NCBI GenBank assembly: GCA_016180965.1
Contig: JACPAF010000001.1
Coordinates: forward strand, 173,860 to 223,512
Direction: 5' to 3'
DNA length: 49,653 bases
Source of the DNA: Candidatus Aenigmatarchaeota archaeon
Lineage (GTDB): Archaea; Aenigmatarchaeota; Aenigmatarchaeia; JACPZZ01
The notes beneath the pieces are model-generated. The model searched no databases and was not told the origin of the DNA. It saw nothing but the letters and a program-made list of their open reading frames with translations. Of this stretch, positions 1-49,653 are shown in pieces (within the stretch, counting starts at the first letter, position 1; each line of letters starts with the position of its first letter). The position numbers and the translations under genes are program-made.

Positions 1-927
1 ATTAAACGCCTTCTGGGAATGCAGCGGAGAAGGATAATAAATTCCGTACCCAATTTCATTCGATTTCAGGTTTTTTGCCAACATATCCCGTTTATCGGTT
101 TTTATCGTAAATTGGTTGTAGACGTGTTTGCATCTTTTGTCTGCAAATGGGATTTCAACATGCTTTCCGATAAGTTCAGACAGTATTTTTGCGTTTTTGG
201 TGCGTGTTTCAATAAAGCTGTCCAACTTTTTTAATTGTGCCAAGCCGATTGCAGCTTCAAGCTCGGTCATCCTGTAATTGTAACCCGGAAATTCGTATGA
301 ATAGCGTTCTTTTTGGCCGTGATTTCTCAGTAACGCGCAAGTTTCTGCTACATTTTTATCGTCAGTCAATATTGCCCCGCCCTCGGTTGTGGTTATGTTT
401 TTTGTCGGGTAAAACGACAAGATTGCGATATCATCGTTGAAATTCCTTTTACCGTTCCATTCAGCGCCTATTGACTGTGCGTTGTCGGAAATTATTTTCA
501 CGCCGTTTTCGCTGCATATTTTGTTTATTTCATCCACATCGTACGGCTGGCCGAATAATGAAACGGGCATGGCAACATCCATAGATGTTATTACTTTTTC
601 CAATTGTGCGGGGTCAATGTTAAACGTTTTTTTATCAACATCCACGAATACAGGTTCGCCACCGGATAATTTTACAGACGATGCGGTTGCGCCGAATGTG
701 AAATCCGGCACTGCTATTTTTTTATTTTTCCCCAACGACAACACACTCAGATGCAGAGCGGCGGTCCCGTTGCTTACGGCTATCGCGTATTTGTATCCGC
801 AATAATCTTTTAGTGAGGCTTCAAATTGTTCAACGAATTTGCCGTGGGCGAGCATGCCCGATTCTAACACAGAAATAACCGCGTTTATCTCTTCATTTCC
901 AATCACAGGTTTCGCTATCGGGATCAT
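1..927 (-). CDS. DegT/DnrJ/EryC1/StrS-family PLP-dependent sugar aminotransferase (C-terminus off window edge)
   Basis: Reverse-strand translation from ATG at 927: MIPIAKPVIGNEEINAVISVLESGMLAHGKFVEQFEASLKDYCGYKYAIAVSNGTAALHLSVLSLGKNKKIAVPDFTFGATASSVKLSGGEPVFVDVD..., typical DegT family; open to window start. Confidence 0.93.
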   Translation of the reverse strand, partial: MIPIAKPVIGNEEINAVISVLESGMLAHGKFVEQFEASLKDYCGYKYAIAVSNGTAALHLSVLSLGKNKKIAVPDFTFGATASSVKLSGGEPVFVDVDKKTFNIDPAQLEKVITSMDVAMPVSLFGQPYDVDEINKICSENGVKIISDNAQSIGAEWNGKRNFNDDIAILSFYPTKNITTTEGGAILTDDKNVAETCALLRNHGQKERYSYEFPGYNYRMTELEAAIGLAQLKKLDSFIETRTKNAKILSELIGKHVEIPFADKRCKHVYNQFTIKTDKRDMLAKNLKSNEIGYGIYYPSPLHSQKAFN

Positions 928-941
928 GATATCGCCAGATT

Positions 942-2426
942 CTATTTTTGATCATAGTTTTTCAACATAAAAAGATTGTATTTCGGCGTGGGCAGTGCGC
1001 TGTAAAATACAAGCCTTTGGACTGGGTTAGGATAAACGCTGTACAGCCACTCGTAATGGTCTTCTATCGTCCTGACATCACCGGTGAAAGTTTTAAAAAC
1101 CGTGTAATTTTTCCCGTAAATGAAATCAGAATAGCCGAAATCCATTTTTGTGCTTGGGATGGGCAGCATCTCTTTTGCATAATCAAATTCCATTTCATTT
1201 TCGTCTTTGACGTATTCTGACGTGAAGAATACGTATGAATTATTTATCCCATTTTCCTGTCCGCGGCATAAGGCGCGGTTTCCAATAAGCATTTTTATTG
1301 CCGGACACTCGTGGCCGGCCAATATTGTTGCGTTTTCCGGCAATTCGCTGCGGATCCATTCTGCGTACGAATTATGCGGGTGATCGAATGTGTGGAAATC
1401 CGCGGCCATGGGAATTGTTTTCAACGCGGTTAACACCAACACAATCGATAAAATTAAAAAAATCCTTTTGTTGTTTTTTATTGATGATAGAGCTAAAATC
1501 GGTATCATTACGAATAGCGCGTTAAAATTGCTCACAGGGACGTAGTGGACTATGAACAAGCTTGGGAGTAATGCGACGAAGGATATAATGAACATTTCGT
1601 AAACCGGCGACGAGTTTTTGGCGGGTTTCAGCATACCCAGTAACAGAAGAAAAAGAACCGGGATTGAGAGGGCGTGTACAGATTCCCACGACAATAAACC
1701 GGCTGAGAACAGGAAACTTGATGCGTTTTTGCTGACAGGGTAGGCCGGGTTGAAAAAAAGGAAATATACGAACAAAATGGCAGCGGGCGCCATCAACAAA
1801 ATGTTTTTAATTATTTTCGCGGGTTTGGCGCGTTTTTTGTACAATATGAAAATATGGGCCGGGATCAAAAAAACCGAGGAAAGGTAAACGAATGAATTGG
1901 CGGTCAGTGCGATTGAGGCGATGTATGACGATTTAACTTTTCCAGTTTTGTAGAAGGCGGCCAGGAAATATACCCATATTGATGAAAGCATTAATTGCAT
2001 CGACGCTATGGAAGCGTTTATGCCGTTGAAGAATATCCAGGGCGTGATTGTATATACGATTGCTACAGCGGTTGAGATTTTTTTATCGAGGATCATTTTC
2101 GAAGCTATATACACAAAATAAACGCTTATTGACACGAAAACCGCGGAAATGACATTTAGAATTAGATCAACGTTCCCGAAAATTTTGTTTGCGAAGTAGG
2201 ATACAGGATACGTTATTAAGACATAGAGGCTTGACCTGCTTAATCCTGACCCACCGCCCCACGGGCCGAATGCGGTCAGGACGGCGTTTTTCAGGTCGAA
2301 ATTCTGGTTTTCTATCATTCCCTTGTAAGTGAAAAAATCATACAGGTTCAAACTTTTTGAGATGAATACCAGAAATATTATCAAAGTTGCGGATGCTATA
2401 AGAACTCCATTTTTGTCTAATTTCAT
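942..2426 (-). CDS. Multi-TM GT-C (GT39/ArnT-like) glycosyltransferase or related membrane protein
   Basis: 494 aa, many hydrophobic helices then a soluble C-terminal part; in a glycosylation locus. Confidence 0.65.
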   Translation of the reverse strand: MKLDKNGVLIASATLIIFLVFISKSLNLYDFFTYKGMIENQNFDLKNAVLTAFGPWGGGSGLSRSSLYVLITYPVSYFANKIFGNVDLILNVISAVFVSISVYFVYIASKMILDKKISTAVAIVYTITPWIFFNGINASIASMQLMLSSIWVYFLAAFYKTGKVKSSYIASIALTANSFVYLSSVFLIPAHIFILYKKRAKPAKIIKNILLMAPAAILFVYFLFFNPAYPVSKNASSFLFSAGLLSWESVHALSIPVLFLLLLGMLKPAKNSSPVYEMFIISFVALLPSLFIVHYVPVSNFNALFVMIPILALSSIKNNKRIFLILSIVLVLTALKTIPMAADFHTFDHPHNSYAEWIRSELPENATILAGHECPAIKMLIGNRALCRGQENGINNSYVFFTSEYVKDENEMEFDYAKEMLPIPSTKMDFGYSDFIYGKNYTVFKTFTGDVRTIEDHYEWLYSVYPNPVQRLVFYSALPTPKYNLFMLKNYDQK

Positions 2427-2460
2427 GATTTATATTAATCAGACCTTTTTAAGAATAGAT

Positions 2461-3372
2461 ATGTCTGAGAGGATACTTGTCACAGGCGGTGCGGGATTCA
2501 TAGGATCTTTTGTTTGTGAAGAACTGCTGAAAACCGGCAAAGAAGTTGTTGCATTGGACGATTTGAGCGTAGGCAAGAGAGAGTATGTACCGAAAGGCGC
2601 AGAGTTTGCCGAAGGCAGCATAATGGATAAAATTCTGCTGGATAAACTGGTTTCCAGCTGCGATAAAATATACCATCTGGCCGTTGTTGCCTTACCAATA
2701 TCCCTGAAAAATCCGGTTGCTGCGCATGACGTGAATGCTACAGGCACTGTAAATCTCCTGGAAGCTGCGAGAAAATACGGTAAGGGTTTTGTTTATGTTT
2801 CATCTTCAGAAGTTTACGGCAATGCGAAGGAAGAAAATATGAAGGAAACACACCAGTTGGAACCGAGGACCCCGTACGCAGCGAGCAAGCTGGCGGGCGA
2901 AGTTTACGCGTTAAGTTATTGCCGCACATTCGGCCTGCCTGTGGTTGTTGTGCGCCCTTTTAATTCTTTCGGGCCTCATCACAGGGAAGACTCTTACTCC
3001 TGTGTTGTAACTAGGTTCATTAAAAACGTACAGCAAAACAAACCCATCGTCATTTTCGGTGACGGCGAACAGAGCAGGGATTACACCTATGTTAAAGATA
3101 CTGCGAGGGGAATAGTGATATGCGGTGAGAATGCCAAGCTCGGAGATGTTGTAAACATAGGTTATGGAAAAGATATAACAATAAATGAGATAGCACGGAT
3201 TATCAAAAGTTCAATTGGAGTTGAAGCGAAAATAACTTATGCGAATGAAAGGCCGGGCGATGTGAGGCGTTTGTGCGCGGACACCTCCAAGGCCAGAAAG
3301 CTTGGTTTCGAGCCTGCCTATTCTTTTTCGACCGGATTGGAGGAGTATTTGGAATGGTTGAAAAGATATTGA
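2461..3372 (+). CDS. NAD-dependent epimerase/dehydratase (UDP-glucose 4-epimerase-like)
   Basis: MSERILVTGGAGFIGSFVCEELL Rossmann motif, YAASK catalytic YxxxK; internal start at 2461 preferred over the ORF-track start at 2329. Confidence 0.92.
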   Translation: MSERILVTGGAGFIGSFVCEELLKTGKEVVALDDLSVGKREYVPKGAEFAEGSIMDKILLDKLVSSCDKIYHLAVVALPISLKNPVAAHDVNATGTVNLLEAARKYGKGFVYVSSSEVYGNAKEENMKETHQLEPRTPYAASKLAGEVYALSYCRTFGLPVVVVRPFNSFGPHHREDSYSCVVTRFIKNVQQNKPIVIFGDGEQSRDYTYVKDTARGIVICGENAKLGDVVNIGYGKDITINEIARIIKSSIGVEAKITYANERPGDVRRLCADTSKARKLGFEPAYSFSTGLEEYLEWLKRY

Positions 3373-4178
3373 TCACTGGAGCAAATGGCTTCATAGGAAC
3401 CGCGCTTTCCGAAAAATTTAGAGCATACGATCCAATTCTATTAAACAAAGGCGACGGGAAGGACGGTATACTGGATCCGAATATGTATAAATTATTCAAA
3501 GGCGTGGATGTTGTGATTCATTTAGCCGCGCTTGGAAATTACTCGGGCGCGAAACTTGAAGATTTTATGAAAGTTAATGTTGATGGAACGGTCAACGTTC
3601 TTGAAGCTGCTAAAATCACCGGAGTTAAAAAATTCATATTTGCATCAACAGGCCTTGTTTACGGTAATTCGAAATTACGTTTAACGGAAGAACATCCATT
3701 AAATCCTGTGCACCCGTACGAACAAAGCAAGGCGGCGGCAGAAGCGAAGTGCCTTTTATACGGCGGATTTTTTGACGTGATGATTTTCCGTTTTTCCAAT
3801 GTTTACGGAAATAAAGGCGTGAAAAGCGTTGTTTACAAATTTTTGCATAATTTGGCAAACGGCCAACCGTCCAGGGTTGTAGGAGGCAAGCAGAAGAGGG
3901 ATTTTGTGCATATCGATGATGTTACCGGACTGATATCAAAATGCACGGGCAAAACTGCCACGGGCGCGTTTAATGTGTGTTCTGGCAAATCCTACACTGT
4001 TAATTATATTTACGAAATGGCAGAAAAAATATCCGGAATAAAATTGGAGCCCGAACGCGTTGCGAGCAGCGATTATAGTTATGAATTTTCCAATTCGAAG
4101 GCGCAAAAATTGCTGGGATTTTATCCTAGAACAGATTTAAAGAGTGGGATGGAAATGATTTGGGAGAGTTTTAAGTGA
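3354..4178 (+). CDS. NAD-dependent epimerase/dehydratase
   Basis: MVEKILITGANGFIGTALSEKF; YEQSK; overlaps end of previous gene by 19 nt. Confidence 0.9.
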   Translation: MVEKILITGANGFIGTALSEKFRAYDPILLNKGDGKDGILDPNMYKLFKGVDVVIHLAALGNYSGAKLEDFMKVNVDGTVNVLEAAKITGVKKFIFASTGLVYGNSKLRLTEEHPLNPVHPYEQSKAAAEAKCLLYGGFFDVMIFRFSNVYGNKGVKSVVYKFLHNLANGQPSRVVGGKQKRDFVHIDDVTGLISKCTGKTATGAFNVCSGKSYTVNYIYEMAEKISGIKLEPERVASSDYSYEFSNSKAQKLLGFYPRTDLKSGMEMIWESFK

Positions 4179-4885
4179 TATCAGTCACAGTTCCGGTTTA
4201 CAATGAGGAGAACGACATCGAGAATAACCTGAAGATACTGGCGGACTACATGGAAGGTTACGAAAAAGGCTATGAAATAGTAGTTGTCGATGACGGGTCT
4301 TCGGACAATACTGTGAGCGTTGTGAATAAAATCTCGTCGAAAAACAGAAAAATACGCCTTGTAAGGCACGATAAAAATCTTGGTGTCGGGGCTGCGCTGA
4401 TTACTGGTTTGGAACACAGCAAGGGTGACATAATAATTTCAATAGACTCCGATCTCACTTACGGACCTGAAAATTTCCCTGCTATGGTAAGAGCATTGGA
4501 AGAAAAAAACGCGGACATTGTGATCGGGACCCCTTTCATGAAAGGTTACGACCGGGAAATACCACTCCTGCGCCGCGTTCTTAGCCGAGGGGCGAATTAC
4601 GTGGACAAACTGGTTTTCGGGCTTAATTTTTCGACCCCGACGTGCATATTCCGCGCGTGGAGAAAAAAGGCGGCCAAGGACGTCAAAATAACTTTTAACC
4701 GTTTTGAGGGGGTTTCCGAATCCGCGATTGACGCGTTCCGGAAAGGTTACAAAGTAATCGAGATACCCGTGAGGTATAGGATGAAAGCCGGGCGTGTGTC
4801 TAAAATGCGCGTCGGCAGCGAGGTCGGCAAACATTTAAAAATGATTTATCGCCTGCGTTTTGGGAGCGGCAGATTTAACCGTTAA
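4175..4885 (+). CDS. GT2 family glycosyltransferase (dolichyl-phosphate sugar synthase-like)
   Basis: ISVTVPVYNEENDIENNLK...EIVVVDDGSSDNT...ISIDSDLTY. Confidence 0.9.
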   Translation: MISVTVPVYNEENDIENNLKILADYMEGYEKGYEIVVVDDGSSDNTVSVVNKISSKNRKIRLVRHDKNLGVGAALITGLEHSKGDIIISIDSDLTYGPENFPAMVRALEEKNADIVIGTPFMKGYDREIPLLRRVLSRGANYVDKLVFGLNFSTPTCIFRAWRKKAAKDVKITFNRFEGVSESAIDAFRKGYKVIEIPVRYRMKAGRVSKMRVGSEVGKHLKMIYRLRFGSGRFNR

Positions 4886-4901
4886 ACTATAAAAATGGTG
4901 T

Positions 4902-5996
4902 ATGAAAGTCGTAACCGTATTCGGCACCCGGCCAGAGATAATCAAACTCTCTCCAGTGACACCGCTGATGGACAAGAAATTTGAACACGTGATAATACAT
5001 ACTGGCCAGCATTACAACTATGAAATGGATAAAATATTTTTTGACGAACTTGAACTTAGAAACCCCGATTATTCTCTTAATGTGGGTTCCGATACCCATG
5101 CGGTGCAAACAGCCAAGATGATGGTGGGGATAGAAAAAATACTTATGGATTACAAACCAGACATCGTAAACGTGTTTGCCGATCCCAACACACCTTTGGC
5201 GGGTGCGCTGGCCGCGGCCAAATTAAACATACCTGTGGTGCACATCGAGGCCGGTTGCAGGTCGTTCAATAAAAAAATGCCGGAAGAAATAAACAGGATA
5301 TTAGTCGACCACTGTTCGGAATTGCTTTTGGCTTCGGATAAGACTGCAGTTAATAACATGATTTCAGAAGGCATACACGAAAAAAATATACGCCTCGTCG
5401 GTTCCACGATCGTCGATGCGGTTAATCGTAATATCAAACTTGCACGCAAGACCGGAGTTTTGAAGAACCTCGGATTAAAGGCCGGGGCTTATATAGTTTT
5501 AACCCTGCATCGGGCCGAGAATACGGACAACGCCGAGGTGCTAAACGGTATTATCAAGGCTATAAACCATTTATCTAAAAAGATTGCCGTTGTATTTCCC
5601 GTGCATCCCAGGACTCAAAAAATACTCGGGCGCGCTTTGAAAATCAGCGATTCGGTAAAGCGCATAGAACCTCTGGGTTACCTGGAATTTTTACAATTGA
5701 TCAGCAACGCAAAATTTATAATAACCGATTCTGGCGGTATACAGGAAGAGGCCGACGCAGTCGATGTACCTTGTGTTATAGCAAGGAATGAGACTGAGTG
5801 GGTTGAATTAGTGGATGCTGGGAGGAACATACTAGCTTCTACGGACACGGAAAAGATAATTGGGGTTTCTGAAACCCTTTTGAATGACGAATCAAGATTA
5901 AACGAAATAAAAAAAATAGGTTCCGTGAGGAAAGCGGGCGCCAGCCAGAAGATTGTGGGCGAGATCGAAGAATATTTCGGGGGTTCGAAAAAATGA
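4902..5996 (+). CDS. wecB: UDP-N-acetylglucosamine 2-epimerase (non-hydrolysing), WecB/WbpI-like
   Basis: MKVVTVFGTRPEIIKLSPV...HTGQHYNYEMD...HIEAGCRSF...TDSGGIQEEA. Confidence 0.94.
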   Translation: MKVVTVFGTRPEIIKLSPVTPLMDKKFEHVIIHTGQHYNYEMDKIFFDELELRNPDYSLNVGSDTHAVQTAKMMVGIEKILMDYKPDIVNVFADPNTPLAGALAAAKLNIPVVHIEAGCRSFNKKMPEEINRILVDHCSELLLASDKTAVNNMISEGIHEKNIRLVGSTIVDAVNRNIKLARKTGVLKNLGLKAGAYIVLTLHRAENTDNAEVLNGIIKAINHLSKKIAVVFPVHPRTQKILGRALKISDSVKRIEPLGYLEFLQLISNAKFIITDSGGIQEEADAVDVPCVIARNETEWVELVDAGRNILASTDTEKIIGVSETLLNDESRLNEIKKIGSVRKAGASQKIVGEIEEYFGGSKK

Positions 5997-6985
5997 AAAA
6001 TTTCAATATTCTTGTCGTGGGCGCCGGAATAATGGGATCCAACCACGTGCGCACACTGGAGTCGATGGATGGTGTGAAAGTAAGTGTTGCGGACATATCA
6101 AAAGAAGCGCTGGCGCGGATAAAATCAAAATTTCCAAACGCGGAAACTTACGATAATATTGATAATGCCCTGAAGAACAGCAATGCCGACGCGTGCGTTG
6201 TCGCGACGCCTACGATATACCACTTGGAAACGGCGATACAAATCGCAGAAGCAGGTTTTCCTTTGCTCGTGGAAAAACCATTGGCAACCAATGTGGAGGA
6301 CGCTAAAAAAATCGCGAAAGCGGCGCAGTCCAACAACGTTTTGCTGCAGGCCGGCCACATAGAAAGGTTCAACCCTGTTGTTGCAAAACTCAAAGTTAAT
6401 ATGAAAAATCTGGGAGATATAGTATACGCCTCCGCACACAGGTTCGGCGTCCCTTCATTCAGAAAATTAGATAATGTGATACTGGATTTAGCAGTGCATG
6501 ATATAGATGTTTTGACATTTTTGACCGGAGAAAGGCCTAAACACGTTGCCGGGGAAGAGAAAAAAATAATTTCGGGGCAGGAAGACTTGTCAACGCTGAT
6601 TTTTGATTATGGAAGCTTCCTGGCAGCAGTGGAGTCCAATACGGTAATTCCAATAAAAGTCCGTGAAATGTCTGTAATGGGCCGCGGAGGGATAGCCAGA
6701 TTAAATTACATAAACCAGGACTTGTCCATTTTCAAGGCCGAGGGGGATAAATTATCTTACGGAACTTTCGACGAACTGGTAACAAGAGTGGGCAAGGGCA
6801 CGGAAGTCCGCACATTCATACAAAAAGAAGAACCGCTTAAACTGGAACTGGAAAGTTTTATACGGTGTGTAAACAACCACGAAAAACCTTTAGTTACCGG
6901 CGAAGACGGTGTTTATGCGGTCGCGGCGGCCGAGGCGGCCATAAAATCTACAAATACGGGTAAAAGGGAAAAGATTGGGGTTTAG
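5993..6985 (+). CDS. Gfo/Idh/MocA family oxidoreductase (WbpB-like)
   Basis: ILVVGAGIMGSNHVRTLESM...LVEKPLATN...; 4-nt overlap with previous gene. Confidence 0.92.
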   Translation: MKNFNILVVGAGIMGSNHVRTLESMDGVKVSVADISKEALARIKSKFPNAETYDNIDNALKNSNADACVVATPTIYHLETAIQIAEAGFPLLVEKPLATNVEDAKKIAKAAQSNNVLLQAGHIERFNPVVAKLKVNMKNLGDIVYASAHRFGVPSFRKLDNVILDLAVHDIDVLTFLTGERPKHVAGEEKKIISGQEDLSTLIFDYGSFLAAVESNTVIPIKVREMSVMGRGGIARLNYINQDLSIFKAEGDKLSYGTFDELVTRVGKGTEVRTFIQKEEPLKLELESFIRCVNNHEKPLVTGEDGVYAVAAAEAAIKSTNTGKREKIGV

Positions 6986-6990
6986 TTACC

Positions 6991-7022
6991 GAAACATACC
7001 ATACATTCATACGGTATGTTTC
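6991..7022. repeat. 32-bp inverted-repeat element, copy 1 (hairpin between convergent genes)
   Basis: GAAACATACC-atacattcatac-GGTATGTTTC, perfect 10-bp arms, 12-nt loop; related to 33806-33837. Confidence 0.85.
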
Positions 7023-7025
7023 TAG

Positions 7026-7643
7026 TTATTGTGCCAACCATTTTTTGATTTTCTCGTCGGACTTCCCCCGCGGCCTCGCCGGATTGCCAAAAACCACGGA
7101 ATTTTTTTCGACATCTTTTGTAACCACCGAACCCGCGCCTACTATCGCGTTTTCGCATATTTTTACTTTTGGCAGTATTGTGCAATTCGCACCTATCGAC
7201 ACGTTATCTTCTATTGTAGGTCCGTAAAGTTTTCTGACGCGGCCCAGCGTCGGGTCGTTTGTCATCACGGTGTGTGGCCCAATAAAAACATTTTTTCCTA
7301 TTTGTGTATTCGTGGGAACATATACGCCCGTCTGAAGGCGTGTGCCGTTTCCGATGGTACAATTATTCTCGATGACCGTGTTCGTACCGATGAGGCAGTC
7401 GTCTCCTATGTTTGTGCCTTCCCTTATCAGTGCATTGTGCCCTGTGGTTACGTTGTTGCCGAGCTTTGACCCGGAATAAATGACAGTCCCGGATCTTATT
7501 ACGCAATTGTCGCCTATGATAACTCCGGCGGTTTTAACCTTTGCCACCAGATCTTTTGAGTTCGGGTGCCCGATTATGCACGACTCGGAAATGACAGTGT
7601 TTTTTCCTATCTTGTTGTAACTAGAAAATTCTTTTTGTTTCAT
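7026..7643 (-). CDS. Left-handed beta-helix (hexapeptide) sugar N-acetyltransferase, WbpD-like
   Basis: Hexapeptide repeats (IGDNCVIRSGTVIYSGSKLGNNVTTGHNALIREGTNIGDDCLIGTNTVIENNCTIGNG...). Confidence 0.9.
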   Translation of the reverse strand: MKQKEFSSYNKIGKNTVISESCIIGHPNSKDLVAKVKTAGVIIGDNCVIRSGTVIYSGSKLGNNVTTGHNALIREGTNIGDDCLIGTNTVIENNCTIGNGTRLQTGVYVPTNTQIGKNVFIGPHTVMTNDPTLGRVRKLYGPTIEDNVSIGANCTILPKVKICENAIVGAGSVVTKDVEKNSVVFGNPARPRGKSDEKIKKWLAQ

Positions 7644-7681
7644 GTTTTAGGTATGGCAATGTTGCAATAAATATAAAATTG

Positions 7682-8803
7682 CTATGCTGCATTACAGATT
7701 TTTTTTATCAGACCGTCGAATTTTGAGGCGCCGGACTCCCAATTGAACCTGACTACGTATTTCTTCCCGTTTTTCCCCATCCGGGCTGCAAGTTTTCTGT
7801 CTTTAAGGACTTTTACAATGGCCCCGCCTAACTCGGCGGGCGAATATGGATTAACCACAATCGCGGTTTTTTTATCCACAACAACGCCGGTTTCTTCGAA
7901 TATTTTCGTTGCAATTACCGGTTTGCCGAAATATCCGGCTTCGATACAGGGTATGCCGAAACCTTCTGAATGGTGGCTCGGAAGCACGAAAACATCGCAG
8001 GCTTTGTAGTACGGGGACGTGCTCTCAACTTCCCCGAAAAATTTTACGTTTTTGCCCAAACCGAGGTTTTTTATCAGTTTAAGCAGTTCGTTGTGGAACG
8101 GGCGTAAAAAGCCGGTGTTCGGCCCAACAATCCATAACTCACAGTTCGGAACCGATCTTTTTACGCGGACGATTGAGTTTACCAGGTCTTCCAGCCCCTT
8201 TTTCCTTATGTTTATCCCGACGAATAATATTATTTTTTTGCCCGCGGGTTTTTTTACAGGCACAGTTTTTTCATCTACAGCCAGGCCGCTCTCTATGACA
8301 GTGATCTTTTTACCGTCTATCCCGTGGAGGTTAACCACATCTTTTTTTACTTTGTTCGAATCGACTATTATGGCATCGGAAAATTCAAATATTGTTTTTT
8401 GAATTAATTTTCTAACTAACTTGTCGATCGGGCTGAGTTCCTTGATTTCGTTTTTTATTTGGTCTATATCATATATTATTGAAACTGCGGGCCTTTTGGT
8501 AATAAGTTTTACAATCACGGCTGCGGCACTGCCGACGAGCGCGTTTCCAACCACGGCGTCGCCTTTTAGCGAGATTGATTTTTTAACCGCCGCCGCCACA
8601 AAGTATGCAAATCTAAGCTGACGGGAGCCGACAAAATTAGGATAGGATATTCCGATGACGTCTTTTCTTGTCCTTTTTTCCATTTGTTGGGCTATTACTA
8701 CCCGTTCGTTTTTGGAACGCTTTTCCAATTCAGATATGTAAGTGGATACGCCTGCTATCTGAGGTTCGAATTCACGGCTGATTATCAGTACCCTGGGGCG
8801 CAT
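7682..8803 (-). CDS. GT4 family glycosyltransferase
   Basis: PRVLIISREFEPQIAGVSTYI...ILFVGINIRKKGLEDLV...CDVFVLPSHHSEGFGIPCIEAGYFGKPVIAT. Confidence 0.93.
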   Translation of the reverse strand: MRPRVLIISREFEPQIAGVSTYISELEKRSKNERVVIAQQMEKRTRKDVIGISYPNFVGSRQLRFAYFVAAAVKKSISLKGDAVVGNALVGSAAAVIVKLITKRPAVSIIYDIDQIKNEIKELSPIDKLVRKLIQKTIFEFSDAIIVDSNKVKKDVVNLHGIDGKKITVIESGLAVDEKTVPVKKPAGKKIILFVGINIRKKGLEDLVNSIVRVKRSVPNCELWIVGPNTGFLRPFHNELLKLIKNLGLGKNVKFFGEVESTSPYYKACDVFVLPSHHSEGFGIPCIEAGYFGKPVIATKIFEETGVVVDKKTAIVVNPYSPAELGGAIVKVLKDRKLAARMGKNGKKYVVRFNWESGASKFDGLIKKICNAA

Positions 8804-8874
8804 AAGATCTTTATCATCCCCGGTTCGTAAATATTAATGTTGCGCCAAACTAATTCGTTCATCGGGATGCCATC

Positions 8875-10371
8875 ATGGGAAGTTTAACGCGTATATTATC
8901 AAATACTTTTTATCTTAGCCTAGATTGGGTTGCACTGACACTGGGTGGCTACATTTATTGGATTCTGATGAGTAAGATGCTGTCCGTTGCGGACATAGGC
9001 CAGTTTTCAACCATTTCTAATACGGCTCTCTTCCTGGCAGGAATTTCCGGGCTGGGCATGAATGTGGCAGTAACGAAATTATTTCCCGAATACCAGATTA
9101 AAAATAAAACGGATTCGATTCCTCCGTCCATATCTTGGACGTTAAAGATAACTACTTTGGCCACAGTGTTAATCGGTGCAATTTTAATTTTGTTGTCACG
9201 CACGGTTTCCCACGAAATTTTCAGCCAGTATAACGTTTTGTTCATTGCGGCCATGGCAGTATTGACAAATTTTCTCTATATGACTTCCGGGTATTTGTTC
9301 GGGCTCCAGAAGATGAAAGAAATATTCAAATCCGACGTGATTTTGACACTTCTAAAAGTCGGTTTGACAGTACCGCTGATAATTTACGGGTTTGGTTATC
9401 TGGGTCCGGTCTACAGTTTCCTGGCCGCGGCAGCAATCGCAACGTTATTGAGATGGAAGTGGCTGCCCAGAGGGGGCGGGCAACCGGACAGGAAAAAATT
9501 GTGGTTTTATTCAATACCCGTCCTGGTCAGCAGTGCGGGCACGACTATGATCAATCAGGGAAGCGTCGTCCTGTTGAGCTTATTTTCCACCCCTATAAAC
9601 GTGGGAATTTTTTCCATACTATTCTATATAACATCTCCGGTCAGAATGATACCCCAGTTGATATCCAACGGTATGTTCCCGACCATGTCCCAAAAGTGGG
9701 CCGCTAATGACACGGACCAGATACAGAAAATAGTTTCCAAGGCTGTAAAATATTCAACGTTTATAGTGATTCCCCTGATAATATCACTTTCCATATTTTC
9801 CAAAGAAATTGTAATACTGCTCACGACGCCTGATTACCTTTCAATTTCCAACATGTTTTTCTTCATGTCATTGGCATACATGTTTTCCGGGATGTCTACA
9901 ATATTTACAAATATTTTGTATTCCTCAGGCGATGTGAAGTCGTTCAGAAATTCCAACCTAGTCGGAGGTTTCCTTAACTTGGTTATCGGAGCGATTGCCA
10001 TAGTGAAGTTTGGAGTGGCCGGGGCCGTAGCAGGATTCCTTTTGTCCAATTTTTCAATGCTCGTCTTCAGTTTTTATCTGATACGCAAGAAAGTAAAATT
10101 GCCGGTCAATAATTCCAACCTCTTTAAATTGGTGCTTTCATGCTCAATTTTTGTCATGGTTTCAAGAACGGCCGCCAACAATCCGGATCCGTTTGTTTGG
10201 GCGCCTTCAATTGTTTTGGCGTTTTTGATTTACGCATCGTCTCTTGTAGTTCTTGGATTTTTTGATAAATTGGACCTTAGGATAATCGAAGAGCTGGAGA
10301 AAAGATCCACAGGCCGCGGCAAAAATATTGTGGGTAAAATGGTTTCATTTCTGCAAAAATTCGCCAATTGA
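8875..10371 (+). CDS. Polysaccharide/lipid-linked oligosaccharide flippase (Wzx/MATE-like)
   Basis: 498 aa, roughly 12-14 TM helices, Wzx-type N-terminus. Confidence 0.85.
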   Translation: MGSLTRILSNTFYLSLDWVALTLGGYIYWILMSKMLSVADIGQFSTISNTALFLAGISGLGMNVAVTKLFPEYQIKNKTDSIPPSISWTLKITTLATVLIGAILILLSRTVSHEIFSQYNVLFIAAMAVLTNFLYMTSGYLFGLQKMKEIFKSDVILTLLKVGLTVPLIIYGFGYLGPVYSFLAAAAIATLLRWKWLPRGGGQPDRKKLWFYSIPVLVSSAGTTMINQGSVVLLSLFSTPINVGIFSILFYITSPVRMIPQLISNGMFPTMSQKWAANDTDQIQKIVSKAVKYSTFIVIPLIISLSIFSKEIVILLTTPDYLSISNMFFFMSLAYMFSGMSTIFTNILYSSGDVKSFRNSNLVGGFLNLVIGAIAIVKFGVAGAVAGFLLSNFSMLVFSFYLIRKKVKLPVNNSNLFKLVLSCSIFVMVSRTAANNPDPFVWAPSIVLAFLIYASSLVVLGFFDKLDLRIIEELEKRSTGRGKNIVGKMVSFLQKFAN

Positions 10372-10372
10372 A

Positions 10373-10380
10373 TTTATAAA
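10373..10380 (+). promoter_or_regulatory. TATA box candidate for the methyltransferase gene pair
   Basis: aaTTTATAAAcattg; same octamer and flank as the 11532 box. Confidence 0.5.
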
Positions 10381-10421
10381 CATTGTTCAATATTCTATCT
10401 TATACTTGGTGGAAATTTCTG

Positions 10422-10955
10422 ATGAAATACAAAAAACCATTGAATCTAAACCTCGGTTGCGGATCCAGAAGAATAGCCGGCACATTGGGTATGGACGCGA
10501 TAAAGACGGACGCAACCGACTTGGTCCACGACCTTAACAAAGGGCTGAAAATGTTCAAGGACGGCGAAGTCGACAGCGTATATGCCATACATTTTCTTGA
10601 GCATGTAGATAATTATATTTTTTTAATGGAGGAGATATGGCGCGTCCTCAAGAACGGCGGGAAATTATACGTGGAAGTGCCGTTTTTTGCGCATGCCAAC
10701 GCTTTTACAGACCCGACCCATAAAAGATTTTTTACAATTTCCAGTTTCATATATTTCGACAAAAATAATTATTGCAACTTTTATTCATCAGCACCTTTCA
10801 AAATGGTAAAAAGGAAATTAATTTTCCCGGGGTACCTTAAATTTTTGGAATATATTTTTAACGTTTCTCCTATGATGCAAAAAATACACGAAAAAATCGC
10901 TTTTATATTTCCAGCCTTGGAATTACATTTCGTTCTGGAGAAATGGGGCGGTTAA
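10422..10955 (+). CDS. Class I SAM-dependent methyltransferase
   Basis: MKYKKPLNLNLGCGSRRIAGTLGMD...HFLEHVDNYIFLMEEIWRVLKNGGKLYVEVP. Confidence 0.88.
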   Translation: MKYKKPLNLNLGCGSRRIAGTLGMDAIKTDATDLVHDLNKGLKMFKDGEVDSVYAIHFLEHVDNYIFLMEEIWRVLKNGGKLYVEVPFFAHANAFTDPTHKRFFTISSFIYFDKNNYCNFYSSAPFKMVKRKLIFPGYLKFLEYIFNVSPMMQKIHEKIAFIFPALELHFVLEKWGG

Positions 10956-11507
10956 ATGGACAGGATACAATTCATAACAAAATACTGCAACGGGAAGATA
11001 TTGGACTGCGGAGGCTTCGAGGGGGAAGTGCACGAAATACTCAAGAAAAAATTTCCGGACGTAGTTTCGATAGACCGCGAAAAGGGGGCTGATTACCAGG
11101 CAGACCTGAATAAAGATAAATTGCCTTTCCCCGACAAGGAATTCGACACAATAGTTGCCGGGGAGATTGTAGAACACCTGGTTGAATTGTCTTTTTTCCT
11201 GCGTGAATGCAGGCGGGTGTTAAAAGACGACGGGGTTTTGCTGGTAACGACGCCCAATGCCGACGGCTTAAGCAGTTTTTTGGCAGGCACTATAAAGAGA
11301 TATAACCCAAACCACGTGCTGATGTTTAACAGGGGGACGCTGCAGAAATACATGGAACAACTCGGTTTCAAATGTGAAATGTCGTGGGTGAATTCTTTCG
11401 ATATACACAATTACCCGCTTTGGACAAGACCGTTTAAATACCTGACGTTCCTGTACCCTCCTTGGAGGCTGCATATTTGCGCTGTGTGCAGAAAAAACAA
11501 AAAATGA
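10956..11507 (+). CDS. Class I SAM-dependent methyltransferase
   Basis: GKILDCGGFEGEVHEIL...DTIVAGEIVEHLVELSFFLRECRRVLKDDGVLLVTTPN. Confidence 0.9.
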   Translation: MDRIQFITKYCNGKILDCGGFEGEVHEILKKKFPDVVSIDREKGADYQADLNKDKLPFPDKEFDTIVAGEIVEHLVELSFFLRECRRVLKDDGVLLVTTPNADGLSSFLAGTIKRYNPNHVLMFNRGTLQKYMEQLGFKCEMSWVNSFDIHNYPLWTRPFKYLTFLYPPWRLHICAVCRKNKK

Positions 11508-11531
11508 AATTTGTTTCGAAAATATAATTAA

Positions 11532-11539
11532 TTTATAAA
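11532..11539 (+). promoter_or_regulatory. TATA box candidate about 26 nt upstream of the ATG (leaderless)
   Basis: aTTTATAAAcattgccctg...ATG 11562. Confidence 0.6.
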
Positions 11540-11561
11540 CATTGCCCTGTATTTTACTATC

Positions 11562-12632
11562 ATGTCAAATTATTGGGAAGGCAAGAACGTACTCATTACA
11601 GGCCTCACCGGTTTTGTCGGGTCGTGGCTGGCCGAGAGTCTGATTTCTGAAAAATTCGGTTCCAACGTAATCGGACTGGTCCGCAGGCAATCGGTTCCCA
11701 GCAGGAAGAATATTTCGCACATAATGGACGGGGTTAAACTGGTTTCCGGGGATTTGAATGACATGTCCTCCATAGTGGATGTGCTGAAAAAAAATCAGAT
11801 TGATGTTATTTTCCATCTCGCAGCACAAAGTTATGTCACACGCAGCTTTGAGTCGCCCACGGATACATATTTTACAAATGTCATTGGAACGGCGAACGTA
11901 TTGGAGGCTGCTAGGCAGTACGACAAAGTCGAAAAAATACATTTTGCAGGCTCAAGCGAAGAATACGGACTCGTAATAAAAGATGATGCACATTACAGGG
12001 AATTGTTGAAAAACGGAGTGATGGTGTCGCCGGAACCTTTGATGGGCAGTACCGGCAAAGTTGTGCCTGAAATTCCGATAACGGAAACTAATTACCTGAG
12101 GCCCATGTCACCGTACGCAGTTTCGAAAGTGGCGGGAGATTACATGTGCTTTTGCCACCACAAGGCATACGGCATACCCGTTGTGCGTACGAGGGCTTTT
12201 AACCATGAAGGCCCCCGCCGCGGCGAAGAATTTGTTACATCGGTAATTGCAAAACAAGTGGCGGAGGGAATAAAGCACGGTAAACGCACTTTAACGATCG
12301 GCAACATGGAGCCGATACGCGACTATTCCGATGTGCGGGATATAATCGTCGGTTATATGCTAGCCGTTGAAAAAGGAAAGGCGGGTGAAGTTTACAATCT
12401 TTGTTCGGGGCGCGGCTGGAAAATAGGCGATTTGGTAAGAATGGCGATAAAAATTGCAGGCCTGGAAAACAAGATGAACATAGAAATTGATAAAAATAGA
12501 TTTAGAAAGGCCGAAGTTGACGTTCTTATCGGCGATTTTTCCAAGGCCAAGAAAGAGTTGGGGTGGGAGCCGAAGATAGGCTTTGAGCAGACCATACGCG
12601 ACCAGATAGAATACTGGGGAAAAAACATCTGA
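11562..12632 (+). CDS. NAD-dependent sugar dehydratase/epimerase (GDP-mannose 4,6-dehydratase-like)
   Basis: GKNVLITGLTGFVGSWLAESL...HLAAQSYVTRSFESP...YAVSK...NHEGPRRGEEFV. Confidence 0.88.
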   Translation: MSNYWEGKNVLITGLTGFVGSWLAESLISEKFGSNVIGLVRRQSVPSRKNISHIMDGVKLVSGDLNDMSSIVDVLKKNQIDVIFHLAAQSYVTRSFESPTDTYFTNVIGTANVLEAARQYDKVEKIHFAGSSEEYGLVIKDDAHYRELLKNGVMVSPEPLMGSTGKVVPEIPITETNYLRPMSPYAVSKVAGDYMCFCHHKAYGIPVVRTRAFNHEGPRRGEEFVTSVIAKQVAEGIKHGKRTLTIGNMEPIRDYSDVRDIIVGYMLAVEKGKAGEVYNLCSGRGWKIGDLVRMAIKIAGLENKMNIEIDKNRFRKAEVDVLIGDFSKAKKELGWEPKIGFEQTIRDQIEYWGKNI

Positions 12633-12643
12633 TTATATAAAAT

Positions 12644-13276
12644 TTATTTTTTAATAAAATTATTTATCATCTTCCGGCCTTTCACAATCCATGTCAACGG
12701 GTGTACGTAAACCGGACTGGGAATACAATTCATAATAATTTTTCCCTTCAGGAACAATTTGCGTGCGCCTTCCAGATCGTCTGTGTCCACATCAACTACA
12801 GCACGGCCGAGTTCCGACACGAAATGGGCATCGCTACCGCACACTTTGGTTTTATTATGTTTTTCCGCGATAATGTCAGCTTTTTCATTTCCTGAAATGG
12901 AAGTGCGCGAATTGAATATTTCAACCATATCCACGGGCTCGACAAGAGATTCCACGTCTTTGTGGGACCTGCACGGATGAGGAAGTATTGATATCCCGCC
13001 TTGCGCCTGTATTTCATCGCAGGCCGCGAAAAATTCGCGCGATTTTATCCCATCTTCCAGAAATAAACCGATTAAATGACCCCTGTCGGTTGAAACCTCC
13101 TCACCTTTAATAAGTTTTATGCCGGAATTTTTGAAATCATTGAAAGAAGAGGTTGAATTGTGGTCTGTTACAGCAATGCAGTCTATGCCATTTGATAATT
13201 CCAACTTCGCGATTTTTTTCGGTTCGGTGTCGCAGTCTGCGGAATATTTGGTGTGTATATGCAAATCTATTTTCAT
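12644..13276 (-). CDS. PHP-domain metal-dependent phosphoesterase
   Basis: MKIDLHIHTKYSADC...AVTDHN...ILPHPCRSH. Confidence 0.9.
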   Translation of the reverse strand: MKIDLHIHTKYSADCDTEPKKIAKLELSNGIDCIAVTDHNSTSSFNDFKNSGIKLIKGEEVSTDRGHLIGLFLEDGIKSREFFAACDEIQAQGGISILPHPCRSHKDVESLVEPVDMVEIFNSRTSISGNEKADIIAEKHNKTKVCGSDAHFVSELGRAVVDVDTDDLEGARKLFLKGKIIMNCIPSPVYVHPLTWIVKGRKMINNFIKK

Positions 13277-13284
13277 TCAATCAC

Positions 13285-14325
13285 TCAGGCCAATAAAATC
13301 AGGGCGGCTGCACATATCATTATTTCGGAAGCTATTATGATACCGCTGATTTGCCATTCCTTGAAATTGCCGGATTTCATGACCAGGTGGGTCAGGGAAT
13401 AAATTTCCTTGTACCTGCTTTTTAATGAGCCGTCCTTTTGCAATATCCCATAATTTTCCGCGGAAAATTTCGATCTCAGCTTGAGGAAAAACTCCAGCAG
13501 CCAAGGAGCAAATATGTAAATGGCGAATTTTTGCATGTTGCCTATGATCGCTATTACAGCTATGGCCGCGCCTACGGTGTAAACAAAACTGTCTCCGGGA
13601 AGGATTTTTGCCGGATACCAGTTGAATATTAGGAAAGCAAGCACAGCTGCTGCCATGGTAAAAGCTATTGCCGATGCAGCTATCGCGCCGTGCGTGTAGC
13701 CGAAAATTCCCATCGACAACAACGCGACGAAGCTTAATCCTGCTTCGAGCCCGTTGAAGCCGGCTAACATATTGACAGCGTTTGACGCGCCTACGACACC
13801 CAACGGCACGATCAACAGCGGATATAATATGCCAAAATTAACCGGCCCGACCAGCGGGATAGACATAGTCGAGTTGCCGGCCATTATCGCCATCAAAGGT
13901 ATTGCTGCCGGCAGGGTCAACAAAGGTTTTTGCCACTGTTTTAATCCGGTCCGTTTGTATTTTTCGAACCCGCGAGACCCTTCATTTTTGTTTTGAAGCC
14001 TTGTCATGTCGTCCAGCATGCCTATAACCATGATCATAAGTATCGTGGACATGCCCGCGAATATCAGAGCAAGGTATTCAAAAGAAACGATTTGGTTGTG
14101 AAGCAAAAAAACATTTATCCATATGAAAAGGAACATGCCCGACAAAAACCCGCATGCTATGGCTGGTCCTCCCATTTCGGCTATTTTTGGTTTGTTTGAT
14201 TTTTGTATGTCGGTGCCGACTATGTTAATAGATTCCAAAAATTTTATGAATCTGGGCAGTATTATAATCGAAATTCCGAAAGCCGTCGCGGAGGCCGCCA
14301 TTACGGACAGGTTGACATCTATCAT
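13285..14325 (-). CDS. UDP-GlcNAc:polyprenyl/dolichyl-phosphate GlcNAc-1-P transferase (MraY/AglH-like)
   Basis: Multi-TM; NKPKIAEMGGPAI, LDDMTRL, VVGASNAVNMLAGFNGLEAG motifs. Confidence 0.88.
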   Translation of the reverse strand: MIDVNLSVMAASATAFGISIIILPRFIKFLESINIVGTDIQKSNKPKIAEMGGPAIACGFLSGMFLFIWINVFLLHNQIVSFEYLALIFAGMSTILMIMVIGMLDDMTRLQNKNEGSRGFEKYKRTGLKQWQKPLLTLPAAIPLMAIMAGNSTMSIPLVGPVNFGILYPLLIVPLGVVGASNAVNMLAGFNGLEAGLSFVALLSMGIFGYTHGAIAASAIAFTMAAAVLAFLIFNWYPAKILPGDSFVYTVGAAIAVIAIIGNMQKFAIYIFAPWLLEFFLKLRSKFSAENYGILQKDGSLKSRYKEIYSLTHLVMKSGNFKEWQISGIIIASEIMICAAALILLA

Positions 14326-14330
14326 CTTTA

Positions 14331-15917
14331 TCAGCTGTAATTTATTTTGTATATCAGTGTTGCCTGGTTTTCATATACGAGCGAAAATTTCGTGGAGTTT
14401 GAAATGTATTTAACAAAACTTGACGGGGTTGAAGTTACAACGTTGGAGTCGCTTATTGAAAATTTAGCGGCCACTATGTAATTAATCCCGTTCCTTTCCA
14501 GCAAAGGAATGACTTTTTCATCCTTACCCGAAAATAATATGGCTGGAAGTTCTGTGAGGTCCGTCCAAACTGAATTTATTTTGGGCGCGTAGAATTGGCA
14601 TGGTGTGCCCCACAGATTTATGGTATACGAACCGGCCGGGATGTTGGAATCCATCCATTTGCACGCTTCTATGTAATCCGGACTGAATTGTTTTACGGAA
14701 TTCATTTCACCCACGCGTTTTATTGATGTGCCGTAGCCGTACGCAGATACAAAAATTATAATCAACGCAACCAAGACCGAGGCCAGCTGTTTGCCGAGTG
14801 TCTTGTTTCCGAGAAGTTCTTTCATAGAATCTGCCAGATAAATGCCTCCCAATATAAACAGCGGCACGACTCCTATCAGAACGTCTCTGACAGCGTCTTC
14901 CGTGCGCGCGTTTAATGTGCCGAACGTCAGAAGGCCGTAAAGGAATAATCCGGCAGCCGATATCCCGCGTATTGAGTTGTTTTTGTTCAGCATCCCGAAT
15001 ATAGTACCGGCCACGAACAGCATGTATATTATCGGGGTGTAACCGAATTGCACGTAATTCATCAAGCCTATGTCAATGAATGAAAGGTTTGTGCCGGACT
15101 GTTCCACGTAGCCGGAAAAATCTGGCGATTTTTCTAGATCAGCAGGAGCGCTTCCTAGATAGCAGTTATTGCCAGATGGTATCCTCGGCTGGCAAATACC
15201 ATTGTAAGATAGAACTTGCCTGATGTTTGAGGCCGATCCTATAACCAAAGCAATCACAAAAAGCGCTGCGAAGCTCTTTGCGTTTTTTTTCCAGTCGTGC
15301 GAAAGGAAGAACATGATCAAAAGGGTTGGGAATATTAAAAGTCCGGTAAATTTGGACAGGGCTACAAAACCGGCTGAAATGCCTGATAGTATGAGGAATT
15401 TGTTTCCGCCTTCTTCCATGTACCTGCAGAAAGAATAAAGGAAAAATGTGAAGAAAAATACGAGCGGGGCTTCCGAATAAATTAACACGTTGTAAGTTAT
15501 CATTGAAGGCGTGACGAAATACAAAAACGTCGCGGCGAGGCCCGCTTCTTTTGAGTGCAGCCTTTTTACCAGCAGGAATAAAATAATTCCGGTGAAAAAT
15601 GAGAACATGGGTGTTAACATTTTGGCGACAGTGTCTGAAGTTCCGAAAACCAACATCGCGCCCGCGTACAACAGGTGCGGCAATGGAGGCCTGAAGTAAG
15701 CGCCGGAATAGATTTTTGTGGCTTCGAAATATTTTGGTATTTCCATATTTTCAACAATTCTTTTTGGGGTGCCCGCATGGAAACCTTCGTCTCCAAACGC
15801 AATCGGCGAATTCAGCGTAACGGATTCGAACGTGTACAGGTAAAAAACGCACATCGCAATTAGTGCAAACCCGATTACGGTTTCCGGCGACAGCTTAATT
15901 TCCATTTCTTCGGTCAT
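14331..15917 (-). CDS. GT-C/GT39-type membrane glycosyltransferase
   Basis: N-terminal FGDEGFHAGTPKRIVENMEIPKYFEATKIYSGAYFRPPLPHLLYAGAMLVFG, multi-TM. Confidence 0.8.
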   Translation of the reverse strand: MTEEMEIKLSPETVIGFALIAMCVFYLYTFESVTLNSPIAFGDEGFHAGTPKRIVENMEIPKYFEATKIYSGAYFRPPLPHLLYAGAMLVFGTSDTVAKMLTPMFSFFTGIILFLLVKRLHSKEAGLAATFLYFVTPSMITYNVLIYSEAPLVFFFTFFLYSFCRYMEEGGNKFLILSGISAGFVALSKFTGLLIFPTLLIMFFLSHDWKKNAKSFAALFVIALVIGSASNIRQVLSYNGICQPRIPSGNNCYLGSAPADLEKSPDFSGYVEQSGTNLSFIDIGLMNYVQFGYTPIIYMLFVAGTIFGMLNKNNSIRGISAAGLFLYGLLTFGTLNARTEDAVRDVLIGVVPLFILGGIYLADSMKELLGNKTLGKQLASVLVALIIIFVSAYGYGTSIKRVGEMNSVKQFSPDYIEACKWMDSNIPAGSYTINLWGTPCQFYAPKINSVWTDLTELPAILFSGKDEKVIPLLERNGINYIVAAKFSISDSNVVTSTPSSFVKYISNSTKFSLVYENQATLIYKINYS

Positions 15918-17047
15918 TTCAAAGCACTCTTGTACAATTTGATATATTGTTTAGTTCCCCTTTTCCAGTCGAATTTTTTCACAGACCTGGGACCATTCGA
16001 CGCAAGGTAACGCTTTAATTTTTTATCTGATAGAACCTTTATAACGTTCTCTGCGATCGAAGCCGGGTCGGCGGGCGCGCACAAAATGCCGTTGAAGCCG
16101 TTTTTTATTATTTCCGGAAGAGATCCCACGCTTGACGCGATTACAGGAACTCCGCACGAGACCGACTCGGCTGCGGAGAGCCCAAACCCCTCGGATAAAC
16201 TGGGAACAACGCAGACGTCCGCGGATCTTATGATGCCCGGCAATTCTTTGACCGGCTTTGAATCTAAAAACTTCACGTTTTCCTGTAAACCAAGTTTTTT
16301 TACCATACCCGCGGCTTTTTTGTAATCTGTTTGCGGGTTCTTGGATAATAGTAGAAGCAGTCTTACGTTTGGCAATTTACTTACAATGCGCGGCATGGCA
16401 TTAATCAGATGGTGAACGCCTTTGACGGCCGCGGGCCTACCCAAGAAAATTATGGTGGGATTTTTGTTTTTTATCGACGGGACTGCGAGCGGGTTAAATA
16501 AATTTTTGTCTATCCCCGGATATATCACGGAAATTTTTCCCCTGTTAAACCCCTTGTTGACCAGCGCGGACTTTGTGGACTCGCTTATGGCTGCACAAAA
16601 ATGGTTTTTGTAGTGGTCCAAGGAAACATTTTCGATCGCGTAATTTATTATGGAAACCGGCGGCTTTTGAAGAGTCAAAAAAAGCTTGTCCCAGACTTCG
16701 AATACGGTTGCGACTACGGGTTTTTTGGTCAGTTTTTCTATGAAGGCTACGGTGGCCAATCCGCCCATAGTGGCTGCGTGCACGATATCCACGTTCTTTG
16801 CCAGTTCCACACATTTCTTTGCTGCCGCGGCCGCAAACGTGTGGCGTATTGGCGAATACACACGGTAAATTTTCCGGTTTTTTGATATTTCGAATGCGCT
16901 TGTTCCAGGAAGCCGTTGGGTAAGTATACTGACTTCGATGCCCGACTGGGCCAAGTTGGATGTAATATTGTCAAAAAGCGTCTCCGCGCCTCCGATATGG
17001 GGCGGAAACAAATCAAGCACGAATAAAACTTTCATTTGATCGACCAC
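15914..17047 (-). CDS. GT4 family glycosyltransferase
   Basis: MKVLFVLDLFPPHIGGAETLFDNI...VVPSLSEGFGLSAAESVSCGVPVIASSVGSLPEII. Confidence 0.94.
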   Translation of the reverse strand: MVDQMKVLFVLDLFPPHIGGAETLFDNITSNLAQSGIEVSILTQRLPGTSAFEISKNRKIYRVYSPIRHTFAAAAAKKCVELAKNVDIVHAATMGGLATVAFIEKLTKKPVVATVFEVWDKLFLTLQKPPVSIINYAIENVSLDHYKNHFCAAISESTKSALVNKGFNRGKISVIYPGIDKNLFNPLAVPSIKNKNPTIIFLGRPAAVKGVHHLINAMPRIVSKLPNVRLLLLLSKNPQTDYKKAAGMVKKLGLQENVKFLDSKPVKELPGIIRSADVCVVPSLSEGFGLSAAESVSCGVPVIASSVGSLPEIIKNGFNGILCAPADPASIAENVIKVLSDKKLKRYLASNGPRSVKKFDWKRGTKQYIKLYKSALK

Positions 17048-17118
17048 ATTAAATCTTATATTTGAATCATATCTATTTCAGTCAGTAGAACTTAACCGTT
17101 TTGGAGACATGCTAAACT

Positions 17119-17808
17119 ATGAATAATATCGGCATTTTGCTGCCAGCTTACAACGAAGAAAAAAATATCGCGGCAGTAATTAAAGAGGCCAAACGTTCTT
17201 TGCCAAGCGCACAGATAATCGTCGTCAATGACGGCTCCTCGGACAGAACTTCAGAGATAGCCAGAAAATTAAACGTGTTAGTCGTGGACCATACTAAAAA
17301 TATGGGCAAAGGCGAAGCACTGAGAACGGGTCTGGACATTTTTAACCGCGACTTTCGCAGCGTAAAATATATAGTGGTTGCGGACGCGGACAGGCAATAT
17401 TCCATACGGGAAGCAAACAGGCTTTTGAAACCATTAATTGGCGGCGAAGCGGATTTTGTGATGGGCAAAAGGGATTTTTCAACGGTCCCTGCGCGTCATA
17501 GGCTGGGAAACTGGGTGTGGAGAAACGCTTTCAACCTTTGGTTCAAAACAAACTATCCGGACACGAATTGCGGTTTTATAGCGATGACGAAGGAGGCGGC
17601 CAATGCGGTCATGAAAACGCTGGGCGGCGGTTATATCATAGAAACCACACTACTAACCCAGGCCATCAAAAGAGGGTTTAGAGTTTCACACGTAGGAGTT
17701 TCAGTCACATACACAAATACAAGCGGCGTTTTACGCGGCGTTTTGATGGTAGCCGGGGTCTTGGTTTTTATCTTTAAGAATGGTATGAAATATTCGCGGA
17801 AGAGATGA
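17119..17808 (+). CDS. GT2 glycosyltransferase (dolichol phosphate mannose/glucose synthase-like)
   Basis: IGILLPAYNEEKNIAAVIKEA...IIVVNDGSSDRTSEIA...VVADADRQY. Confidence 0.92.
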   Translation: MNNIGILLPAYNEEKNIAAVIKEAKRSLPSAQIIVVNDGSSDRTSEIARKLNVLVVDHTKNMGKGEALRTGLDIFNRDFRSVKYIVVADADRQYSIREANRLLKPLIGGEADFVMGKRDFSTVPARHRLGNWVWRNAFNLWFKTNYPDTNCGFIAMTKEAANAVMKTLGGGYIIETTLLTQAIKRGFRVSHVGVSVTYTNTSGVLRGVLMVAGVLVFIFKNGMKYSRKR

Positions 17809-19226
17809 AAAAAATGGAACTGAGCGGAAATCAGAAAAAGCTTTTGGCATCGCTGGCCGTTGTCATATTTGTAATTTTCTCGTTTTCTGTGGCACTGAAA
17901 CTTCGGGCCACGCCGGCGTTAATAAATCCCCCGTGGTTGCCGCAATTTGACAGTTATTGGTTTTACAGGTACGCAAAGATGACAGTCGACAATGACATGA
18001 AAATACCTGATTGGGATTCGTTAAGTTATTTCCCGCCCGGCCGGCCTGCGGACAAGTCTACGCAATTTTACACTTATTTGTTGGCTTATTCTTTTGCGAT
18101 AGGCAAAAACTTTTTGCACGATTTGACCCTGGTGCAAAGCACCAAATGGGCGGCGGCCATATTGGCGTCTTTGTCCGTGTTTCCGGCTTATTTTATAGGG
18201 AAGTATATGGGCGGGCGCGTGGCCGGTCTGCTATCGTCGATATTAATCGCAGTCTCGCCGTCGATACTCGTGCGCACAGGAGCAGACCCGGATAACGATG
18301 GCGCGGTTGTTTTCTTGACAATGTTTTCATTTTTCGCTTTTACAAAACTGATAAAGGAGCCGAATTGGAAAAATGCGGCGCTGGCGGTTTTTTCCCTGAC
18401 TTTGTTCGCATTAAGCTGGTATCCGTTTTGGTACGTCGTCATGATATGCGTCGGCGGGCTGCTGTTCAACATAGCCCTGTCTTTCGGGCAATCGATTTTA
18501 GCGAAAAATAAAAAGATTTTCGAGTCGACAGTTGAAGATTCGAAAACAAAGCTGAAATATTCAGCCGCAGTTATCCTGGGCATAATAATAGTCCCGTTGT
18601 TGCTGGGAGTAAACACGCTAAGCTATTTTGGCGGTTTTATACTTTTTGGAACCGACCCGCAAGGGTCTTCCATAGTAAATATTTCCGTGGCAGAATTGCA
18701 GAAATTAAATATATTTTCCCTTTCCGGATGGGAGCAGGTTGTCGGGCGCACAGCAGGCCTGGAATTTTTCGGTTACATAATACCGCAGGTCCCGCAATTA
18801 TTTTCTTACTTGGTTGAGATAATCATCATAGCTTCTATGGCTTACGCATCGTGGAAATCCTACTCTGTAAAAAAGCGGGCCGAAACTTTTGTTTTTGGCT
18901 CTTCTTCGATAGCCGGCATTTTCCTTCTCCTGATGAATGCCAGTATGGTTTCGTTCCTGCAAATACTGATGTTCGTGGCGTTGGTGCAATATGCCATACT
19001 TGCGACATTCCGAAGGAACAGGTTCATGGGTTCGATACTTTTTGTCTGGGTTGGATTCACTTTTTACGCAATATCATCGGGCGTTCGTTTCACACTCCTG
19101 TTCGCGCCCGCGGCCGCGATAGCGTTTGCCGTGGGCTTGGGCGAGCTTTGGATGTGGGCGAACAAAAAAGAGGCTGGAATTATCGAAGCGTTAGAAAATA
19201 AAATCCATGGTGATAAAGATGGCTAG
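17805..19226 (+). CDS. aglB: Oligosaccharyltransferase STT3/AglB, N-terminal membrane part (split)
   Basis: PPWLPQFDSYWFYRYAKMTVDN..., GADPDNDGAV (D-x-D-like), multi-TM; lacks the catalytic WWD domain, which lies in the next ORF. Confidence 0.85.
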   Translation: MKKMELSGNQKKLLASLAVVIFVIFSFSVALKLRATPALINPPWLPQFDSYWFYRYAKMTVDNDMKIPDWDSLSYFPPGRPADKSTQFYTYLLAYSFAIGKNFLHDLTLVQSTKWAAAILASLSVFPAYFIGKYMGGRVAGLLSSILIAVSPSILVRTGADPDNDGAVVFLTMFSFFAFTKLIKEPNWKNAALAVFSLTLFALSWYPFWYVVMICVGGLLFNIALSFGQSILAKNKKIFESTVEDSKTKLKYSAAVILGIIIVPLLLGVNTLSYFGGFILFGTDPQGSSIVNISVAELQKLNIFSLSGWEQVVGRTAGLEFFGYIIPQVPQLFSYLVEIIIIASMAYASWKSYSVKKRAETFVFGSSSIAGIFLLLMNASMVSFLQILMFVALVQYAILATFRRNRFMGSILFVWVGFTFYAISSGVRFTLLFAPAAAIAFAVGLGELWMWANKKEAGIIEALENKIHGDKDG

Positions 19227-20151
19227 CGTTATTTTGAGATCCACAATAGGCGCTTTGATAGTGATGTCTGTGTTGTCTGCGATATCAAGCGGTTTCTCCC
19301 TTTCTTCACAATTGGGACCTTCGTTAAACAGCAACTGGTATAACGCGATGATGTGGATCAAAAATAATACGCCCATAGATTCGATTGTAACTTATTGGTG
19401 GGACCAGGGACATTGGATAACCGGCATCGCTGAACGTGGAGCTTACGCAGACGGCGCACATTGCCCGCCGACTTCCTGCAAACCATACCCGTTAAACACG
19501 AGAATAGTTGATGTAGGCAGGGTTTTAACGACCAATGACGAAACTTTAGCGATTTCGATACTTTCGAAATATATGAATTTTACAAATGCGCAGTGCGAGC
19601 TTAATAAAAAGGCATTCGGGGGTATAGTTCCGTGCAAATCTCCTTCGGAAATGTACTTTTTGGCTGCGTCGGATTTGATAAGCAAATACCCCTGGCCGTC
19701 TTACTTTGGTTCTTTGTGGCCGACGTATTCAGGCACGGGAACACAGCAGCAATTTTTCCAGATACAGCTACAGCCGCTCAGGGACAATGCCGGAAATGTG
19801 GTGGGATATTATGACCAATGTTTACGGTTCGACGCTTCGAACAACTGCCAGACATTTAATTTCCTTGTGATAGAGCAGAATGGGAAACTATCAACAGTTT
19901 ATCAGAACAGGAATTTTGTGAAAACCACCGGCTATTTCGTCGGCGGGGAGCAAAAACTGGATGTTTACGAAAACTCGACGCTTGACGGCACATTTTGGAT
20001 AGATCCGTCTTACGGGTTTGCGTTTTACATGACACCTGAAGTGCAGAACAGCATATTCACAAAGCTTTACTTCTATGACGGCAAAGGGCTGGAACATTTC
20101 AAGCAGGTTTATTCCAACGGAGAGGTCAAGATATACAAAGTTGATTTTTGA
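19207..20151 (+). CDS. aglB: Oligosaccharyltransferase STT3/AglB, last TM plus periplasmic-type WWDxG domain (split)
   Basis: NSNWYNAMMWIKNNTPIDSIVTYWWDQGHWITGIAERGAYADG; overlaps previous ORF by 20 nt in another frame. Confidence 0.85.
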   Translation: MVIKMASVILRSTIGALIVMSVLSAISSGFSLSSQLGPSLNSNWYNAMMWIKNNTPIDSIVTYWWDQGHWITGIAERGAYADGAHCPPTSCKPYPLNTRIVDVGRVLTTNDETLAISILSKYMNFTNAQCELNKKAFGGIVPCKSPSEMYFLAASDLISKYPWPSYFGSLWPTYSGTGTQQQFFQIQLQPLRDNAGNVVGYYDQCLRFDASNNCQTFNFLVIEQNGKLSTVYQNRNFVKTTGYFVGGEQKLDVYENSTLDGTFWIDPSYGFAFYMTPEVQNSIFTKLYFYDGKGLEHFKQVYSNGEVKIYKVDF

Positions 20152-20197
20152 CGACTTTTTTTAATAACAGAACCCATAATTCAAAAGAGGATGTTTT

Positions 20198-21331
20198 ATG
20201 AGAATAGCAGTGCTCGTGCCGACGCCGCCGTGGATCGTGCATAGCGGTTTAGAGACCGTTGCATTTGAATCGGCCAAAAACCTTGTGAAACGCGGGCATG
20301 ATGTGGATATGATATGTTTACGTTCTGGCTCGCAGAGCGCAGAAACGCGCGACGGTGTGCGGGTTTTGTACGTCGGGAAAAAATTCGACACTAAAATACC
20401 TGCGATTAACCACCTTTTGAATTCGCTGACACATCTGTTAACCTCACATCGCGGAGTGGGAAAAAATTATGACGTCCTTTATGTGCACAAAGGAATCGCG
20501 ATTCCTCAGTTAATGTGGAAAATACCTTCGGTAAAATATTCCTACGGGGAATTTTTACATTGGAGTCCTGTCACACTAACTAACACATCTATAGACATGT
20601 TCGACATTTACACCTCGAAGAAAGTTATTGCATGCTCAGATTTTGCAAAAAATCAGATAGAAAATTTTCCTGGCATGCGTGGCAAGGTCGAAATGATAAC
20701 GCCCGGCACATACACAAAAATTTTCAGGCCGTCGGCGAAAGATAAAAAAATCCAGAAAACGCTTGGATTAGGCGAAAAAGACAAAGTTGTGATATTCGCG
20801 GGGCGGGTCACGGAATCAAAAGGCTGCGGAGATCTGGTTGATATAGCGGGAATAGTGAATAAGGAAAATAAAAACGCCAAGTTCCTGTTTGTTGGGAGCC
20901 ATCAAAAAAGTTATTTGTCCAAGTTGTTGAAAAAAGCCGCGGCTTTGGGAATCCAAGATAACCTGATATTTACAGGGGACGTGGATTATTATTCTATGCC
21001 GAAATATTACGCGCTTTCGCATGTGCAAGTTCTGCCTTCGCACATGGAAGCGTTTGGTATGGTAAACATCGAGGCGCAGTCCTGCGGTATTCCTTCCATA
21101 GCCTACGACGTTGGCGGGGTCAATTCATCTATAGACGACGGTGTTACAGGTTATCTGGTAAAAATGGGTGATAAAAAAGATTTCGCATCTAAAATAAATC
21201 TCCTTTTGTCCGATGAGAAACTGCGCAAAAGGATGGGCGCTGCGGGCAGAAGGCGCGCAACAAAAGAATTTGACTGGTCTATAATAGCCAGAAAAGTTGA
21301 AAATGTTTTGAAAGAGGTTGTTGGCCAATGA
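20198..21331 (+). CDS. GT4 family glycosyltransferase
   Basis: MRIAVLVPTPPWIVHSGLETVAFESAKNLVKRGHDV...VIFAGRVTESKG...VQVLPSHMEAFGMVNIEAQSCGIPSIAYDVGG. Confidence 0.93.
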   Translation: MRIAVLVPTPPWIVHSGLETVAFESAKNLVKRGHDVDMICLRSGSQSAETRDGVRVLYVGKKFDTKIPAINHLLNSLTHLLTSHRGVGKNYDVLYVHKGIAIPQLMWKIPSVKYSYGEFLHWSPVTLTNTSIDMFDIYTSKKVIACSDFAKNQIENFPGMRGKVEMITPGTYTKIFRPSAKDKKIQKTLGLGEKDKVVIFAGRVTESKGCGDLVDIAGIVNKENKNAKFLFVGSHQKSYLSKLLKKAAALGIQDNLIFTGDVDYYSMPKYYALSHVQVLPSHMEAFGMVNIEAQSCGIPSIAYDVGGVNSSIDDGVTGYLVKMGDKKDFASKINLLLSDEKLRKRMGAAGRRRATKEFDWSIIARKVENVLKEVVGQ

Positions 21332-22314
21332 ATTCAAAAAAGGTTTCAATAATCGTTCCTACTTACAACAGGTCCGGAGACATAAAAAAAGCTGTCGAAT
21401 CCCTGATGGAAATTGATTATCCGGACTATGAGATTATTGTGGTCGATGATGCTTCCAAAGACAATACTTCGGAAGTTTTGAAAAAATTCGGGAATAAAAT
21501 ACGTTTGATCGTGAGGAAAAAAAACGGCGGTCCGGCCGCAGCGCGCAACGACGGCATACGCGCGGCGAAAGGCAGGTTTATAGCGTTCACGGATTCCGAT
21601 TGCACAGTATCGAGGAATTGGATAAAAACGCTTGTTAAATTCCTAAACACATTCAAATTGCCAGACAATGTGGCCGGCGTTTGCGGTACAATTTATCCGC
21701 CTAAAGACGCAAATTTCCTGATGAAATTAATTTATTTCATGCCCCAGATGGACGGGAATACGATGCTGGCGGAGAAAAAAAACAAGCCGTTCCAAGTTAA
21801 CAACATATCCTGCAACAATGCGGTTTGGCGCGCCGATGTAATAAAAAAAATGAGAAGCTTCGACGAATCTTTTTTCAAAAATTTCCGGGCCGTTCCGGAA
21901 GATTCCGAGCTGTGTTATCGTACTTTGAAAAGCGGATATAAATTTTACATGTATCCTGGAGCTGAAACGTATCACCATTTCCGCCCCACGCTAAAAGAAT
22001 TTTTAAAACAGTCTTACAGGGCGGGCAGGGGCGGCGGGGTTGTGTTGTTAAAACATAAAGACTGGTTTGGGTGGCAAACGCCCCTGATTTTTGGTTTTAT
22101 ACCAGTCCTTTTCTACCCTGCCGCGTGGCCATTTGTGGCGCTGTTTGGAATTTACATATCATCGCCGATTTTAACCAGGCCGAACATGGATATATTTGAG
22201 AAAATAACCTTGTTTTTGGCTGCAATTCCTTTGTGGATATTAAAATCGACTGCTAACGTAATCGGTTTTTGGGAAGGTTTGTTTGAGGCTGTAACAAAGA
22301 GGCTGGAGAAATGA
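21328..22314 (+). CDS. GT2 family glycosyltransferase
   Basis: KKVSIIVPTYNRSGDIKKAVESL...DDASKDNT...GPAAARNDGIRAAKGRFIAFTDSDC. Confidence 0.93.
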   Translation: MNSKKVSIIVPTYNRSGDIKKAVESLMEIDYPDYEIIVVDDASKDNTSEVLKKFGNKIRLIVRKKNGGPAAARNDGIRAAKGRFIAFTDSDCTVSRNWIKTLVKFLNTFKLPDNVAGVCGTIYPPKDANFLMKLIYFMPQMDGNTMLAEKKNKPFQVNNISCNNAVWRADVIKKMRSFDESFFKNFRAVPEDSELCYRTLKSGYKFYMYPGAETYHHFRPTLKEFLKQSYRAGRGGGVVLLKHKDWFGWQTPLIFGFIPVLFYPAAWPFVALFGIYISSPILTRPNMDIFEKITLFLAAIPLWILKSTANVIGFWEGLFEAVTKRLEK

Positions 22315-23438
22315 AAATTTGCTTGTTGACATCATACCCGCCGGACAGGTGCGGCGTATCGGATTATTCGGAACGTCTTGTTGTAGAACTAAAAAAATCC
22401 GGCAACGAAGTCATGATAATATCAAGGGATGGCGAGCGTGTTAAGGGTGAGAAAAACGTGGAGCGTTTTATAGCGACTAAGAAGGTCAAAAGATCTCTCA
22501 CGCAAATAGCGGAAGAATTAAAAGGTATGGATAGGGCCAAGAAAGACGCAGACAAAACTTTGGAAATAATAAATAATTTCGGCGCAGATTTGGTGCATAT
22601 ACAATATGAGCCCGGCCTTTACAACCTTTTTTTTGTTCCTATGCTACTCCATAAGTTAAAAAAATTGAAAATAAAATCCGTAGTTACGCTTCACGCAATG
22701 GATTATTTTCCGTTAAACGTTTTCCATAGAACTTTCCTTTACCGGAAGCCGGATAAAATAATCGTTCATACTAAAACCCATTATGAAATTTTGCGCGATT
22801 CGCTGCCCAAGCGTATAACAGGTAAAATAGAAATGATACCTATGGGGTTGGTCAAAGAAAAAACAGGCAAAGACGGCAATTATATCTTGTTCTTCGGGTT
22901 TCTCAACCAGCATAAAGGCGTTGAGGAGCTGTTAAATGCATTTTCAAAATCGGATACGAAGGCAAAACTTTTGATAATCGGGAGCATAAATCCGATCTAC
23001 AAGACGGATGTCGAATACAAAAATAAAATAGAAGGCATGATAAAATCCTTGGACATCGGGGACAGAGTGAAATTTATCCACGATTTCGTTCCTTCGGGCA
23101 AATTGGAAAATTACATCCGGGATTCGATGTTCGTTGTTTTCCCTTATCGTTCATCATATTCCGGAGGACAGAGCCAGGCGATACTCGACTCCTTAGTTTT
23201 CGGGAAACCTTTGATAGTAACTAAACAGGCCAGAGGAAATTTAGTTGACGGCAAAAACGCTATTGTAGTGAATCCCGGCAACGTTAATGAGTTACGCGAC
23301 GCGATACAGCGCCTCGCCGGTTCTAAAAAATTTAGAATGACGTTCTCGATTAACAACAGGAAACTTGCCAAAGAGCTTCGCTGGTCCAATATAGCTAAGT
23401 TGACTGCGGGTGTTTACAATGAATTATTATCATCGTAA
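22311..23438 (+). CDS. GT4 family glycosyltransferase
   Basis: MKICLLTSYPPDRCGVSDYSERLV...YILFFGFLNQHKGVEELL...VVFPYRSSYSGGQSQAILDSLVFGKPLI. Confidence 0.92.
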   Translation: MKICLLTSYPPDRCGVSDYSERLVVELKKSGNEVMIISRDGERVKGEKNVERFIATKKVKRSLTQIAEELKGMDRAKKDADKTLEIINNFGADLVHIQYEPGLYNLFFVPMLLHKLKKLKIKSVVTLHAMDYFPLNVFHRTFLYRKPDKIIVHTKTHYEILRDSLPKRITGKIEMIPMGLVKEKTGKDGNYILFFGFLNQHKGVEELLNAFSKSDTKAKLLIIGSINPIYKTDVEYKNKIEGMIKSLDIGDRVKFIHDFVPSGKLENYIRDSMFVVFPYRSSYSGGQSQAILDSLVFGKPLIVTKQARGNLVDGKNAIVVNPGNVNELRDAIQRLAGSKKFRMTFSINNRKLAKELRWSNIAKLTAGVYNELLSS

Positions 23439-23954
23439 CATGTCTAATTTTGTTATTATACCGCAAATTTTGCCTTTTGATGAGATTAAAACCGCCTGGT
23501 GAAATTCCAGCAATGCAGGCAATATGCCAACATCTTCGTTTTCGTCCACAATAGGAAACGGTTTTTCCATGATGTTTCGCACCCGTTTACCTTCGATGTG
23601 TTCGAAATTTTTTAACAGCGTGCTTTCGCTTACGCTTCCGATGTGCATGGAATTTTTCATCACCGGTAACTGGGAGATTCCGTATCTGCGCATAATAACA
23701 AGGGTCTTTTTCACGCTGTCGTTAGGGCTGATGAATTTCACGTTACGTTCCATAAGGTCTTTGCATTTTTCAGTTTCCTTCGGAGTTATCGCTGACAGTA
23801 TTTTGTTAACAGTATGAAGCGTAGGGTTTACTTTTCCGTTTTCTATTTTTGCTATGTGAGCTTGGCTGATACCTATTTTTTCTGCCAGTTCCGTCTGTGA
23901 CAATAATGCTTTTTTCCGCAGCGATTTCAGGTAGCTCCCTGTAATTATAACCAT
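23430..23954 (-). CDS. HTH (XRE-type) transcriptional regulator fused to a CBS-domain pair
   Basis: [42 protein letters not shown] (HTH) then two CBS repeats. Confidence 0.9.
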
Positions 23955-23965
23955 TGGTTATAATT
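23943..23965. promoter_or_regulatory. Perfect 11-1-11 bp palindrome, candidate operator
   Basis: AATTATAACCA-T-TGGTTATAATT, overlapping the HTH-CBS start codon in the divergent promoter region with metK. Confidence 0.7.
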
Positions 23966-23975
23966 TTATCTACAA

Positions 23976-23983
23976 ATATATAT
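23976..23983. promoter_or_regulatory. Shared TATA box (ATATATAT) for metK and the HTH-CBS gene
   Basis: Centre about 26 bp from the minus ATG (23954) and about 28 bp from the plus ATG (24008). Confidence 0.6.
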
Positions 23984-24007
23984 CTTTATTCATACTATCC
24001 TTTGAAG

Positions 24008-25171
24008 ATGAATATGGCTAGAATAACTTTCATAACTTCGGAATCTGTGACCGAAGGGCACCCTGATAAAATTGCTGACCAGGTTAGCGATGCCATACTT
24101 GATAATTTGATAGCGCAAGACCCGAATTCGCGCGTTGCAGTCGAGTGCTTAACGACAACAGGTTTGGTCGTAGTCGCCGGTGAGGTTACTACGAAAGGTT
24201 ATGCGGACGTACAGGGGATTGTGAGAAAAACGCTGAAAGAAATCGGTTATACGGATCCTGCGTTTGGGATAGATAGCGAAGACGCGGGCGTTTTAGTTTC
24301 GATACACGGCCAAAGTCCTGATATTTCTCAGGGAGTTACGCAAACAGATGTAAAGGAACAGGGCGCGGGCGACCAGGGAATGATGTACGGGTTCGCTTGC
24401 AATGAAACGCCCGAATTAATGCCGCTGCCGATAATGCTTGCACACAAATTGACAAGGCGATTGGCCGAGGTTAGAAAAAGCGGTGAAATAAAAAACATCG
24501 GGCCTGACGGCAAATCGCAGGTCAGTTTGGAATATCATGACGGCGTTCCGAAAAGATTATCGGCGGTTGTGATAGCCGCGCAACACACCAGCGAAATAGA
24601 CGAGAATGAATTGAAACGCGAGATAACCGAGAAAGTGATTAAACCGGTGTGTAAAGATTATCTTGATTCCAACACACAGATACACATCAATGCGACCGGC
24701 AAATTCGTAATAGGCGGGCCCGAAGGCGATACGGGCGTTACCGGAAGGAAGATTATCGTTGATACTTACGGTGGTGTTGGAAGACACGGAGGCGGTTGTT
24801 TTAGCGGGAAGGATCCGACGAAAGTCGATCGTTCTGGAGCTTACGCGGCGCGTTATGTGGCGAAAAACATTGTCGCAGCTGGTCTGGCGGATAAATGCGA
24901 AGTTTCGATTTCATATTGCATCGGAATAGCTGAACCAACGTCGATCAATGTTGAAACTTTCGGGACTAATAAAATACCCGAAGAGAAGATTGCAGAATTG
25001 ATTAGGAAACATTTTAAATTGACGCCGAAATGGATAATCGACACTTTGCAGCTGCGCAGGCCAATATACAGGAAAACGGCTGCATACGGACATTTTGGCC
25101 GCAACGAACCGGAGTTTACATGGGAACGCACGGACAAGGCTGAAATACTGAGAAAAGAAGCCGGCCTCTAG
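24008..25171 (+). CDS. metK: S-adenosylmethionine synthetase, bacterial/eukaryotic-type
   Basis: [99 protein letters not shown]; start at 24008 or 24014. Confidence 0.96.
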
Positions 25172-25205
25172 GAACCTTTAATAGCTTATTTCCTGTTTAC
25201 TGGTC

Positions 25206-25358
25206 ATGTGCAACGACGGAAACCATTCGGAACGAAGACATTTCCAGGCCTATTTGGCAACAGGTTCAAGCAACGGTTATCGGAGCGTTTTGAGCGGAGT
25301 TTCCAATGATTATGTTTCCCCGTCCAACGGAGTTTCATACAGGTCTTACAGACGCTGA
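25206..25358 (+). CDS. Putative 50-aa Ser/Asn/Gly/Tyr-rich small protein
   Basis: Translation MCNDGNHSERRHFQAYLATGSSNGYRSVLSGVSNDYVSPSNGVSYRSYRR*; TATA-like ctttaatag about 25 nt upstream; below the ORF-track size cutoff. Confidence 0.45.
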   Translation: MCNDGNHSERRHFQAYLATGSSNGYRSVLSGVSNDYVSPSNGVSYRSYRR

Positions 25359-26006
25359 TCTCGGCGGGTTCAAATTCTTTTTATCGTATTTGCACACACC
25401 CATCAGAGGGCACATGTAACATTTCGGTCTTGCGGTCAGACAGACGCGCTGGCCGAATTCGACCATGCCCGAATTTATCCTGGGTATTTCTTTTTTATTG
25501 AAAATATTTTCCAGAGTCGCGCGTGTTTCTTCGTATTTCGCGTCTTTGCGAACCAGTCCTAAACGCTTGCTCACGATTTCTACGTGAATGTCGACGGGTA
25601 TTGTTGGAATTCCGTAAGCGTACAACGAAACTATGTCCGCTGTTTTGAAACCTACGCCCGGCAGCCTTAACAGCTCTTCACGTTTTTTCGGAACATTGCC
25701 GTCGTAATCACGGACCAATATTTCGCATAATTTTTTTATATTTTTCGATTTCTGCCTGTAGAATCCGCTGGGTTTTATCAGGTTTTGCAATTTTTCGATG
25801 CCCATGTTGATTATGTCTTCCGGGTTTGAAATCACAGAAAACAGGTTTTTCGCTGCTTCGTCCGTTTTGGCGTCCCTTGTTCGTTGAGACAAAATAGCTC
25901 CGATTAGCACACGGAACGGTTTCCCTATCACGTGGTATTTTTTGTCTCTTATTGTGCCATACTCAAGTACGATCTTACGGATTTTGTTTCGGATGTCCGT
26001 CACCAT
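25335..26006 (-). CDS. nth: Endonuclease III-type DNA glycosylase/AP lyase with C-terminal 4Fe-4S motif
   Basis: LLRLPGVGFKTADIVSLYAYGIPTIPVDIHVEIVSKRLGLV...CLTARPKCYMCPLMGVC. Confidence 0.92.
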   Translation of the reverse strand: MVTDIRNKIRKIVLEYGTIRDKKYHVIGKPFRVLIGAILSQRTRDAKTDEAAKNLFSVISNPEDIINMGIEKLQNLIKPSGFYRQKSKNIKKLCEILVRDYDGNVPKKREELLRLPGVGFKTADIVSLYAYGIPTIPVDIHVEIVSKRLGLVRKDAKYEETRATLENIFNKKEIPRINSGMVEFGQRVCLTARPKCYMCPLMGVCKYDKKNLNPPRSASVRPV

Positions 26007-26052
26007 GATTAAATAAATAGTCCTTAGTATAACTCTTTGTCTACGTGGTCAA

Positions 26053-28842
26053 ATGGTATTCGGAATTTTGGAGAAGCGGTTGCAGGAAATAATAAAAAAG
26101 AGGTTTGATAAGCCCACGGAAGCGCAGAACATATCAATACCTTCCATATCATCGGGTAAAGATGTTCTTTTGATTGCACCGACTGGAATTGGAAAAACAG
26201 AAAGCGCAATGATATCGATCCTTAACAATTGGATGAAACAGAAGTTGAAACCTATAAGCATACTCTACATAACGCCGTTAAAAAGTTTGAACCGCGACCT
26301 TTTAGGGCGTCTAAAATGGTGGGCGTCCGAGTTGGATGCGGAAATAGCGGTCAGACACGGCGATACGACGCCGTATGAAAGAACGAAACAAGCCGAGATG
26401 CCAAGCGATATACTGATAACCACGCCGGAAACTTTGCAATCGATGCTGATAGGATCGGTAATGAGAAAGAATCTGGCAAACATTAAATTCGTAGTTATTG
26501 ATGAAGTGCATGAATTGATAAACTCCAAGCGAGGCGCGCAATTGAGCATCGGTTTGGAGAGATTGCGCAAATTGTGCGGTAATTTTCAAACAATCGGCTT
26601 ATCGGCAACTATCGGAAATCCTAACGAAGTTGCAAAATTCTTGAACGGGTCCAGAGAATGCGAAATAATAAGGGCCGTTGACATAAAGAAAATGAAAATT
26701 GAAGTTGAGACAATACAGACGGAAGACTCTGACGCAAAAATTGCTGCCCAGCTGCTGATAGGCGTAGACACAGCAGCGCGGCTTAGAAAAATACAGGAGA
26801 TATTGGATAACAGGAAATCTGTGATAATATTCACAAATACGCGCGAGTTTGCGGAGATATTAAGCTCCAGATTAAAAAAATTCAGCGAACACAGGATAGA
26901 AACACACCACGGTTCATTAGCGAAGGACGTGCGTGTCGAGTTCGAAAAGGGTTTCAAGGACGAGAGTATAAAGGCATTAGTCGCGACTTCGTCACTAGAA
27001 CTGGGAATAGATATCGGCGCTATCGAAACTGTGATACAATACCAGAGCCCGAGGCAGGTTTCCAAATTAATCCAACGTGTTGGCAGGTCGGGCCATTCGA
27101 TAGGCCGCACGTCGGAAGGGATAATACTATCCACAGGAATTGATGATGCAATCGAATCTGCATCCATTGCGAAATTGGCTTTGGCAGGTAAAGTAGAAAA
27201 TCCGAAACCTCACAAATTAGCCATGGACGTTATTGCGCACCAGATAGTCGGTATGGCCCTGGAAAAATATTCCGCGCCTATGAAGGAAATTTATGAGACC
27301 ATCAAACTTTCTTATTTGTACAAGGATCTGGAATATACGAATTTTCAAGCAATTTGCAAACAGTTGCAGCAGTTGGGACACGTTTACATCAATGATGGAA
27401 TGGTAAACAGGAAGAAAAACGGCTGGCAATATTATTTTGAAAATTTGAGCACGATACCTTCCGTGCAGCAATACCGGATATTTGATATAGTTTCACGCAA
27501 GCATGTCGGCACATTGGACGAGGAGTTTATCGCGCTGCACGGCTCTTCAGGCACGACGTTCGTTGTAAAAGGCCAGTCGTGGAGAATTATCGACACGGAA
27601 GAAGACGTTATTAACGTCGAGCCCGCCGACGACATAGAAGCTTCGATACCCGCCTGGGAAGGCGAACTCATACCTGTTCCTTTTGAAGTTGCCCGGCTGG
27701 CGTTGGAAATGAAATCCGAAGTTTCTTCGATGGTTGACGATGCTGAAGAAGCGAATGAGTACCTCATAAAAAATTATCCGATAGACGTGGAAACTGCGAA
27801 ACTCATCTACGGATCCATAAAAAAGCACGCGAAAAATTTTTCTTACAAAACGGATGAAATAACAATTGAAAATTCCGGAGATATGACCATAATACATGCG
27901 CATTTAGGGTCGCTTGTAAACGATACTATCGGGCGGGCGTTGACATTTTATTTGTCCGACATAATCGGTACGGTTTCGTTGAAAATAGACCCTTACAGGA
28001 TAATGTTGAAATGCCAGAAAGACCCGAAGAAACACATAAAGGATTTTTTCGGGGAGATATCGGACAAGAATTTAATGTCTTACATAAGGGAAAACATACA
28101 CCGTTCCGACTTATTCACGTGGAGGTTTTTCCACAACGCAAAAAGATTCGGCGCGATAGCTAAAACCGCGGACCTGGGCAAAGTTCCGCTGAAAAAAATA
28201 GCCGAGACTTATCGCGACTCGCCGATCTACGAAGAAACGATGCGTGAGATATTCCTGGAAAAGCTGGATTTTTCCAAGGCATCGGAAGTCATCCGGAATA
28301 TCAAAGAAGGCGTTATCAAAATCCGCGATTCCGACGGACTGTCCTTTTTTGGGAAATTATCTATGGACAAGGAATTTGGCGAGTTGATAGGGCCTGAGAG
28401 GCCGGACGGAGAAATATTGAAAATATTCCGGGACAGGATAGGAGAAACGAAAATAAGATTGATATGCGTCAATTGCGGGAAATGGACTTGGCCCTGTTAT
28501 GTGAAAGATGCTCCAAAAAAACCCAAATGTTCCAAATGCGGGGCAATGATGATAACATCTGTGAGAGATTATGACCATGTAACAGAACAGGTTATAGAAA
28601 AAAAATGCGCTAAGCGGACTTTAACAACGGAACAGCAAAAAACTTACGATGACGCTTTGAAAGTTGCGGATTTGGTGATGGTCAGCGGAAAAGATGCAAT
28701 AACAGCGTTGGCCGGTCGCGGGGTTGGATATGCAACGGCGGCGCGCATTCTGTCGAAGTATCACGGGGATGAAGATGATTTATACAAAGACATCTTAGCA
28801 GCCGAACGCCAGTATTTCAAGACGAAAAGGTTTTGGAAATAA
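26053..28842 (+). CDS. lhr: Lhr-type DEAD/DEAH-box superfamily 2 helicase with C-terminal zinc ribbon
   Basis: LIAPTGIGKTESA, VIDEVHELINSKRG, GLSATIGNP, QRVGRSGHSIGRTSEG; CVNCGKWTWPCYVKDAPKKPKCSKCG. Confidence 0.92.
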   Translation: MVFGILEKRLQEIIKKRFDKPTEAQNISIPSISSGKDVLLIAPTGIGKTESAMISILNNWMKQKLKPISILYITPLKSLNRDLLGRLKWWASELDAEIAVRHGDTTPYERTKQAEMPSDILITTPETLQSMLIGSVMRKNLANIKFVVIDEVHELINSKRGAQLSIGLERLRKLCGNFQTIGLSATIGNPNEVAKFLNGSRECEIIRAVDIKKMKIEVETIQTEDSDAKIAAQLLIGVDTAARLRKIQEILDNRKSVIIFTNTREFAEILSSRLKKFSEHRIETHHGSLAKDVRVEFEKGFKDESIKALVATSSLELGIDIGAIETVIQYQSPRQVSKLIQRVGRSGHSIGRTSEGIILSTGIDDAIESASIAKLALAGKVENPKPHKLAMDVIAHQIVGMALEKYSAPMKEIYETIKLSYLYKDLEYTNFQAICKQLQQLGHVYINDGMVNRKKNGWQYYFENLSTIPSVQQYRIFDIVSRKHVGTLDEEFIALHGSSGTTFVVKGQSWRIIDTEEDVINVEPADDIEASIPAWEGELIPVPFEVARLALEMKSEVSSMVDDAEEANEYLIKNYPIDVETAKLIYGSIKKHAKNFSYKTDEITIENSGDMTIIHAHLGSLVNDTIGRALTFYLSDIIGTVSLKIDPYRIMLKCQKDPKKHIKDFFGEISDKNLMSYIRENIHRSDLFTWRFFHNAKRFGAIAKTADLGKVPLKKIAETYRDSPIYEETMREIFLEKLDFSKASEVIRNIKEGVIKIRDSDGLSFFGKLSMDKEFGELIGPERPDGEILKIFRDRIGETKIRLICVNCGKWTWPCYVKDAPKKPKCSKCGAMMITSVRDYDHVTEQVIEKKCAKRTLTTEQQKTYDDALKVADLVMVSGKDAITALAGRGVGYATAARILSKYHGDEDDLYKDILAAERQYFKTKRFWK

Positions 28843-28862
28843 ATATTCTTTTCCTTTATAAC

Positions 28863-29987
28863 CTATTTTCCCGCAACTATTTTTATCACGTCACCTTTTT
28901 TTAGGATGTGATCATCCTTGATTTTCATTTTTTTTCTTGCGTCAATGGCGGCGATGAAATTTTTGGCCAGGTCTGTGTGGACTATTGAGGCCAGTTCTTT
29001 TGCCGTCGTTCCGCTGGGGACTAAATAAACGTCCGGCAATATGTTGCCTTTTGAGTCGGCCCAACTGTTTTCATTTTCCACTGGATAGACTTCTATACAA
29101 TTTAACAGGTTGAACACGGCTTCGTCCAGACATTTCTGGACTCCTGTTGAGCCGTACTTTGCAATAAAATCTTGCATTTTTTTGAGCGCATTTTCCTGTT
29201 CTTTGCTAACTTCTTTATTTATAGAAAAGTTTCCTGTTTTTTGGTCTATTTTTATTATACCTTTTGTCTCTGCCAACCGAGCCATTATTTCCATTTCAGC
29301 GGAGCAAGGTACTATGCGTTCCTTTAGTTTTGCGGAAATTGATTCGAAATTTTCCTTCGCTTCCTCCAGATCCATTTTATTGGCCGCGATTATCATTGGC
29401 TTTGTTTTTTCGACGACTAGGCGAGATAATTTTTTAATATCGTTGCCAGCTTCGTTTATACAATCTTCGATAATTTCATTTCTAGGACTGAACCCGGATA
29501 ATTGTTTCACTATGGCGTCTTCTTCGTGTTTTTTGCCCCACACCTTTTCTATGATTCCGTGAACCCACATTTCTATTTCTTGTTTCAGCCATTCTATGTC
29601 GGAGAGCGGATCGTGGTTTTCAATTTCCAATCCATTTTCGTCGGTTTTACCGGACATATCTACGATATGTATCAATGCGTCCGCCTGGCGCAAATCGTCT
29701 AAAAATTTGTTTCCTTTACCCCTGCCCAAATGCGCACCTGGCACGAGACCAGCTACGTCAAGAATTTTGACAGGTATTAACCTGACACCGTTGATGCATT
29801 GCGAGTTGCGGGGGTTGCAGCGCTTATCCAGCTTGTTGCAGGCGCACTCCACTTTAACATATGCTACGCCTCTATTGGGCTCTATTGTAGTGAACGGGTA
29901 AGAGGCTATTTTTACATCTAACATTGTTAAAGCCTTGAAGAAAGACGACTTCCCGCTCGAGGGTTTGCCGACAAGCCCGATCATCAT
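28863..29987 (-). CDS. YchF/OBG-related GTPase with C-terminal TGS domain
   Basis: MIGLVGKPSSGKSSFFKALT, LDVAGLVPGAHLGRGKGNKFLDDLRQAD, NKMD, C-terminal TGS; ORF-track start is 30008, internal Met codons at 29987/29984. Confidence 0.9.
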   Translation of the reverse strand: MMIGLVGKPSSGKSSFFKALTMLDVKIASYPFTTIEPNRGVAYVKVECACNKLDKRCNPRNSQCINGVRLIPVKILDVAGLVPGAHLGRGKGNKFLDDLRQADALIHIVDMSGKTDENGLEIENHDPLSDIEWLKQEIEMWVHGIIEKVWGKKHEEDAIVKQLSGFSPRNEIIEDCINEAGNDIKKLSRLVVEKTKPMIIAANKMDLEEAKENFESISAKLKERIVPCSAEMEIMARLAETKGIIKIDQKTGNFSINKEVSKEQENALKKMQDFIAKYGSTGVQKCLDEAVFNLLNCIEVYPVENENSWADSKGNILPDVYLVPSGTTAKELASIVHTDLAKNFIAAIDARKKMKIKDDHILKKGDVIKIVAGK

Positions 29988-30700
29988 GTTCCAACGATCC
30001 TTTGCCATCTCGTGTGGAACGGGATTTTTAACGATATAATTTTTGCATGTTTGGCGGATTTGGTTATTTCCAAATATTTTTTGATTTTAGAAAACCTTTT
30101 GCCGTCCGCGAACGCGTGCGCGGAATGCCTGTGGAAAACGATTTTTGCAGAGCCTTCGAATACGACCGGTTTGTTTAAACCGTGCGGGTTTAGCGGGGTG
30201 AAGACTAGACTTTTTGACATCAGATCCAGCACAGGCCCGCCTGCGGACACGTTATACGCTGTCGAGCCTGCGGGCGTTGAAACGATGCCGCCGTCGGCCA
30301 CGACGTTTTTGTAAAATAGCACGCCATTTATGAATAAATCGAACCTTAACGCCTCTTCCGACGTGCGGAAAAAACCTATTTCGTTGAACCCGTTTAATTT
30401 TTTGTTCTCTGTTCCCCCTTCAAGCATGGGATATTTTATTATCGGAAAATCCTGTTTTTTTAATTTTTTTTCCATTTGGCGGATTTCCGAGATGTTTCCC
30501 TCGGCTAAAACTCCTTTGCTTCCATGCGCGCGAATGCATAACACGGGTTTGCCGGTTTGTGCGGACTTTTTGAACGCCTTTAGAAATGTGCCATCGCCGC
30601 CAACAGCTATAATTGTTCCTACCGGCAGGGTTTTGGCCAATCTTTGGGCTGATATTTTCGTTTTTACGATTTTTATTGGGCCAAACCTTTTTGAAACCAT
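29984..30700 (-). CDS. nadK: NAD kinase
   Basis: VGGDGTFLKAFKK..., STPAGSTAYNVSAGGPVL, NPHGL. Confidence 0.9.
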   Translation of the reverse strand: MVSKRFGPIKIVKTKISAQRLAKTLPVGTIIAVGGDGTFLKAFKKSAQTGKPVLCIRAHGSKGVLAEGNISEIRQMEKKLKKQDFPIIKYPMLEGGTENKKLNGFNEIGFFRTSEEALRFDLFINGVLFYKNVVADGGIVSTPAGSTAYNVSAGGPVLDLMSKSLVFTPLNPHGLNKPVVFEGSAKIVFHRHSAHAFADGKRFSKIKKYLEITKSAKHAKIISLKIPFHTRWQRIVGT

Positions 30701-30740
30701 AAGTTAAAGATGATGTGAGATAATTAATAAGCGTGCTGAA

Positions 30741-31241
30741 ATGAAAACTCCCATATGCTCGATTTGCCTGCAGTCGAACATACTCTGCGCCAGCTGCAGG
30801 AGAAACATAGACGCGGGGAAGATAAGCGGCCGCGGAGTGGGGATAATAAAAAAGTTATACGAACTTTCCAAGTCGGTTAAATCTTTGGATAAAATTACCA
30901 TAAAAAAAGTTTTTGATTTTGACGGTTTGGTTGTCGTTGTATGCGATAAATCCGATGTTCCCAGCATAGTCGGCAAAGACGGCAGGATAGTAAACGATCT
31001 TCGCAAAAGCCTTGGAAAACAAATAAAAATCATAGGCGTTGACGAAATTAAAATTATGATAACTAATTTATTTTTCCCGGCAAAAGCGGTCAGGGTTGGG
31101 AATTTTTATTCTGCAGGGCTGGAAAGTTTAAAAATAAACTTAGATAAGAACCAGCTGAGGAATTTGCCGGCCAGCAAGGAAGAATTAATTAAAGCCGCGG
31201 AGGAAATATCCGGGATGAAAGTTCATATAAATGTTCAGTAG
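30741..31241 (+). CDS. Zinc-ribbon + KH-domain RNA-binding protein
   Basis: CSICLQSNILCASC (CxxCx7CxxC) and VPSIVGKDGRIVNDLRKSLGKQIKIIG (KH GxxG-like). Confidence 0.75.
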   Translation: MKTPICSICLQSNILCASCRRNIDAGKISGRGVGIIKKLYELSKSVKSLDKITIKKVFDFDGLVVVVCDKSDVPSIVGKDGRIVNDLRKSLGKQIKIIGVDEIKIMITNLFFPAKAVRVGNFYSAGLESLKINLDKNQLRNLPASKEELIKAAEEISGMKVHINVQ

Positions 31242-31660
31242 TTTTTCCTGTAGTGGCTTTCTAGTATATCCATTTTTTCGCTTAAAACTTTTAACTGCGC
31301 CTTAACAGTTTCTATTTCCGCGAGTATGAGGTCTATTTTCGGGCTCATCGGCTGGGTTTGGTTCGATGTCTGCTGTGCGAGGGAATATGATTGTTCAATC
31401 GGGTATTTCGAAGATATCGGAGATGGGGGCGGCCTGTAAATTTGTTCCGGCGGCAACTGCGGCTCGCGCAGAGCTTCTATCGGAGTTTTCGGCGGCATCT
31501 GAGACTCGTAGCGGGATTCGTAGGATTTTAATACGTCTTCGCTGGGAAGCCGTATTTGCTGTGCTGCAGCAGGTTCGATGCTTTGTTTTACTTCGCTTAG
31601 GTTGGATTTTTTGGGGGAAAATTTGCGCACCGCGCCGATCACACGGTCGAAGATACTCAT
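31235..31660 (-). CDS. Small Pro/Gln-rich linker plus C-terminal coiled-coil protein, unknown
   Basis: Pro/Gln-rich middle; C-terminal DLILAEIETVKAQLKVLSEKMDILESHY heptad pattern. Confidence 0.7.
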   Translation of the reverse strand: MSIFDRVIGAVRKFSPKKSNLSEVKQSIEPAAAQQIRLPSEDVLKSYESRYESQMPPKTPIEALREPQLPPEQIYRPPPSPISSKYPIEQSYSLAQQTSNQTQPMSPKIDLILAEIETVKAQLKVLSEKMDILESHYRKNY

Positions 31661-32151
31661 CTGCTCACCTTTTCCGGAAGGTTGAACGCTTTCCTCAGGT
31701 CGTTTAAGGTCATATTCATCCTTTCCTCGTTGCGCCTTAGCATTGCAATCCGGTGGGCCTTGTAGAAAAAATTCATGTAAATCGTGTGGGCTAGATGAAC
31801 GATGGGATTGCTGTATTCGAATTGGGTCTGGAGTTGGGCATATATTATCATACGTACTGTTCCTTGTTTTGTTTCCGCGTGTTGTTTTCCCTGGTAGCGC
31901 ACGTTAATGATAAGGTTTGTGAAACCGTCCTCTTCGCGCTTGAAGTCCAATTCGGTAAAAAATGTGCGTACAACGTCTGTAACGTCCCAGCGCACGTCTT
32001 TTTGCGTCCACCTGGTACCGCTTATTTCAAAGTATTGCCTGATCAATGAGTTGGCCTGGTTAACCATTTTCCACGGGTCTGCACCTGTGTATACCATGTC
32101 AATGTCCTTGTGCGGAGCGAAAAGGTCGTCGTAGATAAGCCATCTTCCCAT
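31657..32151 (-). CDS. Uncharacterised protein, tandem paralog A
   Basis: 164 aa; WD...F..D pattern and C-terminal NFFYKAHRIAMLRRNEERM shared with the neighbour; 4-nt overlap with 31660 gene. Confidence 0.8.
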   Translation of the reverse strand: MGRWLIYDDLFAPHKDIDMVYTGADPWKMVNQANSLIRQYFEISGTRWTQKDVRWDVTDVVRTFFTELDFKREEDGFTNLIINVRYQGKQHAETKQGTVRMIIYAQLQTQFEYSNPIVHLAHTIYMNFFYKAHRIAMLRRNEERMNMTLNDLRKAFNLPEKVSR

Positions 32152-32155
32152 TAAC

Positions 32156-32677
32156 TCACCCGGTGCGGAACTCTTCGAACGCTTTTTTTATCTCTATTTC
32201 CATGTTCCTGATAAGGGCGCGGCCTTCGTGCAGGTATTTCAGGCGCTGGGTTTTATAGAATATCGTGTGCCAGAACATCCTGATAATTTCATAAAATATG
32301 CTTCTTTGCCACAGCGTGTCCTGGGGGTATTCGGTCCTTAGAGTTCCGAATAAGCGGACTCGCGTGGCGCCTTCGCCTTTTGTGCTTTGGCCGGTTAGTT
32401 CGACGGACATACGGAAATAAGTAAACCTATCCAGTGGCTTTGAAATTTCCCAGAATACGTCAAATTTCTGCGTGTCGCCAACGTTGTCCCATTTGAATGT
32501 GCGTTCTTGTATCTGGCCGCGGTCGACACCATAGATTAATGGTATTATCTCGGATAACCTTGTGTAAAACCTTTCCGGTTTTGGCCCTCGATAATTGAGA
32601 ACTATGTAATATGGGTCGAACCTTATGAAAGGATCCTCAATTACAAGTTTTGTCCTCGCTATGACCATGTGGCTCAC
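32156..32677 (-). CDS. Uncharacterised protein, tandem paralog B
   Basis: 173 aa; FKWDNVGDTQKFDVFWEISKPLDRFTYFRMSVELTG...HTIFYKTQRLKYLHEGRALI, similar in layout to paralog A. Confidence 0.8.
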   Translation of the reverse strand: MSHMVIARTKLVIEDPFIRFDPYYIVLNYRGPKPERFYTRLSEIIPLIYGVDRGQIQERTFKWDNVGDTQKFDVFWEISKPLDRFTYFRMSVELTGQSTKGEGATRVRLFGTLRTEYPQDTLWQRSIFYEIIRMFWHTIFYKTQRLKYLHEGRALIRNMEIEIKKAFEEFRTG

Positions 32678-32710
32678 TTATTATTTAATGTTCCGCCTTA
32701 AAATGTAATT

Positions 32711-33607
32711 ATGTCCGATTACGAAGGCGAAGGGAATACAATCAAACTGTGGCTTTACTCTGTGGCTGCGGTTGTACTTCTCCTATTCTTGCTGGTAAAC
32801 GGGCCTAAAGGGATCTTGGATGCGTTTTCGACATTGACTATTTCGACAGGACTGTTTATTATATTTTTGCTGTTTTTCCGGGCCGACGGGAACGAAAATG
32901 TCGGGCTTGGGCTGGCCATTTCATCCGTACTAATCGTGGGCGGTTTTTTGGTAAGCTCCAGCACCGGATTCACGAGCATCGCGATGTTCCTTGCGGTTTT
33001 CAGTTCTGCGATTATATTCGTTTACGGCCTGGCTCCCAAAAACAATCCGGATAAACACGTAATTATGTTAACGATTGCCGCGGTTGTTATCATTTTTTTC
33101 GGCGGCGGTTCAATTCCGGTCGAGATGAGTTTAACCGTGACTGGAGTGTTATTGCTGATAATAACATTCGGCGTGATATTTTTCTTGTTTTCCAAATTTT
33201 CTGATGAGAAAAGCGGTATGAAGTGGGCTGTTTTCTTATCAACCTTAATGGTCGTTTTTGGGATTCTTTATCTTTTTGCGGGCTTTTTGCCCGGCTTCGC
33301 GTTCAGCGTCCTTGTTATTTTTGCTTTTGCGGCTTCAAAAATATTTCCAGAGTCCGGAACTGAAAGCGGTGTGGTTTCATGGGTCGGGACCGGTTCAGCG
33401 ATACTTGTCATATTTTTCCTGGCTTCGGCGCAAGGATTGTTCCCCGGCCTTCTAAGGGCGTTTTCATTGGTGATACTTGCGTCCGGAGTAATAACCATTT
33501 GGTTTTTCTTTCGAGTGGGTGAAAAGGAGATAGCGGGAATAACAAGCTCAGGCCTTTTGTTAGGAACGATTTTAACTCTGGTCGGACTATACTTAACGTT
33601 GTTTTGA
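32711..33607 (+). CDS. Polytopic membrane protein, unknown
   Basis: 298 aa, about 9-10 hydrophobic helices. Confidence 0.8.
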   Translation: MSDYEGEGNTIKLWLYSVAAVVLLLFLLVNGPKGILDAFSTLTISTGLFIIFLLFFRADGNENVGLGLAISSVLIVGGFLVSSSTGFTSIAMFLAVFSSAIIFVYGLAPKNNPDKHVIMLTIAAVVIIFFGGGSIPVEMSLTVTGVLLLIITFGVIFFLFSKFSDEKSGMKWAVFLSTLMVVFGILYLFAGFLPGFAFSVLVIFAFAASKIFPESGTESGVVSWVGTGSAILVIFFLASAQGLFPGLLRAFSLVILASGVITIWFFFRVGEKEIAGITSSGLLLGTILTLVGLYLTLF

Positions 33608-33616
33608 GGCGATTTG

Positions 33617-33802
33617 GTGGTTGAATTCACAGGCTTTGACATGGTTTTCCTGAAGATTCTTGGCACAATCCTTTTTGTGCTGGGTTTGTTTATGGGTGCT
33701 TTCTTTCCGGCCAGGGATTTTGAGACAAAATACAGGTTTATCGGGGTTTTAGTCCCGGGCACGATGATTATCATCGGTCTTTACCTTTGGACAGTACAGT
33801 GA
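33617..33802 (+). CDS. Small two-TM membrane protein
   Basis: VEFTGFDMVFLKILGTILFVLGLFMGAFFPARDFETKYRFIGVLVPGTMIIIGLYLW; GTG 33617 or TTG 33614 start. Confidence 0.6.
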   Translation: MVEFTGFDMVFLKILGTILFVLGLFMGAFFPARDFETKYRFIGVLVPGTMIIIGLYLWTVQ

Positions 33803-33805
33803 ACT

Positions 33806-33837
33806 GAATCATACCGATAGTGTATACGGTATGATTC
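33806..33837. repeat. 32-bp inverted-repeat element, copy 2
   Basis: GAATCATACC-gatagtgtatac-GGTATGATTC; related to 6991-7022 with a covarying stem pair. Confidence 0.85.
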
Positions 33838-33891
33838 TGATTGACCGGCAAACTTTTTTACCACCCTTTACATATAATATTTGGGTCGACT

Positions 33892-34056
33892 ATGGTCTTT
33901 GAACAAGTGGGCGGTCTTATGCTTATAGCGGCGGGCCTTTTTTTGGTTGTTTATTTCCCCGAAAGCGAGGATTCAGAGACCTCGGGTTTTACGATGGTAG
34001 GGATATTTGCCGGGCTGTTCCTATTGGTTATAGGTATAAAACTTTTGTTGGGATGA
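33892..34056 (+). CDS. Small two-TM membrane protein
   Basis: MVFEQVGGLMLIAAGLFLVVYFPESEDSETSGFTMVGIFAGLFLLVIGIKLLLG; TATA-like acatataatattt about 24 nt upstream. Confidence 0.6.
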   Translation: MVFEQVGGLMLIAAGLFLVVYFPESEDSETSGFTMVGIFAGLFLLVIGIKLLLG

Positions 34057-34060
34057 TCTT

Positions 34061-35950
34061 ATGGTAAATTTTGTAGCAAACAGGATGAATGGCGAATTTC
34101 TTTTCACTTACCCGCCGGACCAGAACGGAGCGCAGGAAAGTCACGTGGCAACTGAGAGGTTACCAGGTATATTGATAAACCCTACGGGCCCGTTAGGATT
34201 TATTTCGCTGTTGTACATCAAGACCATGCTGCAGCTGCCAAAATTTGGCTACGGGGTTTACAAACACACAGACAGTTTTGAGATCAATCCAACGTACCGT
34301 GAATATTATGCTGCGACTCTTGCGACTAAACAGGATTTGGAAGGCAAGATTAAAGCCGGATTGGAATCCGCGTCGCGCGCTATAAGCGATTATGAATTGT
34401 TGGCGCACGACCACAGGAAATATGAAACAAATCTAACATACTTAAACAATTTTGAAGTCGGGATGAAAGAGTTAGAAAAGGCCAAGAAGGAGAATAGCGA
34501 GGAAAAAAAGAAGGCCGCAGAGAGGAAGATATTGGAATCGAACACATCGTTGAAAGCTGTTTTTATCGATAGTGTTGACGTGCATACAGGCGAAGGCGTT
34601 GCTTTGAAATTAATTGTCAGCAGATGGCCTAACATAATCGTTGATTTTATGAAATTGAAGGACGAGATGAAAACTTCCGAGGATATAATTAAGGATTTCG
34701 TGCCGAAGATAAGCACGGCAGAGGCGGTTGTGCTGGCGACGAAAAATAAATTATTTATTGAATGGAAAAAACTTTTCAAGGATGCAGTAACGCAGCGTTA
34801 CTTAAACATATTGAGCTTGATGAATGCGAGGAAGAAAAGCATTGAACAGTACAAAAAGTGGCTGCGGCCTTATGTGATACAGCATGAATTGCTGAAAGAA
34901 TCACAGGAAACTCCCGGGTCCGGGGGAGGCATGATGACGCACCGTCTTCGCGCCGGGGCTCATGCAATGTCGTTCCACAGAATAGCGGCTTATGCATGGA
35001 AACCTTTCACGCCCGGTGATATATACCGCGCCACAGTTGAGAGGAAAGAGATCGAAGCTAATTTGAAATACCTTGGCCAGAAAAAAAAGGACGAAAACGA
35101 AAATAAAATCAATGAGGCGGAGGACAGGGTAATCTGCTCTAAATACGGAATTAGTTATGACCGCGACGGCATAAAAGACGGAAAATTCAAAACTAATTTC
35201 TGGTTGAATCCGTATGATGTTATTGCGAAAGTCGGGCTGTTTGGAAAGGACGAGGGTTCGACAAGCAATCGCATAAACGGTAAATGCCTGGCGGAAGAAT
35301 ATCCCTGGCTCAACAAAAAAGAAATAGAGGCCAAAGCACTTGGCATAATGAAAGAGTCCGCTGACCAGCAGAAGAATTTCTACAATACATTGCTGTTACA
35401 TCCGGATTATCTCTATTATATTTTGTGGGATTTGGATTTCCAGCGCGCAATAATAAGTATTCCACAAGGAACTGTAGATGACGGTTTCGTTTTCATAAAA
35501 ATAGCTTTCATAAGCCAGAACGTGCTTCTTGTAAAACTTGTTGAGCGCTGGGCTTCGGAACAGAGATTTGACAGGACCGTAGAAGAAGTTCTTGGGCTAA
35601 CCGCTATAGACGAGAAAGAAAATATTTCGGAGGGCATAACAGGCGACATGGAATCGGTTGCGAAAAGTAAATTTTCGGCTCTTTTTTCAAAAGAAACACC
35701 TCCAAAAAACGATGAAAAAAAGAGCGGTTTTAATTTAATCGAATCTTTAGAGCGTAAACTGAATGCACTAACCAACCTGTTTGAAATTTTCGGGATTGAG
35801 AATAGGGAATCTTTCCAATTTTTCAAGAAAGGGCCGTATGAAACAAATCTAAAAGACCGTATCACACGTCATTATTCCAAGGCATTCGCGGATACGTACA
35901 GAGACGAATTTATCAGCTGGTTTGAGGATGCTGCAAAAATAGGCGATTGA
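34061..35950 (+). CDS. Large uncharacterised, mostly helical protein (629 aa)
   Basis: Long uninterrupted ORF in a co-oriented gene run; no family recognised. Confidence 0.85.
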   Translation: MVNFVANRMNGEFLFTYPPDQNGAQESHVATERLPGILINPTGPLGFISLLYIKTMLQLPKFGYGVYKHTDSFEINPTYREYYAATLATKQDLEGKIKAGLESASRAISDYELLAHDHRKYETNLTYLNNFEVGMKELEKAKKENSEEKKKAAERKILESNTSLKAVFIDSVDVHTGEGVALKLIVSRWPNIIVDFMKLKDEMKTSEDIIKDFVPKISTAEAVVLATKNKLFIEWKKLFKDAVTQRYLNILSLMNARKKSIEQYKKWLRPYVIQHELLKESQETPGSGGGMMTHRLRAGAHAMSFHRIAAYAWKPFTPGDIYRATVERKEIEANLKYLGQKKKDENENKINEAEDRVICSKYGISYDRDGIKDGKFKTNFWLNPYDVIAKVGLFGKDEGSTSNRINGKCLAEEYPWLNKKEIEAKALGIMKESADQQKNFYNTLLLHPDYLYYILWDLDFQRAIISIPQGTVDDGFVFIKIAFISQNVLLVKLVERWASEQRFDRTVEEVLGLTAIDEKENISEGITGDMESVAKSKFSALFSKETPPKNDEKKSGFNLIESLERKLNALTNLFEIFGIENRESFQFFKKGPYETNLKDRITRHYSKAFADTYRDEFISWFEDAAKIGD

Positions 35951-35976
35951 TCCGGAAAAAATACGGAAGAGATTTT

Positions 35977-38028
35977 ATGGTTTATACAATAGGCGTGTCA
36001 AGCGGATGGTGGGGAATAGCGAAGACGCCCGACCTGCTCGGCTTGGGTTATAAAGCGATGTCCGCAGCGACGTACGGCGTGAATTTCGTACAGCTGGATA
36101 TAGAATCGCCGTCAGAATTTATGGAACCGCTTCTTGAACAGCAATTGACCATAGCGCGCGAAGATTTGGGATTAAATTACGGCATACACGGCGAATTTGA
36201 CTTGAAACTGGAACATGCGGTGAAAGATATCTACGACATTTATCATGAACGCCTTATCGACCACATCAGAGGCGCAGTACGTACGAAAAGTTCGTACATG
36301 CATTTTCACGCATCGTCGGAACCGCCACCCACAATAGGTTCGTCAATGTTAGGTTACCGTTTCCAGAGATTGGTCGCTCCAAACGGCAACACACTCTACG
36401 ATTTGCTCACATATTTTACTCCGGTCAAAGAAGGAAATAAAAATGTGTATAAAGTGTCCAGCAACCATTCGGAATATTCGCACCTTAAGCCTGACCAGAT
36501 CGCGGCCATACGCAGGATAATGCTTGAAAACTACATAGCCGGCGGCGGGCCGGAAGCTACGGACCCACGACATAGAGAGTTTCAGGACATGTCAAACGAT
36601 TATCAGGCCGGCATAGCAGGCATAGCAATAGGAGAGATCCGTGAAAACATAAGCAAAATGATGTGGAGAAAGATGAAAGACGACCTGCAGAAGAAATTGC
36701 GAGCGCACGGTCCGGTTGTCAAAGTTACAAGACGTGTCCGGAATAGTGAAGGCGAGATTGTCGAGGCTTTGATTGAAGAGAACACGGAAACTTTCATAAC
36801 GAGCGAGGAGGAAAGAATAAACCGAGGCTCTAGTAGTATAGACAATTATGTAACAACAATAATCAACAACCTCGGCATGAGCCTCGTTGAGCTGGATGAG
36901 TATTTCAAGGAAATGCGCAATATCGTGAGGGAAGAGCTTCACGACAAGTCGGAGGAATTCATCAAAGACGAAATGAAGAAAAAATACGTGCCGTTTTTCG
37001 GTTACGATGAGCGATTAGCTTATGAAATAGTTGGCAGATTAATGGAAGGGTCGCAGCAATGGAAGACGATATGCCACACAAATTACGTGCGCGCACAGTT
37101 AACGTCGCAGTTCAAGGCGGAGGATCCGAATAAAAAATTTTCTGACAGCGATATAACTGTTGATAACTTATTGAGAAGCCACGACCGCCGTGTGCAGGCG
37201 TTAGTCTCTACAGTAGTTGCGATGGAATACATTGACGGGCATTTTTCCAGAATAATGCAATACAGGGATCCGGACAAGGGGATGTTTACGGAGGAGAAAG
37301 ACAAAAATGGAAAAATAATAACGGTAAAGGAATACATCAAGAACCATAATTTTGTTGTGACTTTTGAGACACCGCAAATCGAACAAAAACAGGAAGGTTT
37401 GTTGCGTATCGTGCGTTCGGAACATATTTATTATCTGGTAAAAAAAATCCGCCAGTTTAACGGAGACCAGAACTTTTTGAAGGATTATGTTTTTATTTCG
37501 CTCGACTTTGAGCACATGCTGACCCACAATTTAAACATAGACTTGGAGCTTGATGAACTTCCGTCGGACGGGGGTGCGTTTTGCAAAGTTATCCATGTCG
37601 GCCAGCCGAAACCGATACATCCCGCACATGCGCCGATCTATGTCGGTTCGGAGGCGCAGGAATTGATATATAGGTATTTGTTCAAATTGCGCAAAAAAGG
37701 TTTTAAGGATGGCTGGATTGTTTTCGAGCGCGGTGGCGGCCAAAGCCCGCTGGAATGGATGCGTTCCAGCGTTTACGCGATGAGGCTGATTGTAGAATAT
37801 TTGGAGAAAGAATGGGATCCTGATAAATTACCCGTCGAATTTTACGGAGTTTCGCCAGAGTCTGAGTTTTCGGAACAAAGACAGATGGATGTAATACACA
37901 ACCATTTTTTCGCCCCGTTAGCCGGCACGCTGGCCATACCAGAGGAAGAGCACACGTTCCTTGGGCGCCTTGCGACAGAGAGGGCGGGATTGACACCTGA
38001 GAAATGGAAGAAAGAGGAATTGAGGTAG
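35977..38028 (+). CDS. Putative TIM-barrel metalloenzyme (xylose-isomerase/AP-endonuclease-2-like) with large helical insertion
   Basis: MVYTIGVSSGWWGIAKTPDLLGLGYKAMSAATYGVNFVQLDIESP, YGIHGEF, YMHFHASS ... VFISLDFEHM, VIHVGQ, WIVFERGGGQSP. Confidence 0.6.
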   Translation: MVYTIGVSSGWWGIAKTPDLLGLGYKAMSAATYGVNFVQLDIESPSEFMEPLLEQQLTIAREDLGLNYGIHGEFDLKLEHAVKDIYDIYHERLIDHIRGAVRTKSSYMHFHASSEPPPTIGSSMLGYRFQRLVAPNGNTLYDLLTYFTPVKEGNKNVYKVSSNHSEYSHLKPDQIAAIRRIMLENYIAGGGPEATDPRHREFQDMSNDYQAGIAGIAIGEIRENISKMMWRKMKDDLQKKLRAHGPVVKVTRRVRNSEGEIVEALIEENTETFITSEEERINRGSSSIDNYVTTIINNLGMSLVELDEYFKEMRNIVREELHDKSEEFIKDEMKKKYVPFFGYDERLAYEIVGRLMEGSQQWKTICHTNYVRAQLTSQFKAEDPNKKFSDSDITVDNLLRSHDRRVQALVSTVVAMEYIDGHFSRIMQYRDPDKGMFTEEKDKNGKIITVKEYIKNHNFVVTFETPQIEQKQEGLLRIVRSEHIYYLVKKIRQFNGDQNFLKDYVFISLDFEHMLTHNLNIDLELDELPSDGGAFCKVIHVGQPKPIHPAHAPIYVGSEAQELIYRYLFKLRKKGFKDGWIVFERGGGQSPLEWMRSSVYAMRLIVEYLEKEWDPDKLPVEFYGVSPESEFSEQRQMDVIHNHFFAPLAGTLAIPEEEHTFLGRLATERAGLTPEKWKKEELR

Positions 38029-38080
38029 AAGCTTATATTTCAGCGGCTCTTTCTTTAAACCGTAGGAGACAATTATTCGT

Positions 38081-38872
38081 ATGGAGACTGGAAAAGCCGG
38101 GGAGAAGGAATACGAGCCAAAGGCGCGCGTTTCCAAAGCAATGAAATTTGCGAAAATTATCAGAGACCAGTTTCCGGATTTCGTGAAAGGCATTTTACTT
38201 TTCGGTTCCGCGGCCAAAGGCGTGAAAAAGGCCGGAGACGTGGATGTTTTGGTAATACTCGACGACACCGACCCGAAGATATTTCCGGAACAAATTGACC
38301 GCGTTGACGAAAATGTCCGCTTGATAGCGGACAGGATAGGCGATTTGCATCCGCAGGTCCATACGATAACGGATTTCTGGGACTGGATCCGCCATGGGGA
38401 CCCTATACTTTTTAACTTCCTGCGTTACGGTTATCCGATTTACGACGCGGGTTTCCTTAAACCGACGCAGCGCCTTTTGGAAGCGGGCAGGATAACACCT
38501 TCGCAGGAGGCCATAAGATTATATTCCAAGATAGCGCCGAAAAATTTGGAAAAGGCTGAAAATTACATACGCGCCGCGATGATAAGGTATTACGATGCTA
38601 TGACCGCGTCGGCGCAGGCGGTTTCCATGTTAGCGTACAAACACCAGCCCGAACCGCGCGAAATTCCTTCGGTGTTGGAGCGCATGGTTAAAGAAAATAA
38701 GGTTGAGCAAAAATACGTGGATTATTATGTCCATGCGTTCCAGATGTGGAAAAAAATAGACCATAAAGAAATAAAAAACATACCCGGAGACATACTGGAT
38801 AAACAAAGGCGCGAGGCCGGCGAGTTCGTGGATACCATGAACAAATTCCTCAAGGGATATGCGGAGGAATAA
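38081..38872 (+). CDS. Nucleotidyltransferase (MNT-like) fused to a HEPN-like helical domain
   Basis: ILLFGSAAKGVKKAGDVDVLVILDD (GSx~10DxD) plus C-terminal helices. Confidence 0.75.
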   Translation: METGKAGEKEYEPKARVSKAMKFAKIIRDQFPDFVKGILLFGSAAKGVKKAGDVDVLVILDDTDPKIFPEQIDRVDENVRLIADRIGDLHPQVHTITDFWDWIRHGDPILFNFLRYGYPIYDAGFLKPTQRLLEAGRITPSQEAIRLYSKIAPKNLEKAENYIRAAMIRYYDAMTASAQAVSMLAYKHQPEPREIPSVLERMVKENKVEQKYVDYYVHAFQMWKKIDHKEIKNIPGDILDKQRREAGEFVDTMNKFLKGYAEE

Positions 38873-38873
38873 A

Positions 38874-40004
38874 GTGAAAATTAAAACCATACCGAAGAAG
38901 AAGTCGATAAAGGACATTGCACGCAAGCGCAGGGCGGACATGGTTAAAGTCCTTACGCAAAAAATACTGGACAAGTTCGGCAAATATGTGAAGTGCGTTG
39001 TTTTAGTCGGTTCCGTTGCGCGCGACGAATTTCGGAGCAATTCTGACATAGACATGTTTTTAGTAATTGATGATACTAAAGTGAATTTTACACCCGAAGA
39101 AAAACGGCGGATCGACGTGGAAATAGATATCGCAGCGCAGGAAATAAACAAAGATATTATCGTGCAGCCGGCGTACACGCTGACGGAATTTTGGGATATG
39201 GTTCGCACGTCGCATCCGTTGATATATAATTTTATCCGGGACGGCATACCCGTTTACGACACGGGATTTTTCATGCCTATTAAGCGATTACTTGAGCTTG
39301 GCCGCATACCGGCGACGAAAGAGGCGGCTGACGCGCTTTTGGACAAGGCGCCGAAAAGGTTACGCAGGATCAACGAAGTTAAATTGTATATGGTTGCGGA
39401 GGATTGTTATTATTCGATGCTGGACATGACGCAAGCTGTTTTAATGTCTCTTGGATTTGCGCCGCCTTCTCCCGGGCGCGCGGCCGAAGAATTCCGCAAA
39501 CACCTGGTCGATACGAAAATTATTGACGGCAAATACGCAGACTGGTTAGATGCAATTAACCAGTTCCGCAAGGACGTTGAACATAAAAAAATAAACGAGA
39601 TTAAAGGCGCGGATTTGGATGAATGGGTCAAGAAGGCCGACGAATTTGTCAATAAGATGCTGCAGATAGCCGATGCGTTGGAATTAAAGAAAAAGGAGAG
39701 GATAGTTGAAAAAAGCTACGATGTGATGACAAAGGCCATATCGGCTGCGTTAAAATCTGTAAATAAATTGCCCAACGATGCGGCTGAAATAACTAACGCA
39801 TTTAAAAAATATTTGATAGACGAAGGGCTGGTGGAAAGGCATTATGCGGACATTTTCGAACACCTCGGAGAGATGAGAAAGATGGTCCGCGACGGCAAGA
39901 TAAAGGAATTATCTGACAAGGAAATATATTCTAACCGGGAGTATGTCAGGAAATTTATCCATCATATAGGGAAAATAGTGAAGGACGAGGAGCCGGAGCA
40001 ATAA
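38874..40004 (+). CDS. Nucleotidyltransferase (MNT-like) with two HEPN-like helical modules; paralog of upstream gene
   Basis: CVVLVGSVARDEFRSNSDIDMFLVIDD; FWDMVRTSHPLIYNFIRDGIPVYDTGF vs upstream FWDWIRHGDPILFNFLRYGYPIYDAGF. GTG 38874 or ATG 38859 start. Confidence 0.75.
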   Translation: MKIKTIPKKKSIKDIARKRRADMVKVLTQKILDKFGKYVKCVVLVGSVARDEFRSNSDIDMFLVIDDTKVNFTPEEKRRIDVEIDIAAQEINKDIIVQPAYTLTEFWDMVRTSHPLIYNFIRDGIPVYDTGFFMPIKRLLELGRIPATKEAADALLDKAPKRLRRINEVKLYMVAEDCYYSMLDMTQAVLMSLGFAPPSPGRAAEEFRKHLVDTKIIDGKYADWLDAINQFRKDVEHKKINEIKGADLDEWVKKADEFVNKMLQIADALELKKKERIVEKSYDVMTKAISAALKSVNKLPNDAAEITNAFKKYLIDEGLVERHYADIFEHLGEMRKMVRDGKIKELSDKEIYSNREYVRKFIHHIGKIVKDEEPEQ

Positions 40005-40031
40005 TTTAATCCTGTTGTTCCAAGGCGTTTT

Positions 40032-41129
40032 ATGAAAATCACCAAAGAAGGGTTGGTAACATTATATCTTCCCGACAGCAGGAAAGAGGTTTTTTACAAC
40101 CCCGACATGGAGTTATCGAGGGACATATCAGTAGCTTTTTTACAGGCGTTGGGTTTGAAAAACCCGGCCGTTTGCGATCTGTTATCAGCAGCGGGAGCAC
40201 GCGCAGTGCGTTATGCCAAAGAAACTGATGCAGTAAAAGTCTTTGCGAACGATGCCAGTGAGGACGCGGTCGGTTATATCAAGAAGAATGTTTCGGCGAA
40301 TAAAGTTGATCGCAAGGTCACTGCGTCACGTTCGGGCGCGAATGCCTTCCTATCTTCGCATAAAAAACAATTCGACCTTATCGACATAGACCCGTTCGGG
40401 TCCCCGGTTTATTTTTTGGATGAACTCGCTAAATGTGCGCGCCCAGATTCTTATTTGGGCGTTACAGCCACGGATTGCGGCGCGCTTTCAGGCATTTTTC
40501 CAAAAACCTGTTCGGAAAGGTATGGCATTGCGCTAGAAAGAACCGAATGTTTCAAGGAAATAGGAGTGCGTAATTTAATCGGAGTCGTAGCTTCCAAGCT
40601 GGAGAAAGAAAAACTTTTTATAATTCCGTTGTTGTCTCATGCAACCGAGCATTACATACGTATATTCTTGAAAATTGTTTCGGACGGCAAAAATTTATCC
40701 GATTATTTTTATCACTGCAAGAAATGCAATTATTGCACATTCGAAAAGAAGGGCAGGTGCGTCCATGATATTGCGAAATTGGGCCCGATTTGGGCGGGCG
40801 GACTTCATGACAAGGTTTTGTGTTTTAAGATTCTGGATAAATTAAAACAGCCTTATTTTAAAAAGTCCGGGGATGCGAGGCGGATGCTTTTGAATATAAC
40901 GTCAGAATCGGAGGAGCCGTTTTATTATAACATACATAAAATATCCGAACGTCTTTCCAAAAACACCCCTCCGGTGGGCGATATTGTCAGACAATTGCGT
41001 AAATCCGGACTCAGTGCAACAAGGACGCAATTCAATGACACATCGATTAAGACGGATGCAATGCCAGAGGATATAGAAAAGGTTATCCGGATTTTAGATA
41101 AACCGCGATCGCAGAAGCCAGCAGAATAA
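40032..41129 (+). CDS. trm1: tRNA (guanine26-N2)-dimethyltransferase
   Basis: DIDPFGSPVYFLDELAKCARPDSYLGVTATDCGALSG; CKKCNYC zinc site. Confidence 0.93.
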   Translation: MKITKEGLVTLYLPDSRKEVFYNPDMELSRDISVAFLQALGLKNPAVCDLLSAAGARAVRYAKETDAVKVFANDASEDAVGYIKKNVSANKVDRKVTASRSGANAFLSSHKKQFDLIDIDPFGSPVYFLDELAKCARPDSYLGVTATDCGALSGIFPKTCSERYGIALERTECFKEIGVRNLIGVVASKLEKEKLFIIPLLSHATEHYIRIFLKIVSDGKNLSDYFYHCKKCNYCTFEKKGRCVHDIAKLGPIWAGGLHDKVLCFKILDKLKQPYFKKSGDARRMLLNITSESEEPFYYNIHKISERLSKNTPPVGDIVRQLRKSGLSATRTQFNDTSIKTDAMPEDIEKVIRILDKPRSQKPAE

Positions 41130-41652
41130 ACGACATCCAAAATGCGCCCATGTCCGGAACGTTTTGCGTGTTCACCACCGACCGTATGCCGAACGACATG
41201 TTGTCTTCGTCGTTGTTGATGTTTATCGCAGTTATGTTGAAATTAATTTCATTGCTGCGCACTATCAATCCTTTCACCGTTATTTCTGCGAGGGCGGATC
41301 CCGACGGGGGTACGAAAATCGTGGGAGACGCCGCCACAAGAGACAATTCGGGCGTGAAATTCGGATAATATGTTATTTTGTAAGTTTTTGCAATCGGCGC
41401 GTTGTTTATGATTTTTGCCTGTACTATTGTGTTCGCGTCCAGCGGGACTAAAACTAATGTGACCTTGTCCGAGTCTATGACGCATGAATTTGCACAAAAA
41501 TCTTCTACCTGCGGATAAAGGCCGCCGTTGAAAAGCCTTCCGAGCGTGCTGTTAAACCATCCGGATGCAAACCCTATCAGGGTTATTGCACCAAGAAGAA
41601 ACATTATAGTTGCGATGACGCTGGTGTCGCCTTTCCTGTAAGATTTGGACAT
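41083..41652 (-). CDS. Secreted/membrane protein, possibly pilin-like N-terminus
   Basis: MSKSYRKGDTSVIATIMFLLGAITLIGFASGW, beta-rich middle, C-terminal TM; overlaps trm1 3' end by 47 nt. Confidence 0.65.
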   Translation of the reverse strand: MSKSYRKGDTSVIATIMFLLGAITLIGFASGWFNSTLGRLFNGGLYPQVEDFCANSCVIDSDKVTLVLVPLDANTIVQAKIINNAPIAKTYKITYYPNFTPELSLVAASPTIFVPPSGSALAEITVKGLIVRSNEINFNITAININNDEDNMSFGIRSVVNTQNVPDMGAFWMSFILLASAIAVYLKSG

Positions 41653-41718
41653 ATAGAGTTTACCGGTTCAAAATTGATAAATATCGAAATATAGTTAAAA
41701 AAATAAAAATCGGCCGGC

Positions 41719-41907
41719 TTATTTTGAGCCTAGCCTTTTGCCCTTGACAAATTTCCAGATCCTTTTGGTCATTTCACTGGGGCCGATCGGCTTTGAACCG
41801 AAAACCTGTTCCAGTGTTTCCTTACGACCGGCAAAGTTTATGGAAAATCCGCCGAAAGCCTTTTTGCCGCCAGATTTTTTGGCACCTTTTTTGAGAAACC
41901 CTAGCAT
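41719..41907 (-). CDS. Small basic protein with SWIB-like helix motif
   Basis: 62 aa ending GSKPIGPSEMTKRIWKFVKGKRLGSK; TATA tatataaa about 26 nt upstream. Confidence 0.6.
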   Translation of the reverse strand: MLGFLKKGAKKSGGKKAFGGFSINFAGRKETLEQVFGSKPIGPSEMTKRIWKFVKGKRLGSK

Positions 41908-42000
41908 ATTTTTTCCTCCGTTTACTTCTCTATATAAAATGTAAAACTTCCCTTTTAAAGGTTGGCAGGGCTTTTTAGTTTTAAGGTACCAATAGGTATT

Positions 42001-42777
42001 ATGAATTTTTACAGGTCCATGCTCGGCGAATTGTTTTCTTCCGGTTCTTCCCGTAGGGACGAAGAGCCTTCGAAAATAGAGTATCGCGGCAATAATGAGA
42101 ACCTCGGCGCGATACGTTCAATATTCGCAGAAGGTTATTCGTCGCTGAAAGGCTGGATGGAACGGGCTGGGATACACGGGCGTGTGTCGCCGGACCGCAT
42201 AGAAGTAGGTGATTTCTTCAGGCCGGAAGACGGTTATAAAATCCGGACAAATGATGGTGATTATTTCCTGCCCTCCGGACAAGTTGAGGCGATGAGATAC
42301 CGGGATCAGTTTGGGCGGGATGTGGTAGCTATTGATGAAGGCCTGGTGCCTGGCACCGCAAAAAACAACTGGGCCAAAAATTTCTATTCGACCGCAAGAC
42401 GAAATGTGAGAGATCTTTACAGCAAATATTCCAATTTGCGCCCTTTGTTGAGCAGCCTTGACGAAGTTTACAAAGGGATTCTGGATAAAATTCGAGACGG
42501 GACGGGTGCGGTTTACACGATGACGCATGAACTTTCGCACGGGTTGACGTGGCACATAAGATCCAGGGAGGCCAATGAAGCGGCGACGGATCTAGTCACG
42601 GAAAGCGCTTTGTCCAGGGATGAGAGCGTGGGGGCGTATCACGGTTTCAAAAACCATCTGAAAAATGTTTTGCGTTCCACAGGCACAAAGGTTTCGGATA
42701 TTATAAAAAATTCCTGGTTGAGCAGGCAAATAGAAAATATCTACAATTGGAAAAGACGCGGATACGGGCTTGTTTAA
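42001..42777 (+). CDS. Uncharacterised zincin-like (HExxH) protein
   Basis: MTHELSHGLTWHIRSREANEAATDLVTESAL; ORF track starts at 41962. Confidence 0.65.
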   Translation: MNFYRSMLGELFSSGSSRRDEEPSKIEYRGNNENLGAIRSIFAEGYSSLKGWMERAGIHGRVSPDRIEVGDFFRPEDGYKIRTNDGDYFLPSGQVEAMRYRDQFGRDVVAIDEGLVPGTAKNNWAKNFYSTARRNVRDLYSKYSNLRPLLSSLDEVYKGILDKIRDGTGAVYTMTHELSHGLTWHIRSREANEAATDLVTESALSRDESVGAYHGFKNHLKNVLRSTGTKVSDIIKNSWLSRQIENIYNWKRRGYGLV

Positions 42778-42816
42778 TGTAATCGTAGTTCTTAGAAAAA
42801 TAATTTTCTTGATTTT

Positions 42817-43764
42817 TTATTGACCGCTCATCGTTTCGATGTTCTTTTCGACTTCTGCTTCTATACCGAGCTTGTTGACCATCTCTTTGTACCTGTTTCT
42901 AATTGTGACTTCCGTGACGCCCACAACATCTGCAACCTCTCTTTGTGTTCGGCGTTCACCGCACAATACGGCTGCGATGTACAAAGCAGCTGCTGCGACG
43001 CCAGTGGGGCCTTTGCCCGAAGTTACGTCGAATTTGCTGGCCTTTTCCAACACTTCAACAGCCTTGGCCTGAACCTTGTCGTTTAAGTTTAACATGGATG
43101 CGAAACGGGGAATGTAATCCTGCGGTTTTGCCGGTAAAATCCTTATCCCGATTTCGCGCGATACATAACGGTAAGTTTTTCCAATTTCGCGTTTCTCGAC
43201 GCCTGACGCCTCGGCAATTTCGTCCAGCGTGCGGGGTGTGTTGTATTCGCGACACATTGCATACATCAAGGCTGCTATTACGGATTCCATCGAGCGGCCG
43301 CGCACAAGACCTTTGTCCACGGCTTGTTCGTACAATTGAGCCACTTGCTCATGCACGCTTTTGGATAGACCCAAAAATGAAACTAGCCTTTGCAATTCCG
43401 AAAGGGCGTATGACAGGTTGCGGTCTTTGCTTTCTATCAGCCTTTTGTGCCATTTCTGTAATCTGTAATATTGGGCTCGTTTCTTTGTTGAGACTTTAAA
43501 CAATTCTCCGGGGCCTTTTCCGATTTCCGTGGTCATCCCCTTGTCGTGTTTTGTGTGCGTTAGCGGCGCTCCTGTTCGTGCGCGTTTAGATCTTTGTTCT
43601 TCGTCGAACGCGCGCCATTCCTGGGTCATGTCGATCATTGATTCCTTGATAACGAGACCGCATTTCATGCAAACCAATTCAGCGCGGCTTGCATCTTCTG
43701 ATACGCGCTTAGAACCGCATTCCGGACAGACAAATTCCTTTTTCTTTTCTTCTTTTTTGACCAT
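42817..43764 (-). CDS. tfb: Transcription initiation factor IIB
   Basis: CPECGSKRVSEDASRAELVCMKCGLVIKE zinc ribbon, two cyclin-like repeats. Confidence 0.97.
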   Translation of the reverse strand: MVKKEEKKKEFVCPECGSKRVSEDASRAELVCMKCGLVIKESMIDMTQEWRAFDEEQRSKRARTGAPLTHTKHDKGMTTEIGKGPGELFKVSTKKRAQYYRLQKWHKRLIESKDRNLSYALSELQRLVSFLGLSKSVHEQVAQLYEQAVDKGLVRGRSMESVIAALMYAMCREYNTPRTLDEIAEASGVEKREIGKTYRYVSREIGIRILPAKPQDYIPRFASMLNLNDKVQAKAVEVLEKASKFDVTSGKGPTGVAAAALYIAAVLCGERRTQREVADVVGVTEVTIRNRYKEMVNKLGIEAEVEKNIETMSGQ

Positions 43765-43777
43765 TGAAACACCATTT

Positions 43778-43794
43778 TGACGTCCAAAACGTCA
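43778..43794. promoter_or_regulatory. Inverted repeat TGACGT-ccaaa-ACGTCA upstream of TFIIB
   Basis: Perfect 6-bp arms just upstream of the tfb ATG. Confidence 0.45.
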
Positions 43795-43840
43795 GCTAAA
43801 TACTGTTCGTAGTCAAGCATTTAAAGGTATCGGCGTTTAT

Positions 43841-43856
43841 AAGCCCGGCCGGGCTT
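43841..43856. promoter_or_regulatory. 16-bp perfect GC-rich palindrome in tfb/histone intergenic region
   Basis: AAGCCCGGCCGGGCTT. Confidence 0.55.
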
Positions 43857-43930
43857 GGGTTTTTGTGACAGAGGATCTGGCGGTAATTTTTTGCCAACGT
43901 ATATAAATCATGTTTTTCATAACCACTTTT

Positions 43931-44134
43931 ATGGCAGGATCTTTTCCTTCGGCTCCTTTGGAAAGAATTGCAAGAAAGGCTGGCGCAGAGCGTGTTTCTT
44001 TATCGGCTGTCAATGCGTTAAACGAAGTTTTAACTGAGATCGCGGAGCAGATCGCGCGCGAAGCCATTGCAGCAGCTAACCATGCGGGCCGTGTCACAGT
44101 GAAGCGCGAAGACATCAAACTGGCTTCGCGATAA
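43931..44134 (+). CDS. Archaeal histone
   Basis: [70 protein letters not shown] gtatataaatc about 28 nt upstream. Confidence 0.96.
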
Positions 44135-44196
44135 ATTGTTTCTGTTTTGATTCGTTGAAAGAATTTAAACGTAAGATGAGCATATCTTGTATCGAT

Positions 44197-44267
44197 TTAA
44201 ACTTTCTAGGAAACTAAAGTTTCCTATACACGAAAAGCAAAGCTTTTCGTTGTTTTGAAAAGTTTAA
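44197..44267 (+). promoter_or_regulatory. Predicted three-way-junction structure upstream of eIF5A
   Basis: Outer TTAAACTTT/AAAGTTTAA; inner TAGGAAAC-taaa-GTTTCCTA and ACGAAAAGC-aaa-GCTTTTCGT. Confidence 0.55.
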
Positions 44268-44282
44268 CCAAAAGATGATGGA

Positions 44283-44684
44283 ATGGCTGACACTACAACT
44301 GCATCTGTAAAACACCTCAAGCCCGGACAATTTGTTCTTATCGACGGCGAGGTTTGCAAAGTAGGCAGCATAGACATTTCCAAATCCGGTAAACACGGTT
44401 CCTCGAAAGCGAGAATGGAAGCTAACGGCGTTTTTGACGGCCGACGCCGTTCTGTCGTAAAACCTGCGGATTCGGAAATCGATGTGCCAATAATTTTAAA
44501 AAAGATGGCGCAAGTCCTTGCGATAAGCGGCAACACGGCCCAGTTGATGGACATGGTGGATTATTCACAATTTGACGCGGAGATCCCTGAAGAGATAAAA
44601 TCCGATTTAAAAGAAGGCGGCGAAGTGATGTACTGGGAAGTTGTAGGCAAAAAAATATTGAGAGAAGCCAAAGACAAAGATTAG
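44283..44684 (+). CDS. eif5A: Translation initiation factor 5A (aIF5A)
   Basis: VKHLKPGQFVLIDGEVCKVGSIDISKSGKHGSSKARMEANGVFDGRRRSVVKPAD (hypusine-loop region SGKHGSSK). Confidence 0.97.
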   Translation: MADTTTASVKHLKPGQFVLIDGEVCKVGSIDISKSGKHGSSKARMEANGVFDGRRRSVVKPADSEIDVPIILKKMAQVLAISGNTAQLMDMVDYSQFDAEIPEEIKSDLKEGGEVMYWEVVGKKILREAKDKD

Positions 44685-44808
44685 TCTTTTATAGCGCTTC
44701 AGTTTTATTTTTTCGTATGTTCGTGCATGGCTGTTTGAATGATATTATTTCAGATTATCAATAAATGAACACTAAGGTTGATGTATACAACAGAGGTAAA
44801 ATAAGAGT

Positions 44809-45383
44809 ATGAAAAAAATTAATGGCAATAAAAAGGAGTTGTCACCAGAACAACGTGAAGAACTACTCAGAGCATTGAAAGCCCGTTTTGAGAAAAGCAC
44901 GAACCGCCATAAAGGTGTTGAATGGGCTAAAGTGCGAGCAAAGCTGGAAGCTAACATTGAAAAACTGTGGTCACTCAATGAAATGGAAAGAACCGGCGGT
45001 GAACCGGACGTTGTTGGCCATGATAAAAAGACGGGCGAATACATTTTTTATGATTGTTCAGCGGAAAGTCCTAAAGGCCGCAGAAATGTTTGTTACGACC
45101 GTGAGGGGCAGGAGGCAAGGAAAGCATTTAGACCAGAAAATAACGCTATTGATATGGCAGCTGCTATGGGCATTGAGCTTTTAACGGAAGAACAATATCA
45201 AGAGTTGCAGAAACTTGAAATTTTGATACGAAGACGTCGAGCTGGGTGAAAACACCTTCTGATATTAGAAAACTCGGCGGCGCCATCTTTGCTGATCGCC
45301 GATACGGCAATGTCTTTGTGTATCACAATAGTGCGCCCTCTTACTATGGCGTTAGGGCATTCCGCGGCTCGGTAAGGGTCTAA
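44809..45383 (+). pseudogene. DUF4256-family gene with a 1-nt frameshift near 45214-45224
   Basis: ORF ends early as ...ELQKLEILIRRRRAG*; the -1 frame continues NFDTKTSSWVKTPSDIRKLGGAIFADRRYGNVFVYHNSAPSYYGVRAFRGSVRV* to 45383. AGAGGT SD-like motif at 44792-44797. Confidence 0.8.
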
Positions 45384-45394
45384 ATTCTGCACAA

Positions 45395-46267
45395 TTAGAT
45401 TTTATCTTTTAGCTGTGCGATTGTTTCCATCAAAAGTTTTGAAGCGGTCATTTCCGTGACGTTGTTGTCGGGTAACGGGCGCAACTCGACGATATCCATG
45501 CCGACTATTTTTTTTGCGTTTTTCAAAACTTTAATCAGTTCCAAAACTTCATGGTACAACAAACCGTCCGGTTCCGGAGTTCCGACACCCGGCGCGATGC
45601 CGGGATCGAAAACGTCCATGTCGACGGTTATGCAGACGTTTGAGTTTTTTACAAATTCCAAAAGTTTTTTCTTCGCTGCGTCGAAATTGTCGCGTAACTG
45701 GTAGCGAAAAATCATCCTGTCAGAAAATGTCTTTTCCTCCTCGGCTATGGAGCGTATCCCGATTTCTAGTATGTTTTCTTTCCCAATTTCATCGGAAATT
45801 CTCCTCATTACGCACGCGTGGTTGTTCTTGTCGAATTCAAACGTGTCCCGCAGGTCGGCGTGCGCGTCGAAGCTTACCACTTTAAAATTAAGTTTGGAAT
45901 TTTTTATCGCCTGTATAACTCCCAATGTAACGGAGTGTTCACCGCCGAACATCAGCGGTGTTTTACCGTTTTTCAATACATCTTCTGTTTTTTTGCGTAT
46001 TGTTTCAACTTCATTACCATCGGTTAATTTTATGTCTCCCAGGTCGAAAAGTCCGACGTCCAATATGTTGGAATCCGTTCTTATGTCGTACTCTTCGGTC
46101 TGTATCATCGCGTCTCTTATGGCTTTCGGGCCTTGGGCGGTCCCTTTAAGGTACGTGGTGGTCTTGTCCAGCGGTGCACCGAAAAACCATATTTTCGCGT
46201 TCTCTTTATCGGAGCAATACAATTGAGAATAGTTTTCCGGCGTGCCTTCGATGTTTTTGGAGTCCAT
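45395..46267 (-). CDS. speB: Agmatinase / ureohydrolase family
   Basis: FGGEHSVTLGVIQAIK, SFDAHADLRD, VDMDVFDPGIAPGVGTPEPDG; MDSKNIEG start at 46267 (ORF track 46288). Confidence 0.92.
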   Translation of the reverse strand: MDSKNIEGTPENYSQLYCSDKENAKIWFFGAPLDKTTTYLKGTAQGPKAIRDAMIQTEEYDIRTDSNILDVGLFDLGDIKLTDGNEVETIRKKTEDVLKNGKTPLMFGGEHSVTLGVIQAIKNSKLNFKVVSFDAHADLRDTFEFDKNNHACVMRRISDEIGKENILEIGIRSIAEEEKTFSDRMIFRYQLRDNFDAAKKKLLEFVKNSNVCITVDMDVFDPGIAPGVGTPEPDGLLYHEVLELIKVLKNAKKIVGMDIVELRPLPDNNVTEMTASKLLMETIAQLKDKI

Positions 46268-46291
46268 AGATAAATCACATAGAAACAAGAT

Positions 46292-46299
46292 ATTTAAAT
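46292..46299. promoter_or_regulatory. Shared palindromic TATA box (ATTTAAAT) for speB and dCMP deaminase
   Basis: Centre about 28 bp from the minus ATG (46267) and about 27 bp from the plus ATG (46322). Confidence 0.55.
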
Positions 46300-46321
46300 T
46301 AAGACCAGAATGTGAATATAC

Positions 46322-46828
46322 ATGACAATTTTGGAAGATTCAAAACGCCCGGATTTCGACGAGTATTTCATGCGCATTGCTGTTGAAGTAGCGTCGCGCG
46401 CGACGTGTTTGCGGCGCCATGTGGGCGCGGTCTTAGTGCGCGAAAACAGGATACTTTCGACCGGTTATAACGGATCGCCTGTTGGCATGCAACATTGCAC
46501 GGAAGTCGGTTGTTTAATAGTTAATCGTCAGGACGAGGACGGTTCTACGAAAGAGCATTGTATACGCACTGTGCATGCGGAGGAAAATTCTATTTTGTAC
46601 GCTGCCAAACATGGAGTTAGCACGGAAGGCGCAACACTCTACATTACTGCCGGTGTCTGCGTTGCGTGCGCGAAGAACCTGATAAACGCCGGAATAAAGA
46701 GAATAGTTTACGCGGGCGATTATCCGGGCGAACATGCGCGCAAATTTTTGAACGGCGCCAATGTACAACTTATCCATTTCGATCCGAGCGTTCTGCAGAA
46801 TAAGTTTGTTGACAAGCTTTGTTTTTAA
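46322..46828 (+). CDS. dCMP deaminase-family cytidine/deoxycytidylate deaminase
   Basis: RHVGAVLVRENRILSTGYNGSPVGM, VHAEENSILYAA, CVACAKNLINAGI. Confidence 0.93.
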   Translation: MTILEDSKRPDFDEYFMRIAVEVASRATCLRRHVGAVLVRENRILSTGYNGSPVGMQHCTEVGCLIVNRQDEDGSTKEHCIRTVHAEENSILYAAKHGVSTEGATLYITAGVCVACAKNLINAGIKRIVYAGDYPGEHARKFLNGANVQLIHFDPSVLQNKFVDKLCF

Positions 46829-46876
46829 TATTTTTGTTTAATACTTTGAACCAAGATAATTTTTACCAGGTGCATT

Positions 46877-47506
46877 ATGAAAGGCCAATTCTTTCCCTAC
46901 GGCGACACGATTAAAACGCGTTCATTCCCATTTGTCACGGTCGCCTTAATAGCCGTTAATGTAATCGCTTTTGTCCTGAGCCTTTCCGATTTTGATTTCA
47001 TTATCCAAACTTTCGGTTTCGTGCCGAGTTTGTTTCCTTCATCATTCGCTTTTTTAACAATTTTCACATCCATGTTCCTGCACGCGGGCGTTGACCACAT
47101 ATTCGGCAATATGTGGTACCTTTGGATATTCGGCGATAATGCCGAGGATAAGCTGGGAAAAATAAAATTTATACTTTTTTACCTGACATCCGGCATAGTT
47201 GCATCATTGGCGCAATATTTAATTGACCCGTACTCAAGCGTACCGTCCATCGGAGCTTCGGGAGCGGTTTCAGGAATTTTAGGCTGTTACCTGGTTTTTT
47301 TCCCTAAATCCAGGATAACGACGTCTGCGGGATATTTTGTGAATGAAACCCCGGCATGGTTCGTCATCGGATTTTGGTTCTTGATACAGCTGTTTTTCGG
47401 CGCAGCTTCTTTGGTCGGAGCGAGCGGCAGCAATATTGCGTTTTTCGCACACATCGGAGGTTTTGTTTTTGGATATGTAGCTGCCAAGGCAATGAGAAAA
47501 TCATGA
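46877..47506 (+). CDS. Rhomboid-family intramembrane serine protease
   Basis: HIFGNMWYLWIFGDNAED, SIGASGAVSGILGCY (GASG), AHIGGFVFGYV. Confidence 0.94.
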   Translation: MKGQFFPYGDTIKTRSFPFVTVALIAVNVIAFVLSLSDFDFIIQTFGFVPSLFPSSFAFLTIFTSMFLHAGVDHIFGNMWYLWIFGDNAEDKLGKIKFILFYLTSGIVASLAQYLIDPYSSVPSIGASGAVSGILGCYLVFFPKSRITTSAGYFVNETPAWFVIGFWFLIQLFFGAASLVGASGSNIAFFAHIGGFVFGYVAAKAMRKS

Positions 47507-47534
47507 TAAATAGTGGTTAAAGCAAAAACTAATT

Positions 47535-48917
47535 ATGGACAGTGTTCTGAAAAGGGCTTTGAAAGGAATAATTCCTACGAAGAAAGAAGAAAAGGACATG
47601 CAGAAAATCTCCCGTAAATTGCTGATAGCCGTTGGCAAGTTCGCGGACAAACATAATGCCGATACAATATTGGCGGGTTCGATAACCAGGAACACTTGGC
47701 TTAAGGAAAAGAAGGAAATAGACATTTTCGTGGCATTTCCAGACAACCTTCCGGATAAGGATCTGGCGACTATCGGATTGCAAATAGGCAAAGCGGCTAT
47801 CAAATCAATGGGCGGGCGCCACATAATTTCGTACGCGCAGCATCCATACGTCCGCGGTTTCGTGGGAAAATATCAAGTCGACATTGTGCCGTGCTACAAA
47901 CTGGATTCGGCGGACAAAATCAAATCCGCCGTCGACCGCACGCCGTTCCATGTAAAATTCATAGAAAAAAACATGCGTTCCGAACAAGCAAACGATGTGC
48001 GCCTGTTAAAACAATTTTGCAAATCTGCGGGCGTTTATGGAGCGGACCTGAAGACTGAAGGGTTATCAGGTTACATGTGCGACCTTTTGATAATAAAATA
48101 CGGATCATTTTCTAATACAATTAAGAACATATCTAACTGGAAAGCCGGCAGTGTTATAACGCTGCAGAACGAAGTTGCGCAGAAATTTGAGAATGCCCCG
48201 CTGGTTTTGATCGATCCGGTGGATTCCAAAAGAAACGTTGCTGCGGCTGTCTCGCCGAAAAATTTTGAGTTTCTGGTTTCGCGCGCGAAAAATTTTTGTA
48301 AAAAACCATCAGATAAATTTTTCACGATACAAAAACGCAAACCGATGGAAAGGCCGGAATTTCTAAAATTGAAGAAATTGCGCGGGACTAGCGTTATTGC
48401 GGTTGCGTTTAAACCGCCGAAGGTTGTTTCCGATATACTTTGGCCGCAGATGAGAAGATTTGTAGAGCGTATGGGCCAGATGCTGAGAGAAAACGATTTT
48501 AAGCCGATGAATTGCGCAGGATGGTCGGATGAAAAAAATATTGCGATTGCCATTTTTGAAATGGAAGTTAACAACCTTCCGAACATCAAGAAAAAGGTTG
48601 GTCCGTCCGTGTTTGCCCACACCAACTCACAAAATTTCATCGAACATTATGCGAAAAACCCTGTACGCAAACCTTACGTTGAAGGCGTTAATTGGGTCGT
48701 TGAGACTGGAAGAAAGCACGTCAACGCTGCTTACTACATGTTGGATGTGTTAAAACAAAACCAGAAGACCCTGGAAGCTGTTGGAATACCCAGCCATATT
48801 GCGGAATACATCTGCAAAGGTTCGAAAATAGCGGTCGATGAGAAAATCTACGGGCTGATTAAAAACAACAAGGAAGCGAAAACATTTATTAGAAATTTCT
48901 TTGGTTATGTAAGCTAA
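47535..48917 (+). CDS. cca: CCA-adding tRNA nucleotidyltransferase, archaeal class I
   Basis: LAGSITRNTWLKEKKEIDIFVAFP; AYAQHPYVRGFVGKYQVDIVPCYKL; RTPFHVKFI. Confidence 0.95.
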   Translation: MDSVLKRALKGIIPTKKEEKDMQKISRKLLIAVGKFADKHNADTILAGSITRNTWLKEKKEIDIFVAFPDNLPDKDLATIGLQIGKAAIKSMGGRHIISYAQHPYVRGFVGKYQVDIVPCYKLDSADKIKSAVDRTPFHVKFIEKNMRSEQANDVRLLKQFCKSAGVYGADLKTEGLSGYMCDLLIIKYGSFSNTIKNISNWKAGSVITLQNEVAQKFENAPLVLIDPVDSKRNVAAAVSPKNFEFLVSRAKNFCKKPSDKFFTIQKRKPMERPEFLKLKKLRGTSVIAVAFKPPKVVSDILWPQMRRFVERMGQMLRENDFKPMNCAGWSDEKNIAIAIFEMEVNNLPNIKKKVGPSVFAHTNSQNFIEHYAKNPVRKPYVEGVNWVVETGRKHVNAAYYMLDVLKQNQKTLEAVGIPSHIAEYICKGSKIAVDEKIYGLIKNNKEAKTFIRNFFGYVS

Positions 48918-48950
48918 TTACAATTAAATACTATTAATCTAACTTATCTT

Positions 48951-49653
48951 ATGGAAATAATTTTCCTTGGGACAGGATCCGGGATACCGTCACGGGAGCG
49001 CAACCATCCGGCGATACTGCTGAAATACGAAGGTTACCAGCTCCTTTGGGACTGCGGCGAAGGAACACAGAGACAAATGGCCATCGCCGGCGAAAGCCCG
49101 ATGAATATCGACGATATATTCATAACACATTGGCACGCAGACCATTTCGCCGGACTTATCGGATTAATACAATCTATGAACTTGGAAGACCGTTCTAAAC
49201 CATTAACTATTTACGGGCCCGAGGCGGAACTTTTTGTTTCTGATATATTAGAACTTGGCCATTGGGGTGTCGGATTTCCTGTGAAGGGCAAAGAATTGAA
49301 CTTCGACGGAGACGAAATAGAAACGGTTGCTAAGTACGAGGATTTTTCAGTCTCTTCAATACAAGTTAACCACACAGTACCTGCGGTTGCGTATTGTTTC
49401 AAAGAAACGGATCGGATAAATGTGGATTTGAAGAAAGCGTCAGTTTACGGGCTGAAAGAAGGTCCGATAATTGGGAAATTAAAAAATGACGGATTTGTGA
49501 TCCACAAAGGCAAAACTGTTAAACTTGAGGACGTATCAACGACGCGCATTGGAAGGAAAGTAACATATTCCGGAGATACGACCCCGTGCGATAATATGGT
49601 GAAGATATCCAAGAACGCGGACATAATGATACACGATTCAACATTTCTTGAGG
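48951..49653 (+). CDS. rnz: Ribonuclease Z (C-terminus off window edge)
   Basis: MEIIFLGTGSGIPSRERNHPAILLKYEGYQLLWDCGEGTQRQM...FITHWHADHFAGLIG...VTYSGDTTPCDNMV. Confidence 0.95.
   Translation, partial: MEIIFLGTGSGIPSRERNHPAILLKYEGYQLLWDCGEGTQRQMAIAGESPMNIDDIFITHWHADHFAGLIGLIQSMNLEDRSKPLTIYGPEAELFVSDILELGHWGVGFPVKGKELNFDGDEIETVAKYEDFSVSSIQVNHTVPAVAYCFKETDRINVDLKKASVYGLKEGPIIGKLKNDGFVIHKGKTVKLEDVSTTRIGRKVTYSGDTTPCDNMVKISKNADIMIHDSTFLE

Follow-up and report, generated by a model that had tools for sequence, protein, structure and literature searches.

Gene organization of the locus

The window, a 49,653-nucleotide stretch of DNA, comes from the genome of a member of the Aenigmatarchaeota (DPANN), and it holds ten adjacent open reading frames, called A to J here, all of which are present where a first-pass annotation had placed them (Table 1). 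The 4-nt overlap between A and B, the 4-nt gap between B and C, and the paralogy of B and C were likewise borne out, and hydrophobic segments agree with the description of D as polytopic and of E and F as proteins with two such segments each. Alignment with homologues moves several start codons: C probably begins at an internal ATG at position 32668 of an open reading frame that extends to 32677, E probably at 33641, F at 33892, and H, whose reading frame opens at TTG 35947 and whose homologues begin at residue 11, at 35977. With this probable start of C, the divergent gap separating C and D is about 42 bp rather than 33.

Table 1. Features of the divergent locus, in window coordinates
Feature	Coordinates	Strand	Description
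A	31235..31660	-	Amphipathic N-terminus, Pro-rich linker and C-terminal coiled coil; no recognisable domain
B	31657..32151	-	Paralogue of C; beta-alpha-beta4-alpha family
C	32156..32668	-	Paralogue of B; predicted beta-alpha-beta4-alpha (helix-grip-like), long C-terminal helix
Divergent intergenic region	32669..32710		AT-rich; putative shared promoter region, judged from sequence
D	32711..33607	+	Polytopic membrane protein, ~10 hydrophobic segments; outside conserved core
E	33641..33802	+	~53-aa two-TM protein; duplicate of F
F	33892..34056	+	~54-aa two-TM protein; recurs directly 5' of G
G	34061..35950	+	629 aa; long helical hairpins on small alpha/beta core
H	35977..38028	+	Endonuclease-IV-like TIM barrel; large insert between ligands H121 and E474
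I	38081..38872	+	Short NTase paralogue; RX4H arginine replaced by Trp
J	38859..40004	+	NTase (GS..SDxD intact) and HEPN-like helical domains, RX4H (R237-H242)

The conserved core consists of A-B-C, read leftward, diverging from F-G-H-(I)-J, read rightward. The ten-gene module of the first-pass annotation is real but slightly narrower than proposed: across the 40 loci of the phylum that were compared, D turned up in no genus but that of the window, and E is a second, locally duplicated copy of F (phmmer 8e-5).

Enzymes of the module

The product of H had been described as a TIM-barrel-like putative metalloenzyme, a view that profile, PDB and ligand matches bear out. It falls in the xylose-isomerase-like superfamily, its profile aligns colinearly with archaeal endonuclease IV (8e-11 and, for the second part, 4e-4), and endonuclease IV in the PDB is matched at about 1e-4 (1.4e-4); AP_endonuc_2 (PF01261) is above cut-off for sister-phylum H proteins, but not for the H of the window. 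Together with the barrel, the ligands H69, H109, E145, D179, H182, H216, H231 and E261 of endonuclease IV (Nfo) are common to H, which keeps eight of the nine zinc ligands (H81, H121, E474, D520, H523, H550, H561 and E594), five of them in 72/72 sequences and three more in 68-71 of 72. H differs from endonuclease IV in its large insert and in the ninth ligand, where the equivalent of D229 is not kept and varies among H, A, G and F. A separate, canonical AP_endonuc_2 protein is encoded in the same genome.

I and J are paralogues, and domain matches and motifs agree with their earlier description as nucleotidyltransferase/HEPN-like proteins. NTP_transf_2 matches J in 15/15 cases, a HEPN/HepT-like Pfam family in several only, and the nucleotidyltransferase site (GSX10DXD) is intact in 84/84 J sequences. 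The arginine of the RX4H motif is present in 79 of the 84 long Aenigmatarchaeota forms and in 8/14 long forms elsewhere, while I, the short forms and several phyla lack the motif, which rules out RNase activity as an ancestral function common to these proteins. What looked like a 1381-aa protein joining J to a large repeat protein proved to be an artefact of runs of N. The enzyme classes are very probably those assigned here, namely an endonuclease-IV-like barrel for H and a polymerase-beta-type nucleotidyltransferase with a HEPN-like tail for J.

J alone has probably been flagged before. The family cls.004259 / NEQ050 was described as "MNT fused to HEPN, typically in house-keeping context in DPANN", a single protein found in 36/67 DPANN genomes for which a toxin-antitoxin module was suggested (Makarova et al. 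2019, PMC6393860). Judging from that description, its domains, context and restriction to DPANN agree with J, but the paper gives no account of a gene module with G, H, B, C, A and F. A literature search found no description of the module as a whole.

Predicted folds of B, C and G

The paralogy of B and C is evident from profiles, the C profile recovering B at 1e-14 and the B profile recovering C at 5e-30. B has no match in Pfam or NCBIfam, and a sequence search of the PDB returned no relatives of either protein. The predicted structure of C (pLDDT 90.6) has a beta-alpha-beta4-alpha topology, which we take to resemble the helix-grip, START/SRPBCC or TBP-like fold. Foldseek matches to START/SRPBCC structures reach an E-value of 6e-4 but are weak (TM 0.2-0.3, all below 0.35), and C has no sequence match and carries an extra long C-terminal helix. 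For G, modelled with a pLDDT of 80, a PDB sequence search found no relative and Foldseek against the PDB and BFVD found nothing below E 0.02; its invariant residues are H116-D117, D170, D173, E221, K228 and R246, and it has no relative of known function. Profile comparison of G with B/C, made to look for a common core, gave insignificant best scores; the weak local matches between them do sit in collinear strands, a hint only.

Conservation and inheritance within Aenigmatarchaeota

H is present in 133 of 145 genomes of the phylum, and in 38 of the 39 good ones. Synteny was counted over 66 non-redundant loci of Aenigmatarchaeota: G lies 5' of H in 60/66, J lies 3' of H in 51/63, B/C are divergent and upstream in 42/55, and a small hydrophobic gene precedes G in 32/60. 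A gene with the architecture of A comes after B in most loci; its sequence drifts, and a profile search alone recovers only the window's genus. Even at one rearranged locus the module genes remain clustered. Among the recurrent neighbours are TFB, YchF, NusA, eIF5A, L35Ae, ABCE1, Trm1, S3Ae and histone, with YchF within five genes of B, on its far side and on the same strand, in 10/22 loci. In small genomes, translation genes are common neighbours.

Descent of the module is vertical, as the trees of H (19 changes against a minimum of 18) and G (17 against a minimum of 17) follow host families, where shuffles require about 30. All ten genes are under strong purifying selection, with dN/dS of 0.02-0.14 where computable (dS is saturated in many pairs). 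Selection on the module exceeds that on adjacent housekeeping genes, and identity within the genus is 70-95% for B, C, G, H, I and J, as compared to 54-63% for the flanking NusA and 59-62% for Trm1. Selection and conservation of this degree place the module far beyond chance. The first-pass annotation had held that co-occurrence of at least four of the families in unrelated genomes would support a system, and such co-occurrence is found, as A-B-C / F-G-H-(I)-J across families of the phylum and as subsets in four other phyla. The module is very probably a conserved functional unit. That it belongs to the near-universal, vertically transmitted core of these genomes, and is no accessory system, is a point absent from that annotation.

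Distribution among other archaeal phyla

Four other DPANN-type phyla have partial versions of the module (H-I-J, G-H-J, J-C-B and C-B-H-J), with a G-H-J cluster in a Nanohaloarchaeota-like phylum that has an acid proteome. J was detected in every genome of two phyla (60/60 and 10/10) and in nearly all of a third, and in 0/151 from three additional archaeal phyla. An independent tree of EF-2, which left out one genome represented by a wrong-frame ORF, groups the J carriers in a single clade (support 100/99). In two Nanoarchaeota-type genomes tested, G and H were not detected, whereas J and B/C-like genes were present; thus the full gene set is not obligatory.

Possible functions of the module

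The products of the module probably act as one complex. Our tentative preference, somewhat short of an even chance, is for an ancient, vertically inherited DPANN core module that most likely forms a single membrane-associated complex trimming or extending RNA (or DNA) ends; that RNA or another nucleic acid is the target is, taken by itself, a more doubtful proposition. In such a complex, J, as an active nucleotidyltransferase with HEPN-like domains, would form a tandem or hetero-oligomeric nucleotidyltransferase with its short partner I, and H would serve as a zinc-dependent phosphodiesterase of the endonuclease IV type. B and C, as a related pair on the beta-alpha-beta4-alpha fold, may build a scaffold with coiled-coil A and helical G, which the two-TM protein F (here also D/E) would tether to the membrane. 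The most likely job would be to cut or trim the ends of RNA (or DNA) and add nucleotidyl groups to them, in the processing or quality control of RNA close to the translation machinery. Weighing against this reading are the unconserved D229 position of H and the separate canonical AP_endonuc_2 protein, the patchy RX4H motif, the commonness of translation-gene neighbours in small genomes, and the failure to detect G and H in the two Nanoarchaeota-type genomes.

Other readings have to be weighed against this one. I and J might nucleotidylate (for instance, AMPylate) a protein or the HEPN domain itself, as MntA does to HepT, with H removing the NMP and the scaffold and membrane parts sensing the signal. 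KNTase, MntA and HalB-type enzymes are the closest nucleotidyltransferase relatives, the nucleotidyltransferase site is invariant while RX4H varies, and H is a phosphodiesterase-type barrel, all of which fit such signalling; the tyrosine modified by MntA, two residues beyond the RX4H histidine, is absent, however, position 244 of J being mostly E or K, and we regard this reading as unlikely. A toxin-antitoxin or anti-phage defence locus of the MNT-HEPN type is very improbable. J does share with type VII MntA/HepT a nucleotidyltransferase domain with an intact site, its HEPN-like part has the RX4H arginine in most long forms, and PADLOC matches I and J, as a nucleotidyltransferase domain only (PDC-S09, 6e-12). 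Against this, the PADLOC search gave no match for B, C, D, G or H, and a type VII system is a separate, mobile and patchy two-gene unit with an AMPylated tyrosine, whereas J is fused in one chain, lacks that residue, is paired with a short paralogue, and belongs to a near-universal, vertical and slowly evolving module.

Envelope or small-molecule metabolism, with H as a sugar isomerase-like enzyme and B/C as lipid-binding helix-grip proteins building or importing a surface or lipid component, would accommodate the transmembrane proteins, the weak START/SRPBCC resemblance of C and the superfamily of H. It is nevertheless rather improbable, given the low TM scores, neighbours that are translation rather than envelope genes, and the endonuclease-IV-specific histidine ligands of H. 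Extra histidines distinguish endonuclease IV from mononuclear sugar isomerases; because H keeps them, the sugar-phosphate variant of the membrane-associated modification system suggested in the first-pass annotation is less likely, while its nucleic-acid and nucleotide variants remain plausible. There may also be no complex at all, the genes being independent housekeeping genes held together by a conserved superoperon, as the compactness of DPANN genomes, the conservation of the neighbours and the separation of subsets in other phyla would allow; this too is improbable, for the subsets H-I-J, J-C-B and G-H-J are retained or reassembled across different phyla, and the one rearranged locus is still clustered.

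Evolutionary implications

Whether DPANN are monophyletic, where Nanohaloarchaeota belong and whether DPANN divide into Clusters 1 and 2 are matters of debate (PMC12329446). It is possible, at a little under even chances, that the module arose a single time, in the ancestor of the large DPANN "Cluster 2" clade, and that no phylum has lost it since, in which case it would represent both a new membrane-linked nucleotidyltransferase-phosphodiesterase complex and a shared derived character, independent of compositional bias, linking Nanohaloarchaeota with Aenigmatarchaeota and Nanoarchaeota. As a rare genomic character, G-H-J clustering is unaffected by amino-acid composition. Part of the module is probably present in the cultivated nanohaloarchaea. 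DPANN make up a large share of archaeal diversity, and a near-universal core complex in these obligate symbionts would be a prime target for biochemistry.

Gene set and selection

The stretch between 31235 and 40004 had been read in the first-pass annotation as an uncharacterised divergent ten-gene module, and all ten ORFs are indeed present there: A (coiled-coil), B and C leftward, and D to J rightward, including G (629 aa), the TIM-barrel metalloenzyme H and the nucleotidyltransferase (NTase) paralogues I and J. The genome is 731 kb and 81% complete, and homologue alignment moves the starts of four genes. Comparison with three other genomes of the genus shows purifying selection on every one of the ten genes (dN/dS 0.02-0.14 where it could be computed; many pairs have saturated dS). 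Identity stays at 70-95% for B, C, G, H, I and J as compared to 54-63% for the flanking NusA and Trm1. The homologue search found no D outside the window's genus. Matches to J, with one genome per species searched, are almost all from Candidatus Aenigmatarchaeota, the near-identical relatives being groundwater MAGs, which places the organism in this DPANN phylum.

Features within and outside the window (positions within the locus where one is named)
Feature	Position	Strand	Description
C, start	32668	-	from homologue alignment
E, start	33641	+	from homologue alignment
F, start	33892	+	from homologue alignment
H, start	35977	+	from homologue alignment
Pilin-like gene	41083-41652	-	secreted or pilin-like, 189 aa, N- and C-terminal hydrophobic segments; adjoins Trm1; relatives only in genus
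L203	1427-2245	-	same genome; canonical AP_endonuc_2/endonuclease-IV-like protein, 272 aa, distinct from H
L163 (G000:C2:226500-246499)	8239-8988	-	same genome, outside window; one member of a second I'-J' pair, the other being the adjacent 382-aa ORF
L147	3101-9900 (approx.)		rearranged yet clustered module, G-F diverging from C-B-H-x-J
L093	3116-9773		H and J separated by four PQQ/BamB-like beta-propeller paralogues and one sodium-solute-symporter-like protein (read from sequence)

Conserved order and descent

H is present by tblastn in 133 of the 145 genomes of the phylum and 38 of the 39 good ones, and the 20-kb regions around it share a recurrent order in which (coiled-coil A)-B-C and (small TM F)-G-H-(I)-J run divergently. 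In the non-redundant set of 66 H loci, G lies ahead of H in 60/66, B/C lie upstream in 42/55 (divergent in 42/42), a small hydrophobic gene stands ahead of G in 32/60 and I follows H in 22/63, while J follows H in 51/63, a figure biased upward because about half of the loci were fetched via J; the 40 fetched via H show the same pattern as the full set. The architecture of A is kept across loci although its sequence drifts. Trees of H and G require 19 (minimum 18) and 17 (minimum 17) changes of host-family label, against roughly 30 in shuffles, an almost perfect fit that shows vertical descent. Only family f4 departs from this: its H and G are placed differently in the respective trees, and its H was possibly replaced. 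In its loci L049, L050 and L059 (within L032-L071), H groups with f5/f13/f10 and G with f9.

Enzyme families and predicted folds

As a single query, H of the window had no match in Pfam. The H family profile matches endonuclease IV in the PDB (1.4e-4), and when it is compared, profile against profile, with archaeal endonuclease-IV-like proteins, one of them encoded elsewhere in the window's genome, the alignment falls into two collinear stretches (8e-11 and 4e-4) separated by a large insert; H proteins from sister phyla score above the cut-off of AP_endonuc_2, the Pfam family of endonuclease IV. The endonuclease IV ligands H69, H109, E145, D179, H182, H216, H231 and E261 correspond to H81, H121, E474, D520, H523, H550, H561 and E594 in H, whereas the D229 position is not kept. 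In Aenigmatarchaeota, five of these ligands are kept in 72/72 proteins and the remaining three in 68-71/72; other phyla keep nearly all of them.

Both I and J match NTP_transf_2, their closest PDB relatives being kanamycin nucleotidyltransferase, MntA and HalB. All long forms (84/84) have an intact NTase site, and 79/84 keep the arginine of an RX4H motif in their helical tail; the short partner I has Trp in its place, and HEPN or HepT-like models match some members. The Nanoarchaeota-type phylum has a longer J, which may be a fused I-J pair, because a second, weaker NTase match lies N-terminal of the main one. The I'-J' pair, whose short member no longer has an NTase active site, also occurs in the window's genus, G012 and G026.

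B and C are paralogues. C is predicted (pLDDT 90.6) to adopt a beta-alpha-beta4-alpha fold that ends in a long C-terminal helix, and START/SRPBCC-like and cytolysin-like solved structures are weak matches to it. The predicted structure of G (pLDDT 80) has a small alpha/beta core carrying helical hairpins, and structure searches found no relative of it; its invariant residues H116, D117, D170, D173, E221, K228 and R246 could form a site. Profile comparison did not demonstrate a common core of G with B/C.

Breadth across archaea

With one or two genomes sampled per phylum, and coverage of archaeal phyla inferred from family labels, strong J is restricted to a subset of phyla. It is present in 60/60 good genomes of one phylum, whose many families point to Nanoarchaeota, and in 10/10 of another. 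Family f44 has C-B-H-J with F; f49 has clustered G-H-J, with a C-C pair elsewhere in the genome, and is probably Nanohaloarchaeota because its genomes are about 1.0 Mb with a median pI of 4.7. The phylum of G173 has H-I-J, and in that of G192 J adjoins B/C-like genes. At E 1e-20, J was found in 0/50, 0/51 and 0/50 genomes of three other phyla, in one of which most genomes measure 0.6-1.2 Mb. An EF-2 tree built from 29 genomes places 11/11 J carriers in one clade (support 100/99, 100% of bootstrap trees), and the simplest reading is that J arose once, in this DPANN clade, which appears to correspond to the DPANN Cluster 2 of PMC12329446.

Proposed role and relation to published work

Recurrent neighbours, named from sequence, are TFB, YchF, NusA, eIF5A, L35Ae, Trm1, ABCE1, S3Ae and histone, and in 10/22 loci YchF lies on the strand of the A-B-C operon, a short distance past it. 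For the module, the order of its genes, its breadth, vertical descent, selection and enzyme families are established. The preferred reading of its nucleotidyltransferase, barrel of phosphodiesterase type, HEPN-like domains and TM/coiled-coil partners is a putative complex, probably tethered to the membrane, that would carry out end-processing or quality control of nucleic acid, most likely RNA.

J is very probably the family of DPANN cluster cls.004259 (NEQ050; 36/67 genomes) of Makarova et al. 2019 (PMC6393860), annotated as 'MNT fused to HEPN ... typically in house-keeping context in DPANN' and proposed as a toxin-antitoxin module whose unusual conservation was remarked. A literature search found no description of a module that combines H, G, B, C, A and F; any novelty concerns the module as a system and not J by itself. 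Castelle et al. 2021 (PMC8204110) reported no set of DPANN-specific families, and the present pattern would be a candidate set of specific families for part of DPANN.
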